64,000 nucleotides of DNA from Candidatus Saccharimonadota bacterium (GTDB lineage: Bacteria > Patescibacteriota > Saccharimonadia > Saccharimonadales > Saccharimonadaceae), in contig JAFWIP010000010.1 in NCBI GenBank assembly GCA_017514805.1, forward strand, positions 1 to 64,000, given 5' to 3'. Position numbers and translations under genes: made by a program. Each line of letters opens with the position of its first letter. Positions within the stretch are counted from its first letter, which is position 1. The notes beneath the pieces are model-generated. The model saw only the letters and a program-made list of their open reading frames with translations, made no database searches and was not told where the DNA came from. This document shows, in pieces, positions 1 through 64,000 of the stretch.

Positions 1-4
1 AATT

Positions 5-385
5 ATGCTTGCGATTCGCTTACAGCGTAATGGCCGTAAAGCTTTACCGCTTTATCGGATAGTCGTCCAAGAAGCGCAACGTCACCCTCTTTCGGGTCGT
101 ATCGTCGCTCAGGTCGGCAGCTACAACCCACATACCAAAGCTACTGTCTTAGACAAAGCTGAGGTCGAAAAATATCTTAACAATGGCGCCCAGCCAAGCA
201 CTCGCGTTATTCGCATCTTGGTTAAGGAAGGCATCAAGCTTCCAAAATGGGTCAAAATGCCAATTGAGAAGCATGCTACTGCAAAGCACGCAGACAAGCT
301 TCGTAAGAACCAGCCAAAGGAAGAAGAAGCTCCAGCCGAGGAAGCTCCAGCAGAGGAAGCAACCGAAGCTCCAGCAGAGGCTTAA
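5..385 (+). CDS. rpsP: 30S ribosomal protein bS16
   Basis: Component of the small ribosomal subunit. The first ~85 residues are the family core (start MLAIRLQRNGRK, then YRIVVQEAQRHPLSGRIVAQVGSYNP-type sequence in a form typical of bS16). bS16 is usually 80-90 residues; this one has 126 because of a C-terminal tail of repeated EEAPAEEAP, an acidic low-complexity extension also seen on KhpA and L1 in this window. Only four bases lie upstream of the ATG, so the ribosome binding site cannot be judged. A strong hairpin terminator follows directly, so khpA is probably transcribed partly by read-through or from its own promoter. Recognition of the family is secure; the role of the tail is unknown. 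Confidence 0.97.
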   Translation: MLAIRLQRNGRKALPLYRIVVQEAQRHPLSGRIVAQVGSYNPHTKATVLDKAEVEKYLNNGAQPSTRVIRILVKEGIKLPKWVKMPIEKHATAKHADKLRKNQPKEEEAPAEEAPAEEATEAPAEA

Positions 386-391
386 ACTTAT

Positions 392-419
392 AAAAATACT
401 CCCGAAAGGGAGTATTTTT
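392..419 (+). terminator. Rho-independent terminator after rpsP
   Basis: A perfect 12-bp stem (392-403 with 408-419) closed by a GAAA tetraloop, ending in a run of T. It lies seven bases after the rpsP stop codon and separates rpsP from khpA. Confidence 0.9.
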
Positions 420-491
420 GTGAAAAATATAAAATGCATTTTTAGCAAAAACAGTATATACTGAATATATAACTTAACAAATGGAGAACAT

Positions 492-920
492 ATGTCCACA
501 ATTGACCAACAATTTGTAGAATACATCGTAAAAACTCTAGTTAACAATCCAGACAAAGTACAGATCGACCGCACTATCGACGAAAAGGGCGTTCTTCTTA
601 GCCTTGAAGTAGATCCAGAAGACGTTGGCCGCATCATTGGCCGTCGCGGCGCAACCGCTCAGAGCATTCGTACGCTTCTTCGTGCTCTCGGCACCAAGAA
701 TGATGCTCGCTATAACCTAAAGATTGTCAATAATGACGACTATGAACCGGCTGCAAAGAGTGAAGCTCCAGCTGAAGAATCCGACGAAGAGCCAGTAGAA
801 GCTCCAGCCGAGACCGAAGCAGTCGAAGAGGAAGTTGATGACGCTCCAGTCGATGAAGGCAGCGAACTTGCAAAAAAGACCCGCGCAGAGCTTGCAGATT
901 TGGACGACCTTGATATATAA
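492..920 (+). CDS. khpA: KH-domain RNA-binding protein KhpA
   Basis: Small cytoplasmic RNA-binding protein of the KhpA/YlqC family, which in other bacteria works with KhpB/Jag and is classically encoded right after rpsP, as here. Residues ~1-80 form a single KH domain with the GxxG loop seen as IIGRRGATAQSIR (about residues 48-60). Residues ~85-142 are an acidic Ala/Pro/Glu tail absent from typical KhpA (about 75-80 residues). Start ATG at 492 follows ATGGAGAACAT, a modest GGAG site. The rimM-trmD genes that often follow rpsP-khpA are not here; trmD sits at 19588 with hrcA-grpE. Confidence 0.93.
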   Translation: MSTIDQQFVEYIVKTLVNNPDKVQIDRTIDEKGVLLSLEVDPEDVGRIIGRRGATAQSIRTLLRALGTKNDARYNLKIVNNDDYEPAAKSEAPAEESDEEPVEAPAETEAVEEEVDDAPVDEGSELAKKTRAELADLDDLDI

Positions 921-1003
921 TACTGTTAATGCTTTTGAAGAATAGAGCATACAAGCTAACTGCGAGTTGGCTAGCAACACATAAATAGTTGAGAGCTTAT
1001 ATG

Positions 1004-1038
1004 CCAAAAAACCACCTTGTGCACGGGTGGTTTTTTGG
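1004..1038. terminator. Bidirectional terminator between khpA and the minus-strand membrane gene
   Basis: A perfect 13-bp stem, 1004-1016 (CCAAAAAACCACC) with 1026-1038 (GGTGGTTTTTTGG). T tracts on both strands let it serve khpA (plus) and the gene ending at 1046 (minus). Confidence 0.88.
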
Positions 1039-1045
1039 TTGTTGT

Positions 1046-3070
1046 TTATTTCTTACTGTTTTTGACGAGCTGCCAAGTGACGATTGTAATCAATGCTACG
1101 CCAATTATGAGTAGCCATATGCTACTTGGGCCGCCAGTTAATTCGAGTGTAGCTAGAATAATGAATACTGCCGAAGCAATTGTCATCCACTTGTATTTTA
1201 GGAACACGCTGACGAGTAACAATATGGCTTCTTCTAGAATGAAGATTAGCGGCCAGAGATAATTACGAGAACTGCTAGCCTCGCTCGAGATAATAAACAT
1301 TAGGCCGGACAGGGCGATATAACCGATTATCGTGCGGGCCTTTTGCTTTGTTTTATATTCCTTCGCGAAGCCAAAGGCGAGGACCGGGACGGCAATAAGA
1401 TTTGCTCTAATGGCATCTAGGGCCAAACCTGCGGGGTCATGAATGGGAAAAGTATTGCGTTGAGCGCTGCCGATAAGTGCGCTAAGCGACCAGCTAGCAA
1501 TATAACCGGATACTTCTAGTAGTTCGTAACGTTTTGATATTAATGCTACTACGGCAGTCTCGATAGCGATGATTCCCCATCCGGCTTCCGAATGATGTTC
1601 TAGGCCACTTGCTACTAGGCAAGCTACGCCACCAGTAATAATCGCGCTAAAGACGAAATTATAACTTCCTTTCGGGTCTGCTTTTGTTAGGGCGAAAATC
1701 GTGTAGATAAATAGCATGAAGACCGAGATTAGCGCATAGACTAAGAAGAATCCCCAGTTATTAAAATATGCGCCAGATAGTTCCGCGATTTCAACCGGAA
1801 TAAAATTCACTGCTAGAGCGGTCGCAATGAGCCAAGTTAGTTTGCGATAGCGTACGGTGATTAATATGCCGAGCGCCGCTATTACGGAAGTAATAGCGAT
1901 CAATAATATAGCTCTCGGTTCGCGACTGAAATTCGTACAGAATAATGATGTCATAAAAATGCCAATCAAAGAAGCGGTTAAAACGCCTCGCTCGAAGCGG
2001 CGGTCGTTCTCGGTATGTTGCGGAATGAACAGTGAAACGATTGCTTGGAATAAGAAGCTGACCAGCCAAACGATTGCCATCGAGAGACTGGTGCTGACAT
2101 TGGCGTCGTAATGGTTAGTGATAATTGAATAATGTGTCGCATCGGCAACGATAAAGATTATGAGTGCCTGGAGGTACAGCCTTAGCGCGATGATGGCGCT
2201 ACGTTTCTTCGTAATAAACCAGCTAATTAGACCGTTAACGATTGCTATAGATATTGTCGCCGTACGCAGCATTGGGTAGTCATTAACGATCTGCTCTGAG
2301 AATAGAGTAGGCAAGAGGAATAATACGAAGATTGGCGTCAACCATTCAGCAATTGCTTTTGTTGCATGACGGAATGGAACTGGTAGCCATTTGACACGAC
2401 AAGACCAGAAGATATTAGGAAAGATTGAGACGATGCATGGCCAGAGGAAGAAGGAGTAAGTGAGAAGAGTATTGCCACCAATTACACCATCTAGAGCGGC
2501 TGCGAAGGACCAACCAAATAGAATAATCCAAATATAGCTAAGCCAGCCTGCTATTTTACTCTCGATTGCAATCGCGGCGCCAATATAAGCGAACATCGAG
2601 AGAGTAGTGCTAATAAGCATTGCAATTTCTTCAGTCGTGCCAATCTCCTTGAAAGCATAAAACCAAGCAGGAAAGAGAATGATTGCTGTATAAGTAAAGG
2701 CGGTAGCGACAGGTCGCAAGAAGCCCACGCATCGGTATAATACTAAACCGGTCACATAAGATAACAGTGTGACAATTATTAAGATTGCTGGCATTAACGA
2801 TGGCTCGTCTCTTACGATTAGGAACATTGAGCCAATAATCAAAAAACTGCCGATATATAGGAGGACGTTTAGCATACCGGTATTATTAGGGGCGCGCGGC
2901 TGCGCGTCGTCCATCAATACTTCTCCAGGTTTGACGTAGCCGTACTCTGTCTTTTTGCCGCGAGTATATCGCATGACTAATGAGACAATTAAGGCAATCA
3001 CGATAAATGGCAAGAGAGACTCTATTGTTCTGAAGAGCATCTCGAATAAAATACTTCCCAATATAAACAT
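1046..3070 (-). CDS. Large polytopic membrane protein, function unknown
   Basis: A 674-residue integral membrane protein made almost entirely of hydrophobic segments (roughly 20 predicted helices), with one hydrophilic stretch around residues 35-65 containing GKKTEYGYVKPGEVLMDD. No catalytic motif is visible. The overall look resembles the poorly characterised DUF2157/DUF2339-type multi-pass families, but I cannot assign it. The start is set by a strong AGGAGG four bases before the ATG. It lies alone, transcribed away from rpoB, and shares a bidirectional terminator with khpA. Confidence 0.85.
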   Translation of the reverse strand: MFILGSILFEMLFRTIESLLPFIVIALIVSLVMRYTRGKKTEYGYVKPGEVLMDDAQPRAPNNTGMLNVLLYIGSFLIIGSMFLIVRDEPSLMPAILIIVTLLSYVTGLVLYRCVGFLRPVATAFTYTAIILFPAWFYAFKEIGTTEEIAMLISTTLSMFAYIGAAIAIESKIAGWLSYIWIILFGWSFAAALDGVIGGNTLLTYSFFLWPCIVSIFPNIFWSCRVKWLPVPFRHATKAIAEWLTPIFVLFLLPTLFSEQIVNDYPMLRTATISIAIVNGLISWFITKKRSAIIALRLYLQALIIFIVADATHYSIITNHYDANVSTSLSMAIVWLVSFLFQAIVSLFIPQHTENDRRFERGVLTASLIGIFMTSLFCTNFSREPRAILLIAITSVIAALGILITVRYRKLTWLIATALAVNFIPVEIAELSGAYFNNWGFFLVYALISVFMLFIYTIFALTKADPKGSYNFVFSAIITGGVACLVASGLEHHSEAGWGIIAIETAVVALISKRYELLEVSGYIASWSLSALIGSAQRNTFPIHDPAGLALDAIRANLIAVPVLAFGFAKEYKTKQKARTIIGYIALSGLMFIISSEASSSRNYLWPLIFILEEAILLLVSVFLKYKWMTIASAVFIILATLELTGGPSSIWLLIIGVALITIVTWQLVKNSKK

Positions 3071-3156
3071 TTGACCTCCTAATTAATTCAATTTTAAGAA
3101 TTTCAATCAAAAAACGCAAGCATTTCATAGATACATAAAAAAGGCGAAAATAACCC

Positions 3157-3185
3157 TTGTAAAACTTGTATTATTTTGATAAAAT
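3157..3185 (+). promoter_or_regulatory. Sigma-70 promoter of rpoBC
   Basis: TTGTAA (3157-3162), a 17-base spacer, and TAAAAT (3180-3185). Expected transcription start is near 3192, giving a ~110-base leader before the GTG start of rpoB. Confidence 0.75.
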
Positions 3186-3205
3186 CATTAACTAAGAAGT
3201 AGTGT

Positions 3206-3255
3206 GCTTTGATTTTTTGGAGTTCGCTCCGGCAAGGCGAATTATGATCAAAAGC
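3206..3255 (+). promoter_or_regulatory. Structured rpoB leader hairpin
   Basis: GCTTTGAT (3206-3213) can pair with ATCAAAAGC (3247-3255) with one bulge, enclosing a GGAG-TTCG-CTCC hairpin and an alternative TTCGC/GCGAA pairing. In most bacteria rpoBC follows rplJ-rplL and is controlled from there; here it has its own leader. A regulatory role is inference from the folding alone. Confidence 0.4.
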
Positions 3256-3303
3256 GGTAATCTTCCGGCCAAAGATATCAACACTAAAAACTAGCGAGGG
3301 AAT

Positions 3304-6300
3304 GTGGCAAAGTCTACGACAACTGCAAAGAGTGGTAGCCGTGTGGAATTCACAGAAGGCGACCAAGTACTTCCAATACCAAATCTAACTGAACACCAGA
3401 CAAAATCCTGGAATGAATTCGTCGAGCGCGGACTTCAAGAGGTCTTTGATGAGCTCAATCCAATCGACGACTATACCGGCGAGAAGATGAGTCTTCGTTT
3501 CAAGAGTTACTATTTTAAGGACCCTATCGAAGATGATCGTATCGCAAAAGATAATCTTACCTCCTATGAGGCAGCTCTTCACGTAAATGTCGAGCTCGAA
3601 AACAAGGTTACCGGCGAAAAGAAAGAACAGGATATTTATTTTGGCGATTATCCATGGATGACTGATCGCGCAAGCTTTATCATTAATGGTACTGAGCGCG
3701 TCATCGTTTCTCAGCTTATTCGTTCGAATGGCGTATTCTTCCAGGCTGATACGGTTTCTGGCCATAATTATTATGGCGCAAAGGTTATTCCTGACCGCGG
3801 TGCTTGGCTTGAGTTTGAGACCGATACTAAAGGTATCATCTATGTCAAGATTGATCGCCGCAAAAAGGTTCCAGTCACGACCTTCCTTCGTGCTCTCGGC
3901 ATGAAGAAGACCGAGATGGTTCCAGTAATTACTGATCGTCTCAAAAAGCGCGCAAATGGCGATTTTGATTTCGCAGCCGCTAAACAATATATTGAAGATA
4001 CGCTCGAGAAGGATCCTTCCAGCAACACTAGCGAAGCTCTTCTTGAAATTTATCGCCGTCTCCGCCCAGGTGACTTGGCAACTGTCGAGAATGCAAAGAG
4101 CATGATTGAGCGCACCTTCCACGATTATCGTCGTTACGATTATTCTCGTGTTGGTCGTTACAAAATCAATCAGCGCCTTGGCTTCGATACGCCAAACGAT
4201 AATGAGCATCGTACACTTCAGATGGAGGATCTCATCGCGATCATCGCAGAGATTATCTATCTAAATATTACCCAGGAGCCAGCAGACGATATCGACTCGC
4301 TTGCAAACCGCCGCGTCAAACTCGTTGGCGAATTGGTCAAGCGTCAATTCCGTCTTGGTATGCTTCGTCTTCAGCGTAATATTCTTGACCGCATGTCGAT
4401 GAGCGATCCACAGACCGTAACTCCATCTCAGCTTGTTAACTCACGTCCAGTAGTTGCAGCTGTTAAGGAATTCTTTAGTAGCTCACAGCTCAGTCAGCTT
4501 ATGGATGAAACGAACCCATTCTCTGAGCTTTCTCATAAGCGCCGTCTCAGCTCGATGGGCCCTGGTGGTCTTACTCGTGAACGCGCTGGCTTCGATGTCC
4601 GCGATGCTCACCCAACCCACTACGGTCGTATCTGTACTGTAGAGACTCCAGAAGGTGGTAACGTTGGTCTCGTGCTTAACCTTGCTACTTATGCACGTAT
4701 TAATGAATATGGCTTCATTGAAGCTCCATACCGCGTCGTTAAGAACGGTAAGGTTACCGATGAGGTAGTCTACGTTGACGCTGCTGCCGAGGAAGACATG
4801 GTAATTGCCGATACCAGTGCCAAACTCGACAAGACTGGTAAATTCGTTGATGAATACGTATCCGCACGTAAGCACCTCCGCCCAGCTCAGGTTATGGCAT
4901 CAGAGGTTACGCACATGGATGCCGTACACAAGGAAATTCTCGGTGTGGCCGCATCGATGATTCCATTTGTTGAAAAGAACCGCGTTGACCGCTCTTTGAT
5001 GGCCTGCGCAATGCAGAAACAGGCAGTTCCTCTAATCAAGCCTGAATCCGCAATCGTTTCAACCGGTATCGACTCCGAGGTTGCTAAGAACCTTTCTCAG
5101 ATTGTCTTCGCAGAAGGTGATGGTGAAGTCATTAAGGCTGATTCCAACTCTGTTGAAGTTAAATATAAGAAAGAATCTCTCAAGACTAAGACTTACAACC
5201 TCATTCACTTCATGAAGACGAATGACGATCGTTGTTATGATGAGCGCACGGTTGTTAAGCGTGGTCAGAAAGTTAAGTATGGCGATGTTCTTATTGAGGG
5301 TGCATCTATCGCTGGTGGCGAACTTGCACTTGGTAAGAATATGCTTGTTGCCTTCATGCCATGGCGCGGTTACAACATGGATGATGCTATCGTTATTTCC
5401 CGCCGCCTCGTCGAAGACGATACTTTAACTAGCATTAATATTCGCGACTTCGATGTTGAGGTTCGTGAAACCAAGCTCGGTCCAGAGCAGGTTACCCGTG
5501 ATATTCCAAACGTTAGCGAAGCTGCTCTCCGCCACCTCGGTGAAGACGGTATCGTTACGGTCGGTTCTGAAGTTAAGAACGGCGATGTTCTCGTCGGTAA
5601 GATTACGCCAAAGGGCGAACAGGAGCTCAGCTCTGAGGAACGTCTCCTTCGTGCAATCTTCGGCGAAAAGGCGAAAGATGTTCGCGATACTTCCGTTCGT
5701 ATGAATGGTTCTGATGGCGGCAAGGTTGTCGGCGTTAAAATCTACACTCGTGAACAGGGCAACGAACTCAAGTCCGGCGTTCTTATGCAGATTAAGATCT
5801 ATGTTGCTGAGATGCGTAAGATTAGCGTTGGCGATAAGCTCGCTGGTCGTTATGGTAACAAGGGTGTTGTTGCGCGTATTCTCCCAGTTGAGGATATGCC
5901 ATTCATGGAAGACGGTACTCCAGTAGATGTTCTCTTGAACCCAATGGGTGTGCCAAGCCGCATGAACCTCGGTCAGCTCTTTGAGACTCACCTTGGTATG
6001 GCAGCTCGCGCACTTGGCTACAAGGTTACGACTCCTTCCTTCAACTCGGTCCCAGACGAAGTAATCTCTGGCGAGCTCAAGAAGGCTGGTTTCGAGCCAG
6101 ATGGTCGCGTCAAGCTTTATGATGGTCTCACTGGTGAGCCATTTGAAGAACGCATTACCGTCGGTGTTATGTATATGCTCAAGCTACATCACATGGTCGC
6201 CGATAAGATTCACGCTCGTTCTACTGGTCCATACACAATGGTTACCCAGCAGCCACTCGGCGGTAAAGCCCAGAACGGTGGTCAGCGCTTTGGTGAGATG

Positions 6301-6762
6301 GAGGTGTGGACACTCGAGGCTTATGGTGCTGCATCTACTCTTCAGGAAATGCTTACAATTAAGTCTGATGATGTTTACGGTCGCGCAAAGGCTTACGAAT
6401 CTATTATTAAGAATGAACCAATTGAAGGTCCAAAGCTTCCAGAAGGCTTCAATGTCTTGGTTAAGGAGCTTCAGGGCCTCGGTCTTAAGGTTGATTTGAT
6501 CGATAATGGCAACGCAAATGATGCCGATAGCGTTATCGAGAAGGCTACCGAAGAAGTAGAGCGCATGCGTGACGATTCCGTCATCTATGCCAATACGGGC
6601 AACGGTAATCCACCAGATGATTTAGATGATGAAGATGCTGAAGGTTTTGAAATGCTCGACAGCGAAGGTAATATCGAAGAGGAATTCGATGAGCCAGCTG
6701 AAGACGTCGAAGAAAGCATCGATGAAGACGATACAATAACTGATTTAGGGGAGGATCTATAA
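3304..6762 (+). CDS. rpoB: DNA-directed RNA polymerase beta subunit
   Basis: Catalytic beta subunit of RNA polymerase, 1152 residues, shorter than the E. coli protein (1342) because lineage-specific insertions are missing. The rifampicin-pocket segment reads SQLSQLMDETNPFSELSHKRRLSSMGPGG (split here only as description; H411 equals E. coli H526), so D516, H526, R529 and S531 equivalents are kept but L533 is Met. The conserved GDKLAGRYGNKG block is at about residues 842-853. Residues ~1100-1152 are a strongly acidic tail (Glu/Asp-rich) not present in E. coli. The start is GTG at 3304; an ATG two bases earlier is out of frame. rpoC begins two bases after the stop. Confidence 0.98.
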   Translation: MAKSTTTAKSGSRVEFTEGDQVLPIPNLTEHQTKSWNEFVERGLQEVFDELNPIDDYTGEKMSLRFKSYYFKDPIEDDRIAKDNLTSYEAALHVNVELENKVTGEKKEQDIYFGDYPWMTDRASFIINGTERVIVSQLIRSNGVFFQADTVSGHNYYGAKVIPDRGAWLEFETDTKGIIYVKIDRRKKVPVTTFLRALGMKKTEMVPVITDRLKKRANGDFDFAAAKQYIEDTLEKDPSSNTSEALLEIYRRLRPGDLATVENAKSMIERTFHDYRRYDYSRVGRYKINQRLGFDTPNDNEHRTLQMEDLIAIIAEIIYLNITQEPADDIDSLANRRVKLVGELVKRQFRLGMLRLQRNILDRMSMSDPQTVTPSQLVNSRPVVAAVKEFFSSSQLSQLMDETNPFSELSHKRRLSSMGPGGLTRERAGFDVRDAHPTHYGRICTVETPEGGNVGLVLNLATYARINEYGFIEAPYRVVKNGKVTDEVVYVDAAAEEDMVIADTSAKLDKTGKFVDEYVSARKHLRPAQVMASEVTHMDAVHKEILGVAASMIPFVEKNRVDRSLMACAMQKQAVPLIKPESAIVSTGIDSEVAKNLSQIVFAEGDGEVIKADSNSVEVKYKKESLKTKTYNLIHFMKTNDDRCYDERTVVKRGQKVKYGDVLIEGASIAGGELALGKNMLVAFMPWRGYNMDDAIVISRRLVEDDTLTSINIRDFDVEVRETKLGPEQVTRDIPNVSEAALRHLGEDGIVTVGSEVKNGDVLVGKITPKGEQELSSEERLLRAIFGEKAKDVRDTSVRMNGSDGGKVVGVKIYTREQGNELKSGVLMQIKIYVAEMRKISVGDKLAGRYGNKGVVARILPVEDMPFMEDGTPVDVLLNPMGVPSRMNLGQLFETHLGMAARALGYKVTTPSFNSVPDEVISGELKKAGFEPDGRVKLYDGLTGEPFEERITVGVMYMLKLHHMVADKIHARSTGPYTMVTQQPLGGKAQNGGQRFGEMEVWTLEAYGAASTLQEMLTIKSDDVYGRAKAYESIIKNEPIEGPKLPEGFNVLVKELQGLGLKVDLIDNGNANDADSVIEKATEEVERMRDDSVIYANTGNGNPPDDLDDEDAEGFEMLDSEGNIEEEFDEPAEDVEESIDEDDTITDLGEDL

Positions 6763-6763
6763 T

Positions 6764-10615
<3,852 letters not shown>

Positions 10616-10628
10616 TCAATAGCTTCGC

Positions 10629-10659
10629 AAAAACCCGCTTGGAAACAGGCGGGCTTTTT
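10629..10659 (+). terminator. Terminator of rpoBC
   Basis: CCCGC/GCGGG stem extended by A and T tracts on either side, ending in TTTTT, just after the rpoC stop. Confidence 0.8.
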
Positions 10660-10680
10660 GTTGGTAATATGTTCTGGCTA

Positions 10681-10709
10681 TTGACAAAACATGACGCTTG
10701 TGGTATAAT
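10681..10709 (+). promoter_or_regulatory. Perfect consensus sigma-70 promoter
   Basis: TTGACA (10681-10686), 17 bases, TATAAT (10704-10709), with an extended -10 TG at 10701. Every element is consensus, implying strong constitutive expression of the downstream membrane protein, with a ~68-base leader. Confidence 0.9.
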
Positions 10710-10784
10710 GAGGGCATAGAGGTAGGGTTTATTAAAAACTGTAAATTTTGTACATTTAAAATACATTCTAGGGGGTAAAAATGA

Positions 10785-11396
10785 ATGAAAGAAAGATTAA
10801 CATCTGAGAAATTTGCAATATATAAAGGTGCTGTAATGATTGTCGGTTTATTATCGATGATCGTCTTCAGTGCTAAGACTATAAATTATTTGAGTAAAAT
10901 CAATATATTTATAGTGTTAGCGGCGTACCTGATCATTGCATATTTCGGCGTACGTATCTCGCGCTATTCCAGCGATGTCAGATATTCATTAACTGGATTC
11001 GTGCTGGTAATTATGCCGTTAGGTGTAGTGCTGAACCTTCTACTGAAGAAAATCAGCCAAGGATTAGTGCAACACGTTGTCTTAATCGCGATCATTACGA
11101 CTGTCGTAATGACAGTCGTCGCATATAAAAGACAAAAAATCTTCAAATCTGAAGGCGAGGAATTATTTATTCCTCTTGTTGCGCTATTTATTCTCGAGTT
11201 AGTTGGTTCACTATTTTGGTTTAAATCTACGCAAATCGTAGATTCGATCGTAGCAATAATATTCTCGATGTATCTTATTGGGAACTGGAAGCGATCGCTA
11301 AAATATGAACTTACTATACAAGCAGTCATTGACTCTTGTGTCGAGATTTATGTTGTACCTATAAACAAAATCGCGGCCCTCTTCAAGAGAGAATAG
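10785..11396 (+). CDS. Seven-helix membrane protein, possibly BI-1-like
   Basis: A 203-residue integral membrane protein with about seven hydrophobic helices and short loops. Its C-terminal arrangement, a hydrophobic helix followed by a basic loop (GNWKRSLKYE) and a last amphipathic segment (AVIDSCVEIYVVPINKIAALF), is reminiscent of the Bax-inhibitor-1/YccA family, but the acidic residue pair that marks BI-1 channels is not evident, so this is only a resemblance. ATG at 10785 is chosen over ATG at 10781, which opens a frame of only eight codons; GGGGG lies nine bases upstream. It has its own consensus promoter and terminator and is therefore a single-gene unit. Confidence 0.75.
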   Translation: MKERLTSEKFAIYKGAVMIVGLLSMIVFSAKTINYLSKINIFIVLAAYLIIAYFGVRISRYSSDVRYSLTGFVLVIMPLGVVLNLLLKKISQGLVQHVVLIAIITTVVMTVVAYKRQKIFKSEGEELFIPLVALFILELVGSLFWFKSTQIVDSIVAIIFSMYLIGNWKRSLKYELTIQAVIDSCVEIYVVPINKIAALFKRE

Positions 11397-11412
11397 CCGC
11401 ACCCTACCCCTA

Positions 11413-11448
11413 AACCCCTGCAGTTTAATACTGCGGGGGTTATTTTTA
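11413..11448 (+). terminator. Terminator after the 10785 gene
   Basis: Stem AACCCCTGCAGT / ACTGCGGGGGTT with a TTAAT loop and T-rich tail, separating the membrane gene from the cysteine desulfurase-like operon. Confidence 0.85.
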
Positions 11449-11457
11449 TGCTAAAAT
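11449..11457 (+). promoter_or_regulatory. Extended -10 box for the 11489 operon
   Basis: TGCTAAAAT. It overlaps the upstream in-frame ATG at 11456, so transcription would begin near 11464 and translation must start at the next ATG, 11489. Confidence 0.6.
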
Positions 11458-11488
11458 GAGGATAGACTTTAGTGGAGGAAAATTTTTC

Positions 11489-12652
11489 ATGGACGACTTT
11501 GATTATCTACATGACGGCGATGTATATCTTGATTCGGCTTGCCAATCGCTACGCCCGCGTCCAGTTATTGATGCGCTAAACCGTTACTATACGGAGCATA
11601 ATTCATGCGGCGAACGCGTTAAGTATGCTTGGGGTCGCAAGACCGATGAGCTTGTTGAGGGCACGCGTGCTGCAGTACTCAAGTATCTCAAGCTCAAGAA
11701 TAAAGATTACTCCGTCTCCTTCACTCTCAATACTACTTACGGCATTAACCTTCTTCTCTCTCAGTTCAAAGAGGGCCTCTTCAAGAAGGTTATGACCTCA
11801 GACATTGAACATAACTCGCCATTCCTCGCGACGATGACCTTTGCGAAACGTCAGGGTATTCCGCGCGAAATTATGGAACGCGAGCGCGACGGCTCGATCG
11901 ATATTAATAAGTATGATTTTAAAAAAGCGCTAGTTGTTGTCAATGCGGCTTCAAATATTGACGGCCGTAAGCTTCTAAATGTCGAAGAGCTAGTTAAGGC
12001 GGTTCATAAGCAAGGCGGCATCATCATTATTGATGCAGCACAAGCCTTGGCGCACTCTTCGGATATTCTCGAAAAAACAGAGGCTGATGCGATTTGTAGC
12101 TCGGCGCACAAAATGTATGGACCTTCACTCGGCGTAATGATTGTTCGTAGAGATTTATTTAGCAAGATCGAGACGAGCTTTATCGGCGGTGGCATGGTTG
12201 ACGACGTCGATGCAGATAAATTCCAGTTGTCTGCCGAATCGCCAAATCATGCCTATACGAAGTTCGAATCTGGCCTACAAGCTTGGGGTGAAATTATTGC
12301 CTTTGGCGAAGCGCTCAAATGGCTCGAAAAACGCAGCAAGGCCGACAAAAAGAATCTCGCCGATTGTACTCAACGTCTCTTTGATTTCTTAAAGTCTCAG
12401 CCAAAAGTTCATCTTATTAATGAAGAACCGAATCCGACGATGTCTTTCTATATTGAGGGCCTCGATAGTCATATGCTTGGTCAAGCGCTCAGTAACGAGG
12501 GGATTATGGCGCGTACGGGCTATTTCTGTGTTCATTATTATCTTGACCATAAGATGCACTATCCTCCACTCATTCGCTTCTCGTTCGGCTATCACATTCG
12601 TCCAGCCGACATCGATAAGACGATTGAAACTCTCGAAAGGATTCTCAGTTAA
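11489..12652 (+). CDS. SufS-like cysteine desulfurase (class V aminotransferase)
   Basis: PLP enzyme expected to take sulfur from cysteine for Fe-S or tRNA sulfur transfer. The PLP lysine lies in SSAHKMYGP, and the desulfurase cysteine loop is present as ARTGYFCVH, matching the RxGxxC pattern of SufS/CsdA proteins. The reading frame is open from ATG 11456, but that ATG lies inside the -10 box; ATG 11489 has GGAGG upstream and opens MDDFDYLHDGDVYLDSA, the usual family N-terminus. No sufBCD genes are nearby. The next gene overlaps its stop by one base, so it forms an operon with a DsbA-like protein and uppP. Confidence 0.85.
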   Translation: MDDFDYLHDGDVYLDSACQSLRPRPVIDALNRYYTEHNSCGERVKYAWGRKTDELVEGTRAAVLKYLKLKNKDYSVSFTLNTTYGINLLLSQFKEGLFKKVMTSDIEHNSPFLATMTFAKRQGIPREIMERERDGSIDINKYDFKKALVVVNAASNIDGRKLLNVEELVKAVHKQGGIIIIDAAQALAHSSDILEKTEADAICSSAHKMYGPSLGVMIVRRDLFSKIETSFIGGGMVDDVDADKFQLSAESPNHAYTKFESGLQAWGEIIAFGEALKWLEKRSKADKKNLADCTQRLFDFLKSQPKVHLINEEPNPTMSFYIEGLDSHMLGQALSNEGIMARTGYFCVHYYLDHKMHYPPLIRFSFGYHIRPADIDKTIETLERILS

Positions 12653-13728
12653 TGGTTTGTATTGCTGCATTTATTATTCTTTGTCTTATGTCGGTCGTAG
12701 TTGGCTTCTTATCAATTTTTCGACGCGATATCGGCAAACGCTGGTGGAAGACTTTTAAAAAATCTTGGGGATGCGTCGGCAAGCGCATCACGCTTCAGAA
12801 GTGTGAAACCGGCTTTAAGGACGACATTAAAAATTCGATTCTCAGCAAAGTTATCGTCAAGAAGCCGCATCTTGTCAAGCCGATTTCGGTTGGCATTGAG
12901 GTTGCTTCGGTCTTGATTGTGCTCGTAACGGTCTGGTCGCTTGTAGAAGGGGCTAAGGCTGGCCTCGCGCTCTGGTCGCTTGGCACTTGTAATGTTCAAC
13001 GTCCAGAATCTTGCGCGCTCGGCGCCGAAACTTGCAGTATTGATGGCGACGCTGGTCCGCAGAACCCAATTGAAGCAATCGGCTATTGGTTCTCGGATTG
13101 GGGTGAGATTTTCTCGGCAATTCCAGATAAGTTCCGCGACTGGGAACATGAAGATCTTGGCCTAAAGGGCATGATGCTGTTCACGAACGGTAGCAAGAGC
13201 ACGAAGCTCGCAATCGATATTGTCGACCCCGGCTGCTCGGTCTGTCTCCAATCCTTCCGCACTCAGCTCGAGACTGGATTCTTTGATAAATATAACGTTC
13301 AACTCGTACCGTTCCCAATTCAAGATGGCGAAGGCAAGTTCAAGTTTAAGAATTCCGAGCTCATTGTCCGCTATCTGCATGCCGTGACTTTGCAGGGTGT
13401 TTCGGACGAGTTTGCTGGAGAAAAGTCGCCAGCCTATGAGATAATAAAGCGTATTTATACTGAAAAAAGCGAGAATAAGCGCTCGTGGCAAACCGAGTTC
13501 AATGAGTATTTTTCTGCCGAAGAGGCTGAGGAAAAGCTAATAAGCTGGCTACGCGAATATGGCTACCATACAAAAGAGCGCGAGGAGATCACTGCGCGTG
13601 CTCATTCTGACGAAGTAACGGAGATTATTAAGCAAAACAACGATATTGTTACGAATAATATCCACGTTAAGGGTATTCCGACGATGATATATAATGGAAC
13701 TAAGCATACAGGAGCATATAAAGAGTAA
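12652..13728 (+). CDS. Membrane-anchored DsbA/thioredoxin-fold protein
   Basis: 358 residues with two hydrophobic helices (about 3-22 and 83-105) separated by a basic cytoplasmic segment, then an extracytoplasmic thioredoxin-fold domain. The redox motif is C195-S-V-C198 in VDPGCSVCLQSF and the cis-proline loop is HVKGIPTMIYN near the C-terminus, both diagnostic of thiol oxidoreductases. Several further cysteines lie between helix 2 and the domain (CNVQRPESCALGAETC), perhaps structural disulfides. It likely oxidises or isomerises disulfides in exported proteins. It overlaps the stop of the preceding gene and the start of uppP by one base each. Confidence 0.8.
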   Translation: MVCIAAFIILCLMSVVVGFLSIFRRDIGKRWWKTFKKSWGCVGKRITLQKCETGFKDDIKNSILSKVIVKKPHLVKPISVGIEVASVLIVLVTVWSLVEGAKAGLALWSLGTCNVQRPESCALGAETCSIDGDAGPQNPIEAIGYWFSDWGEIFSAIPDKFRDWEHEDLGLKGMMLFTNGSKSTKLAIDIVDPGCSVCLQSFRTQLETGFFDKYNVQLVPFPIQDGEGKFKFKNSELIVRYLHAVTLQGVSDEFAGEKSPAYEIIKRIYTEKSENKRSWQTEFNEYFSAEEAEEKLISWLREYGYHTKEREEITARAHSDEVTEIIKQNNDIVTNNIHVKGIPTMIYNGTKHTGAYKE

Positions 13729-14531
13729 TGGAGTGGTATCAATCTTTCTGGCTCGGTTTAACACAAGGCGTTACGGAATTTATTCCGGTTTCGAGCTCTG
13801 GGCATCTCGAAGTCATGCAGCAAATACTAGGTGGACGCAGCGCCGATTTTCATCTGTTTCTGGAGTTTATTAATCTCGGCACTTTGCTAGCGCTTCTAAT
13901 TTTCTACCGTAAGCGCATTTGGCAAATCGTCGTCGATATCTTCGCGAACCACAATGTCCGTCTCGCCGTTAATGTGATTATTACGACAATTCCAGCCGTA
14001 ATTGCCGGACTGCTTCTCTCGGATATTATCGAGAGTTCATGGTTCTTCTCTAATATGATCGTGATTGCTTGTGCGATGGCGCTAATTGGTATCGCGATGC
14101 TTGCGATTGACCGTCTGCCAAAGATGTCGAAGCTAAAGAGCGAGAATGAATTAACTAAGCCGCGTGCCTTGATTATTGGTTTAGCGCAATGCGTGGCGCT
14201 CATCCCTGGCACTTCGCGCTCTGGATCCACGATTGTTGCTGGCCGCCTAACGGGCCTCGATAGTAAATCGGCTGCAGATTATTCTTTCCTTGCTAGTATT
14301 CCGATTATGATCGGTGTAATGGCGAAGAGCCTCATCTCAAGCTCCTCGCGCGAATATATTTCTGCCAATCTTTCTATGCTAGCACTCTCGAATGTTGTCG
14401 CCTTTATTACGGGCCTCATCGCGATTTACTTTGTCATGAAGTATCTTCGCAAGAAGAATTCGCTCAAACCATTCGGTATTTATCGCATCGTTCTCGCGCT
14501 AATTATTATCGTTTTTGAGCTTCTCAAATAG
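13728..14531 (+). CDS. uppP: Undecaprenyl-diphosphatase UppP/BacA
   Basis: Polytopic membrane enzyme that dephosphorylates undecaprenyl diphosphate to recycle the lipid carrier of cell-wall synthesis. The family motifs are clear: QGVTEFIPVSSSGHLE near residues 13-28 (BacRS1) and IPGTSRSGSTI around residues 161-171 (BacRS2). Length 267 fits the family. ATG overlaps the upstream stop, completing a three-gene operon. Confidence 0.95.
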   Translation: MEWYQSFWLGLTQGVTEFIPVSSSGHLEVMQQILGGRSADFHLFLEFINLGTLLALLIFYRKRIWQIVVDIFANHNVRLAVNVIITTIPAVIAGLLLSDIIESSWFFSNMIVIACAMALIGIAMLAIDRLPKMSKLKSENELTKPRALIIGLAQCVALIPGTSRSGSTIVAGRLTGLDSKSAADYSFLASIPIMIGVMAKSLISSSSREYISANLSMLALSNVVAFITGLIAIYFVMKYLRKKNSLKPFGIYRIVLALIIIVFELLK

Positions 14532-14549
14532 CGCAAACTATTGACAATG

Positions 14550-14558
14550 TGGTAAAAT
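14550..14558 (+). promoter_or_regulatory. Extended -10 box of lepA, leaderless
   Basis: TGGTAAAAT with the -10 hexamer ending six bases before the GTG start at 14565. No Shine-Dalgarno sequence fits between them, so the mRNA probably starts at or next to the start codon. Confidence 0.7.
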
Positions 14559-14564
14559 ATTGTT

Positions 14565-16343
14565 GTGAATATAGATAAGATTCGAAATTTTTGTATTATT
14601 GCGCACATCGATCATGGTAAGTCGACACTCGCCGATCGCATGCTCGAATTGACTGGTACGGTCGCTAAGCGCGAGATGAAGTCTCAGCTACTCGATAGCA
14701 TGGAGTTGGAGCGCGAAAAGGGTATTACAATTAAACTTGCCCCAGCCCATATGCAGTACAAGGGTCATATTTTGAATCTCATCGATACGCCAGGCCACGT
14801 CGATTTTTCTTACGAAGTGTCTCGTAGTCTCCAGGCCGTCGAGGGCGCAATTCTAGTCGTTGACGCTACGCAGGGAATTCAGGCGCAGACTTTGGCAAAT
14901 GTTTATCTTGCGCTCGAGCAGGATCTTAAAATTATCCCAGTTATTAATAAAATTGATTTGCCAGCTAGTGATGTCCCGCGAGTTTCTGCGGAGATTATTA
15001 ACTTACTTGGTTGCGACGAGTCGGAAATCATTAAGGTCTCTGCTAAGACTGGCGAGAATGTCGATCGAGTTCTCGATGCGATTATCGAGCGCGTTCCTGC
15101 GCCAGCGAAGAGCGATTCGGATGAATTAAAAGCTCTTATTTTTGATTCGTATTTTGATGATTATCGCGGCGTCGTGCTTTATGTTCGTATTTTTGAGGGT
15201 AGTCTTCCAAAAAATGCGAATATTCGCATGATGGCGACCGGTAGCAACGATATTGCACTCGAAGTTGGCGTGCTGAATCCAAAAATGTCGCCGCAGGCTG
15301 AGCTTTCGACCGGCGAAATTGGCTACATTGTCACGAACCTAAAGGCTACGCGTGAGGCAAAAGTTGGCGATACGGTCACTCTCACCAAGACTCCTGCCGC
15401 CAAAGCTTTGCCTGGCTATAAGAATGTCCATCCTTTTGTTTATGCCGGCTTCTTCCCAGTTAGCAATGATCAATATAAAGATCTCAAAGAAGCGCTCGAG
15501 AAACTAGCGCTCAGTGATTCAGCGCTTCAATTCGAGCCAGAGAATTCGCCGGTACTTGGTTTTGGCCTCCGCATTGGATTCCTTGGCTTATTGCATATGG
15601 ATATTATTCGCGAGCGCCTTGAGCGCGAGTTTAAGCTCGACCTTATTGTTACGAACCCATCGACCGACTATCATGTTACTTTGACTGATGGAGAGGAATT
15701 AGATATTCGCTCCGCCTCCGACCTCCCAGACGTTAGTCGCGTATTAGAGATTCGTGAACCCTGGGCGAAGGGCGAAATTATTACGCCAAAAGAATACATT
15801 GGCTCAATTCTCGAACTTATCGTTAGCAAACGCGGTATTCAGAAAAATATTTCTTATATCGACACACGCGCGGTGATTGATTTTGAAGCACCGATGGCGA
15901 ATCTTCTCACGGACTTTTACGATCAACTCAAATCTGCCACTAGCGGCTATGCCTCGTTTAACTATGAGCTTGGCGGCTACCAGGCCGAAGATCTTGTTCG
16001 TATTGATTTCTTGGTTGCTGGCGAACGTGTCGATGCGCTTAGCGTTATGGCGCATCGTAGCGAAGCGGACGGCATCGGTCGTACAGTTACTAAGAAACTC
16101 AAGGAAGTAATTCCGCGCCAAAACTTTGAGGTCGCGTTACAGGCGGCGATTGGCGCGCGCGTGATTGCGCGCGAGACGCTTGGCGCCTATCGTAAAGATG
16201 TTACGGTCAAGATTCATACTGGCGACCGCGACCGCAAGGCGAAATTGATGGAGAAGCAAAAACGCGGCAAAGCTCGCATGAAGCGCTTTGGCAAAGTCGA
16301 CATCCCGTCCGACGCCTTTACGGTGATGCTCAAAAGAGATTAG
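14565..16343 (+). CDS. lepA: Elongation factor 4 (LepA GTPase)
   Basis: Translational GTPase that acts on stalled or mis-translocated ribosomes. G1 is AHIDHGKST at the N-terminus, G3 is DTPGHVDF, G4 is NKID; the LepA-specific C-terminal domain is intact and ends with ETLGAYRKDVTVK, the GDRDRKAKLMEKQKRGK segment and VDIPSDAF. 592 residues is normal. The start is GTG with no ribosome binding site, consistent with a leaderless transcript. Confidence 0.97.
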   Translation: MNIDKIRNFCIIAHIDHGKSTLADRMLELTGTVAKREMKSQLLDSMELEREKGITIKLAPAHMQYKGHILNLIDTPGHVDFSYEVSRSLQAVEGAILVVDATQGIQAQTLANVYLALEQDLKIIPVINKIDLPASDVPRVSAEIINLLGCDESEIIKVSAKTGENVDRVLDAIIERVPAPAKSDSDELKALIFDSYFDDYRGVVLYVRIFEGSLPKNANIRMMATGSNDIALEVGVLNPKMSPQAELSTGEIGYIVTNLKATREAKVGDTVTLTKTPAAKALPGYKNVHPFVYAGFFPVSNDQYKDLKEALEKLALSDSALQFEPENSPVLGFGLRIGFLGLLHMDIIRERLEREFKLDLIVTNPSTDYHVTLTDGEELDIRSASDLPDVSRVLEIREPWAKGEIITPKEYIGSILELIVSKRGIQKNISYIDTRAVIDFEAPMANLLTDFYDQLKSATSGYASFNYELGGYQAEDLVRIDFLVAGERVDALSVMAHRSEADGIGRTVTKKLKEVIPRQNFEVALQAAIGARVIARETLGAYRKDVTVKIHTGDRDRKAKLMEKQKRGKARMKRFGKVDIPSDAFTVMLKRD

Positions 16344-16369
16344 CGGACACGCGATAGCTTTTTGTGCTA

Positions 16370-16456
16370 GCAAACTGGTTTCCGAAATGGATATTTGTTT
16401 TCTCTAGCAGCGGCTTGCCCCAGAGAAAATTAGTTTCCAGAATGGAAACTAATTTC
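16370..16456. repeat. Inverted-repeat element copy A
   Basis: An 87-bp imperfect palindrome in the convergent gap between lepA and adk. The left arm (CAAACTGGTTTCC, five-base loop, GGATA, TTTTCTCTAG) is mirrored by the right arm (CAGAGAAAA, TTA, GTTTCC, AGAAT, GGAAAC, TAATTTC). Each arm contains a smaller GTTTCC-N5-GGAAAC palindrome. It is homologous in architecture and sequence to the element at 26910-26995. No coding potential. Confidence 0.8.
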
Positions 16457-16481
16457 ATAATACTCAAAAACAGGGCAATCG

Positions 16482-17105
16482 TTAGTTCGCGCTAGCGACT
16501 TTTACTAATTCGTCGATGACGGCATTAAATACTTCGTCGCGAGTACCGATGGCGTGAACAGGAATAAGAAGACCTTCGTTACGATATGTTTCGATCACTG
16601 GCATCGTCTTTTCGATAAATTCCTTGATGCGATTATCGAGAATATGCTTTTCGCGGTCGTCGCTACGATCGCCGCGGTCGCCGGAAATTTGTGCAGCATC
16701 CCAGCGCTTCTTTGCTTCGTCTTCGGAGATATTAAGCAGAACGACTGCTTTAATTGGATGCCCGCCCTCGCTGGCAGACTTCATAATATCAACTTCTTCG
16801 CCTTCCCAGCGGCCAACGCTGCTAAGAACTAATGGTGATCCTTTTAATTCTTCGCGGCCGAAATATGGCATAATGATGCGGCGAAATGTATCAGTAGGCG
16901 CCAAGTTGCCGGCGGCGAGTTCTTTGGCGAGATCTTTGTCTTCTTCGCTTGCGGCGCGGAGAATTAATCCAGAGCTTAAGAATTTGGCGCCTAGTAAATC
17001 GGCGAGGCGCAAGCCAACAGTATCTTTTCCAGAATATGGTAAGCCAAATACATTAATACTACCAGTTCCGAGCCATTCTTTGATTTTTGCGATTTTTTCG
17101 TCCAT
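16482..17105 (-). CDS. adk: Adenylate kinase-like nucleoside monophosphate kinase
   Basis: 207-residue P-loop kinase that would convert AMP and ATP to ADP. The Walker A loop is GLPYSGKDT near residue 21, with the second-position Lys-Asp-Thr variant, and the LID-closing region appears as RGDRSDDREKHILDNRIKEF-like sequence around residues 142-160, as in adenylate kinases with a short LID. NMP-binding residues (SGLILRAASEE) are conserved in style with Adk. ATG at 17105 has GGAG about ten bases upstream. UMP/CMP or other NMP specificity cannot be excluded. Confidence 0.8.
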   Translation of the reverse strand: MDEKIAKIKEWLGTGSINVFGLPYSGKDTVGLRLADLLGAKFLSSGLILRAASEEDKDLAKELAAGNLAPTDTFRRIIMPYFGREELKGSPLVLSSVGRWEGEEVDIMKSASEGGHPIKAVVLLNISEDEAKKRWDAAQISGDRGDRSDDREKHILDNRIKEFIEKTMPVIETYRNEGLLIPVHAIGTRDEVFNAVIDELVKVASAN

Positions 17106-17150
17106 TGCGTAATTACTCCGTCATTAACTTAAGCATTTTCTCTCTATTTA

Positions 17151-17159
17151 TGGTAATAT
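17151..17159 (+). promoter_or_regulatory. Extended -10 box of the 17166 gene, leaderless
   Basis: TGGTAATAT ending six bases before ATG 17166. No ribosome binding site lies between. Confidence 0.55.
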
Positions 17160-17165
17160 TGTATC

Positions 17166-18281
17166 ATGGATGAGAATAATCTTGATGAGCAAAACCCTGC
17201 TCTAACACCAGATCAAGAAACAGAGCCGGATAATACGCCGCTGATTGATAAAATGATGCAAAATAACCCTTTCGTTAAGTTTAATCAGGGTAATTTGCAA
17301 AATGTTCAGACTCAGAGCGTCGTAAAGTCTACGCGCGAGGAAGCGAGTGAGCAGCTAGCTGCGATTAATGCTCGTAATGCTGAAATTGCTCGCCAGCAGA
17401 AGCTTGCCGAGGATGCGGCAAAGGCGAAGCGTACGATTATCTATATTATTCTCGGTATATTTTTTGCCGCTATTCTAGGCGCAGCAATTTGGCTCGCCGT
17501 TAATGCTATTATTGCTAGCCAATCTGGTATTGCACCGGCTGCTAGCGTTGAACAACAACAAAAGCAAAAGTATGGCACTGTCGAAGGCTACAAGTGTAAG
17601 ACCGATAAATGCGTGAAGACCGTAGATATCGCCGAGAAGCAAATCTTAATACGCGACGGCGCAAGCTACTATCTACATAATACTGAGAGCAATGAGACTC
17701 TTCTTACGACCATTCCAGAACAAGATTATCATAGCGTAACTCCGTTCGTTTGGGGTGGTAAAACCTACGCAATTCTCGACCCAGAAGCCGCACAATCGGG
17801 CCTCTACTCGATTTCGGATAATCGCCAAGTCGCAGACTTCGCATACGATGAATTTTATCACGATATAAATTCGGCCGAATATAGTGATATGACTTGGGTC
17901 GAAGGCAAATATATTGTCGCTAAGTCGAATGGTTTGCTGAGTTTAATCCAATTAGGCACTGGTAAGGTTGTAATTCAGGCTCAAAAGCGCGTATTTATCC
18001 ACGACGACTTCTTGTTTAGCTATGAATCGGACGGAAGCATACGTGTTATGGCACAGAACGGCACGCAATTCCTTGTCGCCAGAGGAGACATTAATATGTT
18101 CACGAACGGTACCTATTTGTTATTCTTTAATGAGAAAAAAGGCGTCACCTTCTATTCGAAAGACGGGCAAGCCACTAAGGATAAAGACCTTACTCAATAT
18201 CTTTCAACCTTCAATAAGCAGGATCCGATCCCAATTCTTGACCAAAACCCGAGCTACTTCCATATCCCGGCTAACCGATAA
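17166..18281 (+). CDS. Single-pass membrane protein with large extracytoplasmic domain, unknown
   Basis: 371 residues: an acidic/polar cytoplasmic region (1-85) with a helical stretch rich in Ala/Glu/Lys (STREEASEQLAAINARNAE), one transmembrane helix (about 93-117), and a ~250-residue extracytoplasmic part with many short beta-like segments, suggesting a propeller or sandwich fold. Two cysteines (YKCKTDKCVK) follow the membrane helix and could form a disulfide. I do not recognise a family. It ends shortly before the hrcA control region. Confidence 0.8.
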   Translation: MDENNLDEQNPALTPDQETEPDNTPLIDKMMQNNPFVKFNQGNLQNVQTQSVVKSTREEASEQLAAINARNAEIARQQKLAEDAAKAKRTIIYIILGIFFAAILGAAIWLAVNAIIASQSGIAPAASVEQQQKQKYGTVEGYKCKTDKCVKTVDIAEKQILIRDGASYYLHNTESNETLLTTIPEQDYHSVTPFVWGGKTYAILDPEAAQSGLYSISDNRQVADFAYDEFYHDINSAEYSDMTWVEGKYIVAKSNGLLSLIQLGTGKVVIQAQKRVFIHDDFLFSYESDGSIRVMAQNGTQFLVARGDINMFTNGTYLLFFNEKKGVTFYSKDGQATKDKDLTQYLSTFNKQDPIPILDQNPSYFHIPANR

Positions 18282-18284
18282 TGA

Positions 18285-18311
18285 TTAGCAGACCTTGCCA
18301 AAGAGTGCTAA
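18285..18311 (+). promoter_or_regulatory. CIRCE operator for HrcA
   Basis: TTAGCAGAC, nine bases, GAGTGCTAA. The right half is a perfect CIRCE half-site and the left half matches six of nine positions of TTAGCACTC. It overlaps the -35 and spacer of the hrcA promoter, the expected place for repression by HrcA, encoded by the very next gene. Confidence 0.85.
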
Positions 18312-18323
18312 AAAGCGTAAAAT
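18295..18323 (+). promoter_or_regulatory. Promoter of hrcA-grpE-trmD
   Basis: TTGCCA (18295-18300), 17 bases, TAAAAT (18318-18323). The -35 lies inside the CIRCE operator. ATG of hrcA is only ten bases after the -10, so the leader is about four bases. Confidence 0.75.
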
Positions 18324-18333
18324 ATAAGGCAAG

Positions 18334-19074
18334 ATGACAGATCGTCAAAGAGAAATATTATTTGCCATTATTGAAGAATACGCAGAGCTAGCGACGCCGG
18401 TTGGTTCAGTAACGCTCGCTAAACTTTTTGATTGTTCTTCGGCCACGATTCGTGCAGAGATGGGCAAGCTTGAGCAGATGGGTTGCATTATGCAGCCGCA
18501 TACTTCAGCTGGTCGTATTCCGACTGATGCCGGTTATCGCCTCTACGTAAATGCGCTTCAGGAAGATTTAGATCATAATTCCGACAAGCCAAAGGCGCTT
18601 GAGCCGGAGAATAAGGCTGATCGCACGACTAAGGCGCTCGCTACGCGCATTCAGGCACAGACTCGTGCCGACTATGCGATTCGTACTGCCGTTGATAGCC
18701 TTGTTGAATTAACTGGCAATCTCGGTCTCGCTACGATTGGCGATCAGCTCTATATTTCCGGCTTTGGCGGTTTGTTTGCGCAGCCAGAGTTTATTCAAAA
18801 TGCGCAGGTACAAGCTGTCGGCAAGCTACTAGATAATATCAAGCCATGGCTCCAGGAAGTTCAGCCAAACGAGGCGATTAATGTTTATATCGGTTCTGAG
18901 AATCCAGTTGGCAGAGAATCGAATGTTTCACTAATCGTATCGCGCTTTCGTTCACCGTATTCTGACCGCAGCTATATCGGTGTACTCGGCCCAACCCGTC
19001 AATCATATAAGCGCGTCATGTCACTGGTTCGTCATGCAGGTTTAATGTTAGAGGAGGTATTATACGATGAATGA
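18334..19074 (+). CDS. hrcA: Heat-inducible transcription repressor HrcA, short form
   Basis: Repressor of chaperone genes through CIRCE. The N-terminal winged helix-turn-helix is conserved (MTDRQREILFAIIEEY, SSATIRAEMGKLEQMG, PHTSAGRIPTDAGYRLYV) and the C-terminal signature is present (DRSYIGVLGPTRQSYKRVM). The protein is 246 residues rather than ~340, so the missing part is internal, in the dimerisation/insertion region, not a terminal truncation. Its own promoter carries CIRCE, so it is autoregulated. It overlaps grpE by eight bases. dnaK and dnaJ are not in this window. Confidence 0.95.
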   Translation: MTDRQREILFAIIEEYAELATPVGSVTLAKLFDCSSATIRAEMGKLEQMGCIMQPHTSAGRIPTDAGYRLYVNALQEDLDHNSDKPKALEPENKADRTTKALATRIQAQTRADYAIRTAVDSLVELTGNLGLATIGDQLYISGFGGLFAQPEFIQNAQVQAVGKLLDNIKPWLQEVQPNEAINVYIGSENPVGRESNVSLIVSRFRSPYSDRSYIGVLGPTRQSYKRVMSLVRHAGLMLEEVLYDE

Positions 19075-19591
19075 AGATAATGATTTTAATGAATCGCCAG
19101 TAACGGAACAGAGCCAAGAGCCAAAGACTGCTACTGCGAACACAAACGACGACGTCTTTGATGAGGAAGATATGGGCGAAGCTGCGATTGCGGCTGCTAA
19201 GGTTGTTGAGCTTACGAACGATCTCCAACGTACGCGCGCGGATTTTGAGAACTTCCGCCGTCAGTCCGAGGCGCAAAAAGAGCATTATGGAAGTGTTGTA
19301 AAAAATGCAACAATCATGAAATTCCTTCCGCTCCTTGACGATATTGAGCGTGCTATTGCCGCGAATGAGTCGCTCAAGCCGTTGGAAAAGAGCCTCGCCA
19401 AGACGCTCAAAGAGCTAAAGCTCGAGCGCGTCGAGAGCAAGCCTGGCACAGCATTCAATCCAGATATTCATGATGCCGTGATGGTCGAGGGTGACGGCGA
19501 CAAGGAAGTTATTGCTGAGACGCTTCGTGCTGGCTATCGCTACGAAGGTGACTTAATTCGTCCGGCGCTCGTAAAAGTTGAAAAGAAATGA
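19067..19591 (+). CDS. grpE: Nucleotide exchange factor GrpE
   Basis: Co-chaperone that releases ADP from DnaK. The order is an acidic disordered N-terminus, a long coiled-coil (about residues 40-95, with RADFENFRRQ), and the C-terminal beta domain ending in HDAVMVEGDGDKEVIAETLRAGY and LIRPALVKV, all typical. 174 residues is normal. A strong GAGGAGG inside the end of hrcA serves its ATG. Ends in TGA overlapping the trmD start. Confidence 0.97.
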   Translation: MNEDNDFNESPVTEQSQEPKTATANTNDDVFDEEDMGEAAIAAAKVVELTNDLQRTRADFENFRRQSEAQKEHYGSVVKNATIMKFLPLLDDIERAIAANESLKPLEKSLAKTLKELKLERVESKPGTAFNPDIHDAVMVEGDGDKEVIAETLRAGYRYEGDLIRPALVKVEKK

Positions 19592-20244
19592 AAATCTCCG
19601 TAATCACATTATTTCCAGAGATGTTCGACAAGGTTTTTAATCAGTCGATGCTCTGGAAGGCGCAGGATCGCGGACTAGTTGAGTTTGAATTAATTGATTT
19701 GCGCCCATTCGGGCTTGGTCCGCGTCATCAGGTTGACGATACGCCGTATGGTGGCGGCGACGGCATGTTACTCAAGCCTGAGCCGATTTTTGCTGCCGTC
19801 GAGGATGCGAAAACTCGCAATCTAGACGCTAAGGTTGTCTTAATGACCCCAAAAGGCAAAATTTGGGACCAAGCACGCGCAACGGAGCTCGCAAATTCCG
19901 GCGATAATTATATCTTTATTTGTCCGCATTATGAAGGCTACGATGAGCGCATTTTGACACTCGTAGATTATCAGGTATCGATTGGCAAGTTCATTCTTAC
20001 TGGTGGCGAATTGCCTGCAATGACCGTAATTGATTCAATTGTGCGTCTTATTCCTGGCGTGTTAGGCGGAGAAACGAGCGCAGAAATTGAGAGCTTTTCT
20101 GATGGCGATAATTATGAATATCCGCAGTACACTCGTCCGGCCGAATTTCGCGGCATGAAGGTGCCAGAAGTTCTCCTTAATGGCAACCATGGCGAAATTG
20201 CCAAATGGCGCGCCGAGAACGCTCCAACCGAGCCTGCCGACTAG
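19588..20244 (+). CDS. trmD: tRNA (guanine37-N1)-methyltransferase TrmD
   Basis: SPOUT methyltransferase that makes m1G37 in tRNA and prevents frameshifting. The knot motifs are present: VDDTPYGGGDGMLLKPEPI and ICPHYEGYDERI, then SIGKFILTGGELPAM. At 218 residues it stops soon after the VPEVLLNGNHGEIAKWR block and lacks the final RT..RRPDLL-type helix found in E. coli. ATG overlaps the grpE stop (ATGA), so it is under HrcA/CIRCE control, an unusual partner for this gene. Confidence 0.95.
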   Translation: MKISVITLFPEMFDKVFNQSMLWKAQDRGLVEFELIDLRPFGLGPRHQVDDTPYGGGDGMLLKPEPIFAAVEDAKTRNLDAKVVLMTPKGKIWDQARATELANSGDNYIFICPHYEGYDERILTLVDYQVSIGKFILTGGELPAMTVIDSIVRLIPGVLGGETSAEIESFSDGDNYEYPQYTRPAEFRGMKVPEVLLNGNHGEIAKWRAENAPTEPAD

Positions 20245-20249
20245 TTCTA

Positions 20250-20278
20250 TTGACATAAGCGCTAATCTATGATATACT
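20250..20278 (+). promoter_or_regulatory. Promoter of the 20384 gene
   Basis: TTGACA (20250-20255), 17 bases, TATACT (20273-20278), with extended TG at 20270. Expected start near 20285. Confidence 0.85.
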
Positions 20279-20284
20279 TATATA

Positions 20285-20383
20285 AGTTTCAAATGATTAG
20301 CGTTTTTGATGTTCTTTTATAAAAACGCATAGTATTCTAGCCAATCTCAAGAAAGGGGGAACCGAGGCTAGCGGGTATGAAGA
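20285..20383 (+). promoter_or_regulatory. Two-hairpin leader, copy 1
   Basis: Hairpin 1: GCGTTTTT (20300-20307) with AAAAACGC (20321-20328), loop containing TGTTCTTTTAT. Hairpin 2: CTAGCC (20337-20342) with GGCTAG (20366-20371), its loop carrying GAAAGGGGG, a Shine-Dalgarno-like stretch. The same two hairpins, loop words and spacing occur before the unrelated gene at 21227. Candidate cis-regulatory RNA. Confidence 0.65.
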
Positions 20384-21052
20384 ATGAAGATTAATCTTCA
20401 GGCAAATGCGGACTATCTGACGTCCGAATATAGTTTCCATCATTTTGCCGAGTTTGCGGAGAATTCGAGTCCGAATGATACGTTATATTTTGGCGATGAG
20501 GAATGTTATGAGAAGGGTCTCAAGCTGATTCGTTTTAACGATGATGGTGGTTTTGACGAGGCCTACGCTCGTAAGAAGAAGAACTACAAGAAGTGGAAGG
20601 ACTATGATAGTATTGTATGGGTAATTAGAACGAGGGGTGGCTTCGTTTTTCTGACCGATAAGAATGAATTTTATCGTACGATGAAAGTGCCTTTCGGCCC
20701 TGTTCATGTGGAGCCGATGGAACTTGCAACTGGCGCAAAGCTATTGTCGGAAGTTAAGCCGGATGAGTTAGTGAATAGTAGATATCAAGGTGCAAAATGG
20801 TGGATTCACTGCGAAGGTAGAGACATACCGAGAAGCACTCTGAGTCTGTTCGAGCGCGTCATGCTTTGTCCGACTGGAAATATGAAACTCCAGTATTTAA
20901 ACTTAAAACTAGAGATTAAGGTTGAGGACAAGAATGGCGGAATTAAGAGTATCCCAGATGCCGTCATGCTTACTATGTTAAACGACGAAGTGATCGTAAC
21001 ATCTTTAAAAGAAGGACCAATCCTCCTCAAAAAAGATAATTGTGATCATTAA
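20384..21052 (+). CDS. Orphan cytoplasmic protein, unknown
   Basis: 222 residues, no signal peptide or membrane helix, mixed alpha/beta character, rich in Lys/Asp. No family recognised. ATG at 20384 is used because the ATG at 20377 opens only five codons. The best ribosome-binding stretch (AAAGGGGG) lies 24-31 bases upstream inside a hairpin loop, with GAGG at 20364, so translation may depend on leader folding. Strong promoter and private terminator make it a single-gene unit. Confidence 0.75.
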   Translation: MKINLQANADYLTSEYSFHHFAEFAENSSPNDTLYFGDEECYEKGLKLIRFNDDGGFDEAYARKKKNYKKWKDYDSIVWVIRTRGGFVFLTDKNEFYRTMKVPFGPVHVEPMELATGAKLLSEVKPDELVNSRYQGAKWWIHCEGRDIPRSTLSLFERVMLCPTGNMKLQYLNLKLEIKVEDKNGGIKSIPDAVMLTMLNDEVIVTSLKEGPILLKKDNCDH

Positions 21053-21060
21053 TACAATTA

Positions 21061-21086
21061 GCCTGCGCGTTCCGCGCGGGCTTTTT
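21061..21086 (+). terminator. Terminator of the 20384 gene
   Basis: Stem GCCTGCGC / GCGCGGGC with GTTCC loop and TTTTT. Confidence 0.9.
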
Positions 21087-21103
21087 GCTGCAAAAAAGAA
21101 TGA

Positions 21104-21132
21104 TTGACGTGCGATATAAAACATGGCATAAT
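21104..21132 (+). promoter_or_regulatory. Promoter of the 21227 gene
   Basis: TTGACG (21104-21109), 17 bases, CATAAT (21127-21132) with extended TG at 21124. Confidence 0.8.
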
Positions 21133-21138
21133 ATAAAA

Positions 21139-21226
21139 GATTCGATGATTTGCGTTTAATTGTTCTTTTATAAACGCTACGATTCTAGCCAGTATACGAG
21201 AAAGGTGGGGCTGTGGCTAGCAGCAA
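21139..21226 (+). promoter_or_regulatory. Two-hairpin leader, copy 2
   Basis: Hairpin 1: GCGTTTA (21142-21148) with TAAACGC (21171-21177), loop containing TTGTTCTTTTA. Hairpin 2: CTAGCCA (21185-21191) with TGGCTAG (21214-21220), loop with GAGAAAGGTGGGG. Matches the leader at 20285-20383 in order, loop sequence and position, with compensating stem changes. Confidence 0.65.
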
Positions 21227-21856
21227 ATGGATATGAAGGGATTCATATATTGCAACAGTAAGGTATATCCGGATGATGAGTATTGCGCCCTGATGACGGT
21301 CTATAGCGACCTGCTGACTGCGATTAAAACAATGACAGTTGGCGACTGTATTGGGGTTGATGAGCTCTATTTTCGAGACGGGGCGATTCTCGCGCTATTT
21401 CTTAATGAATGCTGCGCAGAAGGAGAAATCACTTTTATTATGCGCGTGAATAAAGGTTTTCTTATTCAGTATAATTATTCGACCTATGTATTTACAAAAA
21501 GCTACAATCTATTTATGAACTCGAATTTCGCATCCGTCTCAAATGCTGAGGCGAAATCATGGATTCGCGAAAAGGCTTCTCCTACGCGCAAGTATCGGAA
21601 CCAATATTGGAATATTGTATCTACTCTTCTCGGAAAGGTTCATAAAGAAACAAATGAACAAATTAATCAATTTATAGAGCGCAAAACAGAAAATATTGTC
21701 CTCGATTTAGATAGGCATCCATTCTATAGGTTGTCCATCGAAGAGGAAATAGAATTTATCCCACTCGAAATCGTTTGGCGAAACGACGATATAGTTATTT
21801 ATTGCGATTCTATGCCTCCGATAGTTTTGGGTGAACGAGACGAAGAAATTGAGTAG
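21227..21856 (+). CDS. Orphan cytoplasmic protein, unknown
   Basis: 209 residues, soluble, Cys-containing N-terminal half (NSKVYPDDEYCALMT, GDCIG, NECCAEGE) and a basic centre. No family recognised and no clear similarity to the 20384 protein despite the shared leader. ATG 21227 is followed by an in-frame ATG two codons later, which could also serve. Own promoter, leader and terminator. Confidence 0.75.
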   Translation: MDMKGFIYCNSKVYPDDEYCALMTVYSDLLTAIKTMTVGDCIGVDELYFRDGAILALFLNECCAEGEITFIMRVNKGFLIQYNYSTYVFTKSYNLFMNSNFASVSNAEAKSWIREKASPTRKYRNQYWNIVSTLLGKVHKETNEQINQFIERKTENIVLDLDRHPFYRLSIEEEIEFIPLEIVWRNDDIVIYCDSMPPIVLGERDEEIE

Positions 21857-21869
21857 CGAAGCACGAAAC

Positions 21870-21894
21870 AGCCCGCGCTTTACGCGGGCTTTTT
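21870..21894 (+). terminator. Terminator of the 21227 gene
   Basis: Perfect stem AGCCCGCG / CGCGGGCT, loop CTTTA, followed by TTTT. Confidence 0.9.
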
Positions 21895-21909
21895 GGCGCT
21901 CAAATAAGC

Positions 21910-21915
21910 TATAAT
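21910..21915 (+). promoter_or_regulatory. -10 box of recG, leaderless
   Basis: TATAAT ending six bases before ATG 21922; no ribosome binding site between them and no good -35 at the usual distance. Confidence 0.55.
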
Positions 21916-21921
21916 ATAACC

Positions 21922-23922
21922 ATGGATTTGGCGAGGCCAATTGAGGAGGTCAAGGGTATTGGACCAAAGACGGCCGAAGTTTTGAATAAGGCCGGCATTT
22001 TTACGCTCCGCGACTTAGTCTATCATTTACCGCGTGATTATGAAAATTTTCAGCAGGCGCAAAATATTGTCGACCTGAAGCCCGGCAAGGTAACCGTTCG
22101 CGCTCGCGTCGAGTCGATCTCTTCGCGCCATATTCGTGGCCGTCTTACGCTAACTGAGGCGACTCTGCGAGATAAAACTGGCGCCATCAAGGCAATTTGG
22201 TTCAATCAGCCTTATCGCGCCAAACAGTTCACCGAGCATCACGAGTATTATTTTAGCGGCGAAATGAAGCTAAGCTACGGTCGTTATCAGCTCCAGAATC
22301 CGTCCGCAATCCAGAGCGAAGAGTATGATGCGCCGACCTCGGATAAGATTCAGCCGATTTATCCAGCGCGTGGCAGTATTAAATCGCCAGATTTTAAAAA
22401 ATTCCTGAAGTCTATGCAGAATAATATTGCACTCATTCCAGATATGATTCCGAACTACAAGGGGCGTGCCGATGCGCTTCTAGATGTGCATTTTCCAGAT
22501 TCAGTTGAGCAAGCCAAGAAAGGGCGCGAATACTTAGCCGTTGAGGAACTATTCTCGCTCTTGCTTGCCGCCAAACTTAATCGTGAAGAGAATCAAAAAC
22601 TCCGCACGGCGCCAATCAAAGCAGACATGGCAAAGTTTAAACAACTCGTCGAGAAGCTCCCGTTCAAGCTCACAAATGCGCAGCGCCTTGCGACCTGGGA
22701 AATTATTCAGGACATGGAGCAAGATATTCCGATGAACCGTCTGCTTCAGGGTGACGTGGGTTCAGGCAAAACAATGGTGGCCGCGCTTAGCGCTTTTATT
22801 GCAGCGAATGCTGGCTTTCAGACGGCACTCATGGCGCCAACCGAAGTTCTCGCAACGCAGCATGCCGAATCGCTCAGTAAACTCTTTGGCGATAAGCTAA
22901 GAATTGCGCTTCTGACTGGCTCAACTAAGCGCAAGCCGGAGCTCAAGAAGCATATTAAAGCGGGCGAGGTTGACCTTGTGATTGGTACGCACGCTTTAAT
23001 TACTGACGATACACAGTTCAAGAATCTCGGATTAGCAATAATCGATGAGCAGCATCGTTTTGGTGTTGCTCAGCGTCAAAAGTTGCTTGCCAAAGCGCAT
23101 ACGATGCCGCATCTTCTCTCGATGACGGCAACGCCAATTCCGCGCTCACTTCAGCTGACGATATTTGGCGACTTGGCTGTTTCGGTTCTTGATGAGCTTC
23201 CGGCTGGTCGCCAACCAATTACGACCAAAATTATTTCACCGGTCAGCACCGACCAGATGTGGACTGCTGTCGAAAAAGAGCTTAAGGCAAAACATCAAGC
23301 CTACTATATTTGTAAGAAAATCGACGACAAGGGCGAGAGTGAGCTGAAATCCGTGAAGGCTGAAGTCCAGAAGATTTCGCGCCGCTTTGAGAATTATAAT
23401 GTCGCCTATCTTCACGGCAAAATGAAGCCAGCCGAAAAAGACGAGATAATGACGCTTTTTGCGAATGGTGAAATCGATATTCTCGTTAGTACGACCGTAG
23501 TTGAAGTTGGCGTAAACGTTCCGAATGCGACCGTAATGGTGATTGCTGATGCGGACCAATATGGTCTTAGCCAGCTTCATCAGTTACGTGGCCGTGTTGG
23601 GCGCGGCAGTGCTGCGAGCTATTGCTATCTAGTTAACTCTACTTCAGACAATCCGACTCGTCGCCTGCGCGAAATCGAGCGCTCGCAAGATGGTTTCTAT
23701 CTTGCCGAGGTAGATTTGAAACTGCGCGGTCCAGGCGAAATTTACGGCTCGCTTCAGCATGGCGCGATGGACTTACGTATCGCCTCAATTACTGATACAA
23801 AACTCGTTCATAAAGCCGACCAACTCGTCAAAGAATTCATTAAGCAAAAGTATAATATGGTAGAATATAAAGAGCTAAGCGCTTCTGTTCGGCAATATCA
23901 ACGCTTAACTACTCTTAACTAA
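21922..23922 (+). CDS. recG: ATP-dependent DNA helicase RecG
   Basis: Branch-migration helicase for stalled forks and Holliday junctions. It has the N-terminal wedge/OB region (VKGIGPKTAEVLNKAGI, then RARVESI..), Walker A GDVGSGKTMVA near residue 275, DEQH box in IIDEQHRFGV, the SMTATPIPRS motif III and QLRGRVGRG motif VI, then the RecG-specific C-terminus. 666 residues is in range. It probably lies in an operon with the next two genes, since only one base separates its stop from the next ATG. Confidence 0.97.
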   Translation: MDLARPIEEVKGIGPKTAEVLNKAGIFTLRDLVYHLPRDYENFQQAQNIVDLKPGKVTVRARVESISSRHIRGRLTLTEATLRDKTGAIKAIWFNQPYRAKQFTEHHEYYFSGEMKLSYGRYQLQNPSAIQSEEYDAPTSDKIQPIYPARGSIKSPDFKKFLKSMQNNIALIPDMIPNYKGRADALLDVHFPDSVEQAKKGREYLAVEELFSLLLAAKLNREENQKLRTAPIKADMAKFKQLVEKLPFKLTNAQRLATWEIIQDMEQDIPMNRLLQGDVGSGKTMVAALSAFIAANAGFQTALMAPTEVLATQHAESLSKLFGDKLRIALLTGSTKRKPELKKHIKAGEVDLVIGTHALITDDTQFKNLGLAIIDEQHRFGVAQRQKLLAKAHTMPHLLSMTATPIPRSLQLTIFGDLAVSVLDELPAGRQPITTKIISPVSTDQMWTAVEKELKAKHQAYYICKKIDDKGESELKSVKAEVQKISRRFENYNVAYLHGKMKPAEKDEIMTLFANGEIDILVSTTVVEVGVNVPNATVMVIADADQYGLSQLHQLRGRVGRGSAASYCYLVNSTSDNPTRRLREIERSQDGFYLAEVDLKLRGPGEIYGSLQHGAMDLRIASITDTKLVHKADQLVKEFIKQKYNMVEYKELSASVRQYQRLTTLN

Positions 23923-23923
23923 A

Positions 23924-24778
23924 ATGTACGCAACACTAGATATTATCAAAGACTCCAAACATTCGGGAAAACTGATTGGAGTTCATCAAAAATTAGACAA
24001 AGCCGCTCGCTTACTTCTAACGCAAAAGTATGGTCGCGATGCGCGTAATTTTCCGAGTATCGAAAAAATCCTTTATTTTGAAGGTACGCGTGGCCCTGAT
24101 GGTCTAAAGACGAAATCGCCAGGCGTCGATGAGCCAGAGCATTTCATTCAGCCGGGTCACGACGACGGTATTTTGATTGGCTATATTCTTGATCACCAGT
24201 ATAATCTCACGCAGGCTTTGATAAACAATAATCACGAGCGCGCTGCGTTCGAAGCGGCCTGGATGGCGCATGCGATTACCGATGGCCTCACGCCAGCCCA
24301 TCACTATCCTTTCCGCGAAGTCGTCGACGAACTAATGACGGATAAGGATTATAAAAAGATTTTCGGCCACGAAATCAAAGGTATTATGCGCGGCGACAGT
24401 ATTGCGCAAGCTGTCCGTAATAACTGGTTATATTGGGGTGCCGGCGGCGTCATGACGAAACATATTGCTTATGAGTATGGCGTAGCATATATTATTGCGC
24501 CAATTGGTATCAAACGCCTTTTGCCAAAGAATCTAAAGCAGTCGGATCTCGAAGATATTGATCTAAAGAAAGAATTTTATGCTGCCCTCGAGCGCGTTCA
24601 TTCGTATCGAATGTATGATGTATTTCTTCAGGACGGTTGGAATACACGCTTAGTTCGCGAAACGCGCGAAATATTAATCCCAGAAATTATTCGCACAATT
24701 ATGCTTGGTTGGGCTTCGAGCCTCCAGCAGGCAGCTAACGCAAAGAAAAAGGGGAGCAAATATGCCAAGAAAAAATAA
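23924..24778 (+). CDS. Predicted zinc-dependent phospholipase C/P1 nuclease-like protein
   Basis: 284 residues, soluble, with a lysine-rich C-terminus. The segment AAWMAHAITDGLTPAHHYPFREV (about residues 108-130, shortened here) has the HxxxD...HH spacing of the all-helical PLC/P1 nuclease fold, and other His residues (GVHQKLD, EHFIQPGHDDG) could complete a metal centre. This is a pattern-level guess; catalytic function is not shown. It sits between recG and rsmD and overlaps the rsmD start by 17 bases. Confidence 0.55.
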   Translation: MYATLDIIKDSKHSGKLIGVHQKLDKAARLLLTQKYGRDARNFPSIEKILYFEGTRGPDGLKTKSPGVDEPEHFIQPGHDDGILIGYILDHQYNLTQALINNNHERAAFEAAWMAHAITDGLTPAHHYPFREVVDELMTDKDYKKIFGHEIKGIMRGDSIAQAVRNNWLYWGAGGVMTKHIAYEYGVAYIIAPIGIKRLLPKNLKQSDLEDIDLKKEFYAALERVHSYRMYDVFLQDGWNTRLVRETREILIPEIIRTIMLGWASSLQQAANAKKKGSKYAKKK

Positions 24779-25289
24779 CCAAATTCGCATCATTTCCGGT
24801 AAGCTCGGCGGTCGTCTGATCGATACGCCAAAAACCGACAAGACGCACCCTATGGGCGACCGCGAACGCTCCGCAATTTTTAATCGTCTCCGTGGCGAGA
24901 TTGCTGACAAGGTTATTCTCGATGCCTTTGCTGGCAGCGGCGCAATTGGCATTGAGGCGCTTTCGCTTGGTGCCGCCGAGGTTGATTTTCTCGAGAACAA
25001 TCGCAAAGCCGCTGACACGATTCGCGCCAATGTCGCTAAGTTTAAGCTCGAATCGCAGGGCAAGCTCGTCCGTAAGCTTCGCGACGAGTACGATATTATC
25101 TTTGCCGATCCGCCATACGAAAAGCCTCAGTATGAATATATCGAGGAAATCCTCAAATCGCTCAAACACGGCGGAATCTTCGTTCTGTCGCACCCAGAGT
25201 CGCCTGCGCCATGGGAATTCCGCGGCCTTAGCCTCTTTAGTGATAAGACCTATGCTGCCGCGCATATCAAGATGTATCAAAAATTGTAG
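24762..25289 (+). CDS. rsmD: 16S rRNA (guanine966-N2)-methyltransferase RsmD
   Basis: SAM-dependent methyltransferase of the small-subunit rRNA. Motif I is VILDAFAGSGAIGIEALSLGA, and the catalytic motif IV is DPPY in IIFADPPYEKPQY; the N-terminus (IRIISGKLGGRLI) and PMGDRERSAIFNRL match RsmD. The frame is open further upstream, but ATG 24762 with AAGGGGAG upstream gives the family start. It overlaps the end of the preceding gene. Confidence 0.93.
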   Translation: MPRKNNQIRIISGKLGGRLIDTPKTDKTHPMGDRERSAIFNRLRGEIADKVILDAFAGSGAIGIEALSLGAAEVDFLENNRKAADTIRANVAKFKLESQGKLVRKLRDEYDIIFADPPYEKPQYEYIEEILKSLKHGGIFVLSHPESPAPWEFRGLSLFSDKTYAAAHIKMYQKL

Positions 25290-25312
25290 TACAATTGAGA
25301 AAAGGAGTATTT

Positions 25313-26074
25313 ATGTTTGATTTAACAGGGAAAATTGCAGTAGTAACCGGCGCAAGCTCCGGTCTTGGTATTCAGATGGCGACCGCTTTTGCAAAGCAGG
25401 GTGCTAATCTTGTCGTTCTTGCGCGCCGCTTTGAACGCCTTGAAGAATTGGCAAATAAGCTATCGAATGAATATAATGTACGTGTTCTTCCGATTAAGTG
25501 CGATGTTACGAGCTCGGAGGAGATTAATGCTGCTGCTGCGAAGGCTGAGGCTGAGTTTGGCCGTGTCGATATTCTCCTCAACTGTGCTGGCGCCGCCAAG
25601 AATAATGGCGTCGTCGATATGACTGATGAAGAGTGGGATTTTACGATTGCCGCAGACGAGACGAGCGTTTTTAAGATGACGCGCGCTTTCGCAAAAATCA
25701 TGAAAAAGAATAGCTATGGACGCATCATTAATATTGCGAGCATGTATGGTCTTGTCGGTAATACGCAGCTTTTCAGTACGGCTTATCATGCATCGAAGGG
25801 TGCTGTCGTAAACTTCACGCGCGCCGTCGCTGCAGAACTTGCAACAAGCGGTATTACTTGTAATGCGATTTGCCCAGGTTACTTCGAAACGGAACTTACA
25901 CGAGATATTCTTGCTACTCCAGATTTCCAGGAGTTTGCTAAGAGTCACGTTCCAATGCAACGCTACGGCAAGCCAGGCGAGCTAGATGCTGCCGCAGTCT
26001 TCCTTGCTTCCGACGAAGCGCGCTACGTTACGGGCGTAATCTTGCCGGTTGACGGCGGCTTTACTTGTATCTAA
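25313..26074 (+). CDS. Short-chain dehydrogenase/reductase
   Basis: NAD(P)-dependent Rossmann oxidoreductase of the classical SDR family, 253 residues. Cofactor motif TGASSGLG near residue 12, LNCAGAA, catalytic Ser in IINIASMYG and the YHASK active site (YxxxK). The C-terminus ASDEARYVTGVILPVDGGFT is typical of FabG/gluconate-5-dehydrogenase-like members, but no fatty-acid genes are near, so substrate is unknown. Start ATG 25313 follows AAAAGGAG. Confidence 0.9.
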   Translation: MFDLTGKIAVVTGASSGLGIQMATAFAKQGANLVVLARRFERLEELANKLSNEYNVRVLPIKCDVTSSEEINAAAAKAEAEFGRVDILLNCAGAAKNNGVVDMTDEEWDFTIAADETSVFKMTRAFAKIMKKNSYGRIINIASMYGLVGNTQLFSTAYHASKGAVVNFTRAVAAELATSGITCNAICPGYFETELTRDILATPDFQEFAKSHVPMQRYGKPGELDAAAVFLASDEARYVTGVILPVDGGFTCI

Positions 26075-26096
26075 AATAAAGAGAAAGGGAGTCATT

Positions 26097-26747
26097 ATGA
26101 GACTATTTCTAGCAAGTAGTGAGCTTGGCAATTATCCAAAATCTTTGCGTCGTCTAGCGGGCGGCAACCGACGCGTCCTAATCATTCGCAACGCACGCGA
26201 CTATCGCCCAGAGGACTATGTTGCGAATATTCTCGGCGACAAGACTGCGCTCTTCTTGCAGTACGGCTTCGATCCGCAGGTCTTAGACTTGCGCCAATTC
26301 TTCGGCAAAAAAGATGCGCTCGAGGAATATCTTGATCAATATGACCCAGGCGTTATTTACTGTCTTGGCGGTAATCCGTTTATTTTGAACGCCGCACTAC
26401 ATCTTAGCGGCATGGATAAAATTATCCGTAGCGCACTTCTCGCCGATGCAATTGTCTATGCGGGCGAAAGTGCCGGCATTATGGTTACTACTAGAGACCT
26501 TTCGCCATATCAAGGCGGCGACGGCTTTACGCAGGACTCCAAAGAACTCTATGGCTCCGAAGCGCCACTCGAAGGTCTTGGCTTGATTGACTTCTATCCA
26601 ATTCCGCATACCAATCGCGGCGAACTCAGAGAAAAGACCGACTATTTTATTCGCAGTATTGAATCAATTCGTAAGCGCCCAGTCCTCATGAGCGACTCCG
26701 ATGTTTATATTGTCGACGGTCGCAAGAGCGAATTGCTCCGAGGCTAA
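26097..26747 (+). CDS. Peptidase E-like serine peptidase (family S51)
   Basis: 217 residues. The nucleophile elbow is AGESAGIMV and GGNPFIL precedes it, as in peptidase E/cyanophycinase relatives; the His of the triad is likely in YPIPHTNRGELREK. Aspartyl dipeptidase activity is known for the family but the substrate here is inferred. ATG 26097 is preceded by AAAGGGAG. It follows the SDR by 22 bases, probably co-transcribed, and is followed by a strong terminator. Confidence 0.85.
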   Translation: MRLFLASSELGNYPKSLRRLAGGNRRVLIIRNARDYRPEDYVANILGDKTALFLQYGFDPQVLDLRQFFGKKDALEEYLDQYDPGVIYCLGGNPFILNAALHLSGMDKIIRSALLADAIVYAGESAGIMVTTRDLSPYQGGDGFTQDSKELYGSEAPLEGLGLIDFYPIPHTNRGELREKTDYFIRSIESIRKRPVLMSDSDVYIVDGRKSELLRG

Positions 26748-26848
26748 CAAGAGTTGACTAGTAGCTATTCGTCGACAATTTGCGAATATTATGCATACAA
26801 TGCTGAAAACGGATCTGATTATTAGGCAAGATACCCTCACATTATCAG

Positions 26849-26876
26849 AAGGACCGCAATTCGCGGTCCTTTTTTA
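26849..26876 (+). terminator. Terminator after the peptidase E-like gene
   Basis: Stem AAGGACCGC / GCGGTCCTT, loop AATTC, followed by a T tract. Confidence 0.9.
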
Positions 26877-26909
26877 TTGCGACGACATTCGTCGAATTTT
26901 GGCTATTGC

Positions 26910-26995
26910 GAAACTAGTTTCCATTTTGGAAAATAATTTTCTCTAGAGCCAAATCGTTCTAGGGGAAACAAATTTCCGAATCGGAAACTAGTTTC
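26910..26995. repeat. Inverted-repeat element copy B
   Basis: An 86-bp imperfect palindrome. Its ends are identical 13-bp inverted repeats GAAACTAGTTTCC, whose first 12 bases are themselves a perfect palindrome. Inside each arm lies GTTTCC (or ATTTCC)-N5-GGAAA and then TTTTCTCTAGA facing TCTAGGGGAAA. Same architecture as 16370-16456, also at a convergent junction. Confidence 0.8.
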
Positions 26996-27080
26996 ATAGT
27001 ATTTAGGATACTGGATATCTGTGCGTGAGGAGACATTATGATATAAACTATAGAAACAAAACGCGTAAAACTATATAGCG

Positions 27081-27512
27081 TTACTTTGTGCCTTCAACCC
27101 ACTCGGTGTCTTGTGATTTTTCTTTTGGCTCTTCGGCCTTTTGCTCAGCAACAGTACTATTGCGGACGATTTCGTCCTCAATGCGGTTAATATGCTTGCG
27201 CATATGCGAGACGCGTGCAATCTTTGCGATCATGTAAATAAAGTAAAAAATTGCAATAAAGACATCTATAGCAATCGCACCCACGAGAATCGTGTTCATC
27301 ATTCTTTCGCCAGAATCCTGGCCTTCCATCGATACACCGATTAGAACTGCCGCAACAGTAACGACCGCTTGAATACAGAGACAGATAAGCAGAGTAATGA
27401 TCATATCGGCAATTGTCGCTATTGCTGTGCGAACATAGTAGTTATGATTGACTGATAAGATTGTTTTATCTTTGTCGGAAAAATTTATTTTTGCCGAGAT
27501 ATTGTTTATCAT
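27081..27512 (-). CDS. Small two-helix membrane protein, unknown
   Basis: 143 residues. A short N-terminal cytoplasmic part, two transmembrane helices (about 32-60 and 75-97), then a basic and acidic cytoplasmic tail (ARVSHMRKHINRIEDEIV, ending EEPKEKSQDTEWVEGTK). No family recognised. ATG at 27512 has GGAG upstream. Divergent from the large surface protein. Confidence 0.75.
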   Translation of the reverse strand: MINNISAKINFSDKDKTILSVNHNYYVRTAIATIADMIITLLICLCIQAVVTVAAVLIGVSMEGQDSGERMMNTILVGAIAIDVFIAIFYFIYMIAKIARVSHMRKHINRIEDEIVRNSTVAEQKAEEPKEKSQDTEWVEGTK

Positions 27513-27665
27513 GGAGAGCTCCTATTAGTTACCTTTATAATAACCATAAACAGAATTAGCACGCAAGAATAAAACCAACCAAAATCCATAAAAATCAAGT
27601 CTTCAATATAGCCACAACCATGATAAAATCAAAATAAGCATTATTAATATAGTGGAAGGAATAGT

Positions 27666-30242
27666 GTGGAGGTAAAAAGGAATCTTTCTGTTGTTATTCG
27701 ATGTGTTTTTGCATCCACATTTTTTGCTGCCATATTTAACGTAGCGAGTGCTGCGGCGTACACTGTGACTTTTGATTCCACTTTTGGTGAGTTTGAAGGT
27801 GGCGCAACTACTAACGTTGTCGAATATAACGATAATCACGAAGTAGTGAGTGGCACTTATAAGGAGCCAGTCTATGACACTGGAACGGATTCTTCTAATT
27901 TTATCACCTGGTATTCCGAATATGACGCAAAGAACCGTGTTGATCTAGACGAACTAACTAGCGACACTACTGTTTATGCGGCCTATGAAAAGATTACTTG
28001 GCGCTGGGGCTATACTGGCAATGAGCAGACTTTCGCACTCCCGATTACGGCAGGTCTTCAGCTCAAGGTTTGGGGCGCGCAAGGCGGAAGTTATTCAGAT
28101 AAAGTTGGGGGATATGGTGGCTATGCGACAGGATTATATGATTTTGACGCTAATCAAAATATTTATATAAATGTTGGCGGAACTGCTACTTCTTATGTTG
28201 GTGGATATAATGGCGGAGGAACGGGCGCAAACCATTATAATGCACAAGGCGGTGGTGGTGCTACTCATATCGCATTGGATTCTGGTTTACTAAATGAATT
28301 TGAAGATAAAAAAGAATTAATTGCAATAGTCGCTGGTGCCGGTGGCGGAATAGACCATTATAACCGGGGCTCAAATGGTGGTCATGGCGGCGGTTTTACT
28401 GGAGGATATGGCCAAGGATTTGACGCAGGGGTCCAAAGTTGGACTGCCCCTGGAGCGTTATATGTTAGAGGAACACCAGGGACTCAGACACAGGGCGGCA
28501 GGTCTGCCGGATTTGGCTTTGGCGGAACTTCAACGAATAACCATGGCGGCGGCGGAGGCGGTGGCTGGTATGGCGGTGGCGTAGGTACTTACCAGAGCGG
28601 CAAAGTCGGTGCCGGTGGCGGCGGCTCCGGATATATCGGAAACACCGTCGAATCGACAAGACATATGGTCGGATTTGACGCAGAAGAAAGCGATCAAGAT
28701 TCTATTAAAACCATCGCAACTACTGAAGCTAGCGAAGACGCCATCGAAGACTACATTAAACTTGGCAATGGTTACGCGAAAGCAGAGCTAACGCGCCTGA
28801 ACATCCGCTATATCAACGAATTTGATGGTACGGATTTTACTAAAGACCAGTATGTTGGTAGTCTTGCTCAAGAATTTGCAATTACTCAACGCCCGGGCTA
28901 TACAGCTGCATGGTATAAAGGGAATGACGTCTGGGACTTCAATGATCCGGTAAACTTCGATACTACCCTAGAAGTAAAATACACTCCAATTGTTTACGAT
29001 CTTACCTACGACCTCGGCACCGGCACGCTCTCCGAAGCAAACCCTTCTACCTATACCGCAGAGTCTGACGATATTACGCTCAATAATCCAACCGCACCAG
29101 ATTATTACAGCTTCCTCGGCTGGGGTGGAACAGAGCTAACGGGTGACGAAAACCTGACTGTCACGATTCCAAAAGGCAGCATCGGCGACCGTAGCTATAC
29201 GGCAAACATTGCTCCAACTCCATATAACATTAGTTATGAAATGGACGGCGGTACGAATGGTGCAAATAATCCAACGACATATAACTATGAATCTAACGAG
29301 ATTACGCTCGCTCGCCCAACTAAAGAAGGCTATACCTTCCTAGGCTGGACTGGTACTGACCTTGCGAATAATACTCTCGACGTCGTAATTCCGGCTCAAT
29401 CTCATGGCGATAGGGAATATGTCGCCCATTGGAGCATTAACCAATATACTGCAACCTTCGATGTAAATGGCGGCTCCGCTATTAGTGAGGATACTATCAC
29501 TAGCGATTACGGCGTAGCCTTTGGCGAACTTCCTGAAACGCATATTACCGGCTATACATTCCTCGGCTGGTTTACCGAACAGACTGGCGGTACCCAAATC
29601 TCTGCTTCAACTACTATGCCAGCAGAAGACCATACTTACTACGCTCACTGGGAGATAATTAACTACACTATTGAATACGATCTCGGCGGTGAAGATATGG
29701 ATTCTGCGCCGACCAACGATACTTCTAATCCAACAAGCTATACGGTAAATGATTCCAATATTACTTTGGCTCCTGCCGTTCCTGGCGACACTTGGCACTA
29801 CTTTGTTGGTTGGGCGCTAGACCGCGATACTGAAGATGGTCTTTCAGATAACTTCGTCATTGATGCTTCTGAAGTTAAGAATGTGAAGGTCTATGCTATC
29901 TTCCAAGCCAATCCATACACTGTAACACTAGATCCAGACAATGACGATGAGAAGATTGTTAAGACTGTACGTGGAGATCAAGAAGTCGGTGAATTGCCAA
30001 TACCAACAAAAGACGGCTACATATTCCTTGGCTGGTTCGTTGGCGACAAGCAAATTGACGAGCATTTCCATCCGCGTAGCGATTCTATTGTTACGGCAAA
30101 GTGGGAACTCATTCCAGTCGAGCCAGAATCTCCAAAGACTTTCGATGGCCTAGAAAACTATATTATGACCTTTGCAGCATGCTTACTCGGCCTAATGCTT
30201 GCTTCTAAACTCCGCCCGGCAGCGATTAGAGATGACAAATAA
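27666..30242 (+). CDS. Large secreted surface protein: glycine-rich domain plus InlB/Flg_new-type repeats
   Basis: 858 residues. Signal peptide 1-29 (ends VASAAA). Residues ~32-110 form a first beta-repeat. Residues ~136-322 are a glycine-rich domain (GAQGGSYSD, GAGGGIDHYN, GGGGSGYIG) resembling the ALK/LTK-type glycine-rich fold found in some bacterial adhesins. Residues ~443-815 hold five repeats of the Listeria InlB B-repeat/Flg_new kind, each with xYxFLGW(T/F) and YxAHW. The C-terminus has SPKTFDG, one membrane helix (830-850) and a basic end, like a variant sortase signal. GTG start with GGAAGGA. Likely cell-surface attachment protein for an epibiont; the ligand is unknown. Confidence 0.85.
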   Translation: MEVKRNLSVVIRCVFASTFFAAIFNVASAAAYTVTFDSTFGEFEGGATTNVVEYNDNHEVVSGTYKEPVYDTGTDSSNFITWYSEYDAKNRVDLDELTSDTTVYAAYEKITWRWGYTGNEQTFALPITAGLQLKVWGAQGGSYSDKVGGYGGYATGLYDFDANQNIYINVGGTATSYVGGYNGGGTGANHYNAQGGGGATHIALDSGLLNEFEDKKELIAIVAGAGGGIDHYNRGSNGGHGGGFTGGYGQGFDAGVQSWTAPGALYVRGTPGTQTQGGRSAGFGFGGTSTNNHGGGGGGGWYGGGVGTYQSGKVGAGGGGSGYIGNTVESTRHMVGFDAEESDQDSIKTIATTEASEDAIEDYIKLGNGYAKAELTRLNIRYINEFDGTDFTKDQYVGSLAQEFAITQRPGYTAAWYKGNDVWDFNDPVNFDTTLEVKYTPIVYDLTYDLGTGTLSEANPSTYTAESDDITLNNPTAPDYYSFLGWGGTELTGDENLTVTIPKGSIGDRSYTANIAPTPYNISYEMDGGTNGANNPTTYNYESNEITLARPTKEGYTFLGWTGTDLANNTLDVVIPAQSHGDREYVAHWSINQYTATFDVNGGSAISEDTITSDYGVAFGELPETHITGYTFLGWFTEQTGGTQISASTTMPAEDHTYYAHWEIINYTIEYDLGGEDMDSAPTNDTSNPTSYTVNDSNITLAPAVPGDTWHYFVGWALDRDTEDGLSDNFVIDASEVKNVKVYAIFQANPYTVTLDPDNDDEKIVKTVRGDQEVGELPIPTKDGYIFLGWFVGDKQIDEHFHPRSDSIVTAKWELIPVEPESPKTFDGLENYIMTFAACLLGLMLASKLRPAAIRDDK

Positions 30243-30261
30243 AATATATTTCTAAACTTTC

Positions 30262-31059
30262 TTACCGGCGTGATGGCTGCGAAGAATAAGATTTAGAGAC
30301 ATATACTAGCAATAGTGAAATCGCAATCATTGTTGCGGTCGTTATCGAGCTAGCAATATAGCTACCGTACATATCGTAGTGGAAGAAATTTCCCAACGAA
30401 TTTACAATAGCGTGGCATAATACGCAGAGCCAAATACTATTTGTGAGTTTTCTGATAGTCGAAAGGATAAAAGAAAGACCTAAAACTACAATTCCGAATA
30501 CGAAGAAATTCTTTTGAAATTGGCTTACTCCTGGAATAAAAAATAGAGGTAAATGCCATAGCCACCAGATAATAGCAGTAATTAATGTCGAGATGGCGAA
30601 GTTGAACTTTTTATTTAGTTCGGAAAAAGTAATATATCGCCAACCCGCTTCTTCGAGACCGCCAGCAAATACCATCGCAATAATCATTAATGGCAAAAAA
30701 TATAACGGCAAGCCAGTTTTATATCCAGAGATTAGGCACATTAATGCCATCTGAATAGTCGGTAGAGCGATTGCTAACAAATAGGCGCGGACGTTATGTT
30801 TGAAATCAAAGACATGTTTTATCCAGTCGCCAAAACCGATAACTTGCTTATTTCGCTTCAAGACAATATATGATGCTATTGCTGGCGACATGCCGCCAAT
30901 AAACCAAGGCGCATAAATCCATTTTTGATCTTTTGTAGTTATATTATTGATGCTTAGAATAATACAAGTACCCCAACATATCGCCACTATTGCGAATGTA
31001 AGTAGTAGGTGTCCAAAGAATAACTTTTTATTAAGAGTAGAGTTTTTATTATTTTTCAT
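30262..31059 (-). CDS. CPBP-family intramembrane metalloprotease
   Basis: 265-residue polytopic protein of the CAAX-protease/bacteriocin-processing (Abi) family. The three signature motifs are visible: EEAGWRY (EExxxR), WWLWHLPLFF with its His, and LCHAIVNSLGN (HxxxN). The frame runs on upstream through the tRNA-Leu gene, but the true start is ATG 31059 (MKNNKNSTLNKK); a TATAAT lies 12 bases before it. Family members process lipoproteins or peptides or give bacteriocin immunity; the substrate here is unknown. Confidence 0.85.
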   Translation of the reverse strand: MKNNKNSTLNKKLFFGHLLLTFAIVAICWGTCIILSINNITTKDQKWIYAPWFIGGMSPAIASYIVLKRNKQVIGFGDWIKHVFDFKHNVRAYLLAIALPTIQMALMCLISGYKTGLPLYFLPLMIIAMVFAGGLEEAGWRYITFSELNKKFNFAISTLITAIIWWLWHLPLFFIPGVSQFQKNFFVFGIVVLGLSFILSTIRKLTNSIWLCVLCHAIVNSLGNFFHYDMYGSYIASSITTATMIAISLLLVYVSKSYSSQPSRR

Positions 31060-31101
31060 GTTACAGATTGTATTATATACAAGAATCGGACTTTTACAAG
31101 A

Positions 31102-31125
31102 AAAAAGACCTCGGAGAGGACTTAA
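31102..31125 (-). terminator. Terminator of tRNA-Leu
   Basis: On the minus strand GTCCTC and GAGGTC form a stem with one mismatch, followed by six T, just after the tRNA 3' end. Confidence 0.5.
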
Positions 31126-31133
31126 TTTCATCT

Positions 31134-31218
31134 TGGTGCGCGAGACTGGACTTGAACCAGCACGCCGAAAGGCATATGCTCCTAAGGCATACGTGTATAC
31201 CAATTTCACCACTCGCGC
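31134..31218 (-). tRNA. tRNA-Leu (anticodon UAG)
   Basis: 85-nt class II tRNA with encoded CCA. Acceptor stem GCGCGAG/CTCGCGC, anticodon stem TATGC/GCATA with loop CTTAGGA (anticodon TAG, reading CUN codons), a long variable arm (TGCC-TTTC-GGCG), and T arm CTGG-TTCAAGT-CCAG. Confidence 0.95.
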
Positions 31219-31227
31219 AGCACTCTT

Positions 31228-31256
31228 ATTATAACAGAATAAAATATATACAACAA
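31228..31256 (-). promoter_or_regulatory. Promoter of tRNA-Leu
   Basis: On the minus strand TTGTTG, 17 bases, TATAAT with extended TG, ending nine bases before the tRNA. Confidence 0.65.
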
Positions 31257-31301
31257 GCGCAAGAAAAACGTGAAAAATCGTACATTTTTCCAAAACATTT
31301 A

Positions 31302-31310
31302 TGCTAAAAT
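31302..31310 (+). promoter_or_regulatory. Extended -10 box of the FAD oxidase gene
   Basis: TGCTAAAAT, followed 26 bases later by the ATG at 31337 with AAAGGGTGG as ribosome binding site. Confidence 0.6.
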
Positions 31311-31336
31311 AATTAGTAGATGTCAAAGGGTGGTTT

Positions 31337-32935
31337 ATGAATCGCATTGCGATCTATCTAAACAAGAGTATTGACGGGGTTGTTTATTCCGCTCCGAGTA
31401 TTTTGGAGCAGTACGCTACTGACCGCTCGATGCTCAAGATTCATCCGCGCGTCGTGGCTTTGCCAGAGAACGCGATGGATATTCGTCGCCTTGTTCGCTT
31501 CTCTTATCAGCTGGCGCAAAAGAATGTCTCGCTTCCGGTTACCGTGCGCGGTTCGGGCTGCAGTAAAAATGGCTCGGATATTGGCACAGGTCTGATTATT
31601 TCTACGGAACGTATGTCGAAAATCCAAGAAATCGATATTCGTCAGCGCCTGGTTCGCGTCCAGTGTGGCGTGCGCCTTGGTGAGCTAAAGAAAGCGCTCA
31701 ATCTCTGTGGTCTCGATTTGCCAGTAATGGGAAACCCATTCGAGACAATTGGTGGCCTAATTGCGAAGGCTGCAAGCGCCAGCAATAATACCGAGCCAAG
31801 CACTATCCATGATTTTATCGACCGCGCTGAGGTGATTCTGAGCGACGGCACGCTAATTGAGGCGCGTGGACTTTCGAACCACTATTTCCGCCGCAAGAAA
31901 ATGCGTCAGGATCGCGAGGGCGACCTGTATCGTGAGCTCGACGAACTAATCGAAGACGAATGGGAAATAATCTCTAGTTTGCCAGAGAACAAGAAAAACC
32001 GTTTTGGCTATTCTGGCCTTGGCGCAGTTAAGACAAAGCGTAGCTTTAGCCTCTTGCCGCTTCTGTGCGGCTCCGAGGGCACGCTTGGTATCATCTCTGA
32101 GGTTATTCTGAAAGTTGAGCCTGTATTTGATCGCCCGGACTATATTGCTATCCCGTGCAAAACACCCACATTCTACGCGCTTGTTTGTCGCGAGCTTAAG
32201 CGCCTGAAGTTTACCGATATCGTCATGTACGATACGGAGTTGTTTAATGAGGCGAAGAATATCGGTAAGACTAGCCGCTTCTTCCATAAAGTCAGCAATG
32301 ACGGCTATCTTGTAGTTGCGAACGTAAAAGACGACTCGAGTCGCGAGCGCCGTCGCAAACTTGCGAAGATTCGTCGCGCCCTTCCTGATAGTCTACGTAT
32401 TATCGAGGAAGACGACGATAATGAGCGTGACTTTATCGAACTAGACAAGACTCTTGATGCTTACCTAAATGATACCGCGCTAAATACCTATCATTTGCCG
32501 CTAATTGACGGCGTGTACGTGCCGCCAGAAAACCAGCCAAAATTCCTCGATGCTGTCACGAAGCTAGCAAAGGAAATGAAGCTCCCAATGGCGATGTTTG
32601 GTTCGGTAGATTTTGACACCTTCTCAATCCGCCCGGCCTTCAACCCTACGACAGTTGCGGGCCGCAAGAAAATCATTCTATTCCTCGGCGCTTATCTGAA
32701 ACTCATTTCTGCTCACGACGGCTATCCGTGCGGCGAAGCGCCAGAAGGTCGTTTTATGGCGATTTTTGCCCAGAAATTTGAGGCCGCTCGCACGCTCGAG
32801 CTCTATGGTAAAGTCAAAAATCTCTTCGATCCAGAAGGTATTTTGAATCCTGGTATCAAACATGAAACTAATATCAAAATGACCCTCCAGCACTTCCGTA
32901 GTGATTATAATCACGGCATCTCGACCAAAGATTAG
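31337..32935 (+). CDS. FAD-linked oxidase (GlcD/D-lactate dehydrogenase type)
   Basis: 532 residues. FAD-binding type 4 domain: the PP-loop-like VRGSGCSKNGSDIGTGLIIS segment (about residues 69-88) and GNPFETIGGLIA, then CGSEGTLGIISEVIL, and the C-terminal FDPEGILNPGIKH seen in glycolate oxidase/D-lactate dehydrogenase proteins. The expected partner Fe-S subunits are absent. It could oxidise a 2-hydroxy acid; electron acceptor unknown. It follows its own promoter and stands alone. Confidence 0.88.
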   Translation: MNRIAIYLNKSIDGVVYSAPSILEQYATDRSMLKIHPRVVALPENAMDIRRLVRFSYQLAQKNVSLPVTVRGSGCSKNGSDIGTGLIISTERMSKIQEIDIRQRLVRVQCGVRLGELKKALNLCGLDLPVMGNPFETIGGLIAKAASASNNTEPSTIHDFIDRAEVILSDGTLIEARGLSNHYFRRKKMRQDREGDLYRELDELIEDEWEIISSLPENKKNRFGYSGLGAVKTKRSFSLLPLLCGSEGTLGIISEVILKVEPVFDRPDYIAIPCKTPTFYALVCRELKRLKFTDIVMYDTELFNEAKNIGKTSRFFHKVSNDGYLVVANVKDDSSRERRRKLAKIRRALPDSLRIIEEDDDNERDFIELDKTLDAYLNDTALNTYHLPLIDGVYVPPENQPKFLDAVTKLAKEMKLPMAMFGSVDFDTFSIRPAFNPTTVAGRKKIILFLGAYLKLISAHDGYPCGEAPEGRFMAIFAQKFEAARTLELYGKVKNLFDPEGILNPGIKHETNIKMTLQHFRSDYNHGISTKD

Positions 32936-32963
32936 GCTTACGTTTTTGTCTTATCTCTGTTCG

Positions 32964-32972
32964 TGGTATAAT
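32964..32972 (+). promoter_or_regulatory. Extended -10 box of tig, leaderless
   Basis: TGGTATAAT ending seven bases before ATG 32980, with no ribosome binding site between. Confidence 0.7.
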
Positions 32973-32979
32973 TTAATCT

Positions 32980-34257
32980 ATGAAATTTACTACAAATAAG
33001 CAAAAGACTTCTGTTGCTTTCGATGTGACTTTTGAGAGCAAAGATTTTGAGCCAGCTCGCCTCAAGGCGCTCGCTCGTCTCGCTCGCGATGTAAAGATCC
33101 CGGGCTTCCGCAATGGCAAAGCTCCTGCAAATGTCGTTGAACAGCATGTTAATCCTAATGATCTCGCAATGCAGACCCTCGACGTTATGGTTCGCGAGGC
33201 TATCCCAAAGATTTATGGCGATGCCAAGCTTCAGCCACTTTCTGCGCCAAACGTTGAAATCAAGAAATTTGTCCCAGGCGAGAGCGCTGAGGTTACTGTA
33301 ACTTCAGACATTATGCCAGAGGTCAAACTCCCAGATTATAAGAAGCTCAAGGCTAAGTATAACGAGCCAAAGGTAGAGGCAAAGGACGTCGAGGATGTTC
33401 TTGGTCGTATTGCCGAGAGCATGGCTGAGACTAAGGCTGTCAAGCGTGCCGCTAAGGACGGTGACGAGGTTGTTATTGACTTCACCGGCAAGAAAGACGG
33501 CGTTGCTTTCGATGGCGGTTCTGCCAAAGATTTCAAGCTAAAACTTGGCTCTGGCCAGTTTATTCCAGGTTTCGAAGACGGTGTTATTGGCCACGAGGTT
33601 GGCGATAAGTTTAATCTTGATCTGACTTTCCCTAAAGATTATCCTAGCAAGAATCTCGCTGGCGCAGCTACGGTATTTGAGGTTCTCTTGAAGCAGGTAA
33701 ATGAAATCTCGCTTCCAAAGATCGACGATGAGCTCGCTAAGAAGACCGGTGCATTCGAGACTCTCAAGGAGCTAAAGGATGATATTAAGAAGAATCTTAC
33801 TGCTCAGGGCAAGCAACGCGCAGATGAGGCCTACAAAGATGATTTATTAGACGAATTGATCAAGGGGGCCAAGACTGAGGCTCCAGAAGCTCTCGTCAAA
33901 GAGCAGGCCGATCATATTCGCGAAGACATGCTCCGTAACTTAAAGGCTCGCGGCGCTAAGCTCGAAGATTATCTCAAGCAGGTTAAGCAGACTGAAGATG
34001 AATTCGAAAAGGAAGTCACTGCGGCCGCTACGAACCGCGTACTTGGCCACATTGTAGTTGCTAAGCTCGGCGAAGAGCTCAACATTAAGGTCACTGATGC
34101 TGAGGTTGACAAGCAGATAGCAGAAATGCAAGCTGTCTACCAGAAGAGCCCAGAGGCTCTCAAGGAGCTTCAATCGCCAGAGGCTATGGCTTCAATTCGC
34201 AATCGCATTCGCGTCAACAAAACGATGGATGCGCTCGTGAAGCTCAACCGTAAATAG
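32980..34257 (+). CDS. tig: Trigger factor
   Basis: Ribosome-associated chaperone and peptidyl-prolyl isomerase, 425 residues. The ribosome-docking signature is IPGFRNGKAPANVV near residue 40; the FKBP-type PPIase domain spans about 160-245 (DGDEVVIDFTGKKDG, GSGQFIPGFEDGVIGHEVG, FPKDYPSKNLAG); the rest is the helical substrate-binding cradle. Complete length. clpXP, the common neighbours, are not here. Confidence 0.97.
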   Translation: MKFTTNKQKTSVAFDVTFESKDFEPARLKALARLARDVKIPGFRNGKAPANVVEQHVNPNDLAMQTLDVMVREAIPKIYGDAKLQPLSAPNVEIKKFVPGESAEVTVTSDIMPEVKLPDYKKLKAKYNEPKVEAKDVEDVLGRIAESMAETKAVKRAAKDGDEVVIDFTGKKDGVAFDGGSAKDFKLKLGSGQFIPGFEDGVIGHEVGDKFNLDLTFPKDYPSKNLAGAATVFEVLLKQVNEISLPKIDDELAKKTGAFETLKELKDDIKKNLTAQGKQRADEAYKDDLLDELIKGAKTEAPEALVKEQADHIREDMLRNLKARGAKLEDYLKQVKQTEDEFEKEVTAAATNRVLGHIVVAKLGEELNIKVTDAEVDKQIAEMQAVYQKSPEALKELQSPEAMASIRNRIRVNKTMDALVKLNRK

Positions 34258-34267
34258 TCGGCATACA

Positions 34268-34298
34268 AACACCACCTCATTGCAGGTGGTGTTTTTTT
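34268..34298 (+). terminator. Terminator of tig
   Basis: Stem AACACCACCT / AGGTGGTGTT with a six-base loop and a long T run. Confidence 0.92.
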
Positions 34299-34315
34299 GT
34301 TCGCCTCTTGTTATC

Positions 34316-34344
34316 TTGACAATTACGCGCTAGTGTGCTATAAT
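34316..34344 (+). promoter_or_regulatory. Consensus promoter of the 34410 gene
   Basis: TTGACA (34316-34321), 17 bases, TATAAT (34339-34344), extended TG at 34336. Leader about 60 bases. Confidence 0.9.
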
Positions 34345-34409
34345 ATATACATATTATGGTGTGAGCAGAAACTATTGATATCATATTTTTATAGAACGGA
34401 GGGGATAAT

Positions 34410-34841
34410 ATGAGAATAGTTAAACCTATGCCAGTAGAAGACTGGTACATTAAAAAAATTTCCGGAAACGTTACATTTACCGAAGAAAGACAGAAGGATC
34501 CGATAACTGATCCGGAACTGATCAAAGCGATGGAAGAAATGCATACTTGCGATTCCATAAGTTTTCTTGAACCGAATGGGCGTGACAAATATTTATTGTT
34601 TTATAGTATGCCGTTTGAGGTCGAGAAAAAAATGAAGCCAATATATCTAACGGAAGAAGGATATTTTGACGACGTTAGTGATAATACTTATCGCGACATA
34701 GAGATCAAGAATCGATCTGCGATAATTACAAAAATTACTAGCTGCAATAAATATCATTTCATTATCGCTAAAGATTATGATACTCTTGAGCAGGTTTGTT
34801 TTATACTCCGGCCAAGAGATATACTTGAATATTTGCCATAA
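34410..34841 (+). CDS. Orphan cytoplasmic protein, unknown
   Basis: 143 residues, soluble, alpha/beta-like, with no recognised motif. ATG 34410 follows CGGAGGGG. Like the genes at 20384 and 21227 it is a single-gene unit with a near-perfect promoter and private terminator, implying high expression of a lineage-specific protein. No similarity to those two is visible. Confidence 0.75.
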   Translation: MRIVKPMPVEDWYIKKISGNVTFTEERQKDPITDPELIKAMEEMHTCDSISFLEPNGRDKYLLFYSMPFEVEKKMKPIYLTEEGYFDDVSDNTYRDIEIKNRSAIITKITSCNKYHFIIAKDYDTLEQVCFILRPRDILEYLP

Positions 34842-34845
34842 TATA

Positions 34846-34876
34846 ATAGCTCGCCATAAAAGGCGGGCTATTTTTT
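34846..34876. terminator. Bidirectional terminator between 34410 and 34868 genes
   Basis: Stem AATAGCTCGCC / GGCGGGCTATT with loop ATAAA and T tracts on both strands. The last bases overlap the 3' end of the minus-strand gene. Confidence 0.85.
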
Positions 34877-35068
34877 ATTCGCTAAATGCCAGTGGTCGCC
34901 GTACTCGCATTTATATACGCCAAGTGAACCAACTGGCAGGCCGTGTTCGAATTCTACTAAGCGCGCAGAGGCTTCTGCAGTTTCTTCGTCGGGATAGCAA
35001 ATCTTATGCTTGTCGTTGACCCAGCATTTTTCTGGTTCGTAAGGTTGCGGACGAGACGGACGAGACAT
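34868..35068 (-). CDS. Small zinc-ribbon-like protein
   Basis: 66 residues with KCWVNDKHKICYPDEETAEA-type N-terminus and a YKCEYGDHWHLANKK end. The pattern C..C(Y)P..EEA.. then YKC...(H)WHL is that of small zinc-ribbon proteins common in actinobacteria and phages (usually YxCPxCxxWHL); here the second cysteine of the last knuckle is Gly/Asp, so metal binding is uncertain. Its ATG overlaps the stop of the AlkD-like gene by one base (TAATG), so it is co-transcribed with it; GGAG lies upstream. Confidence 0.7.
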   Translation of the reverse strand: MSRPSRPQPYEPEKCWVNDKHKICYPDEETAEASARLVEFEHGLPVGSLGVYKCEYGDHWHLANKK

Positions 35069-35763
35069 TAAAACTCTCCTTTCAGGAACAGCTTGCGCTG
35101 CGGCTCTGGCATCCGCTCAATCGCATAGCGCAAAGTCGTACGTGACATTTGGCTATAATGATCGACAATAAACGATTCGACGAAATGCTTGTCGACGCGC
35201 CAATAAATCTCGCGAAGCATCCAGCCGCAAGCTTTATGAATAAGCGGCTCTTTATCGCCGAGCAATTGCGCGATAATATCCGGGCCGTTGCCAAGCGTGC
35301 AATGACGGTAGAAAGCCATATAGCTGACGACTGCGATGCGACGCTTCCAGAGACTATCGCTCTTCGCGAACTCATGAAAAACTCTCTCGTCGTGATGCTC
35401 GAGTGCCCACATACCGAGGATTTTCCAGGTAATTACATCAATCAAATCCCAGTTGTTCGCAGCCTCAATATTCTCTAGCAAAATTCTCCGGCTACGCTCC
35501 GGGTTCTTCTTGTACTGTGCGACGAGAATTTCGAGCGCCGCAAAACGATGCTCATGGACCTTTGAATGAAGCAGTTCGACGATCTCGCTTTCGGGCATAT
35601 CTTTGTACTCTAGGGCGATTTTGCGCGCTTTTGGTACTGGAATACCGAGCAAAATATCGCCTTCGCCATAGCCGCCAGGGCAAATACCGAAAAAATGCGC
35701 CGTCGCTTCGATGCGCTCGGGATTAATTAACTTGTCGTATTCGGCGATTAGCTGCTCTTTCAT
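35068..35763 (-). CDS. AlkD-like DNA alkylation repair protein
   Basis: 231-residue HEAT-like repeat protein that excises 3- and 7-alkylpurines in characterised relatives. Family blocks are evident: NNWDLIDVITWKILG, SLWKRRIAVVSYMAFYR, KACGWMLREIYWR and MSRTTLRYAIERMPE. Length is typical. First gene of a two-gene operon with the small zinc-ribbon-like protein. Confidence 0.92.
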   Translation of the reverse strand: MKEQLIAEYDKLINPERIEATAHFFGICPGGYGEGDILLGIPVPKARKIALEYKDMPESEIVELLHSKVHEHRFAALEILVAQYKKNPERSRRILLENIEAANNWDLIDVITWKILGMWALEHHDERVFHEFAKSDSLWKRRIAVVSYMAFYRHCTLGNGPDIIAQLLGDKEPLIHKACGWMLREIYWRVDKHFVESFIVDHYSQMSRTTLRYAIERMPEPQRKLFLKGEF

Positions 35764-35788
35764 CTCTATTATTATGCCACATTTAGAA

Positions 35789-36340
35789 TTATATATCGCG
35801 CCGTTTTAGCTCAAGCAAAACGCAAGGAACGGCTGGAGGCGGTGTAAAATAATCCGGCTTCATTGGTAAGCGAATGCGTGGCGCATAGTGCACGAACAGC
35901 TGTTTGCCTAATTGCGAAGTATAATGGCGGTCGTTGTTTAATAACTTTAATGCGAATTGTTTTTGTAAAATTAGGTATATTGCTTTTGGCGGATTCTCAG
36001 CCTCGTCGAGCTTATGCAAAATTGCGGAGCTAAGATGAAATGGTGGATTTGCAAAGATTTTATATTCACCTTCAGGTAACTTCATCTCGAGAAAATCTTG
36101 CTCAACGATTTTGATGTTTTCGAGCTTGCTGACATTGCGGCGCAGGAGTTCGGCGGTTTCGTGGTCGGGCTCGATGGCGATGACTTGCTTACATCTACGA
36201 GAGAGCGCAGCTGTAATAACTCCGGAACCGGCACCAATGTCAATAACGGTATCGCGTTTTTTAATATTGCTATGCCCAATCAGAAATCCGGCCAATTTTG
36301 GACCGCGAAGGAAGTGTTGACTTAGTTCGTGCTTACGCAT
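35789..36340 (-). CDS. Erm/KsgA-family rRNA adenine dimethyltransferase, short
   Basis: 183 residues. The N-terminus KHELSQHFLRGPKLAG resembles Erm proteins, motif I is VIDIGAGSGVITAALSR, the acidic motif IAIEPDHE follows, and motif IV is NPPFHLSS (KsgA has NLPY, Erm NIPF). The small C-terminal helical domain is missing, ending at TPPPAVPCVLLELKRR. It could be a minimal 23S A2058-type or 16S dimethylase. No leader-peptide attenuator is visible. The start overlaps the end of the upstream SpoU gene by eight bases. Confidence 0.82.
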   Translation of the reverse strand: MRKHELSQHFLRGPKLAGFLIGHSNIKKRDTVIDIGAGSGVITAALSRRCKQVIAIEPDHETAELLRRNVSKLENIKIVEQDFLEMKLPEGEYKIFANPPFHLSSAILHKLDEAENPPKAIYLILQKQFALKLLNNDRHYTSQLGKQLFVHYAPRIRLPMKPDYFTPPPAVPCVLLELKRRDI

Positions 36341-36881
36341 CTGGCAATAGTCCTAAGCGGCGCACTGCTTCATACATTGCAATTGCGGATGCGCAGCCTA
36401 CGTTTATCGAACGAGTCGAGCCAAGCTGCTCAATATAAAAAGCTTGGTCGGCTTTATCGAGTAATTCTTGCGAAATGCCATCTGATTCAGAACCAAAAAC
36501 GAAAATGGAATTCATTTTCAAATCCGTATTTGCTAGCGGTTTTGACTCAGGGCGATTATTGTCGACTGCGACAATCGTCATGCCGCGTTTATGTGCGTCC
36601 GCGACGAATTCGTCGACGGTCGGAAAGTGATCAATATGTAGATACTTATCTGTCACCATCGCACCGCGTCGATTATACTTTCGCTTTCCAATAATATGAA
36701 CTCGGCTCACGTTAAAAGCATTCGCATTACGAACAATTGTCCCGATGTTAAAATCGTGAGCAAGATTTTCAATTGCAATTTCAAGCGGAATGCGAGTCTT
36801 GTCTAGTTCGGCGACAATATCCTCATTAGGCATGCCTTTGTACTTATCGATTAGATTGCGAGTGTCAGTGCTAGCGTCCAT
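36333..36881 (-). CDS. SpoU/TrmH-family RNA 2'-O-methyltransferase
   Basis: 182-residue SPOUT enzyme. Motif 1 is HDFNIGTIVRNANAFN, motif 2 IFVFGSESDGIS, motif 3 IEQLGSTRSINVGCASAIAMYEA; all three catalytic blocks are intact. No extra RNA-binding domain, so it is of the compact TrmL/TrmH type; substrate (tRNA or rRNA) cannot be told. Co-transcribed with the Erm-like gene. Confidence 0.92.
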   Translation of the reverse strand: MDASTDTRNLIDKYKGMPNEDIVAELDKTRIPLEIAIENLAHDFNIGTIVRNANAFNVSRVHIIGKRKYNRRGAMVTDKYLHIDHFPTVDEFVADAHKRGMTIVAVDNNRPESKPLANTDLKMNSIFVFGSESDGISQELLDKADQAFYIEQLGSTRSINVGCASAIAMYEAVRRLGLLPDA

Positions 36882-36897
36882 AACAGTAGTCTAACAA

Positions 36898-37194
36898 CTA
36901 CTTCTTTGATTTGGAAGCAGTTTTGCTTGTGCTTTTCTTAGTTTTCTTGTTCTTTTTCGTAAAAGTATCTACTGCAAGATGAATTAAGGCCCAGAAGACA
37001 ACATTCATACATAGAGCGACTACGGAGACGAGCGGGACGATTAAGACGCCTACGCCGAGCGGCTGATTAACGAGGGCGATAATACCAGCAAGAACAACAA
37101 AAACAATTGTGGTAACAGAATAGCACCAAGTCAAAAGGGTGATTTGGCGGTTATCTTTATAAAGCCCAATAAAATAATCAAACACACTCTTCAT
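36898..37194 (-). CDS. Small two-helix membrane protein with Lys-rich tail
   Basis: 98 residues from ATG 37194 (MKSVFDYFIGLYKDNRQ); the frame is open further but a CATAAT with extended TG lies seven bases before this ATG, suggesting a leaderless start. Two helices (about 22-43 and 50-75) and a Lys/Ser/Thr tail that could touch nucleic acid or ribosome. Unknown family; precedes the methyltransferase genes in the opposite-strand order by 16 bases. Confidence 0.65.
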   Translation of the reverse strand: MKSVFDYFIGLYKDNRQITLLTWCYSVTTIVFVVLAGIIALVNQPLGVGVLIVPLVSVVALCMNVVFWALIHLAVDTFTKKNKKTKKSTSKTASKSKK

Positions 37195-37234
37195 ATACCT
37201 ATAATTATGGCACAAAACGCAAAATTAGTCAAGT

Positions 37235-37260
37235 AAAAAAAGGCGGCCATGGCGGTCGCC
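37235..37260 (-). terminator. Terminator of the 37280 gene
   Basis: On the minus strand GGCGACC / GGCCGCC stem (one wobble pair) with a five-base loop, followed by seven T. Confidence 0.85.
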
Positions 37261-37279
37261 CTCAAAACAATGTTTACTG

Positions 37280-37873
37280 TTAAGATATTTTATTAATGAT
37301 AATGTCTCTTGCTTTTGGCAGATCTCTCTTTGGTATGGGTACCGTACGATCAAGATTCAGTAGTTTTAGGAAACCTAGGAAATCCTTGGCTAGCGCCTGT
37401 CTTCCGATCGCGTTTGCGCGAGTTCTTTCGTCCGCCTCGCAATCTCTCAAATAATTATCCATTAATCCAATGAATGTGCTGGCGCGATTGATTTGGTCTT
37501 CGATTTCGCGACGAACTGGATAATCCTTAGAGTCGATTTTGAAACTATCGTCGATATCGAGAATAATCGATTCGTCCTCGAGAAAACCGATGTCGCAATA
37601 GTGGCAGAGTCCATTATTGCGAATAGCTCGAATCGCTTTCGCATAGTAGTAGTTAAAAGCATGCTCGCCTCCAAATTCTGAGATACCTAGTTTAAAATCA
37701 TCAGGTATTGGAATTGTGACGTCAAAATTTGGCAAATATTCGTAAAGCGAATAATTTGTGACTAGCGCGAGAAAATCTACGGCCGACTCGCATGATATTG
37801 CTAGGCATCTAATGAATAGATCCTTGTCGTATTCGCCTTCTCGCTGAGTAAGATCAAAATAAATATCTCCCAT
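37280..37873 (-). CDS. Orphan cytoplasmic protein, unknown
   Basis: 197 residues, soluble, mainly helical by composition, acidic, with several Tyr-rich stretches (TNYSLYEYLPNFD, HAFNYYYAKAIRAIRNNG). No motif recognised. ATG 37873 has a strong AGGAGGTG upstream. Single gene with its own terminator. Confidence 0.75.
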   Translation of the reverse strand: MGDIYFDLTQREGEYDKDLFIRCLAISCESAVDFLALVTNYSLYEYLPNFDVTIPIPDDFKLGISEFGGEHAFNYYYAKAIRAIRNNGLCHYCDIGFLEDESIILDIDDSFKIDSKDYPVRREIEDQINRASTFIGLMDNYLRDCEADERTRANAIGRQALAKDFLGFLKLLNLDRTVPIPKRDLPKARDIIINKIS

Positions 37874-37962
37874 TCACCCACCTCCTAAACATCTAAAAGG
37901 GCATTATATCGATAACAGAGTAATTATGCCACTATTATAGAGAGTAGTCAAGAATAGGGCTG

Positions 37963-37971
37963 TGATATAAT
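37963..37971 (+). promoter_or_regulatory. Extended -10 box of the MurF-like operon, leaderless
   Basis: TGATATAAT ending seven bases before ATG 37979; no ribosome binding site between. Confidence 0.65.
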
Positions 37972-37978
37972 AAACCTA

Positions 37979-39247
37979 ATGGCAATTATCGCTAATCTAA
38001 AGAAAAAATTATATCTGGTAGCAGCACGCTACTTCAAATTTTTTGCGAATATCTCGCTCAAGCGCTGGCATCCGCGCATCATAATCATTACCGGCTCCGC
38101 TGGCAAGACGACAATGCTAAATCTCGTTGAGAGCCAGCTCGGCGACAAAGCGCATTATTCGCATAATGCGAACTCAGCCTTCGGTATCGCTTTCGATATT
38201 CTCGGCCAACGCGGCATCACTGGCAGTCGCCTTCATTGGCTAGGCCTCCTCTTCAAGACGCCGATTCTCGCTTTTACCTATAAGCATAAAGAGAAGTACT
38301 ACATCGTCGAATGTGACGGCGAGCGTCCGCATGAAGCAGAGTTTGTCGCTAAGTGGCTCAAGCCAGAGGTCAGTTGTTGGGTTAGTTTGGGCCGTTCCCA
38401 TGCAGTTTTCTATGAAAAAGAGGTCACTAGTGGTCGCTTCATGAATATCGATGAGGCAATCGCGCATGAGTTTGCGACCATTCCAGAGAATACGAAGAGA
38501 CTCGTTTTGATTGATGGCGATAATGAGACGATGATCGAGAAGACCGCCAACCTCAAAGCCGAGGTTAAAGCTGTCAAGAAGTCTCAGCTCAAGAGTTATG
38601 AGGTTTATCCAGACAAGGCTATCTTTGAGCTTGGCCGTAGAAAATTTGAATTTCATGAACCGATGCCACGCGACGTCACGACGCAGATTCTTATGCTTGA
38701 TGAATTAATGAAGTATCTTGGCGAGAAGGTTACGACCGATCTTTCTAATTTTAAGATGCCGCCAGCTCGTAGCAATTTCCTCCGCGGCAAAAATGGAATT
38801 AAGATTATTGATTCTAGCTATAATGCGCATATTATTAGCATGACGACCGTCTTGAAAATGGTGCGCGAGCTCCATGCTACGCATAAATGGCTCGTGATCG
38901 GCGATATTATCGATCAGGGCAATCTCGAAGGCGAAGAACATAAAAAGCTCGCCAAGCTTCTCCTCGATACGAAGGCTGAGAAAATCGTAATGATTGGCCG
39001 TCGTACAAGGCAATATACGGCACCGCTCCTCGAGGGCAAATGCGACTTTGAATCTTTTGATAAGCCTCAGGCGGCTCTAAAATATCTCGAAAAGAACCTC
39101 ACCGGCAAAGAAACCGTCATCTTTAAGGGGAGCCAATATCTCGAATGGATTATTGAGAAACTACTTGAGAATCCAGAAGATGTAACTAAGCTTGCTCGCC
39201 AGGATGGTGCGCATCGTAAACGACGTAAAAGTTGGGGATTAAACTAA
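37979..39247 (+). CDS. MurF-like Mur ligase
   Basis: 422-residue ATP-dependent Mur ligase, expected to add D-Ala-D-Ala or a similar unit to a UDP-MurNAc-peptide. ATP loop is TGSAGKTTML near residue 37, then HNANSAFG, and the C-terminal blocks DSSYNAHI and IGDIIDQGNLEGEEH correspond to MurF. An N-terminal hydrophobic/basic segment replaces the usual UDP-binding domain 1, as in MurT-type and CPR ligases. First gene of an operon with a hydrolase and two FemX proteins. Confidence 0.85.
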   Translation: MAIIANLKKKLYLVAARYFKFFANISLKRWHPRIIIITGSAGKTTMLNLVESQLGDKAHYSHNANSAFGIAFDILGQRGITGSRLHWLGLLFKTPILAFTYKHKEKYYIVECDGERPHEAEFVAKWLKPEVSCWVSLGRSHAVFYEKEVTSGRFMNIDEAIAHEFATIPENTKRLVLIDGDNETMIEKTANLKAEVKAVKKSQLKSYEVYPDKAIFELGRRKFEFHEPMPRDVTTQILMLDELMKYLGEKVTTDLSNFKMPPARSNFLRGKNGIKIIDSSYNAHIISMTTVLKMVRELHATHKWLVIGDIIDQGNLEGEEHKKLAKLLLDTKAEKIVMIGRRTRQYTAPLLEGKCDFESFDKPQAALKYLEKNLTGKETVIFKGSQYLEWIIEKLLENPEDVTKLARQDGAHRKRRKSWGLN

Positions 39248-39939
39248 TGGCAAAAGCAAAACTATATATCATTCATGGCTGGACCTACAAGCCGGAACCG
39301 TGGCACGAAGTAATCGGCGAGCTAAAGAAGCTAGGTGTTGATGCTGAGCTCCTAAGAGTTCCGGGCCTCGGCACAAAATCCGAAAAGGTCTTCACGATCG
39401 AGGATTACGCCAAGTGGGCGCGCGAAAAGCTGCCAAAGGGTAGTTATGCGCTCGGTCATAGCAATGGCGGCCGCATTTTGCTAAACCTACTCAAAGATGA
39501 CCCGCAATATCTAAAAGGAATAATTCTGCTCGATTCTGCCGGTATTTGGGAAAAAGAGAATCGCCGCCTAGTCCTGAAGGCTCTCTCTAAGGCTTTTGCG
39601 CCGCTCAAAAAGTCGAAGTTTATTCGCAAGGCAGTTCATCGTGTAATTGGCGCTAATGATTACGAGAATGCGCCGGAAAATATGAAGAAAACCCTCGATA
39701 ATATGATTAATTCCGATAAGGCTCTGGATATTACGAAGGTTACGACGCGCGCTGAAATTATTTGGGGTGAAGACGACCCGATTACGCCGCTCCGTCAGGG
39801 TAAGAAAATGCATGGGCTATTACCGAACTCGAATCTAACTACCAAGCCAGGCTGGCGCCATAGCCATTATCTTGTTTCTACGTCTGAACTTGCCGCGGAA
39901 ATTGCTGACAAATTCCAGAAGTTGCAGGAGGCGAAATGA
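39247..39939 (+). CDS. Alpha/beta hydrolase
   Basis: 230 residues. Nucleophile elbow GHSNGG near residue 77, acid in IIWGEDDPITPL, catalytic His in PGWRHSHYLVS: a complete triad. The frame opens a few codons earlier at TTG but ATG 39247 overlaps the upstream stop (TAATG) and gives the family start KLYIIHGW. Between MurF-like and FemX genes it may act on a cell-wall or lipid ester; substrate unknown. Ends in TGA overlapping the next ATG. Confidence 0.85.
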   Translation: MAKAKLYIIHGWTYKPEPWHEVIGELKKLGVDAELLRVPGLGTKSEKVFTIEDYAKWAREKLPKGSYALGHSNGGRILLNLLKDDPQYLKGIILLDSAGIWEKENRRLVLKALSKAFAPLKKSKFIRKAVHRVIGANDYENAPENMKKTLDNMINSDKALDITKVTTRAEIIWGEDDPITPLRQGKKMHGLLPNSNLTTKPGWRHSHYLVSTSELAAEIADKFQKLQEAK

Positions 39940-40955
39940 GCTACTCGGTAAAAGAAATCGCGCCAAAAGAACTAGACAAATTCATTGCAAAAGAGCATCC
40001 AGAGGTGAACTTCCTTCAATATTCCGATTGGGGTAAGGTGCACGAAGTTGAAGGTAAACCGGTGAAATATCTTGGCCTGTTTGATGGTGATAATCTGATT
40101 GGCTCAGCGGTTATAATCCGCCAAGATGCGCGCCGAGGCCGCTATTATGAAATTCCAGGTGGTCCAATCGTGGACTGGGATGGCTCGATCAAGCCAATCC
40201 GTTTCTTTATTGAGGAAATCAAGAAGATTGCTGAAGCAGATAAGTGTGTCTTTGTGCGCATTCGTCCAAATATTGAGAATACCGAGAAGCATCGCGAGAC
40301 TGCAAAAAAACTCGGGCTCACTCCTTCACCAATGTTATTGCACGCTGAAGATACTGTTATGCTCGATATGAGTAAATCGGATGATGAACTAATGGCTGAC
40401 ATGCGCCGCCAGACTCGCTACGAAGTCCGTCGCTCCGCTAAGCTTGGCATTAAGGTTAGCTATGATACGAGCGAAAAAGCCTTCGATGAATTTTATGATT
40501 TACAACTTGAAACCGCCGAGCGTCAAGGATTCATTCAAAGTCCGCGCAAAATCGTCCAGGCGCAACGCGAGGTGTATGGCGATAAAGCGCGCATTTATAC
40601 TGCTGAATTAGGCGGCAAGAAACTTTGCCAAGGTCTAATAATCTTTGCCGCGCCGGAGGCGATTTATCACGAAGCTGCTTCTACGCTCGATGGTCGCAAA
40701 TATCCAGGCGCCTACGCTCTGCAATGGCAAGTGATTCAGGATGCTAAGAAGCTCGGCATGAAGCGCTATAACCTATTTGGTATCGCGCCGCCGAATTCAC
40801 CGAATCATCGCTTTGCCGGCGTGACGACCTTTAAAACTGGTTTTGGCGGCGAGCAAATCAGCTATATGCCGGCTCAGGACATTGTCGTAAATAAATTCCG
40901 CTACAAGCTCGTTAGCGCCATCGAAAAGGCCCGCAAGAAAAAACGCCATCTATAG
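39936..40955 (+). CDS. FemX/FemAB-type aminoacyltransferase 1
   Basis: 339 residues. Double GNAT-fold transferase that in characterised relatives moves amino acids from aminoacyl-tRNA to the peptidoglycan stem peptide. Family features: NFLQYSDWGKVHE, YYEIPGGPIVDWD, MRRQTRYEVRRSAKLG near residue 148 and the C-terminal YNLFGIAPPNSPNHRFAGVTTFKTGFGGE block. It shares order and length with the next gene, a tandem duplicate. Overlaps the hydrolase stop by four bases. Confidence 0.9.
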   Translation: MSYSVKEIAPKELDKFIAKEHPEVNFLQYSDWGKVHEVEGKPVKYLGLFDGDNLIGSAVIIRQDARRGRYYEIPGGPIVDWDGSIKPIRFFIEEIKKIAEADKCVFVRIRPNIENTEKHRETAKKLGLTPSPMLLHAEDTVMLDMSKSDDELMADMRRQTRYEVRRSAKLGIKVSYDTSEKAFDEFYDLQLETAERQGFIQSPRKIVQAQREVYGDKARIYTAELGGKKLCQGLIIFAAPEAIYHEAASTLDGRKYPGAYALQWQVIQDAKKLGMKRYNLFGIAPPNSPNHRFAGVTTFKTGFGGEQISYMPAQDIVVNKFRYKLVSAIEKARKKKRHL

Positions 40956-40963
40956 GAGAGGAA

Positions 40964-41983
40964 ATGAAGATTATTGATGCAGACAATCAGAAAAAATGGG
41001 ACAAATTCGTCACTAGTCACGCTGACGCAAACTTTTTGCATTCTTGGGCTTGGGGGGATTTTCATGAAGCGCGCGGCAAGAAAGTCGTTCGTCGCATCGC
41101 GCTGGATAAAGATGATAACATTGTTGCGGCCTATGTCGGCCAAGTTGAAACCGCCAAGCGCGGCACCTATATGGCAATTGCCGGTGGCCCAATTATGGAC
41201 TGGAGCAAGAAAACTCTTCGTGAGGCGATCTTTAATGATATTCGCGAGCAGGCCAAGGCTGCTAACTGCGTCTTCGTGCGTATTCGTCCACAAATCGAAG
41301 AAACGCCAAAGAATCGTGAACTCTTTAAGAACCTCGGTCTTAAGCCTGCGCCAATCTATCTTTCCGTCGAATACGCTGGTATTCTAGACCTTAATAAGAC
41401 AGAGGAAGAAATCCTTGCTGGCGCCGCTCAAGGTCTCCGTCGTAAGATCCGTAAGGCTGAGAAAAATGAAATTACCGTTACGACCAGTACTGATCCGAAA
41501 GATATCCATGAGTTTTATCAGATTGAGCTCGAGACGGCGAAACGTCACGGCTTCGTCGAATTCTCCGAGAGCTTCCTGACTAAGCAATTCGAAGCCTTCG
41601 CAAAGTATGACGAGGTAAAACTCTATACCGCCAAGCTCGGCGACGATATCCTTGCGCAAAACTTCATGATTTTCTATGGAAACGAGGCTAGCTATCACTA
41701 CGGCGTCTCGACTGCGCTCGGCACAAAGTACTCTGGTGCGCCGTTGCTGCACATGCAAGCGATGCGCGACGCGCGTGAGCGGGGAATTAAACGCTATAAT
41801 TTCTGGGGAATCACTGGTCTAGACGAGACGAAACATCGTTTTTACGGTGTCAGTCAATTCAAGCGCAGCTTTGGCGTTGATGAGTTAAAATACCTACATG
41901 CTCATGATATGATTATTAGTCCAGCTAAATATAAGCTCGACTATATTATAGAGAAAACCCGAGCCAAAATTCGCCACGTATAA
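40964..41983 (+). CDS. FemX/FemAB-type aminoacyltransferase 2
   Basis: 339 residues, paralogue of the preceding gene with matching blocks (NFLHSWAWGDFHE, YMAIAGGPIMDWS, QGLRRKIRKAEKN, YNFWGITGLDETKHRFYGVSQFKRSFGVDE). Two successive enzymes suggest a bridge of at least two residues built in order, as FemA and FemB do. ATG follows AGGAGAGGAA. Confidence 0.9.
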   Translation: MKIIDADNQKKWDKFVTSHADANFLHSWAWGDFHEARGKKVVRRIALDKDDNIVAAYVGQVETAKRGTYMAIAGGPIMDWSKKTLREAIFNDIREQAKAANCVFVRIRPQIEETPKNRELFKNLGLKPAPIYLSVEYAGILDLNKTEEEILAGAAQGLRRKIRKAEKNEITVTTSTDPKDIHEFYQIELETAKRHGFVEFSESFLTKQFEAFAKYDEVKLYTAKLGDDILAQNFMIFYGNEASYHYGVSTALGTKYSGAPLLHMQAMRDARERGIKRYNFWGITGLDETKHRFYGVSQFKRSFGVDELKYLHAHDMIISPAKYKLDYIIEKTRAKIRHV

Positions 41984-41995
41984 GAGGCGAAAAAC

Positions 41996-42024
41996 TTGCA
42001 AAAAGCATAAGCGTGTTGTATTCT
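41996..42024 (+). promoter_or_regulatory. Promoter of the 42052 gene
   Basis: TTGCAA (41996-42001), 17 bases, TATTCT (42019-42024). Confidence 0.6.
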
Positions 42025-42051
42025 TAAATTAGATTTAAGGAGCTTTTTCAA

Positions 42052-42663
42052 GTGAGCAATACAAAACGCAAATTCGTTGAAAGTCATTGGCTAACTTTTG
42101 CCATGAAGGGTGCGATTTCAGTGGTAGCGGGTCTATGCCTGATGTTTGCGCCAAAGGGAGATGTCTCTCTCTTGACTCAAATTGTTGGCTGGACTATGTT
42201 TGGTCTCGCATTTATTGAGATTGCAAACGTTGTTTATCGTAAAGTTCGCTCACATGATTGGGGTTTTCCGCTATTTCTTGGTGCTATCGAGCTATTTGTT
42301 GCGGTTGCATTGCTATTTACGATCGACCCAAGCAAATCTAATCCAGACGAGCTAATCTGGCTACGTATTGTTTACCTCTCATCGTATGTAATCTTTGCCT
42401 CAGTCGTAACGATTGCGATGGGATTTGTTAGCTTCAATAACGCAACCGATCGATTTATGTGGGTGGTCAACGGCATGATTGGCGCTGTGATTGCTTTCAT
42501 GATGTTTGGTGGCACCAACCTTGGCGCCGTTGCGCATATTGAGCTCTTTGGTACTTATCTCATGGTTAATGGTATGACCGACCTATTCTTTGGCGTTCAT
42601 TCTAAAGAAGAGCTAGCTATGCTTCATGCTAGTCGCAAGACCGCAAAGAAAGGCAAAAAATAA
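42052..42663 (+). CDS. HdeD/DUF308-like membrane protein
   Basis: 203 residues, six predicted helices in three repeating pairs, as in HdeD/DUF308 proteins (MKGAISVVAGLCLMFAP, ...MFGLAFIEIANVVYR, ending YLMVNGMTDLFFGV). Function in the family is poorly known (acid stress in enterics). GTG start with TAAGGAG upstream. The next gene's ATG overlaps its stop. Confidence 0.78.
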   Translation: MSNTKRKFVESHWLTFAMKGAISVVAGLCLMFAPKGDVSLLTQIVGWTMFGLAFIEIANVVYRKVRSHDWGFPLFLGAIELFVAVALLFTIDPSKSNPDELIWLRIVYLSSYVIFASVVTIAMGFVSFNNATDRFMWVVNGMIGAVIAFMMFGGTNLGAVAHIELFGTYLMVNGMTDLFFGVHSKEELAMLHASRKTAKKGKK

Positions 42664-43610
42664 TGCTATTCGACGCCAAAAGTAAGATTGAGCGATATTT
42701 TCGTAAGAATCCGCAGGTCAAGTCGATTGTTATCGCGGGCTCTTATGGTCGCAAATCCGCCATCCGCTGTATCGGCATGATACTCGGTCAGGCTCTCACG
42801 GTTACAATGGGCGTCAATCGCCAGGCTGATCCTGACGTCGTATTGTTAGACTATAATTCCATGTCGATGTTTCCAGACATTCAGCCAGACATTGTTGTGA
42901 TTACGAGCTGCGAGACGGACGAAGAAGCGCGTGAGTATTTCGCTCTCGCCAATAAAGCGCATCGGGTAGTCGTGAATTATAATGATGTACCGCAAGAGTT
43001 TGCTAAATATCTAAAGAACCCAGAAGTTACGACTTATGGTGACGAATTACCGGCGGACTTTTACTTCGAAGATCATGAAGCGGGTCTAGACGGTCAAGCT
43101 GGTGATATCGTTAATCCTGAGCGCGAGCATATTCCTGTTGTAGTTAAGTTGATTGGCGTACATAATATGCGTCCAGTTGTGATGGCCTGCGCAATTGCGA
43201 AGATGTTTCAGGTTGATCGCGAGAAAATTCTTGCTGGCGTTTCCGCGATTCGTCCAGTTCATGGTCGCATGTCTCCTGCAAAAGGTCTACATAATTCCGT
43301 AATCATTGACGATTCTGCCTCTACTTCCGCTACGTCGCTCAAATACGGCATGAATGCTCTCTATAGCATTAAGGCGCCGGATCGTATTCTCGTTACTGAC
43401 GACATGCGCAAGCTAGAGAAGATTGATTACGATTTGGTTTCAGAGGTTCTCATTCTTGGAAAACAGCCGTCTGAAAACACGAACAAAAAGGTAAAATTCT
43501 TCGCTGAGGAAATTGATTTAATTAACCATCTAGGTGGTCGTCTAGATGAAAACTGCCTAGTTCTGCTCGAAATTCCGATTCCTGAGATAATTGAGTCTTA
43601 CTTGTGGTAA
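42663..43610 (+). CDS. Degenerate MurF-like protein
   Basis: 315 residues, shorter than MurF (~450). Mur-ligase hallmarks remain: central VKLIGVHNMRPVVMACAIA, the MurF-type RPVHGRM block and IIDDSASTSATS in the C-terminal domain. The ATP loop reads AGSYGRKSA where active ligases have GTxGKT(T/S), so the catalytic Lys is Arg and Thr is Lys. It may be inactive, a regulatory paralogue, or use the shifted Lys. Start overlaps the upstream stop; its stop codon overlaps the parA -10 box. Confidence 0.75.
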   Translation: MLFDAKSKIERYFRKNPQVKSIVIAGSYGRKSAIRCIGMILGQALTVTMGVNRQADPDVVLLDYNSMSMFPDIQPDIVVITSCETDEEAREYFALANKAHRVVVNYNDVPQEFAKYLKNPEVTTYGDELPADFYFEDHEAGLDGQAGDIVNPEREHIPVVVKLIGVHNMRPVVMACAIAKMFQVDREKILAGVSAIRPVHGRMSPAKGLHNSVIIDDSASTSATSLKYGMNALYSIKAPDRILVTDDMRKLEKIDYDLVSEVLILGKQPSENTNKKVKFFAEEIDLINHLGGRLDENCLVLLEIPIPEIIESYLW

Positions 43611-43613
43611 AAT
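43605..43613 (+). promoter_or_regulatory. Extended -10 box of parA, leaderless
   Basis: TGGTAAAAT ending six bases before ATG 43620 and containing the stop codon of the upstream gene. Confidence 0.65.
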
Positions 43614-43619
43614 AGTATT

Positions 43620-44399
43620 ATGGCAAAGGTGATTACGGTTACCAATCAAAAAGGAGGTGTTGGCAAGACGACGACGTCTGTCAACTTGGCATTTTATCTC
43701 GCAAAAGCAGGCAAGAAAACACTCCTGCTAGATTTTGACCCTCAGGGCAATGCTAGCTCCGGTCTTGGTGTTAAGGAAAAAGACGCCAACAAAACAATTA
43801 GCGCCGTAATGACTGGCGACGTAGAGCTAAAAGATATCATTGTCCAGCCGGACAAGAAGAAATGTAAGAACCTCTTCCTTGCGCCAACGAACGTTGATTT
43901 AGCTGACGCAGAAGTTGTGATGAATTCGAAAGAGCTATCCGAGAAGTTGTTTGTTCTCAAGAAGGCAATTGCTACTATTTCAAAAGATTACGATTTTATT
44001 ATTATTGATAGCCAGCCAAGCTTGTCTCTATTGACTGTTAACGGTATGGCAGCTGCTAACTATCTACTTTTACCAGTCCAGACCGAATATTACGCGCTTG
44101 AGGGCGTTGCGGATCTCTTGAAGACTGTTAATGAGATTAAGAAACGCGTCAATCCGAAGCTGAAGCTTCTTGGTGTACTTGCTACGATGTATGACAAGCG
44201 TACGTCTCTCAGTTCTCAAGTTCTTGCTGAGGTTAAGCGCTACTTTAAGGATCGTGTGTTTGATACCACTATCCCACGTAATGTCCGTCTCGCTGAGGCT
44301 CCGAGCCATGGTGTTCCGATCGGACAATATGATCGCTTTTCTAAAGGTGCGAAAGCCTACAAGGCACTCGCTGATGAAGTTTTGGAGAGGATTAAATGA
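43620..44399 (+). CDS. parA: Chromosome-partitioning ATPase ParA/Soj
   Basis: 259-residue deviant Walker ATPase that moves ParB-bound origins. KGGVGKTTTSVNLA at residues ~10-23, LLLDFDPQGNASSGLG (Walker A-prime), DFIIIDSQPSLSLLT. Length typical of chromosomal ParA. Overlaps parB by four bases. Confidence 0.96.
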   Translation: MAKVITVTNQKGGVGKTTTSVNLAFYLAKAGKKTLLLDFDPQGNASSGLGVKEKDANKTISAVMTGDVELKDIIVQPDKKKCKNLFLAPTNVDLADAEVVMNSKELSEKLFVLKKAIATISKDYDFIIIDSQPSLSLLTVNGMAAANYLLLPVQTEYYALEGVADLLKTVNEIKKRVNPKLKLLGVLATMYDKRTSLSSQVLAEVKRYFKDRVFDTTIPRNVRLAEAPSHGVPIGQYDRFSKGAKAYKALADEVLERIK

Positions 44400-45274
44400 G
44401 CATCTCACGCGGTTTAGGGCGTGGGCTAGGTAATTTAATTCCAGATGCAGTAGATGATTTTTTTGATCCAACTGCCGAAGAAGACGAAAAAGTCAGTCAG
44501 CTTCGCGAACTCCCACTCGCGGACGTTGTTCCAGACGCGAATCAGCCGCGTACGCATTTTAACGAGGCTCAGCTAGCTGCGCTTGCTGACTCGATTCGCG
44601 AGAATGGGGTAATTCAGCCGATTGTTGTCGTTAAGGAAGGTAATAAATATAAGATTGTCGCCGGCGAGCGTCGTTGGCGTGCTAGCAAGATTGCTGGACT
44701 AGACAAAATCCCAGCTATCATTCGCACTCTTGATGCACAAAAGAGCCTAGAGATATCCCTTATCGAAAACGTCCAGCGCGAGGATTTGAACCCTATCGAA
44801 ATTGCGACCGTCTATGCGAAATTCCGCTCTCAATTCAATCTTTCCAACGCAGAAATTGCCAAGCGTGTCGGCAAGAGCGAATCGGCTATCGTAAATACGA
44901 CGCGCCTCCTTAATCTACCGGACGATGTAAAGCGTGCTATGGTCGAGCACAAGCTATCAGAAGGCCAAATGCGACCGCTCGTTACGCTTTCGCCAGAACA
45001 AATCAATACTGTCTTGCCGAAGATTATTGAAGAAGGTTGGTCTGCGCGCAAGGTTGAGCAGTACAAAGTAGGCATTAGCAATCAGAAAAAGGCCCAAAAA
45101 GGCGTCAAACACGGCTCTAGTAACTCAGAAGTTGAAGCGGCCACGGAAACTATTCGCGAAAAGCTTGGCATGAAAGTCCGCGTCAGCTCGAACACTCGCG
45201 GCTCAGGTGAAATCGTGATAAAATTTAAAGATAAACAGGAGTTTGAGAAGTTATGTTCGATACTAACGGCGTAA
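44396..45274 (+). CDS. parB: Chromosome-partitioning protein ParB/Spo0J
   Basis: 292 residues. N-terminal ParB/CTPase domain with NQPRTHFNEAQLAALADSI, IVAGERRWRASKIAGL (GERRxRA motif) and ENVQREDLNPIE; helix-turn-helix DNA-binding part AEIAKRVGKSESAIVNTTRLL; C-terminal dimerisation region. No recognisable parS (TGTTTCACGTGAAACA) is visible nearby. Its last 22 bases overlap frr. Confidence 0.95.
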   Translation: MSISRGLGRGLGNLIPDAVDDFFDPTAEEDEKVSQLRELPLADVVPDANQPRTHFNEAQLAALADSIRENGVIQPIVVVKEGNKYKIVAGERRWRASKIAGLDKIPAIIRTLDAQKSLEISLIENVQREDLNPIEIATVYAKFRSQFNLSNAEIAKRVGKSESAIVNTTRLLNLPDDVKRAMVEHKLSEGQMRPLVTLSPEQINTVLPKIIEEGWSARKVEQYKVGISNQKKAQKGVKHGSSNSEVEAATETIREKLGMKVRVSSNTRGSGEIVIKFKDKQEFEKLCSILTA

Positions 45275-45795
45275 AAGCAAAGATGACCGCTACCGTTGAG
45301 CGTTTTAAGGAAGAAATGAAAAAGGTTCGTACTGGACGTGCGCACCCAGATATGCTTAGCAATGTTAAGGCGGAAGTATATGGTCAATATACTCCACTAA
45401 ACCAGATCTCAAACATCACTGTGTCTGGCGCCACAATGCTTCTAATTACTCCATATGATATTTCGAATATTGAGAAGATTTCTAGCGCAATTCGCGCCGA
45501 TCAGTCGCTCGGTCTCAATCCATCTGATGATGGTCGCGTAATTCGCGTTCCGATTCCGCCACTTACAGAGGAACGCCGTCGCGAAATCGCAAAGACTGCT
45601 AGCGGCAAGGTCGAAGAGGCAAAAATCTCTCTTCGCCAAGCACGTGACGATGCGCGCAAAGAGATTAAAGCTCTCGAACTTCCAGATGATGCAAAGAAGC
45701 GTGCCGAGAAATCTGTTGATGATTTAATCAAAGACTTTAATTCGCAAATCGATCAGCTCTTCTCTGAAAAAGAAGCTGAAATCATGAAAATTTAA
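45253..45795 (+). CDS. frr: Ribosome recycling factor
   Basis: Splits post-termination ribosomes with EF-G. 180 residues with KVRTGRAHPDML, DGRVIRVPIPPLTEERRREI and VDDLIKDFNSQIDQL as in the family. ATG at 45253 lies inside the end of parB with AGGAG upstream; the overlap predicts translational coupling. The usual partner pyrH is not here. Confidence 0.96.
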   Translation: MFDTNGVKAKMTATVERFKEEMKKVRTGRAHPDMLSNVKAEVYGQYTPLNQISNITVSGATMLLITPYDISNIEKISSAIRADQSLGLNPSDDGRVIRVPIPPLTEERRREIAKTASGKVEEAKISLRQARDDARKEIKALELPDDAKKRAEKSVDDLIKDFNSQIDQLFSEKEAEIMKI

Positions 45796-45821
45796 CAATC
45801 TAACAAAAAAGGGAAGGCAAA

Positions 45822-46466
45822 ATGTCAGACGAAGAGCAGCAGCATAAATACGAATCAAATAACCTAAAAATTGCTATTACGGCAGTAGTAAGCGTTCTTT
45901 TGGGCGCTGCTTTCTTGCTAGCTCTAGTGGTGTTTGGCATGAACGTCCAGCAAGATATCGACGCTAAGGTCGAGAAAAAGAAAGAATCGGAGAAAATCGT
46001 TTCAATTATTAACGTCGACTATAGCACAGCTTCGTTTAGTTACATCGATGCCTCTCATGGTACCACGGTAATCAAGGAAGAATCTGATGCGAAGCCGAAA
46101 AACTCTCTTATTGCTAGCGTTAAAGAGAACTATGACGAAAATTTCCTCGTCATCGACAATCAGGACTTACTGGACAAGGTATTAGATAAAATTCGTCGCG
46201 CCTCTCATGATGAATCGATTAACTATACTGTTGACGAAAAATTCTTTACATCTGGCTCAATTATCATGATTACGCGCGAGGCTAGCGGTATTAATGCGTT
46301 AGATATTAACGCAGTTACACGCGATAACGATTACAATATTCAGATTGACGCCGTAGCTAAATATGGTAGCGCGCAGGTCGTAGACGCAATAGATGCTCGT
46401 GCTACATTTATTAAAGTTCGTAACATCCAGCCAAAAAGCGTTAAGGTAAATATAGAGGAAGAATAG
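45822..46466 (+). CDS. Membrane-anchored extracytoplasmic protein, unknown
   Basis: 214 residues: short polar N-terminus, one membrane helix (about 17-40), then a soluble ~170-residue extracytoplasmic domain with alternating beta-like segments. No family recognised. AAGGGAAGG upstream of the ATG. The next gene begins at its stop codon, so both are co-transcribed and may form a complex. Confidence 0.75.
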   Translation: MSDEEQQHKYESNNLKIAITAVVSVLLGAAFLLALVVFGMNVQQDIDAKVEKKKESEKIVSIINVDYSTASFSYIDASHGTTVIKEESDAKPKNSLIASVKENYDENFLVIDNQDLLDKVLDKIRRASHDESINYTVDEKFFTSGSIIMITREASGINALDINAVTRDNDYNIQIDAVAKYGSAQVVDAIDARATFIKVRNIQPKSVKVNIEEE

Positions 46467-46882
46467 TGCGAAAGCTCAGCCAAAAATCGAAGAAAATTAT
46501 TGTCATTATCGCAGCCCTAGTTGTAGTGGGCGTGATAATTGCTGGAGTAATTGTCGCGATTCTTCGTAGCGGTATCCCGGTATTTGATGACGGTAGTGAG
46601 CTAAGCGCTATCGAGCTTAGCACTTATGGCGGCTCAGTATATTCATGGAATTATGAATTCGAAAACTCGGATATTGCCGAAGTTACCGATCTGACGAGTA
46701 TTGATGACGGCAAGGAAGGCGGCCGCGTTGATCTTAAATATCTAATTAAGGGTAAAAAACCAGGTCGTACTGATCTGACCTTCCGTTACGGGAGTGCTTT
46801 TGATGGGAACGTTAAAGAGACGCGTAGTTATCTTATCGAAGTAAACGAAAAACTCGAAGTACGCGTTACAAATCGTAATTAA
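46466..46882 (+). CDS. Membrane-anchored chagasin (I42)-like domain protein
   Basis: 138 residues: basic N-terminus, one helix (about 9-32), then a ~95-residue domain with SWNYEFENSDIAEV, GGRVDLKYLIKGKKPGRTDLTF and a final beta strand pair SYLIEVNEKLEVRV. This order (G.S..W, then G......F....PG.T.L.F.Y) is that of the immunoglobulin-like cysteine protease inhibitor chagasin; the inhibitory loop NPTTG is not present, so inhibition is doubtful. GTG start overlapping the preceding stop. Convergent with the next gene, overlapping by four bases. Confidence 0.6.
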   Translation: MRKLSQKSKKIIVIIAALVVVGVIIAGVIVAILRSGIPVFDDGSELSAIELSTYGGSVYSWNYEFENSDIAEVTDLTSIDDGKEGGRVDLKYLIKGKKPGRTDLTFRYGSAFDGNVKETRSYLIEVNEKLEVRVTNRN

Positions 46883-47352
46883 AATTCGATATATTTTCTA
46901 ATCCAACTTTGAAGCGCTTCGGCGCTATTAAAGTATTCTGTGTCCTCATCGCGATCAGCTTGAAGCCAGACTTTCACCTCTCCGTTCTTGATAATTGCGA
47001 CGGAAGGAGTGAATTTTACAAAATTATGCAGGCTAGAATTTTTAACTTCCTGCCACATCATGCGATAATATTTAAACTGCATATCAGCAGGAAAATTTGA
47101 CATGTATTCGCGCATCGCCTGAGTAGTAGTACAACCGGGCTTATCTATCATTACAATAAATGTCTTCTTATCGGTTATGAGCTGCTCGTAGTCGCTTTTT
47201 GTGATGGTAATCGCTTCGCTCGTGGCGTAGTACTCGTCGTCGAGGCGAAAGGGCTTATCGGCATTTAATGTAATAGCGAAGATTATTCCGCCAACAGCAA
47301 GGAGGCTGGTAATGGCGACTGAAGATATAATGATGCCCGTTTTTTTCTTCAT
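46879..47352 (-). CDS. Membrane-anchored thioredoxin-like protein with single cysteine
   Basis: 157 residues with an N-terminal membrane helix (about 7-28) and an extracytoplasmic thioredoxin-like domain: FIVMIDKPGCTTTQAM has the first active-site Cys but Thr at the second position (CTTT), and KFTPSVAIIKNGEV holds the cis-Pro loop. A one-cysteine protein may act by glutathionylation-like mixed disulfides or only bind. Second gene of an operon after the rhodanese-like gene. Confidence 0.7.
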   Translation of the reverse strand: MKKKTGIIISSVAITSLLAVGGIIFAITLNADKPFRLDDEYYATSEAITITKSDYEQLITDKKTFIVMIDKPGCTTTQAMREYMSNFPADMQFKYYRMMWQEVKNSSLHNFVKFTPSVAIIKNGEVKVWLQADRDEDTEYFNSAEALQSWIRKYIEF

Positions 47353-47353
47353 A

Positions 47354-48025
47354 TTACTTCTTTGTTAGCTTGCTGAAGTCGATATTATGATAAGAGATTT
47401 TCCAGAAGGCAAAACTGCCATCGTCTTGCTTGATTTGGACGTTATGCTCGCCTTCGTAATACCAGTAACCACCAACTACATAGATTTTATTACTATCCCA
47501 ACCCAACGCCGTGAGTAGCGTTTTTGTCATTCCTGCATAGCCTCCACCGCCGCACATTAGGAAAATATTCTTATCTTTAGGGAATAAATCGCTAAGAATC
47601 TGCTCGGACTCTTTGTAGTTGGCGACATATTGGTCGTCTTTATGCGTAAAGAGAGTGTGACCAGTGTAGCTTTGTCCAACTTCTTCCGGGAGGCCCTCGA
47701 CGTTCACTAGATATGGGTATGGAATTACCTCGAAACCGTCGACTAATCCAGAGAGATAGCGATCGCCATCGATTTTCTCATAATCAGCAGGATCCTCAAG
47801 CATACGCATATCATAATAGACGCTATCATCACGATAGAGATATCTATCGATTGTAGATTCATTGATGTTTTTATCGATCCCCAGTTGTCCACGTTGGCCG
47901 GAGCTTAGTTCTGGAGCGGGCAGGCTCGGTTCGGAATATATATTCCTTGTCGCTAGCGTCCCTAACATCAGACCAGCAACAAGAGCGACAACTACCGCGA
48001 CAACTAGACCTGTACTTTTCTGCAT
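47354..48025 (-). CDS. Membrane-anchored rhodanese-like protein
   Basis: 223 residues. N-terminal membrane anchor (about 5-25), then an extracytoplasmic rhodanese-like domain: YYDMRMLEDPADY (D-x-R entry), active-site loop MCGGGGYAGMTKTLL with the Cys, and WDSNKIYVVGGYWYYEG. Rhodaneses transfer sulfane sulfur; an outward-facing one beside Trx-like and TrxB/TrxA genes suggests envelope sulfur or thiol handling. AGGAGG six bases before the ATG. Confidence 0.75.
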   Translation of the reverse strand: MQKSTGLVVAVVVALVAGLMLGTLATRNIYSEPSLPAPELSSGQRGQLGIDKNINESTIDRYLYRDDSVYYDMRMLEDPADYEKIDGDRYLSGLVDGFEVIPYPYLVNVEGLPEEVGQSYTGHTLFTHKDDQYVANYKESEQILSDLFPKDKNIFLMCGGGGYAGMTKTLLTALGWDSNKIYVVGGYWYYEGEHNVQIKQDDGSFAFWKISYHNIDFSKLTKK

Positions 48026-48050
48026 ATATATCCTCCTAACTCTATGTTAT

Positions 48051-48056
48051 TATAAT
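48051..48056 (+). promoter_or_regulatory. -10 box of the 48084 gene
   Basis: TATAAT in the divergent gap, 27 bases before ATG 48084. Confidence 0.45.
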
Positions 48057-48083
48057 AGCATCATTCCAGGAGGAGGTGGGGAA

Positions 48084-48371
48084 ATGTCCGGGATCATGAA
48101 GTTTTTTAGACTTAGGCGGATACGCAAACAGGCTGCATATATTGCTCGTTATGGCGGTTGGCAGACCGATGATGGCTATTCATTTGATGACGATAGACTT
48201 CGAATTATATCTAGCCCTGATATGATTACTGTCCACTACCTGAATGAATATGGTGATGTAAAGACAGTATATTCGTATGAATTCAAAAAGCGCGAGAGTA
48301 TATATCATGCAGGAAACTGGGAAAAGATAATTGACGCCCGCTATAAGATCACAAAAAATACGGCAAGGTAA
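48084..48371 (+). CDS. Small basic protein, unknown
   Basis: 95 residues: basic N-terminus (KFFRLRRIRKQAAYIARYGG), then beta-rich sequence with many Tyr/Asp. No family recognised. ATG 48084 has a strong AGGAGGTGGGG upstream. The stop codon lies within the terminator hairpin. Divergent from the rhodanese operon. Confidence 0.7.
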   Translation: MSGIMKFFRLRRIRKQAAYIARYGGWQTDDGYSFDDDRLRIISSPDMITVHYLNEYGDVKTVYSYEFKKRESIYHAGNWEKIIDARYKITKNTAR

Positions 48372-48385
48372 TTTGCCGTATTTTT
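48354..48385. terminator. Bidirectional terminator between 48084 gene and trxB
   Basis: Perfect 13-bp stem AAAAATACGGCAA / TTGCCGTATTTTT with a six-base loop. Confidence 0.92.
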
Positions 48386-48389
48386 CGGT

Positions 48390-49289
48390 TTAATTATTGA
48401 GAAGCTTCAGCACTTCATGAACAGCTAGGGCGCCATCCGATGCGGCAGTTACGAGCTGACGAACTTCTTTATTCCGGCAATCTCCGGCTACAAATATGCC
48501 TGGGATATTCGTGTGGCAATATTCTCCGTCAATATACCCCTCGTCAAGCATTTTAATATTATTTGCAAATGCTTTTGTTGCAGGGGTGCGACCAATCGCG
48601 ATAAATAGACAGCCAATGTCTAGATTTTGTTTGTTGCCATCCTTGTCTGTTACCTCGATTGAATTTAGCTTATTGTCATAGTTCAGCTTTGTGACTTGGG
48701 AGTTTAAAATTAACTCAATGTTCTCTTTGGCTTTTACTTTCTCAACAACCTCAGCATCGCCGCGAAATTGATCGCGACGGTGGATTAGATATACTTTTTC
48801 TGCGATATTAGAAAGAAACAAAGCGTCTTCTAGGGCCGTATTGCCGCCGCCATTCACTGCGACTACGCGGCCGCGATAGAATGAGCCATCACATGTAGCA
48901 CAGTAAGAGACGCCGTGTCCAACCAAGGCTTCTTCGCCTGGGAGGCCGAGCTTGCGCGCATTCGTGCCGGTAGCAATAATGACGGTCTTACCTACGTAAG
49001 TGTTACTGTCGGTAAATACGTCTTTTTCGACGCCGCGGTCATTAATACCGCTAACTTCTTCAAATTTAATTTCTGCGCCAAGTTCGTTTGCCTGAGACTC
49101 AAGGCGACTAGCGAAATCTAGTCCAGAAATATGCATGGCTGCCGGATAGTTCTCGATATCTGGCGTGATAATTATCTGACCACCGCAAGCCGTAGCTTCT
49201 AGAACTAATGTTTTTAGATTAGCGCGTCGCGCATAGATAGCTGCCGTTAGGCCAGCTGGCCCACCCCCGATGATAATTACATCGTACAT
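48390..49289 (-). CDS. trxB: Thioredoxin reductase
   Basis: NADPH-dependent FAD enzyme that reduces thioredoxin, 299 residues. FAD motif IIGGGPAGLTAAIYARR at the N-terminus, redox site CATC in VSYCATCDGSF near residue 135, NADPH motif VVAVNGGGNTALEDALF, C-terminal FVAGDCRNKEVRQLVTAASDGALA. It starts one base after the trxA stop, giving a trxA-trxB operon. Confidence 0.97.
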   Translation of the reverse strand: MYDVIIIGGGPAGLTAAIYARRANLKTLVLEATACGGQIIITPDIENYPAAMHISGLDFASRLESQANELGAEIKFEEVSGINDRGVEKDVFTDSNTYVGKTVIIATGTNARKLGLPGEEALVGHGVSYCATCDGSFYRGRVVAVNGGGNTALEDALFLSNIAEKVYLIHRRDQFRGDAEVVEKVKAKENIELILNSQVTKLNYDNKLNSIEVTDKDGNKQNLDIGCLFIAIGRTPATKAFANNIKMLDEGYIDGEYCHTNIPGIFVAGDCRNKEVRQLVTAASDGALAVHEVLKLLNN

Positions 49290-49604
49290 TTACCTTACTC
49301 CTAACATTTTTTCTAATCTCTTACGAGGTTGTAGTCCAATCCTCCGATCGGTTTCGACGCCATCTTTGAATACAATTAGGCATGGAATAGAGCTAATATC
49401 GTAGCTAGCCGCTAGGGCTTTTTCGGAATCAACATCGACCGTAACGATCTTATAATCGTCACTATCAGCTGCCATTGCTTCGAGAGTAGGATGAAGTGCG
49501 CGGCATGGAGGGCACCAGCTTGCATTAAAATCTACTAGAACAGGAACATTGGCTCGTAATACTTCTTTTTCGAAGTTTTCCTGGCTGCCTTCAATAATAT
49601 TCAT
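49290..49604 (-). CDS. trxA: Thioredoxin
   Basis: 104 residues with the active site WCPPC (usual thioredoxin has WCGPC) in [16 protein letters not shown] and the cis-Pro loop [13 protein letters not shown]. The Pro variant tends to make the site more oxidising or resembles TlpA/DsbE-type sites, but the protein has no signal and sits next to trxB. Frame is open upstream; ATG 49604 with AAAAGGAG is chosen. A TGATATAAT lies upstream on this strand. Confidence 0.93.
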
Positions 49605-49644
49605 GAGTAAACTCCTTTTGCTTATTATATCAGTTTTATCACTG

Positions 49645-49673
49645 TTGCGGGAAAATAAAATTTGTGATAAAAT
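49645..49673 (+). promoter_or_regulatory. Promoter of rpmG
   Basis: TTGCGG (49645-49650), 17 bases, TAAAAT (49668-49673), extended TG at 49665. Start codon only ten bases after the -10. Confidence 0.7.
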
Positions 49674-49683
49674 AGTACCCAAT

Positions 49684-49893
49684 ATGGCAAAGAAAAGTAA
49701 TACCAAGCGCAAGCTTGTCGGTTTAGTTTCTGAGGAATCTGGTATTCGCCTTTATTATACGAAGAAAAATACCATGAATACCCCTGACAAACTCAGCCTT
49801 CGCAAGTACGATCCAGTACTACGCAAGCACGTTGTCTTCACTGAGACTAAAAAGAATCTCGGTCGCAACGAAGTCAAGGAAAAGAAACGCTAA
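49684..49893 (+). CDS. rpmG: 50S ribosomal protein bL33, cysteine-free
   Basis: 69 residues, recognised by [19 protein letters not shown] and [17 protein letters not shown]. It is the zinc-independent (C-minus) form, with no cysteine at all, and has N- and C-terminal extensions over the usual ~50 residues. The frame opens earlier, but ATG 49684 ([11 protein letters not shown]) lies right after the promoter. Confidence 0.93.
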
Positions 49894-49928
49894 ATACGCA
49901 CCTCGCTCTTACGAGGGCGTATTTTTTT
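49892..49928 (+). terminator. Terminator of rpmG
   Basis: Stem AAATACGC-A-CCTCG / CGAGG-G-CGTATTT, loop CTCTTA, followed by T run. Confidence 0.9.
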
Positions 49929-49981
49929 ATTTCCTAAAACATACCGCTTATGTTATTATATAAATAAGGAGAATTTTTTAA

Positions 49982-50971
49982 ATGAGCGAAGAAGAAAAGC
50001 ATTTCGAGCGTAGCCAAATTGGCCACGATGCGAATGATTTACATAAGCATGGTGGGCTAGAGGAAGACGCTCAAGAAGACAAAACCGAACGCGAGAATCT
50101 CGAGGAAGCAATCGAAGCTCTCGACGAATCGGATGATGTCGAAGAAATTAAAGAGGACGTGTCGCGTCCAGAGGAAGAAAAAGCCGACCCTATCGAAGAA
50201 GAGGATGACGATCGTGAGGCGATTGTTGCTCCAGCAGAAGATTGGAAAAAGAAAGAGGAGAATCAGCCATATATGACTGTTGATGAAGTAATTGAACCTA
50301 AAGCAAAGAAAAAAGGTGGTCTTGGCTGGAAAATTTCGACTTTCCTATTCTTGATCATCGCAATTGCCGGCTGTGGCGCTGCTGCCTATCTATTTTTTAA
50401 TAACGGCAAAACTGAATTCCTTGGACGTAGAGTCACTTCTGAAAGTACCGATAAAAAGGAACAGACTTCAAACACTGGTAAGTCTGGCGGCGAAATCGCC
50501 GACGTGAAGGCTAATAGGGTAATCCTTCTCGATGGTTATGACCTAGCAATCAAGGTTCCGGATACACTTCAATATCTAAGCTTTGACTTCCATTACTTCA
50601 ACGAAGGTGGTTGCCCAGAATGTACCTGGAGCTCAACTTATAGCACGCTCGATGTTAATGCCGCCTACACGAAGGAAGATGCGCAGGCTGCACCGGAATT
50701 CACTAGCCTATATGACGGCAATCTGATTAGTTTGGGTTCGATTGTTATCACAAAGAGCCTACCTCAGAATAATGATGTTATTGGCGATCCAACAATCACG
50801 ATTGAAACTGGCGATCCAGATATTAAGTATTACGTCTATTACGACCATCCTCAGCAGAACGTTTGCTTGGAAGAGCTTGGTCTTGGCGATTGTGCTGAAT
50901 GGGAGAATCAAACCATTGAAGCGATTGAAGCCATGTTGACTAATAAGGACAACTACATTAAGACAAAATAG
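49982..50971 (+). CDS. Membrane-anchored protein with long acidic cytoplasmic region, unknown
   Basis: 329 residues. Residues 1-100 are extremely acidic (runs of Glu/Asp), followed by a basic stop-transfer (KAKKKGGLGWK), one helix (about 119-140) and an extracytoplasmic domain with four cysteines (EGGCPECTW and CLEELGLGDC), probably two disulfides. Not recognised. TAAGGAG precedes the ATG. Confidence 0.75.
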   Translation: MSEEEKHFERSQIGHDANDLHKHGGLEEDAQEDKTERENLEEAIEALDESDDVEEIKEDVSRPEEEKADPIEEEDDDREAIVAPAEDWKKKEENQPYMTVDEVIEPKAKKKGGLGWKISTFLFLIIAIAGCGAAAYLFFNNGKTEFLGRRVTSESTDKKEQTSNTGKSGGEIADVKANRVILLDGYDLAIKVPDTLQYLSFDFHYFNEGGCPECTWSSTYSTLDVNAAYTKEDAQAAPEFTSLYDGNLISLGSIVITKSLPQNNDVIGDPTITIETGDPDIKYYVYYDHPQQNVCLEELGLGDCAEWENQTIEAIEAMLTNKDNYIKTK

Positions 50972-50981
50972 GCTAACCAAC

Positions 50982-51009
50982 AAAAATCCGGCTATAAAGC
51001 CGGATTTTT
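50982..51009. terminator. Bidirectional terminator between 49982 gene and rplA
   Basis: Perfect stem AAAAATCCGGCT / AGCCGGATTTTT with ATAA loop. Confidence 0.93.
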
Positions 51010-51020
51010 TTGATTATCGA

Positions 51021-51962
51021 TTAGTTGTAGATATTTTCAACTTCGATGCTTGGGCCCATCGTAGTAGAGATGAATACGCTCTTGACGTACTGACCCTTGA
51101 TGGATGCAGGTTTCTGGCTCTTGAGGCTGTCGATAAATGCATTAATGTTTTCAGCAATCTTTTCGGCGCCGAAGCTTACCTTGCCGAGGCCAACGTGAAC
51201 GATAGCCTGTTTGTCGACGCGGTACTCAATCTTACCGGCCTTAGCTTCCTTGACGGCCTTCTCGATATCCATGGTAACAGTTCCAGCCTTTGGATTTGGC
51301 ATGAGACCTTTAGGACCAAGGAGGCGAGCGTACTTACCAAGCTTTGGCATGTACTGTGGAGTAGAGATAAGAACGTCGAAATCGAGCTGTTCTTTGTCGA
51401 GGCGCTTGGTGAATTCTTCGTCCTCGGCGATATCTGCGCCAGCAGCCTTGGCAGCTTTTGCGAGATCGAGTGGAGCAAAGACAGCTACGCGAACATCTTT
51501 ACCGGTACCAGCAGGTAGGGTAACGGTTGCGCGGATGTTCTGATCAGCCTGACGTGGATCGACGCCAAGGCGGAAATGCATCTCGACGGTAGCGTCAAAT
51601 TTGACGGTGCTGGTCTCGATAGCGAGCTTAATAGCATCGGTGAGGCTGTAAGCCTTCTTCTCAACCTTCTTTGCAGCTTCCTGGTATTTCTTACCGCGGC
51701 GCTCGAGGCGGCTACGAGTAACTGGCTTTGGACCAGCCTTTTTCTCTGGCTCAGCAGCTTTCTCGGCTTTGCGAGCTTGGCGCTCTTCTTCAGCCTTGAC
51801 TTCCTCTACGTGTTTCTTAGATTTTTTGCCAGCCTTAGCAAATTTTTCTTCTTCAGCTGGAGCTTCAGCCTCAGCTTCTGGAGCTTCGACTGGAGTTTCT
51901 TCGACTACAGGAGTTTCGACTTCTGGAGTCTCAAGTTCTTTGGCATCTTTCTTGGTTGCCAT
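51021..51962 (-). CDS. rplA: 50S ribosomal protein uL1 with N-terminal extension
   Basis: 313 residues; L1 is usually ~230. Residues ~1-85 are an added charged segment, first Glu/Pro/Ala-rich (VETPVVEETPVEAPEAEAE) then Lys-rich, while 86-313 are normal L1 (SLTDAIKLAIETSTVKFDATVEMHF, GPKGLMPNPKAGTV). Start ATG 51962 (MATKKDAKEL) with AAAGGAA upstream; the open frame extends a few codons further. It has its own promoter downstream of the rplK terminator. Confidence 0.95.
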   Translation of the reverse strand: MATKKDAKELETPEVETPVVEETPVEAPEAEAEAPAEEEKFAKAGKKSKKHVEEVKAEEERQARKAEKAAEPEKKAGPKPVTRSRLERRGKKYQEAAKKVEKKAYSLTDAIKLAIETSTVKFDATVEMHFRLGVDPRQADQNIRATVTLPAGTGKDVRVAVFAPLDLAKAAKAAGADIAEDEEFTKRLDKEQLDFDVLISTPQYMPKLGKYARLLGPKGLMPNPKAGTVTMDIEKAVKEAKAGKIEYRVDKQAIVHVGLGKVSFGAEKIAENINAFIDSLKSQKPASIKGQYVKSVFISTTMGPSIEVENIYN

Positions 51963-52023
51963 GAAATTCCTTTCGCGGTACAAACGAGTATTCCTCTCCC
52001 GACCATTAAATTTAACTTGTTCT

Positions 52024-52053
52024 AATATATCAAAAAAACACCCCTGTTGTCAA
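52024..52053 (-). promoter_or_regulatory. Promoter of rplA, -35 inside the rplK terminator
   Basis: On the minus strand TTGACA (52053 to 52048), 18 bases, TATATT (52029 to 52024) with extended TG. The -35 hexamer is the loop of the rplK terminator. Confidence 0.65.
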
Positions 52054-52061
52054 GGGTGTTT
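52032..52061 (-). terminator. Terminator of rplK
   Basis: AAACACCC / GGGTGTTT stem, ten-base loop, and seven T on the minus strand. Confidence 0.85.
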
Positions 52062-52074
52062 CATGATTGGACGA

Positions 52075-52500
52075 TTAGCCTTCAACTTCGACGCCCATCG
52101 AGCGTGCAGTGCCTGCGATAATCTTGCAAGCGCCAGCTTCGTCGATTGCGTTGAGCTGATCTTTCTTGACGGCGGCAATTTCTTTGATTTGATCCATCGT
52201 GATCTTGCCGACCTTCTCGGTGTTTGGCTTGCCGCTACCTTTTTCGAGCTTAATCTTTTCGCGGATTAAATCATCTACAGGCTGACCAAGGCACTTCCAA
52301 TCGAAAGTGTGATCTTCGTAGACGGCAATATGAACGATAACGTTCTTGCCCATGTATTCTTTTGTAGCCTCGTTGAATGGGTTGATGAAGTCCATCATGT
52401 TAAGACCCCACTGACCGAGAGTGCTACCAACTGGAGGTCCAGCCGTCGCCTTACCGCCAGGAATACGCAACTTCAAGTTGCCAATAACCTTTTTTGCCAT
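52075..52500 (-). CDS. rplK: 50S ribosomal protein uL11
   Basis: 141 residues, complete family pattern: LKLRIPGGKATAGPPVGSTLGQWGLNMMDF at the N-terminus, and the rRNA-binding C-terminal domain with KVGKITMDQIKEIA and ACKIIAGTARSMGVEVEG. AAAGGAAAAAT precedes the ATG. Part of the usual secE-nusG-rplK-rplA order, but each junction except secE-nusG is broken by terminators and promoters. Confidence 0.97.
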   Translation of the reverse strand: MAKKVIGNLKLRIPGGKATAGPPVGSTLGQWGLNMMDFINPFNEATKEYMGKNVIVHIAVYEDHTFDWKCLGQPVDDLIREKIKLEKGSGKPNTEKVGKITMDQIKEIAAVKKDQLNAIDEAGACKIIAGTARSMGVEVEG

Positions 52501-52576
52501 TATATTTTTCCTTTGCTCGGATATTTGAAGCGCTTCTCCGAGCGATTACGATTAATAATCGTGCGTAACAGGGAAT

Positions 52577-52605
52577 ATTATAGCACGGCTTGTGCTTTTT
52601 GCCAA
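52577..52605 (-). promoter_or_regulatory. Promoter of rplK
   Basis: On the minus strand TTGGCA (52605 to 52600), 17 bases, TATAAT (52582 to 52577) with extended TG. Confidence 0.85.
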
Positions 52606-52616
52606 GTGGCGCGCCC

Positions 52617-52806
52617 GAACTTCCGGAGAGTTCCATGCCCCGTACTCGCTACATCTCAACTTCTGAAGAACTTTACGTCCCATACCCACCACATTTCAAC
52701 CCCCGAAAACATCACAAACCAACGGAATTACGTTTTTTCATAAGTTTGTTATGTCTTCGGAAGTTGCGAAGTAGGGGGATGCAGCATAAAAAATCTTCGG
52801 AAGTTC
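52617..52806 (+). ncRNA. Long inverted repeat, candidate structured RNA
   Basis: Left arm 52617-52668 and right arm 52755-52806 pair in order: GAACTTCCGGAG with CTTCGGAAGTTC (outer), CATGCCCC with GGGGGATG, TACTCGC with GCGAAGTA, and AACTTCTGAAG with CTTCGGAAGTT (inner), around an 86-base loop. The two imperfect pairs in the outer and inner blocks are G-T when read on the plus strand (wobble in RNA), and would be A-C on the minus strand, which favours a plus-strand RNA. No promoter for it was found. Could also be a mobile-element remnant. Confidence 0.45.
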
Positions 52807-52818
52807 AATAAAAACAAC

Positions 52819-52855
52819 AAAAAGCGCGCTGTCGTCAATAAGACAAGCAGCGCGC
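52819..52855 (-). terminator. Terminator of secE-nusG
   Basis: GCGCGCTG / CAGCGCGC stem with a 16-base loop and T run on the minus strand. Confidence 0.88.
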
Positions 52856-52862
52856 CAGAGAG

Positions 52863-53414
52863 TTAGTCGTCAATCTTCTTGACCTGAAGAGCATCAAGCT
52901 CGACAGCAGTCTCGCGACCAAACATAGAGACGAGAACCTTGAGCTTACCCTTGTTGGTGTCGATCTCGGAAATCGTACCTTCAAAGCCCTTGAATGGACC
53001 GTCGGTAACGGATACGACCTCACCAGCAGAGTAGTTGACGGTGAACTTTGGATCTTCGACGCCCATGCGCTTCTTAATCTTTTCAATTTCCTTCTTGGAA
53101 ACTGGAGTTGGCTGAGTGCCAGTACCGACGAAGCCGGTAACACCTGGAGTGTTGCGGATAATATACCAAGTAGCATCAGAGAGTTTCATTTCGACGAGAA
53201 CGTAACCCTGGAAAATCTTCTTATCAGTGATACGGCGCTTACCGTTCTTGATCTCGATTTGCTTTTCTTTTGGTACCATTACGTCGAAGATTTTATCGGC
53301 GAAATCTACGCCATCGAGGCGCTGACGGATAGAATCTGCGACTTTGTCTTCGTAGCCAGAGTAGGTGCTAACAGCATACCAAGCACGGCTACCATCATAA
53401 CGGTTAACTGCCAT
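52863..53414 (-). CDS. nusG: Transcription termination/antitermination protein NusG
   Basis: 183 residues. NGN domain (WYAVSTYSGYEDKVADSIRQR, GYVLVEMKLSDATWYIIRNTPGVTGFVG) and KOW domain (SAGEVVSVTDGPFKGFEGTISEID). Starts four bases after the secE stop. Complete. Confidence 0.97.
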   Translation of the reverse strand: MAVNRYDGSRAWYAVSTYSGYEDKVADSIRQRLDGVDFADKIFDVMVPKEKQIEIKNGKRRITDKKIFQGYVLVEMKLSDATWYIIRNTPGVTGFVGTGTQPTPVSKKEIEKIKKRMGVEDPKFTVNYSAGEVVSVTDGPFKGFEGTISEIDTNKGKLKVLVSMFGRETAVELDALQVKKIDD

Positions 53415-53417
53415 ATA

Positions 53418-53792
53418 TTAGTTTCCTCCCAAGAGTTTGTTAAAGATAAATTGAAGCAGGGCATCGAGCAGCATAATAGCAGCTGCAAGGATAACAACAT
53501 AAAGAATTACGGAAAGAGTCATCTTCCAAGTTTCTTTGCGGTTTGGCCAACGGACTTGGCGAATTTCCTGGAAAGCACCACGGAAATAACCGACCTTCTT
53601 ATCCTTTTTAGCGGCTTGCTTCTCGGCCTTCTTGATTGATTTTTCCTTCGCTTTTTTCTCGGCGACGGACTTTTTGCTCTCGCTGTTCTTAGCCTTGACG
53701 CTCACCTTGCGGGTGACTTTCTCTTCGGCTTCGTCTTTGCGAGTTTTCGGACCATCATCTTTGGCCGAAATGCGTGTAACATTTGTTGCCAT
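53418..53792 (-). CDS. secE: Preprotein translocase subunit SecE with Lys-rich extension
   Basis: 124 residues; the C-terminal ~55 are the SecE core (FQEIRQVRWPNRKETWKMT, then one membrane helix), while residues 1-65 are a Lys/Glu/Ala-rich cytoplasmic extension. GGAGTAAAT precedes ATG 53792. Operon with nusG. Confidence 0.94.
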   Translation of the reverse strand: MATNVTRISAKDDGPKTRKDEAEEKVTRKVSVKAKNSESKKSVAEKKAKEKSIKKAEKQAAKKDKKVGYFRGAFQEIRQVRWPNRKETWKMTLSVILYVVILAAAIMLLDALLQFIFNKLLGGN

Positions 53793-53833
53793 ATTTACTC
53801 CATTAAAAATAGTCCTGCTTCGGACTTGTCAAT

Positions 53834-53862
53834 AGTATAACAAATCCGCAAGCAGGACGCAA
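53834..53862 (-). promoter_or_regulatory. Promoter of secE-nusG
   Basis: On the minus strand TTGCGT (53862 to 53857), 17 bases, TATACT (53839 to 53834), extended TG. A small AGTCC/GGACT hairpin follows in the leader. Confidence 0.75.
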
Positions 53863-53869
53863 GTGCTTT

Positions 53870-55621
53870 CTAGAAGAGATAATTGAGATAATCCTTCATC
53901 ATTCTTGAGCCGGAGATAATATCGAGATAAGCAATTAGTTCCTTGTGAATCCAGTATTCAAGGTCGAAATCATTCTGCCAGGCTTCCGCGGCGACTTCCA
54001 TCTGGCGATACAGCTCATTGCATTCCTCGGTCTCAGTTTTGCCGGAGACGGTCAGGTAATTATCGGAAGGCATGTCTGCGACGCCGCCATCATGTGTCGA
54101 GATAAGCAAGCCAAGGTTTGCGATATCCTTCATCCAGCTCGTGCCGCAAGCCTCAAGGCCAACAATTGGCGTGTTAATTGAGCTGTTTGCGCCAAGGCTG
54201 AGGCCAAGGCCAAGCTCCTCGTCATAATCTGGTAGATAATGCACACGCTCTTTGAGGATCGGATTACGATCAATTGTATGAAGCAAGTCCATTAGCTTAT
54301 TAAACATCGTCGTATCGCCCATATGGACGCGGCCAGCAAGAATGTAATGGGCATTATGTTTCTCTAGAATCTCAGCTAGATGCTCGGGGTTTGTAAATGG
54401 TAGCCACGGACGCTTATAGTCGACAAAACGACGTTTGAAGTCGAATAGCATTGCGTCGTCTGGAATCTGAAAGCTCTTGCCGTATTGATCGGTGCGGTGC
54501 TTGAGAATTTCGTTTAGCTTTGCGCGGCCAGCTTTCTTAAGCTCGCGAATTTCGTCAGCGGTAATCTTCGTAACATTATCTTCAAAATCGCGCTCGACTG
54601 GCAAATCGAAGCGGTCAAGCACTTCTTTCTTGTAATAGAAATCCATAATTTCCGGCAAAACCCAGGTGCGCATATGGATACCGTTAGTAACAGACTTAAA
54701 CTTAATCTTTGCGCCGTTAATGTCGTGATAATTAGCTACGCGTGCATGAAGTTTACTAACGCCACTACGAAGCTCGGCAATTTCAACTGTTGGCGTCGAA
54801 AGGCGAATCGTACCGTCGGTAAACTTGTCTGAGAGCCAACGCTTCACGGCTACGCTCTTGATATTTGGGAATACGTATTGCTCGAACTGAGAATAATGGA
54901 AAGTCGCCTCAGCGGCTTGAACGAGCGTATGGTTCGTATAGAGAGTGTGCTTGCGCGTATAGACAACCGCTTCGTAAAAATCCATACCTGAGCTCACGAG
55001 CTCATCAAGGCGAGCGACGGCAGCGAAGAAAGTCGCCACTTCATTTAGCTGAATTACGGCCGGACGAAGACCGACAGCTTTGAGCGCCTGATAGCCACCG
55101 AAGCCAAGCGATACTTCCTGGTAGAGACGATGATCTGAACCAGATTCGCCGGAATAAAGCTCCCCAAAGTTTGGCTCAGTAATACATAAGAAACGAGAAG
55201 AGCCCATACGCTTTTCGATGACGTCGAGCTCGACTGAGGTGGTCGCAGTCTTGATACGAATAGTATCTACAAAGTTAAAGCCAAAATCTTTGTAATTTTT
55301 TTCGATATGAAAGTCAATCTGCTCCATGTTAACCATCTTTTGATGCGATTCCCAAGGGTAGAATGGGGTAACGAGGACAAAAGGAACTTGGAGTTGCTCG
55401 GCGACGCGGCGCATATCAGCAGCAAGAACACCGAGGCCGCCACCGCCACGGATACCGTTCGACTTGTCATAAGTTTCGATTGTCCAATAGCAGTATGGAC
55501 GCTCTGGCGATAACTTATGGGTTAATTTTTCGCGACGAATCGCAGAATAGAATTCCTCGACATCTTCAACACTCTCTAGCGGCTGATAAACGGGGATTGG
55601 CTTTTTTGTTTGATCTTCCAC
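53870..55621 (-). CDS. Alpha-glucan phosphorylase family protein (GT35-like)
   Basis: 583 residues, shorter than canonical glycogen phosphorylase (~800). Recognised by GGGLGVLAADMRR, VIQLNEVATFFAAVA, TLYTNHTLVQAAE, FKRRFVDYKRPW and the PLP-lysine region EACGTSWMKDIANLG followed by STHDGGVAD, where canonical enzymes have EASGTGNMKF..NGAL..GTLDGA. It should release glucose-1-phosphate from a polyglucan or relative; the altered active-site block leaves the donor uncertain. GTG start with AAGGA; TGCTATAAT 37-45 bases upstream. No glycogen synthesis genes nearby. Confidence 0.82.
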   Translation of the reverse strand: MEDQTKKPIPVYQPLESVEDVEEFYSAIRREKLTHKLSPERPYCYWTIETYDKSNGIRGGGGLGVLAADMRRVAEQLQVPFVLVTPFYPWESHQKMVNMEQIDFHIEKNYKDFGFNFVDTIRIKTATTSVELDVIEKRMGSSRFLCITEPNFGELYSGESGSDHRLYQEVSLGFGGYQALKAVGLRPAVIQLNEVATFFAAVARLDELVSSGMDFYEAVVYTRKHTLYTNHTLVQAAEATFHYSQFEQYVFPNIKSVAVKRWLSDKFTDGTIRLSTPTVEIAELRSGVSKLHARVANYHDINGAKIKFKSVTNGIHMRTWVLPEIMDFYYKKEVLDRFDLPVERDFEDNVTKITADEIRELKKAGRAKLNEILKHRTDQYGKSFQIPDDAMLFDFKRRFVDYKRPWLPFTNPEHLAEILEKHNAHYILAGRVHMGDTTMFNKLMDLLHTIDRNPILKERVHYLPDYDEELGLGLSLGANSSINTPIVGLEACGTSWMKDIANLGLLISTHDGGVADMPSDNYLTVSGKTETEECNELYRQMEVAAEAWQNDFDLEYWIHKELIAYLDIISGSRMMKDYLNYLF

Positions 55622-55657
55622 CCTAATTCCTTATTTCTTATGCTTATAACTCTTATA

Positions 55658-55666
55658 ATTATAGCA
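55658..55666 (-). promoter_or_regulatory. Extended -10 box of the phosphorylase gene
   Basis: TGCTATAAT on the minus strand, just beyond the terminator of the upstream gene; leader about 30 bases. Confidence 0.65.
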
Positions 55667-55668
55667 TG

Positions 55669-55699
55669 AAAAAAGAGTCGTAAATAAATTCACGACTCT
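55669..55699 (-). terminator. Terminator of the 55707 gene
   Basis: AGAGTCGT / ACGACTCT stem with a ten-base loop and T run on the minus strand. Confidence 0.9.
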
Positions 55700-55706
55700 T
55701 CACGGA

Positions 55707-56675
55707 TCAGGGGTAAACCAAATAATCTGCATTGTTTTCCGACAATTCGTCGGCAATCTGTTTTAGAAAGTAGTGCTCGAATCGCCTATCTCCTAGAGTT
55801 CGGTCCTTGCATTTACAGTATCTTCGCACTGCATCTGGCTGAATCCAGCTGCAAGGTATGATTCTGTACTCTTTGAATAGATTGAGCTTATTATTGCCGT
55901 CAGGCGGCGGTATTACTGCGACAGGCACAAAGTAGCTACTTAGCTGTTTCGCGCGATCTAGGTGCATTGCGATATAAGTCATTGTTTGTGGCTCAATGTG
56001 CTCTCGGCAGATGCATTGATCGCGATTTTTAAAAACAGTTGACTGTCTCGTAGCGCTTGGTGCGATAACGATAAGATCATTACTATTTGAAAAATCGACG
56101 CAAGCTTCGAGATAGATTCGATTAAAGTCGCGTGCTATACGCTCTACTATAGCTTTACGCTTACTGTCCAGGTGTGCTGACATTTTTTCGCGAGCAGCTG
56201 GCGTAATTGTTGGAGTGATAAATAGCCCGAACTTCTCCATGCGATACGCCACTGGAGCGAGCACTTCGTACCAACCAATGCTAACCGGGAATAAATACTT
56301 TCTATTAGGGTATTCCGTTACGCAGATGGCGATTAGTCTAATGATTTCTCCGAGAGTAGGATGGTTAAAACCTAGCACGACGCCTGAGCGCGGATGCGGG
56401 AAGAAACCATGCGCTTCTGTCGGAGCACCCCAATTAAGTATTCTACCCAGAGAGCTACGCAAGTTCTTGCGATAGTCGCCAGGCTTCAATCTAGCTAGAA
56501 ATTCCGCTGCAGACAATACGCGACGGCAATCTTTGCCGACCTTCTCCATCTCTGCGCGCATTTCATTGCAGCCAAGACTAGCTAAAAGCGAATAGCGATC
56601 AGCTCGTAAGTCTGCAATTAACTGAATTGAATCGGTGCGCCTAATCCGTTTTATTGAAGCAACTTTCGTCTTCAA
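55707..56675 (-). CDS. Predicted PlsC-like acyltransferase, divergent
   Basis: 322 residues, no clear membrane helix. The segment SGVVLGFNHPTLGEIIRLIA (about 97-116) has NH(x4)E where PlsC-type acyltransferases have NHx4D, and LIVIAPSATRQ sits where they have the FPEGTR block. This is a low-level resemblance; a phospholipid or lipid substrate is only a guess. TTG start at 56675 with GGGGGAG six bases upstream. Single gene with its own terminator. Confidence 0.5.
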   Translation of the reverse strand: MKTKVASIKRIRRTDSIQLIADLRADRYSLLASLGCNEMRAEMEKVGKDCRRVLSAAEFLARLKPGDYRKNLRSSLGRILNWGAPTEAHGFFPHPRSGVVLGFNHPTLGEIIRLIAICVTEYPNRKYLFPVSIGWYEVLAPVAYRMEKFGLFITPTITPAAREKMSAHLDSKRKAIVERIARDFNRIYLEACVDFSNSNDLIVIAPSATRQSTVFKNRDQCICREHIEPQTMTYIAMHLDRAKQLSSYFVPVAVIPPPDGNNKLNLFKEYRIIPCSWIQPDAVRRYCKCKDRTLGDRRFEHYFLKQIADELSENNADYLVYP

Positions 56676-56756
56676 TAATAACTCCCCCTTTCAAAATAAA
56701 GTTCTTTTGTTCATGATGCATAATAATCAAGAATAACTAGCTAATTATAAAATATT

Positions 56757-56785
56757 TTGCGTAATTCATCAATTAGTGCTATAAT
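56757..56785 (+). promoter_or_regulatory. Promoter of tRNA-Gln
   Basis: TTGCGT (56757-56762), 17 bases, TATAAT (56780-56785), extended TG at 56777. Confidence 0.85.
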
Positions 56786-56798
56786 GGTTCTGTCCGAT

Positions 56799-56873
56799 TG
56801 GGGATTCGCCAAGTGGTAAGGCAGTGGGTTCTGGTCCCACCATTCGGGGGTTCGAATCCCTCATCCCCAGCCA
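56799..56873 (+). tRNA. tRNA-Gln (anticodon CUG)
   Basis: 75-nt cloverleaf with encoded CCA: acceptor TGGGGAT/ATCCCCA, anticodon stem GTGGG/CCCAC with loop TTCTGGT (anticodon CTG), T arm GGGGG-TTCGAAT-CCCTC. Confidence 0.95.
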
Positions 56874-56881
56874 AACCAGGA

Positions 56882-56908
56882 AAAATAGCCCGTAGGGCTA
56901 ATTTTTTT
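56882..56908 (+). terminator. Terminator of tRNA-Gln
   Basis: TAGCCC-GTA-GGGCTA hairpin followed by seven T. Confidence 0.85.
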
Positions 56909-56910
56909 GT

Positions 56911-56919
56911 TGATATAAT
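56911..56919 (+). promoter_or_regulatory. Extended -10 box of the ABC-F gene, leaderless
   Basis: TGATATAAT ending seven bases before ATG 56927, with no ribosome binding site. Confidence 0.7.
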
Positions 56920-56926
56920 AATTGTC

Positions 56927-58570
56927 ATGAAAGCCGAGCATTTGGTCTTGAATTTTGGCGTTAACAAAATCTACGATGATTGTAGCTTTCATTTTGATGC
57001 CCAAGATAAGATTGGCGTAGTTGGTGTTAATGGTGCTGGCAAATCGACGCTAATTAAGGTTATTCTCGGCGAACAGCAGCTCGACGACGGCAAAATTGAA
57101 TTACCAAGTCTACGAATCGGCTATCTTCCGCAGGAAATCAAGATTGAATCCGAACAAGACGACGTGACCGTTTGGGATTATATTGCGGCCGGTCGCCCGG
57201 TCGATCAACTCCAGGAGCAGCTCAATCAGGAATATGGAAAGCTCGCAAAGTATCCAGAGTCGAATGCGATTATGGACCGCATTATGAAGCTTCAGGACTT
57301 AATTGATTCTTATGACGTTGCAAATTTTGATTATGAACTGCTAAAAATCGTCGAAAAAATGCAACTCCAAGAGCTCGTCGATTCAAAGATGAGCGAACTA
57401 AGTGGCGGCCAAAAGTCGAAAGTCGCCTTCGCGAAGGTATTATTTGAGAATGCGGGCCTCTTGCTTCTAGACGAGCCAACTAACCACCTCGACGTCGAGA
57501 CGAAGGATTTTGTCGCGAATTTTCTTCGCAATTATCGCGGTATGGTCCTCGTAATCAGCCACGATACGGCATTTTTGGACGTTGTCACGAACAAGACGCT
57601 ATTTATTAATAAGTCGACGCATAAGATGAAGACCTATGACGGCAACTATACGAGCTTCCGTCGTCGCTATGCTGAAGAGCTAGCCGAGCAAGATCGCCGC
57701 GTCACGGAGCAAGAGCGCGAGATTAAGCGTATTCGCGAGTTTGTCGAGCGCGCTCGTAATGCAAAGCGTAGCAACTATGCGCTTATTCGTATGGGGCATG
57801 TTCGCGAAAAAATGCTCGATAAAAAGCTTGAAGAGCTTGAAATGCGCGAGCAAGAGTATCAGAAGGTCTCAGTGAACATTTCGCCAGCCAAACAATCTGG
57901 CAAGACGCCACTCGAGCTCCAGAATATTAGCTTCCATTATGACGGTAAAGCGCCGTTATATGATAAGCTTTCGGTCCAGCTCACGCGCGGCGAAAAGTTC
58001 TTGATTGTTGGCGAGAATGGTATTGGCAAATCTACCTTGCTCAAGCTAATTGTCGGCCAGCTTCAACCAGATGAAGGCTCAATTATCTTTAGCCAAAATA
58101 CGACCACTGCTTATTATGCGCAGGAGTTTGAGATTCTCGACGAACATCGCACCGTGCTCGAAAACGTGCGCAGCTACGATTTTACGGATACGGATATGCG
58201 CGGAATTCTGAGTAATTTCCTATTTAATGGGGAGGATGTTAATAAGCAAGTAAAAGTTTTAAGTCCTGGCGAAAAAGCGCGTGTCGCCCTCTGCAAGATT
58301 CTCACGCAACGCGCAAATCTTGTGATTCTTGATGAGCCGACAAACCACTTTGATCCAGAAACTCAGAAGATTATCGGCGAAAACTTCCGCGACTATGACG
58401 GTACGATTATTATGGTCAGCCATAATCCATCGTTCGTTGAGCAAGTTGGTATTACGCGCATGTTGATTCTCCCAAACCATGAACCGAATAAGCCGGCAAT
58501 TCCATTAATTAAGAACTACTCGCGCGAATTGCTCGAATACTATTACTATCTCAACTCAGATCTAGTCTAA
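56927..58570 (+). CDS. ABC-F ribosome-associated ATPase
   Basis: 547 residues with two ABC domains in one chain and no membrane part. Walker A sites GVNGAGKST and GENGIGKST, signatures LSGGQKSKVAFAK and LSPGEKARVALCK, Walker B LLLLDEPTNHLD and LVILDEPTNHFD, and a charged linker (about 240-320, RRVTEQEREIKRIREFVERA) that in this family reaches the ribosomal P/E site. Likely a translation factor (EttA/Uup/YkpA-like) or antibiotic-protection protein. The frame runs upstream through the tRNA gene; ATG 56927 fits the promoter. Confidence 0.93.
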   Translation: MKAEHLVLNFGVNKIYDDCSFHFDAQDKIGVVGVNGAGKSTLIKVILGEQQLDDGKIELPSLRIGYLPQEIKIESEQDDVTVWDYIAAGRPVDQLQEQLNQEYGKLAKYPESNAIMDRIMKLQDLIDSYDVANFDYELLKIVEKMQLQELVDSKMSELSGGQKSKVAFAKVLFENAGLLLLDEPTNHLDVETKDFVANFLRNYRGMVLVISHDTAFLDVVTNKTLFINKSTHKMKTYDGNYTSFRRRYAEELAEQDRRVTEQEREIKRIREFVERARNAKRSNYALIRMGHVREKMLDKKLEELEMREQEYQKVSVNISPAKQSGKTPLELQNISFHYDGKAPLYDKLSVQLTRGEKFLIVGENGIGKSTLLKLIVGQLQPDEGSIIFSQNTTTAYYAQEFEILDEHRTVLENVRSYDFTDTDMRGILSNFLFNGEDVNKQVKVLSPGEKARVALCKILTQRANLVILDEPTNHFDPETQKIIGENFRDYDGTIIMVSHNPSFVEQVGITRMLILPNHEPNKPAIPLIKNYSRELLEYYYYLNSDLV

Positions 58571-58578
58571 TAGACGCA

Positions 58579-58607
58579 TTGACTAAAAAGTTGAACTATG
58601 GTATAAT
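58579..58607 (+). promoter_or_regulatory. Promoter of the nucleotidyltransferase-like gene
   Basis: TTGACT (58579-58584), 17 bases, TATAAT (58602-58607), extended TG at 58599. Predicted start at about 58614. Confidence 0.85.
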
Positions 58608-58617
58608 AGCATTATGT

Positions 58618-58648
58618 ATGCGCCAATTTGCAAAAGGCGCATTTTTGT
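58618..58648 (+). terminator. Leader hairpin resembling an attenuator
   Basis: ATGCGCC (58618-58624) and GGCGCAT (58636-58642) form a stem directly followed by TTTTGTT, i.e. an intrinsic-terminator shape within the first 35 bases of the transcript and before the ribosome binding site of the gene at 58695. Confidence 0.5.
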
Positions 58649-58694
58649 TATAGGCAGCTGCGCTGTCAGATCTTTAAAAAAGGAGGTTGATATA

Positions 58695-59894
58695 ATGCTA
58701 TCTTTCATTCCGCCATTCACGGAGCTGATAACGAATCTTGACGATTATTGCCGCTATTATCCTTGCACCAATAATTCAGAGCATTTATTACGTCTCGTCG
58801 ATATCGAGCGTATTGAAATGTATTATGACAATGATAAGGCAAGTATCTATCGCGACATGTTTTATCAGGGCTGTGAGGATATTTTTGAGAAGCAACCGCG
58901 TCTTGCGCTATATATTCCATTTGAGGAGCTGCGCGATGCGCCGGATTCTTTTCGGAAGGAATATCTTAGAGCATGGCGCGAATGTTGTCGTTATCTCGAT
59001 GTTCGCGAAAGTTTTAATTTAGGCGATATCTACGAGCAGTCAGCTAGCGAAGGTGAGCCGGAACGTGTGGTTAAAGCTTACCACTTGCTACCATGGCTGA
59101 TCCGTTGGGGCTACCTAAGCGAACAGGATCTAGTCGAACTCGTCGACGAGCATGTTATAACAAATAATTACTATGCTCTCAGCTCGATTAAAGATACGAT
59201 GCCGATTACTCGATTTTGCGTCTCCAGAGCGTGTTGTGATTGGCTGACGAAAAATCTTCTGAGGATTAGCACGGTCGATAAGCCGACACTGAAATATGCT
59301 ACGCCGAAGCGCCAAGAATGGCTTAGGCAAAGTAGAAAGAAGAAGATAATTGAACTTCAGCACCCAGCTGGACCTTTTAGTGCGAACATGCAAATAATTA
59401 AAAACGCGGTACGCAGTGAACCTAATGACGGAGAAATCTTCCTTATCGGCGGCTCTACTTTGAAAGGTTACAGCACCGACGAGTCGGATACGGATATCTA
59501 TCATCTCGACATGTCGACTAATGAGATTATCGAAGCGTCACAGATTACTGGCCGCAAAGTAAGTCTCGGTGACCCGGCACTAGCGCATGTTTACCTTAAT
59601 ACGGTTTGGTGCGGTAAGTGCGACTCAAAGAAGCTTCATGAGATACGCAAGAAGGCCGTTCGGTCATATCTTAATCAAAAGGATTGGGAAAGCCGCCGAC
59701 GCATCATTGAGCGTCTCGAGTATGATTTGCTTCAATTCCGCTTGATGCACAAGGGGATTCGCTATGCCTATCCTGACGATCTCAGCGAGGAGACGAGACT
59801 GGATTGTTCTATTGACGGTGCTAGTGCGTTCTATGACGACAGATATCGCCAGATTGCAACCTTACTATTCGTTCGTTATGTTTGGCTCCCGTAG
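58695..59894 (+). CDS. Nucleotidyltransferase-like protein, accessory
   Basis: 399 residues, soluble. The C-terminal half contains EIFLIGGSTLKGYSTDESDTDIYHLD-type sequence (residues ~247-271): G252-G253-S254, then D265-x-D267, the hGGS...DxD pattern of the DNA polymerase beta-like nucleotidyltransferase fold. A distant third acidic residue is not identified. The N-terminal half is helical and Cys/Tyr-rich. ATG 58695 has AAGGAGG upstream; an in-frame ATG at 58614, exactly at the predicted transcript start, could give a form 27 residues longer. It faces the vWA/PurA/SAM operon tail to tail. Confidence 0.65.
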   Translation: MLSFIPPFTELITNLDDYCRYYPCTNNSEHLLRLVDIERIEMYYDNDKASIYRDMFYQGCEDIFEKQPRLALYIPFEELRDAPDSFRKEYLRAWRECCRYLDVRESFNLGDIYEQSASEGEPERVVKAYHLLPWLIRWGYLSEQDLVELVDEHVITNNYYALSSIKDTMPITRFCVSRACCDWLTKNLLRISTVDKPTLKYATPKRQEWLRQSRKKKIIELQHPAGPFSANMQIIKNAVRSEPNDGEIFLIGGSTLKGYSTDESDTDIYHLDMSTNEIIEASQITGRKVSLGDPALAHVYLNTVWCGKCDSKKLHEIRKKAVRSYLNQKDWESRRRIIERLEYDLLQFRLMHKGIRYAYPDDLSEETRLDCSIDGASAFYDDRYRQIATLLFVRYVWLP

Positions 59895-59910
59895 TCAAAA
59901 ACACAAAAAG

Positions 59911-59939
59911 AAAACCCGAGCATTTCTGCTCGGGTTTTT
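59911..59939. terminator. Bidirectional terminator of the accessory locus
   Basis: Perfect 11-bp stem AAAACCCGAGC / GCTCGGGTTTT with ATTTCT loop, shared by the genes ending at 59894 and 59961. Confidence 0.93.
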
Positions 59940-59960
59940 AAATTGATCTAGGCTAGTCGT

Positions 59961-61142
59961 TTATACGAAGAAATCCTCTCCGCCAATGCTGCTTGCGCCG
60001 CTATAGGAACTAATGCTCTTAAAGCCAAGCTGATTTCCAATCTGCCACAGAGCTGTAAGATATCTCGAGTCGTCGCCAGCGGTCGTCATCTCGTCAAGCT
60101 TGACGAATCCCAGTACGAAGCGGACCATGTTCTGCTCCTGTCTTGCATAAAGGGAATTAACGTTGATGTCAAGCTGTTTTAGCATCATCTCACGATTTGC
60201 CGCACCGACCATTGCCGGCAGACCAGGATTCTCGAGAATCTTACCGATCTGACGCGCATCGTAGCAGAGCGCTGTCGCAACCGGAACACCAAAGCCGCCA
60301 AATACATGGTTGATAGCGTCCTTGAGGTTATCGGATGCGTCGCGAACCGGATCCGTAGGTGGAATCTGCGCTGCCGCATTCACGATCGGAGCTCCGCTGG
60401 ACATGCCGGCGAACATTGCCATCATCATGCTCGGATTTGAGTAAACCTTACTAAGGGACTCATACCAAGCATCAAGTGCCTCAAAGGCGGTGCGGATCGC
60501 CGGCCACATCACGTCGTGCGTCTTCTTGAGGAACTTATCCTTCTTCTTCTGCGAAACGAAAGAGCCGTCCAGTCCGTCAATAGCTGAGAAGATCTCGCCG
60601 TAGTCGTGACGAGTAAGCATCTTCTGAATTTTAAAGTATTCCTCTCCGACCGGCTCGTCGTTGTCTTCGGCAAATATTTCCATCTCATCACGAAGAAGTG
60701 CTGGGACTTTGAATAGGCCGCATTTATCCGCATAAGCTGCACGAATTGCACTGATATAAGATGATTCGTTTACCTTTAAAACACCGCCAGACTTCAGTGC
60801 TGAAAGCCAAGCACTATCATCCATCGGCTGAGGAAGAATAGAAGACGGGTCGATACTAATATTGATATCCGCCTTCGGCTCATCTTCTGTCGCGCTAGTC
60901 TTGCCAACTTTAAGGCTTGCAAGGAGCTTTCTGGCCTGGACCTTCTTGACGCCTATCTCCACGAGGTCTTCTACGGTTAACTCAGCGAGGTCGTCTACTG
61001 ATTCAACGCCAAGCGCCAGAGCTTTCTCGTAGGATTCGTCATTGCCGCCAAATGCGGCCAACTTATCAAGAACTGGGTTGCTTGCTGTTACAGCTACTTC
61101 TGCTCCTTCAACTTCTGGATTAGTGATCTTTTCTTCTGACAT
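59961..61142 (-). CDS. SAM-domain protein of the accessory operon
   Basis: 393 residues. Residues ~22-79 fit a sterile alpha motif: the run LTVEDLVEIGVKKVQARKLL has the L.E.DL..LGI..V..R..LL pattern of SAM helices 4-5. Residues 100-360 are helical, with a hydrophobic Met/Ala/Gly segment (MMMAMFAGMSSG, about 230-241), and the end is Ser/Gly-rich. The remainder matches nothing I know. SAM domains often polymerise, so a scaffold role is possible. ATG 61142 with AAAGGTGG eight bases upstream is preferred to GTG 61154. Last gene of the operon. Confidence 0.65.
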   Translation of the reverse strand: MSEEKITNPEVEGAEVAVTASNPVLDKLAAFGGNDESYEKALALGVESVDDLAELTVEDLVEIGVKKVQARKLLASLKVGKTSATEDEPKADINISIDPSSILPQPMDDSAWLSALKSGGVLKVNESSYISAIRAAYADKCGLFKVPALLRDEMEIFAEDNDEPVGEEYFKIQKMLTRHDYGEIFSAIDGLDGSFVSQKKKDKFLKKTHDVMWPAIRTAFEALDAWYESLSKVYSNPSMMMAMFAGMSSGAPIVNAAAQIPPTDPVRDASDNLKDAINHVFGGFGVPVATALCYDARQIGKILENPGLPAMVGAANREMMLKQLDINVNSLYARQEQNMVRFVLGFVKLDEMTTAGDDSRYLTALWQIGNQLGFKSISSYSGASSIGGEDFFV

Positions 61143-61158
61143 AATAGTTACCACCTTT

Positions 61159-62484
61159 CTATTTGAAAATTTTATCTCGCTCAGTTGCGCCTATTGATAA
61201 TAGGCGGAGCGGAATTTCGATGTGTTTCGATAGGATGTCCGCACAATAGTCGAAGATATAATCATTCGACCTACTGCTTAATCCAGGTTCTAGCTCGTAG
61301 CTAGTAAGAATAGCTTCGACACTATTGAGTAAGGCTGCACTGATTTCTGCGCTGCGCGACAACATGGTGCCTCTGTAGCGATAATCTGTACAGAATTCCC
61401 AGCGCCTCTGCAGTAGAATCTGATCGAACCAGCTTAACGCCAGTCCGTCAAAAGTCTTTGCACCACCGCAGGACTTAATAGCGTAATTAAGTAGACGTAT
61501 ATCAAAAGCGCCTACTCGAACTTCGCCTTGCCAACGATTCGTATCTTTATGGCTACCAGGGAGCATTTTCTCGCGCAATTTATCGTCACGCGAAGGCAAT
61601 GGTCCGGCGCCATGTCTGATCTCGTAAGCACGGTGTACACCAAGGTTTACAATTTTTCCGTCAAATCCGGCATCTCTGTACATCTTCTCCGAAAATTCAG
61701 GAAGAGTTCTCAGCGCACTCACATGTGGCTTTAACGCAGATTCCGCGTCAGTAAGCACTCCATGAGAGCGTTCACTAATCAAGATGCCGTCAAATTTCAA
61801 GATGTCTTCAAGCAATAAGAATTGAAGCCTAATGCCGACATCGTAGAACTCGTCAACAATATTATCAAAAGCTTCTTTATCTAATAGTAAAGCCATATTC
61901 TTGCGAAAAATTGCTGAGTCCTCAGCTGGAAGCGAGCCGTAATCGAAGTCCGCAAACAGCGCGAATATCTTCTCTCGCGACATGCTTAACTTCTGCCTAA
62001 TGACGGCTTTGTCGGTCAGTTCTCTGGCGGATATCGCCAAATCGGGATCCTCTTTGTAGTCTCTATAGGCTTTGCCTACGCCGGTTCCAATTGTGCCATG
62101 CTGATGTTCGCCTAGCGACAGCTCGTAGTTCTGTGACCAAACCTGATGGTATGGTGATGCGCAGAGGCAATTTGGATGGCAGTAGAGCATGGCCCAAGGA
62201 TTATAGATGCCTAGATGTTGCAGAGCATTTGCTTCATTGATAAGTCCGTGCGGAGTTATTACGATGCGTTCCGAAAGATAAGTCAGTATGCCTTCGAATG
62301 TTCCGCAGCCCCACTGGGAGAAATTAAAGCTTTCGCCATTTGAGCTTCTAACTCCGTGGCTGCCTTGAGCGCCACCTTCTTTGACGACGTACTTTGGTCT
62401 AAACCGGCACGCCAATGCGTGCACGAATCCGCCTTTTCCGCCATCGCCAGGACCAAGATCTGTAACTGAGTAAACTTTCCGCAT
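61159..62484 (-). CDS. Adenylosuccinate synthetase (PurA) homologue, divergent
   Basis: 441 residues, full PurA length. P-loop GPGDGGKGG (residues 11-19; D14 and K17 match PurA D13 and K16), GGAQGSHGV with H43 matching PurA H41, SPYHQVWSQ, and HGTIGTGVGKAYRDY (129-143) where PurA has IGTTGRGIGPAYxDK. The Asp-binding loop region reads HKDTNRWQGEVRVGAFDI and the end PLRLLSIGATERDKI matches the usual ISVGPDRExTI. So the GTP site and catalytic pair remain, but IMP-contact residues such as the TTGRG Arg are changed. No purine pathway genes are near; it sits between vWA and SAM-domain genes. AGGAGG five bases before ATG. Confidence 0.8.
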   Translation of the reverse strand: MRKVYSVTDLGPGDGGKGGFVHALACRFRPKYVVKEGGAQGSHGVRSSNGESFNFSQWGCGTFEGILTYLSERIVITPHGLINEANALQHLGIYNPWAMLYCHPNCLCASPYHQVWSQNYELSLGEHQHGTIGTGVGKAYRDYKEDPDLAISARELTDKAVIRQKLSMSREKIFALFADFDYGSLPAEDSAIFRKNMALLLDKEAFDNIVDEFYDVGIRLQFLLLEDILKFDGILISERSHGVLTDAESALKPHVSALRTLPEFSEKMYRDAGFDGKIVNLGVHRAYEIRHGAGPLPSRDDKLREKMLPGSHKDTNRWQGEVRVGAFDIRLLNYAIKSCGGAKTFDGLALSWFDQILLQRRWEFCTDYRYRGTMLSRSAEISAALLNSVEAILTSYELEPGLSSRSNDYIFDYCADILSKHIEIPLRLLSIGATERDKIFK

Positions 62485-62495
62485 AAGCGACCTCC

Positions 62496-63638
62496 TTACA
62501 GCCAGCTGCCGTCTTCCTCTTTAGGATCGGGCGAGTCTAATGGTTTGTTCTCATGACCGCAAGGCTGTAAATCGGTTTTCTTCTCAAAGATATCTCCGAG
62601 CTTCGGAATTTTATACTCTGAAGCTTCTTCTAGTTTGCGTTGTGCGCCGTAAGGAACTTTTCTTAAGTCATACTGGCAATAATCGATGTAGCCTCCGTCT
62701 ACCTGATGGTTTTTAAGCCACACTTCAAGATCAATCGGTTCAAGCGTGCCTTCAGTTAAGCCGATAATTGCGGCTTCGATTTCCGGTAAGTATGTAGTGT
62801 CTGGGACACGAATAACGTGCTCAGTCCCGAACCATTTACCCCAATATCTGCGATCATGAGAATCGCCCTCTACTGCTATGACAAATGCGTGCTTAGTCTC
62901 CTTGAGCTTTGCCGCGACATCTTGCATATCCGGTATTTCATCGCCTTCATAGCCATTCTCGTGGAGCTTTTCAAGGAAGTTGTCTCCGAAAATACGTTTG
63001 AGCATATCGTTAGAAATCCTACTATGCATGCTCGCATCGGTAATCAGGAAGAAATATCCTTTCAGACCAATGCGATTTGTGTATGCTGCCGTAAAATAGG
63101 CCGAAGCAAACATTGCATACTGAGGGTCTTCGGCAGAGTCGCCGCCTTCACCCTCTGGGTTCATCCTGGTTAAATAGTCAACAATTTTCTCAGCTGTCAT
63201 CTCGAACTGCGGACGGTTTAGCACGAAATCATCGACTATGTCACCGAATATTCCGCATGCAATCTGGACATCATATCCAGGCAACATCTCGGATGCCAAC
63301 GCATAGGTGTCAGGGAGAACGGCAATCGCCTTGTCGACGTTGTCACCCATACTTCCAGTCGAATCAAGAGTCGATTCTATATCCATCGGACATCCGACGC
63401 TAACGCGCCATTTTTTATCTTCGGTGGCTTCGAAACGAATCAAGCTTCTTCTGATAGTGTCTATCGCCGGGTCTACGGCGGGATCAAGTTTGCCGGTTTT
63501 GTGTACTTTCTGGCGCGCTGCAGACGTAACGTCATGCTTTCTCTCTTTGCTACGTCTTTCTTCGTCGGAGCTATAAGAAACTCCGCGTGATGACATGCTA
63601 GATATGTAATCGTAACTGCTAAAAATCTCGTGGCCCAT
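62496..63638 (-). CDS. von Willebrand factor A domain protein
   Basis: 380 residues. A vWA domain spans about 85-290: MIDAS D92-S-T-G-S96-M in ESTLDSTGSMGDNVDKA, a later FFLITDASMHSR with the distal Asp, and an acidic insert NPEGEGGDSAEDPQYA. N-terminal 80 residues are polar and basic; the C-terminus is proline/acidic with HENKPLDSPDPKEEDG. Such cytoplasmic DxTGSM proteins often act as metal-dependent scaffolds in stress or conflict systems. ATG 63638 with AGGAGGG is chosen over upstream in-frame ATGs. Twelve bases before the PurA-like gene. Confidence 0.85.
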   Translation of the reverse strand: MGHEIFSSYDYISSMSSRGVSYSSDEERRSKERKHDVTSAARQKVHKTGKLDPAVDPAIDTIRRSLIRFEATEDKKWRVSVGCPMDIESTLDSTGSMGDNVDKAIAVLPDTYALASEMLPGYDVQIACGIFGDIVDDFVLNRPQFEMTAEKIVDYLTRMNPEGEGGDSAEDPQYAMFASAYFTAAYTNRIGLKGYFFLITDASMHSRISNDMLKRIFGDNFLEKLHENGYEGDEIPDMQDVAAKLKETKHAFVIAVEGDSHDRRYWGKWFGTEHVIRVPDTTYLPEIEAAIIGLTEGTLEPIDLEVWLKNHQVDGGYIDYCQYDLRKVPYGAQRKLEEASEYKIPKLGDIFEKKTDLQPCGHENKPLDSPDPKEEDGSWL

Positions 63639-63651
63639 GATCATCCCTCCT

Positions 63652-64000
63652 TTATGGGCAAAAATCATCATCGGATCCTAGGCTATGCCAGATTAATTCC
63701 GATGCTTTGATGTAGGTGAACGGATGGTAATTCCGTCCCCAAAGCGAATCAAGTGTTTTATAGAGTATTCTGTGTGCTTCTATCGCATCGATCTCGGGGT
63801 ATTCCGTTAGGAAGCGGTAGGTTTCTAGTAGCTCCTCCTCGTTTGTAAAACGATCAGAATCATACTCTAAGCCTTCCTCCTCGCTATACCAGTTTGTCCA
63901 ACACGTAAAGCAGGTTGCCGATTCTTTGAGTGATGCGACATTATCCCTAAAATTATCTGGGTTTCGTGTTGCATCGAGCCAGTTCAGGTAAACCAAACGA
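63652..64000 (-). CDS. Partial protein of the accessory operon, unknown
   Basis: C-terminal 114 or more residues of a protein whose frame stays open to the window edge, so the true start is outside. Contains CFTCWTNWYSEEEG (CxxC) and Tyr/Trp-rich helical sequence (HRILYKTLDSLWGRNYHPF, SELIWHSLGSDDDFCP). No family recognised. It ends 14 bases before the vWA start, so it belongs to the same operon. Confidence 0.65.
   Translation of the reverse strand, partial: RLVYLNWLDATRNPDNFRDNVASLKESATCFTCWTNWYSEEEGLEYDSDRFTNEEELLETYRFLTEYPEIDAIEAHRILYKTLDSLWGRNYHPFTYIKASELIWHSLGSDDDFCP

Follow-up and report, generated by a model that had tools for sequence, protein, structure and literature searches.

The window, which is the whole stretch of 64,000 nt analyzed here, carries the gene order trmD - gene A - gene B - recG. 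Genes A and B each have a separate predicted promoter and terminator (Table 1). In genome G028, which belongs to the same genus, this region reads trmD - A - recG; the leader of gene A is kept and gene B is absent. This ortholog of gene A (79% identity) was the only one found among 61 genomes, and the -10 region of the gene A promoter is conserved in it. No homolog of gene B was found in 61 genomes. Searches for homologs of A and B in genomes, phages and viral contigs gave nothing convincing except the G028 ortholog, and comparisons of the two proteins with the Pfam, PADLOC and PHROGs families gave nothing convincing either. AlphaFold models of both proteins were unusable (pLDDT ~37).

An earlier note on this DNA had described the two genes as unrelated. 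Neither BLASTP nor hhalign revealed similarity between the two proteins, as that description would suggest. However, their global alignment scored above shuffled sequences (z = 2.6-3.3 for A and 1.7-2.6 for its G028 ortholog), so the claim is unsafe, and a very distant paralogy of A and B is possible. Within 21227-21235, gene B has two ATGs in the same frame. From the alignment, ATG 21233 is a likelier start than ATG 21227 because it aligns with the ATG of gene A, at the conserved distance from the pseudoknot described below.

Table 1. Features of the gene A and gene B loci (positions in the window).
Feature	Position	Strand	Details
Promoter of gene A	20250..20278	+	Sigma-70-type, predicted from sequence; TTGACA 20250-20255, 17 nt, TATACT 20273-20278
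Accessory hairpin H1, leader A	20300..20328	+	GCGUUUUU/AAAAACGC, loop with UGUUCUUUUA
S1a of pseudoknot A	20337..20342	+	CUAGCC; S1 covariation in alignment A9
SD stretch, leader A	20350..20359	+	AGAAAGGGGG, in loop 1; unpaired in conserved structure; 24 nt before ATG
S2 hairpin of A	20362..20374	+	CCG 20362-20364, L2 A, S1b GGCUAG 20366-20371 as loop, CGG 20372-20374
Gene A	20384..21052	+	222 aa, orphan
Intrinsic terminator of gene A	21061..21086	+	Predicted from sequence
Promoter of gene B	21104..21132	+	Predicted from sequence; TTGACG 21104-21109, 17 nt, CATAAT 21127-21132
Accessory hairpin H1, leader B	21152..21177	+	GCGUUUA/UAAACGC
S1a of pseudoknot B	21185..21190	+	CUAGCC; 7th pair possible with A21191
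SD stretch, leader B	21199..21208	+	AGAAAGGUGG, in loop 1; from sequence and S1-blind scan
S2 hairpin of B	21210..21224	+	GCUG 21210-21213, U, S1b GGCUAG 21215-21220 as loop, CAGC 21221-21224
Gene B	21227..21856	+	209 aa from ATG 21227
Intrinsic terminator of gene B	21871..21894	+	Predicted from sequence

Two similar leaders are present, at about 20285-20383 (A) and 21140-21232 (B), each with its own promoter. As the earlier note described, both contain GCGUUU.../...AAACGC with a TGTTCTTTTA loop, and TTCTAGCC...GGCTAG enclosing GAAAGG(G/T)GG. The compensating changes reported for stem 1 were also found: at one position, U-A in leader A corresponds to A-U in leader B, and the stem of A is longer by one U-A pair. 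The exact pattern CTAGCC-N-AGGNGG-N-GGCTAG occurred at two sites in the source genome, which are leaders A and B; the reversed pattern, used as a control, occurred at none. Two other parts of the description had to be changed. Two independent hairpins are not supported, as the second belongs to a pseudoknot, of which it forms one helix, and the first lies outside the conserved core. The Shine-Dalgarno stretch (SD) is also not base-paired in the conserved helices. The GGCUAG strand, which is the 3′ arm of the second hairpin in the note, doubles as the loop of another hairpin (S2) between the SD and the start codon. The SD therefore remains unpaired, in the loop between S1a and S2a, and it is unpaired in the conserved structure of all instances.

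The order of the element is S1a - loop 1 (with the SD at its end) - S2a - 0-3 nt - S1b - no linker - S2b - 7-9 nt - AUG. S2 starts 0-3 nt after the SD and ends 7-9 nt before the start codon, and the position of the element is fixed relative to the SD and ATG, not to the promoter. In pseudoknot leaders the SD-ATG spacing is 23-29 nt, and about 8-11 nt once S2 is folded. Three leaders of the source genome have a spacing of 24-29 nt, and leader B has 24 nt to the aligned ATG. By comparison, ordinary strong SD sites of the source genome mainly lie 3-10 nt from the ATG (55/66 sites). Only eight sites in this genome have a spacing of at least 18 nt, and half of them (4/8) are the pseudoknot leaders. 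The anti-SD of 16S rRNA was not found in the source-genome stretches by a simple pattern.

In total, we found 11 instances in six genomes of one genus of tiny gut Saccharibacteria, four of them in the source genome. An architecture script scan of the whole source genome revealed two leaders besides A and B. One (L031; S1 CCGCCAU/GUGGCGG, S2 GUGCG/CGCAC) precedes a gene for a secreted or membrane protein of 137 aa, and the other (L027; S1 CCGG/CCGG, S2 UCUCG/CGAGA) a gene for a membrane protein of 97 aa. A covariance-model search of Saccharibacteria genomes, which the earlier note had proposed, also recovered additional leaders. Model R3 had been built without L031 and recovered it at 18.1 bits, in rank 4 behind its own three members. 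It likewise recovered L085 of G012, which was not used in building it (S1 CCGGUC/GACCGG, S2 UGCUUG/CAAGCA). A three-leader model picked up weaker matches upstream of genes for small membrane proteins in other genomes of the genus, and the alignment of these matches was what revealed S2. The weak matches of two other models, R1 and R2, were mostly noise on inspection and were discarded. A partial scan of G028 found a leader (L171) syntenic with L031. Their flanks are 78-84% identical and S1 has compensatory changes, from CCGCCAU/GUGGCGG to CCGUCUA/UAGACGG.

S2 was present in all 11 instances and covaried. Its sequence varies by locus with the pairing kept (CCG/CGG, GCUG/CAGC, UGACCG/CGGUCA, UGGUCG/CGGCCA, UUGGUCG/CGACCAA and CUCG/CGAG), and its stability ranges from -1 to -8 kcal/mol. 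The S2 helices of A and B are weak, that of A having 3 bp and -1.0 kcal/mol; S1 and S2 of leader A are unchanged in the leader of the G028 ortholog. S1 also differs in sequence between loci, and G-U pairs are present among the helices. Outside the SD there are no invariant unpaired nucleotides. In alignment A9, which comprised the 11 instances, 92.6% of the cells were paired and 9 of the 11 base pairs had changed on both sides (0/500 shuffles), although these pair counts lean towards the structure because A9 was anchored by hand on the SD, the ATG and the helices. The covariation score was 0.661, compared with 0.230 in shuffled alignments (0/500) and at most 0.136 when the alignment was slid; the slid versions were at most 45% paired.

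A scan blind to S1 is free of this anchoring bias for S1. Requiring an SD, a hairpin, an ATG and an open frame, it gave 11 sites in ~1.7 Mb, 10 of which had a hairpin loop complementary to the strand upstream of the SD, with the caveat that the stretches had been selected with some of these sites already known. In the source genome it returned exactly four sites, all with S1. A Markov control gave one site in six genome-sized sequences, and this one had no S1. RNAfold energies of leaders A and B were no better than those of shuffled sequences (z = 0.06 and 1.09). Thus, single-sequence folding gives no support for the structure, whereas the comparative evidence does. On that comparative evidence, we regard both helices and the fixed positions of the SD and AUG as demonstrated.

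The element seemed to have a narrow range, because none was seen in partial scans of 0.4 Mb of G034 (same genus) and 0.4 Mb of G191 (another genus); the architecture-type scans covered ~2.5 Mb. In a family-wide search of 394 genomes with R3, the matches outside the genus had neither S1 nor S2. Among 393 genomes of the order, all real matches to the exact CTAGCC pattern were in this genus, and no viral contig matched it. In a collection of 84,980 species with one genome each, the pattern had 14 matches. Four were from Saccharibacteria, one of them a sheep omasum genome, and all four had S2 and an ATG. We regarded the 10 matches in other phyla as chance: nine lacked an S2 followed by a start codon, and the tenth had only a 3-bp stem with GTG. 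Rfam 15 contained no relevant family for the window at the gathering threshold or for nine loci at a relaxed one, and our literature search found no paper treating both Saccharibacteria and a pseudoknot. The element appears to be a translation-control family that has not been described before.

Two candidates with different hairpins near the SD were rejected because they are not this pseudoknot. In G034 (L086, C1:312362), a short hydrophobic reading frame is preceded by an AGAAAGGGGG SD whose upstream edge lies within a CTCGC/GCGAG hairpin. In G004 (L099, C11, ~1500), the SD is followed by a 6-bp GGCTAG/CTAGCC hairpin ending right at an ATG, a possible split ribosome-binding site of a different kind.

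The GCGUUU hairpin (H1) is present only in leaders A and B and in that of the G028 ortholog. Its loop motif, TGTTCTTTWAT, has five sites in the source genome, three of them within pseudoknot leaders. The leader of L031 also has the motif, and the leader orthologous to L031 does not. H1 is at most an accessory feature. In A, B and G028, the H1 loop (UCUUUU) could form a kissing interaction with the SD (GAAAGG); we did not adopt it, since any pyrimidine run would fit. A sequence resembling the loop motif, TGATGTTCTTTAATATACACGC, was also seen without a pseudoknot in the leader of a PhoH-like gene (L017, G020 C37:2082).

The genes behind the leaders are fast-evolving and mostly encode small membrane or secreted proteins. 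Hydropathy predicts membrane segments or signal-like N termini for all the downstream proteins except A and B and the ortholog of A. None of those scanned had a Pfam match above the cut-off, and the genes share no common known pathway. In G022, G064 and G068, the leader lies behind the same ABC-F gene region. These leaders are 85-88% identical over ~58 nt, and those of G022 and G064 are 77% identical over 88 nt. The genes directly behind these leaders have little or no DNA similarity among the three genomes. Thus, the leader is conserved where the coding sequence is not, as the earlier note had proposed for A and B, and its suggestion of a structured control element at the ribosome-binding site is supported. 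A variable island of small fast-evolving membrane-protein genes was observed beside the ABC-F gene in all three genomes (L015/L073 in G022 C10, L024/L075 in G064 C11 and L016/L074 in G068 C19).

In genes 38 and 25 of phage T4, a hairpin between the SD and AUG shortens the spacing from 22 to 5 nt and from 27 to 11 nt, respectively (PMC3014915). Our leaders are similar in that a long spacing (23-29 nt) is cut by a hairpin to about 8-11 nt; both the over-long spacing and the distance-restoring hairpin of such split ribosome-binding sites are present in them. Unlike in T4, the S2 loop and a strand upstream of the SD are complementary (S1), which makes a pseudoknot, and the element recurs before several unrelated chromosomal genes. 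A leader pseudoknot for translational control is also known from T4 gene 32. However, the gene 32 knot is 67 nt away from the start codon, on its upstream side, and serves to nucleate the cooperative binding of gp32, whereas the SD is inside the knot here (PMC3014915). The rpsO (S15) operators of Escherichia coli and mycobacteria likewise have a 5′ UTR pseudoknot at the ribosome-binding site, which governs 30S loading and alternates between two-hairpin and pseudoknot states (PMC8470358). Two interleaved covarying helices were found here as well. The E. coli rpsO knot includes coding sequence, whereas the present one ends 7-9 nt before the AUG. Our leaders precede genes that differ among themselves, none of them rpsO, and the encoded proteins match no known RNA-binding family. 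Because of these genes, simple S15-type autoregulation by the encoded protein is excluded.

We propose, with a probability of about 0.72, that the leaders are cis-acting elements controlling translation initiation, in which a split ribosome-binding site of the T4 gene 25/38 type is combined with a loop-closing pseudoknot. Folding of S2 would remove the stretch between SD and AUG, so that the SD reaches the start codon over ~8-11 nt and initiation is permitted. S1 would pair the S2 loop with the strand upstream of the SD and tie the SD into a closed loop, and its opening and closing may tune the access of the 30S subunit to the SD. If S1 alone were formed, the SD would be 23-29 nt from the AUG and initiation should be poor. 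This difference in spacing makes it plausible that the S1 and S2 states form a switch, by analogy with the rpsO pseudoknots. Classical H-type stacking is impossible because there is no linker between S1b and S2b. From the geometry, we would instead expect S1 to be stacked at the 3′ side of the S2 loop, where 1-2 nt would span the deep groove. Such 3′-side loop stacking with a short deep-groove bridge is typical of kissing-loop complexes. The S1 balance of several genes may be set by a common trans-acting factor, ligand or condition. A wider proposal is that the leaders form a genus-restricted family of pseudoknot switches in Saccharibacteria, with a regulon of rapidly evolving proteins (surface, membrane and orphan) whose split ribosome-binding sites are toggled through S1 by one shared factor. 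We advance it tentatively, at odds somewhat below even.

It is also conceivable, though unlikely, that the pseudoknot is a constitutive spacer, which merely shortens the SD-AUG distance or protects the 5′ end of the mRNA without regulation. The T4 gene 25/38 hairpins are plain enhancers (PMC3014915), and in G022 and G064 S1a follows the -10 box at a distance of 23-28 nt, which places the knot at the very 5′ end. However, a spacer would need no more than S2, yet S1 was present in 10 of the 11 blind matches and is kept by compensatory changes, which suggests that the closed loop matters. Small pseudoknots near the SD are a common design of riboswitches, and the knot could be an aptamer whose small-molecule ligand locks the SD loop. 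We consider this improbable, given that neither Rfam threshold gave a match, both helices vary, the invariant unpaired nucleotides are confined to the SD and the genes have no common known pathway.

An RNA thermometer would agree with an SD inside a foldable element and with the weak S2 helices of A and B. It is nevertheless very improbable: the conserved structure leaves the SD unpaired, mismatches are rare in both helices, and S2 stabilities spread so widely would give no common melting point. A functionless remnant of a local tandem duplication of gene A and its leader, which the earlier note had itself raised, would explain the tandem arrangement, the similar leaders and promoters, and the weak signal between the proteins. 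This accounts for the A/B pair only; further instances with other helix sequences and covariation were found at other loci, and we regard such an origin as extremely unlikely. CTAGCC...GGCTAG is formally an inverted repeat that a regulator might bind in DNA. This reading is almost certainly wrong, as the S1 sequence differs between loci, an interleaved second helix covaries, G-U pairs occur and the placement is tied to the SD and ATG, not to the promoter.

As a cis-acting control of translation initiation, the element would join two known devices, a split ribosome-binding site and a pseudoknot operator, in one 50-nt module. In Patescibacteria, translation control has been suggested as key to the change between attached and free cells (PMC11665869). 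Almost nothing is known about gene regulation in Saccharibacteria and other Patescibacteria, and the leaders described here provide a small, well-defined RNA that unrelated genes have in common and that has strong comparative support.
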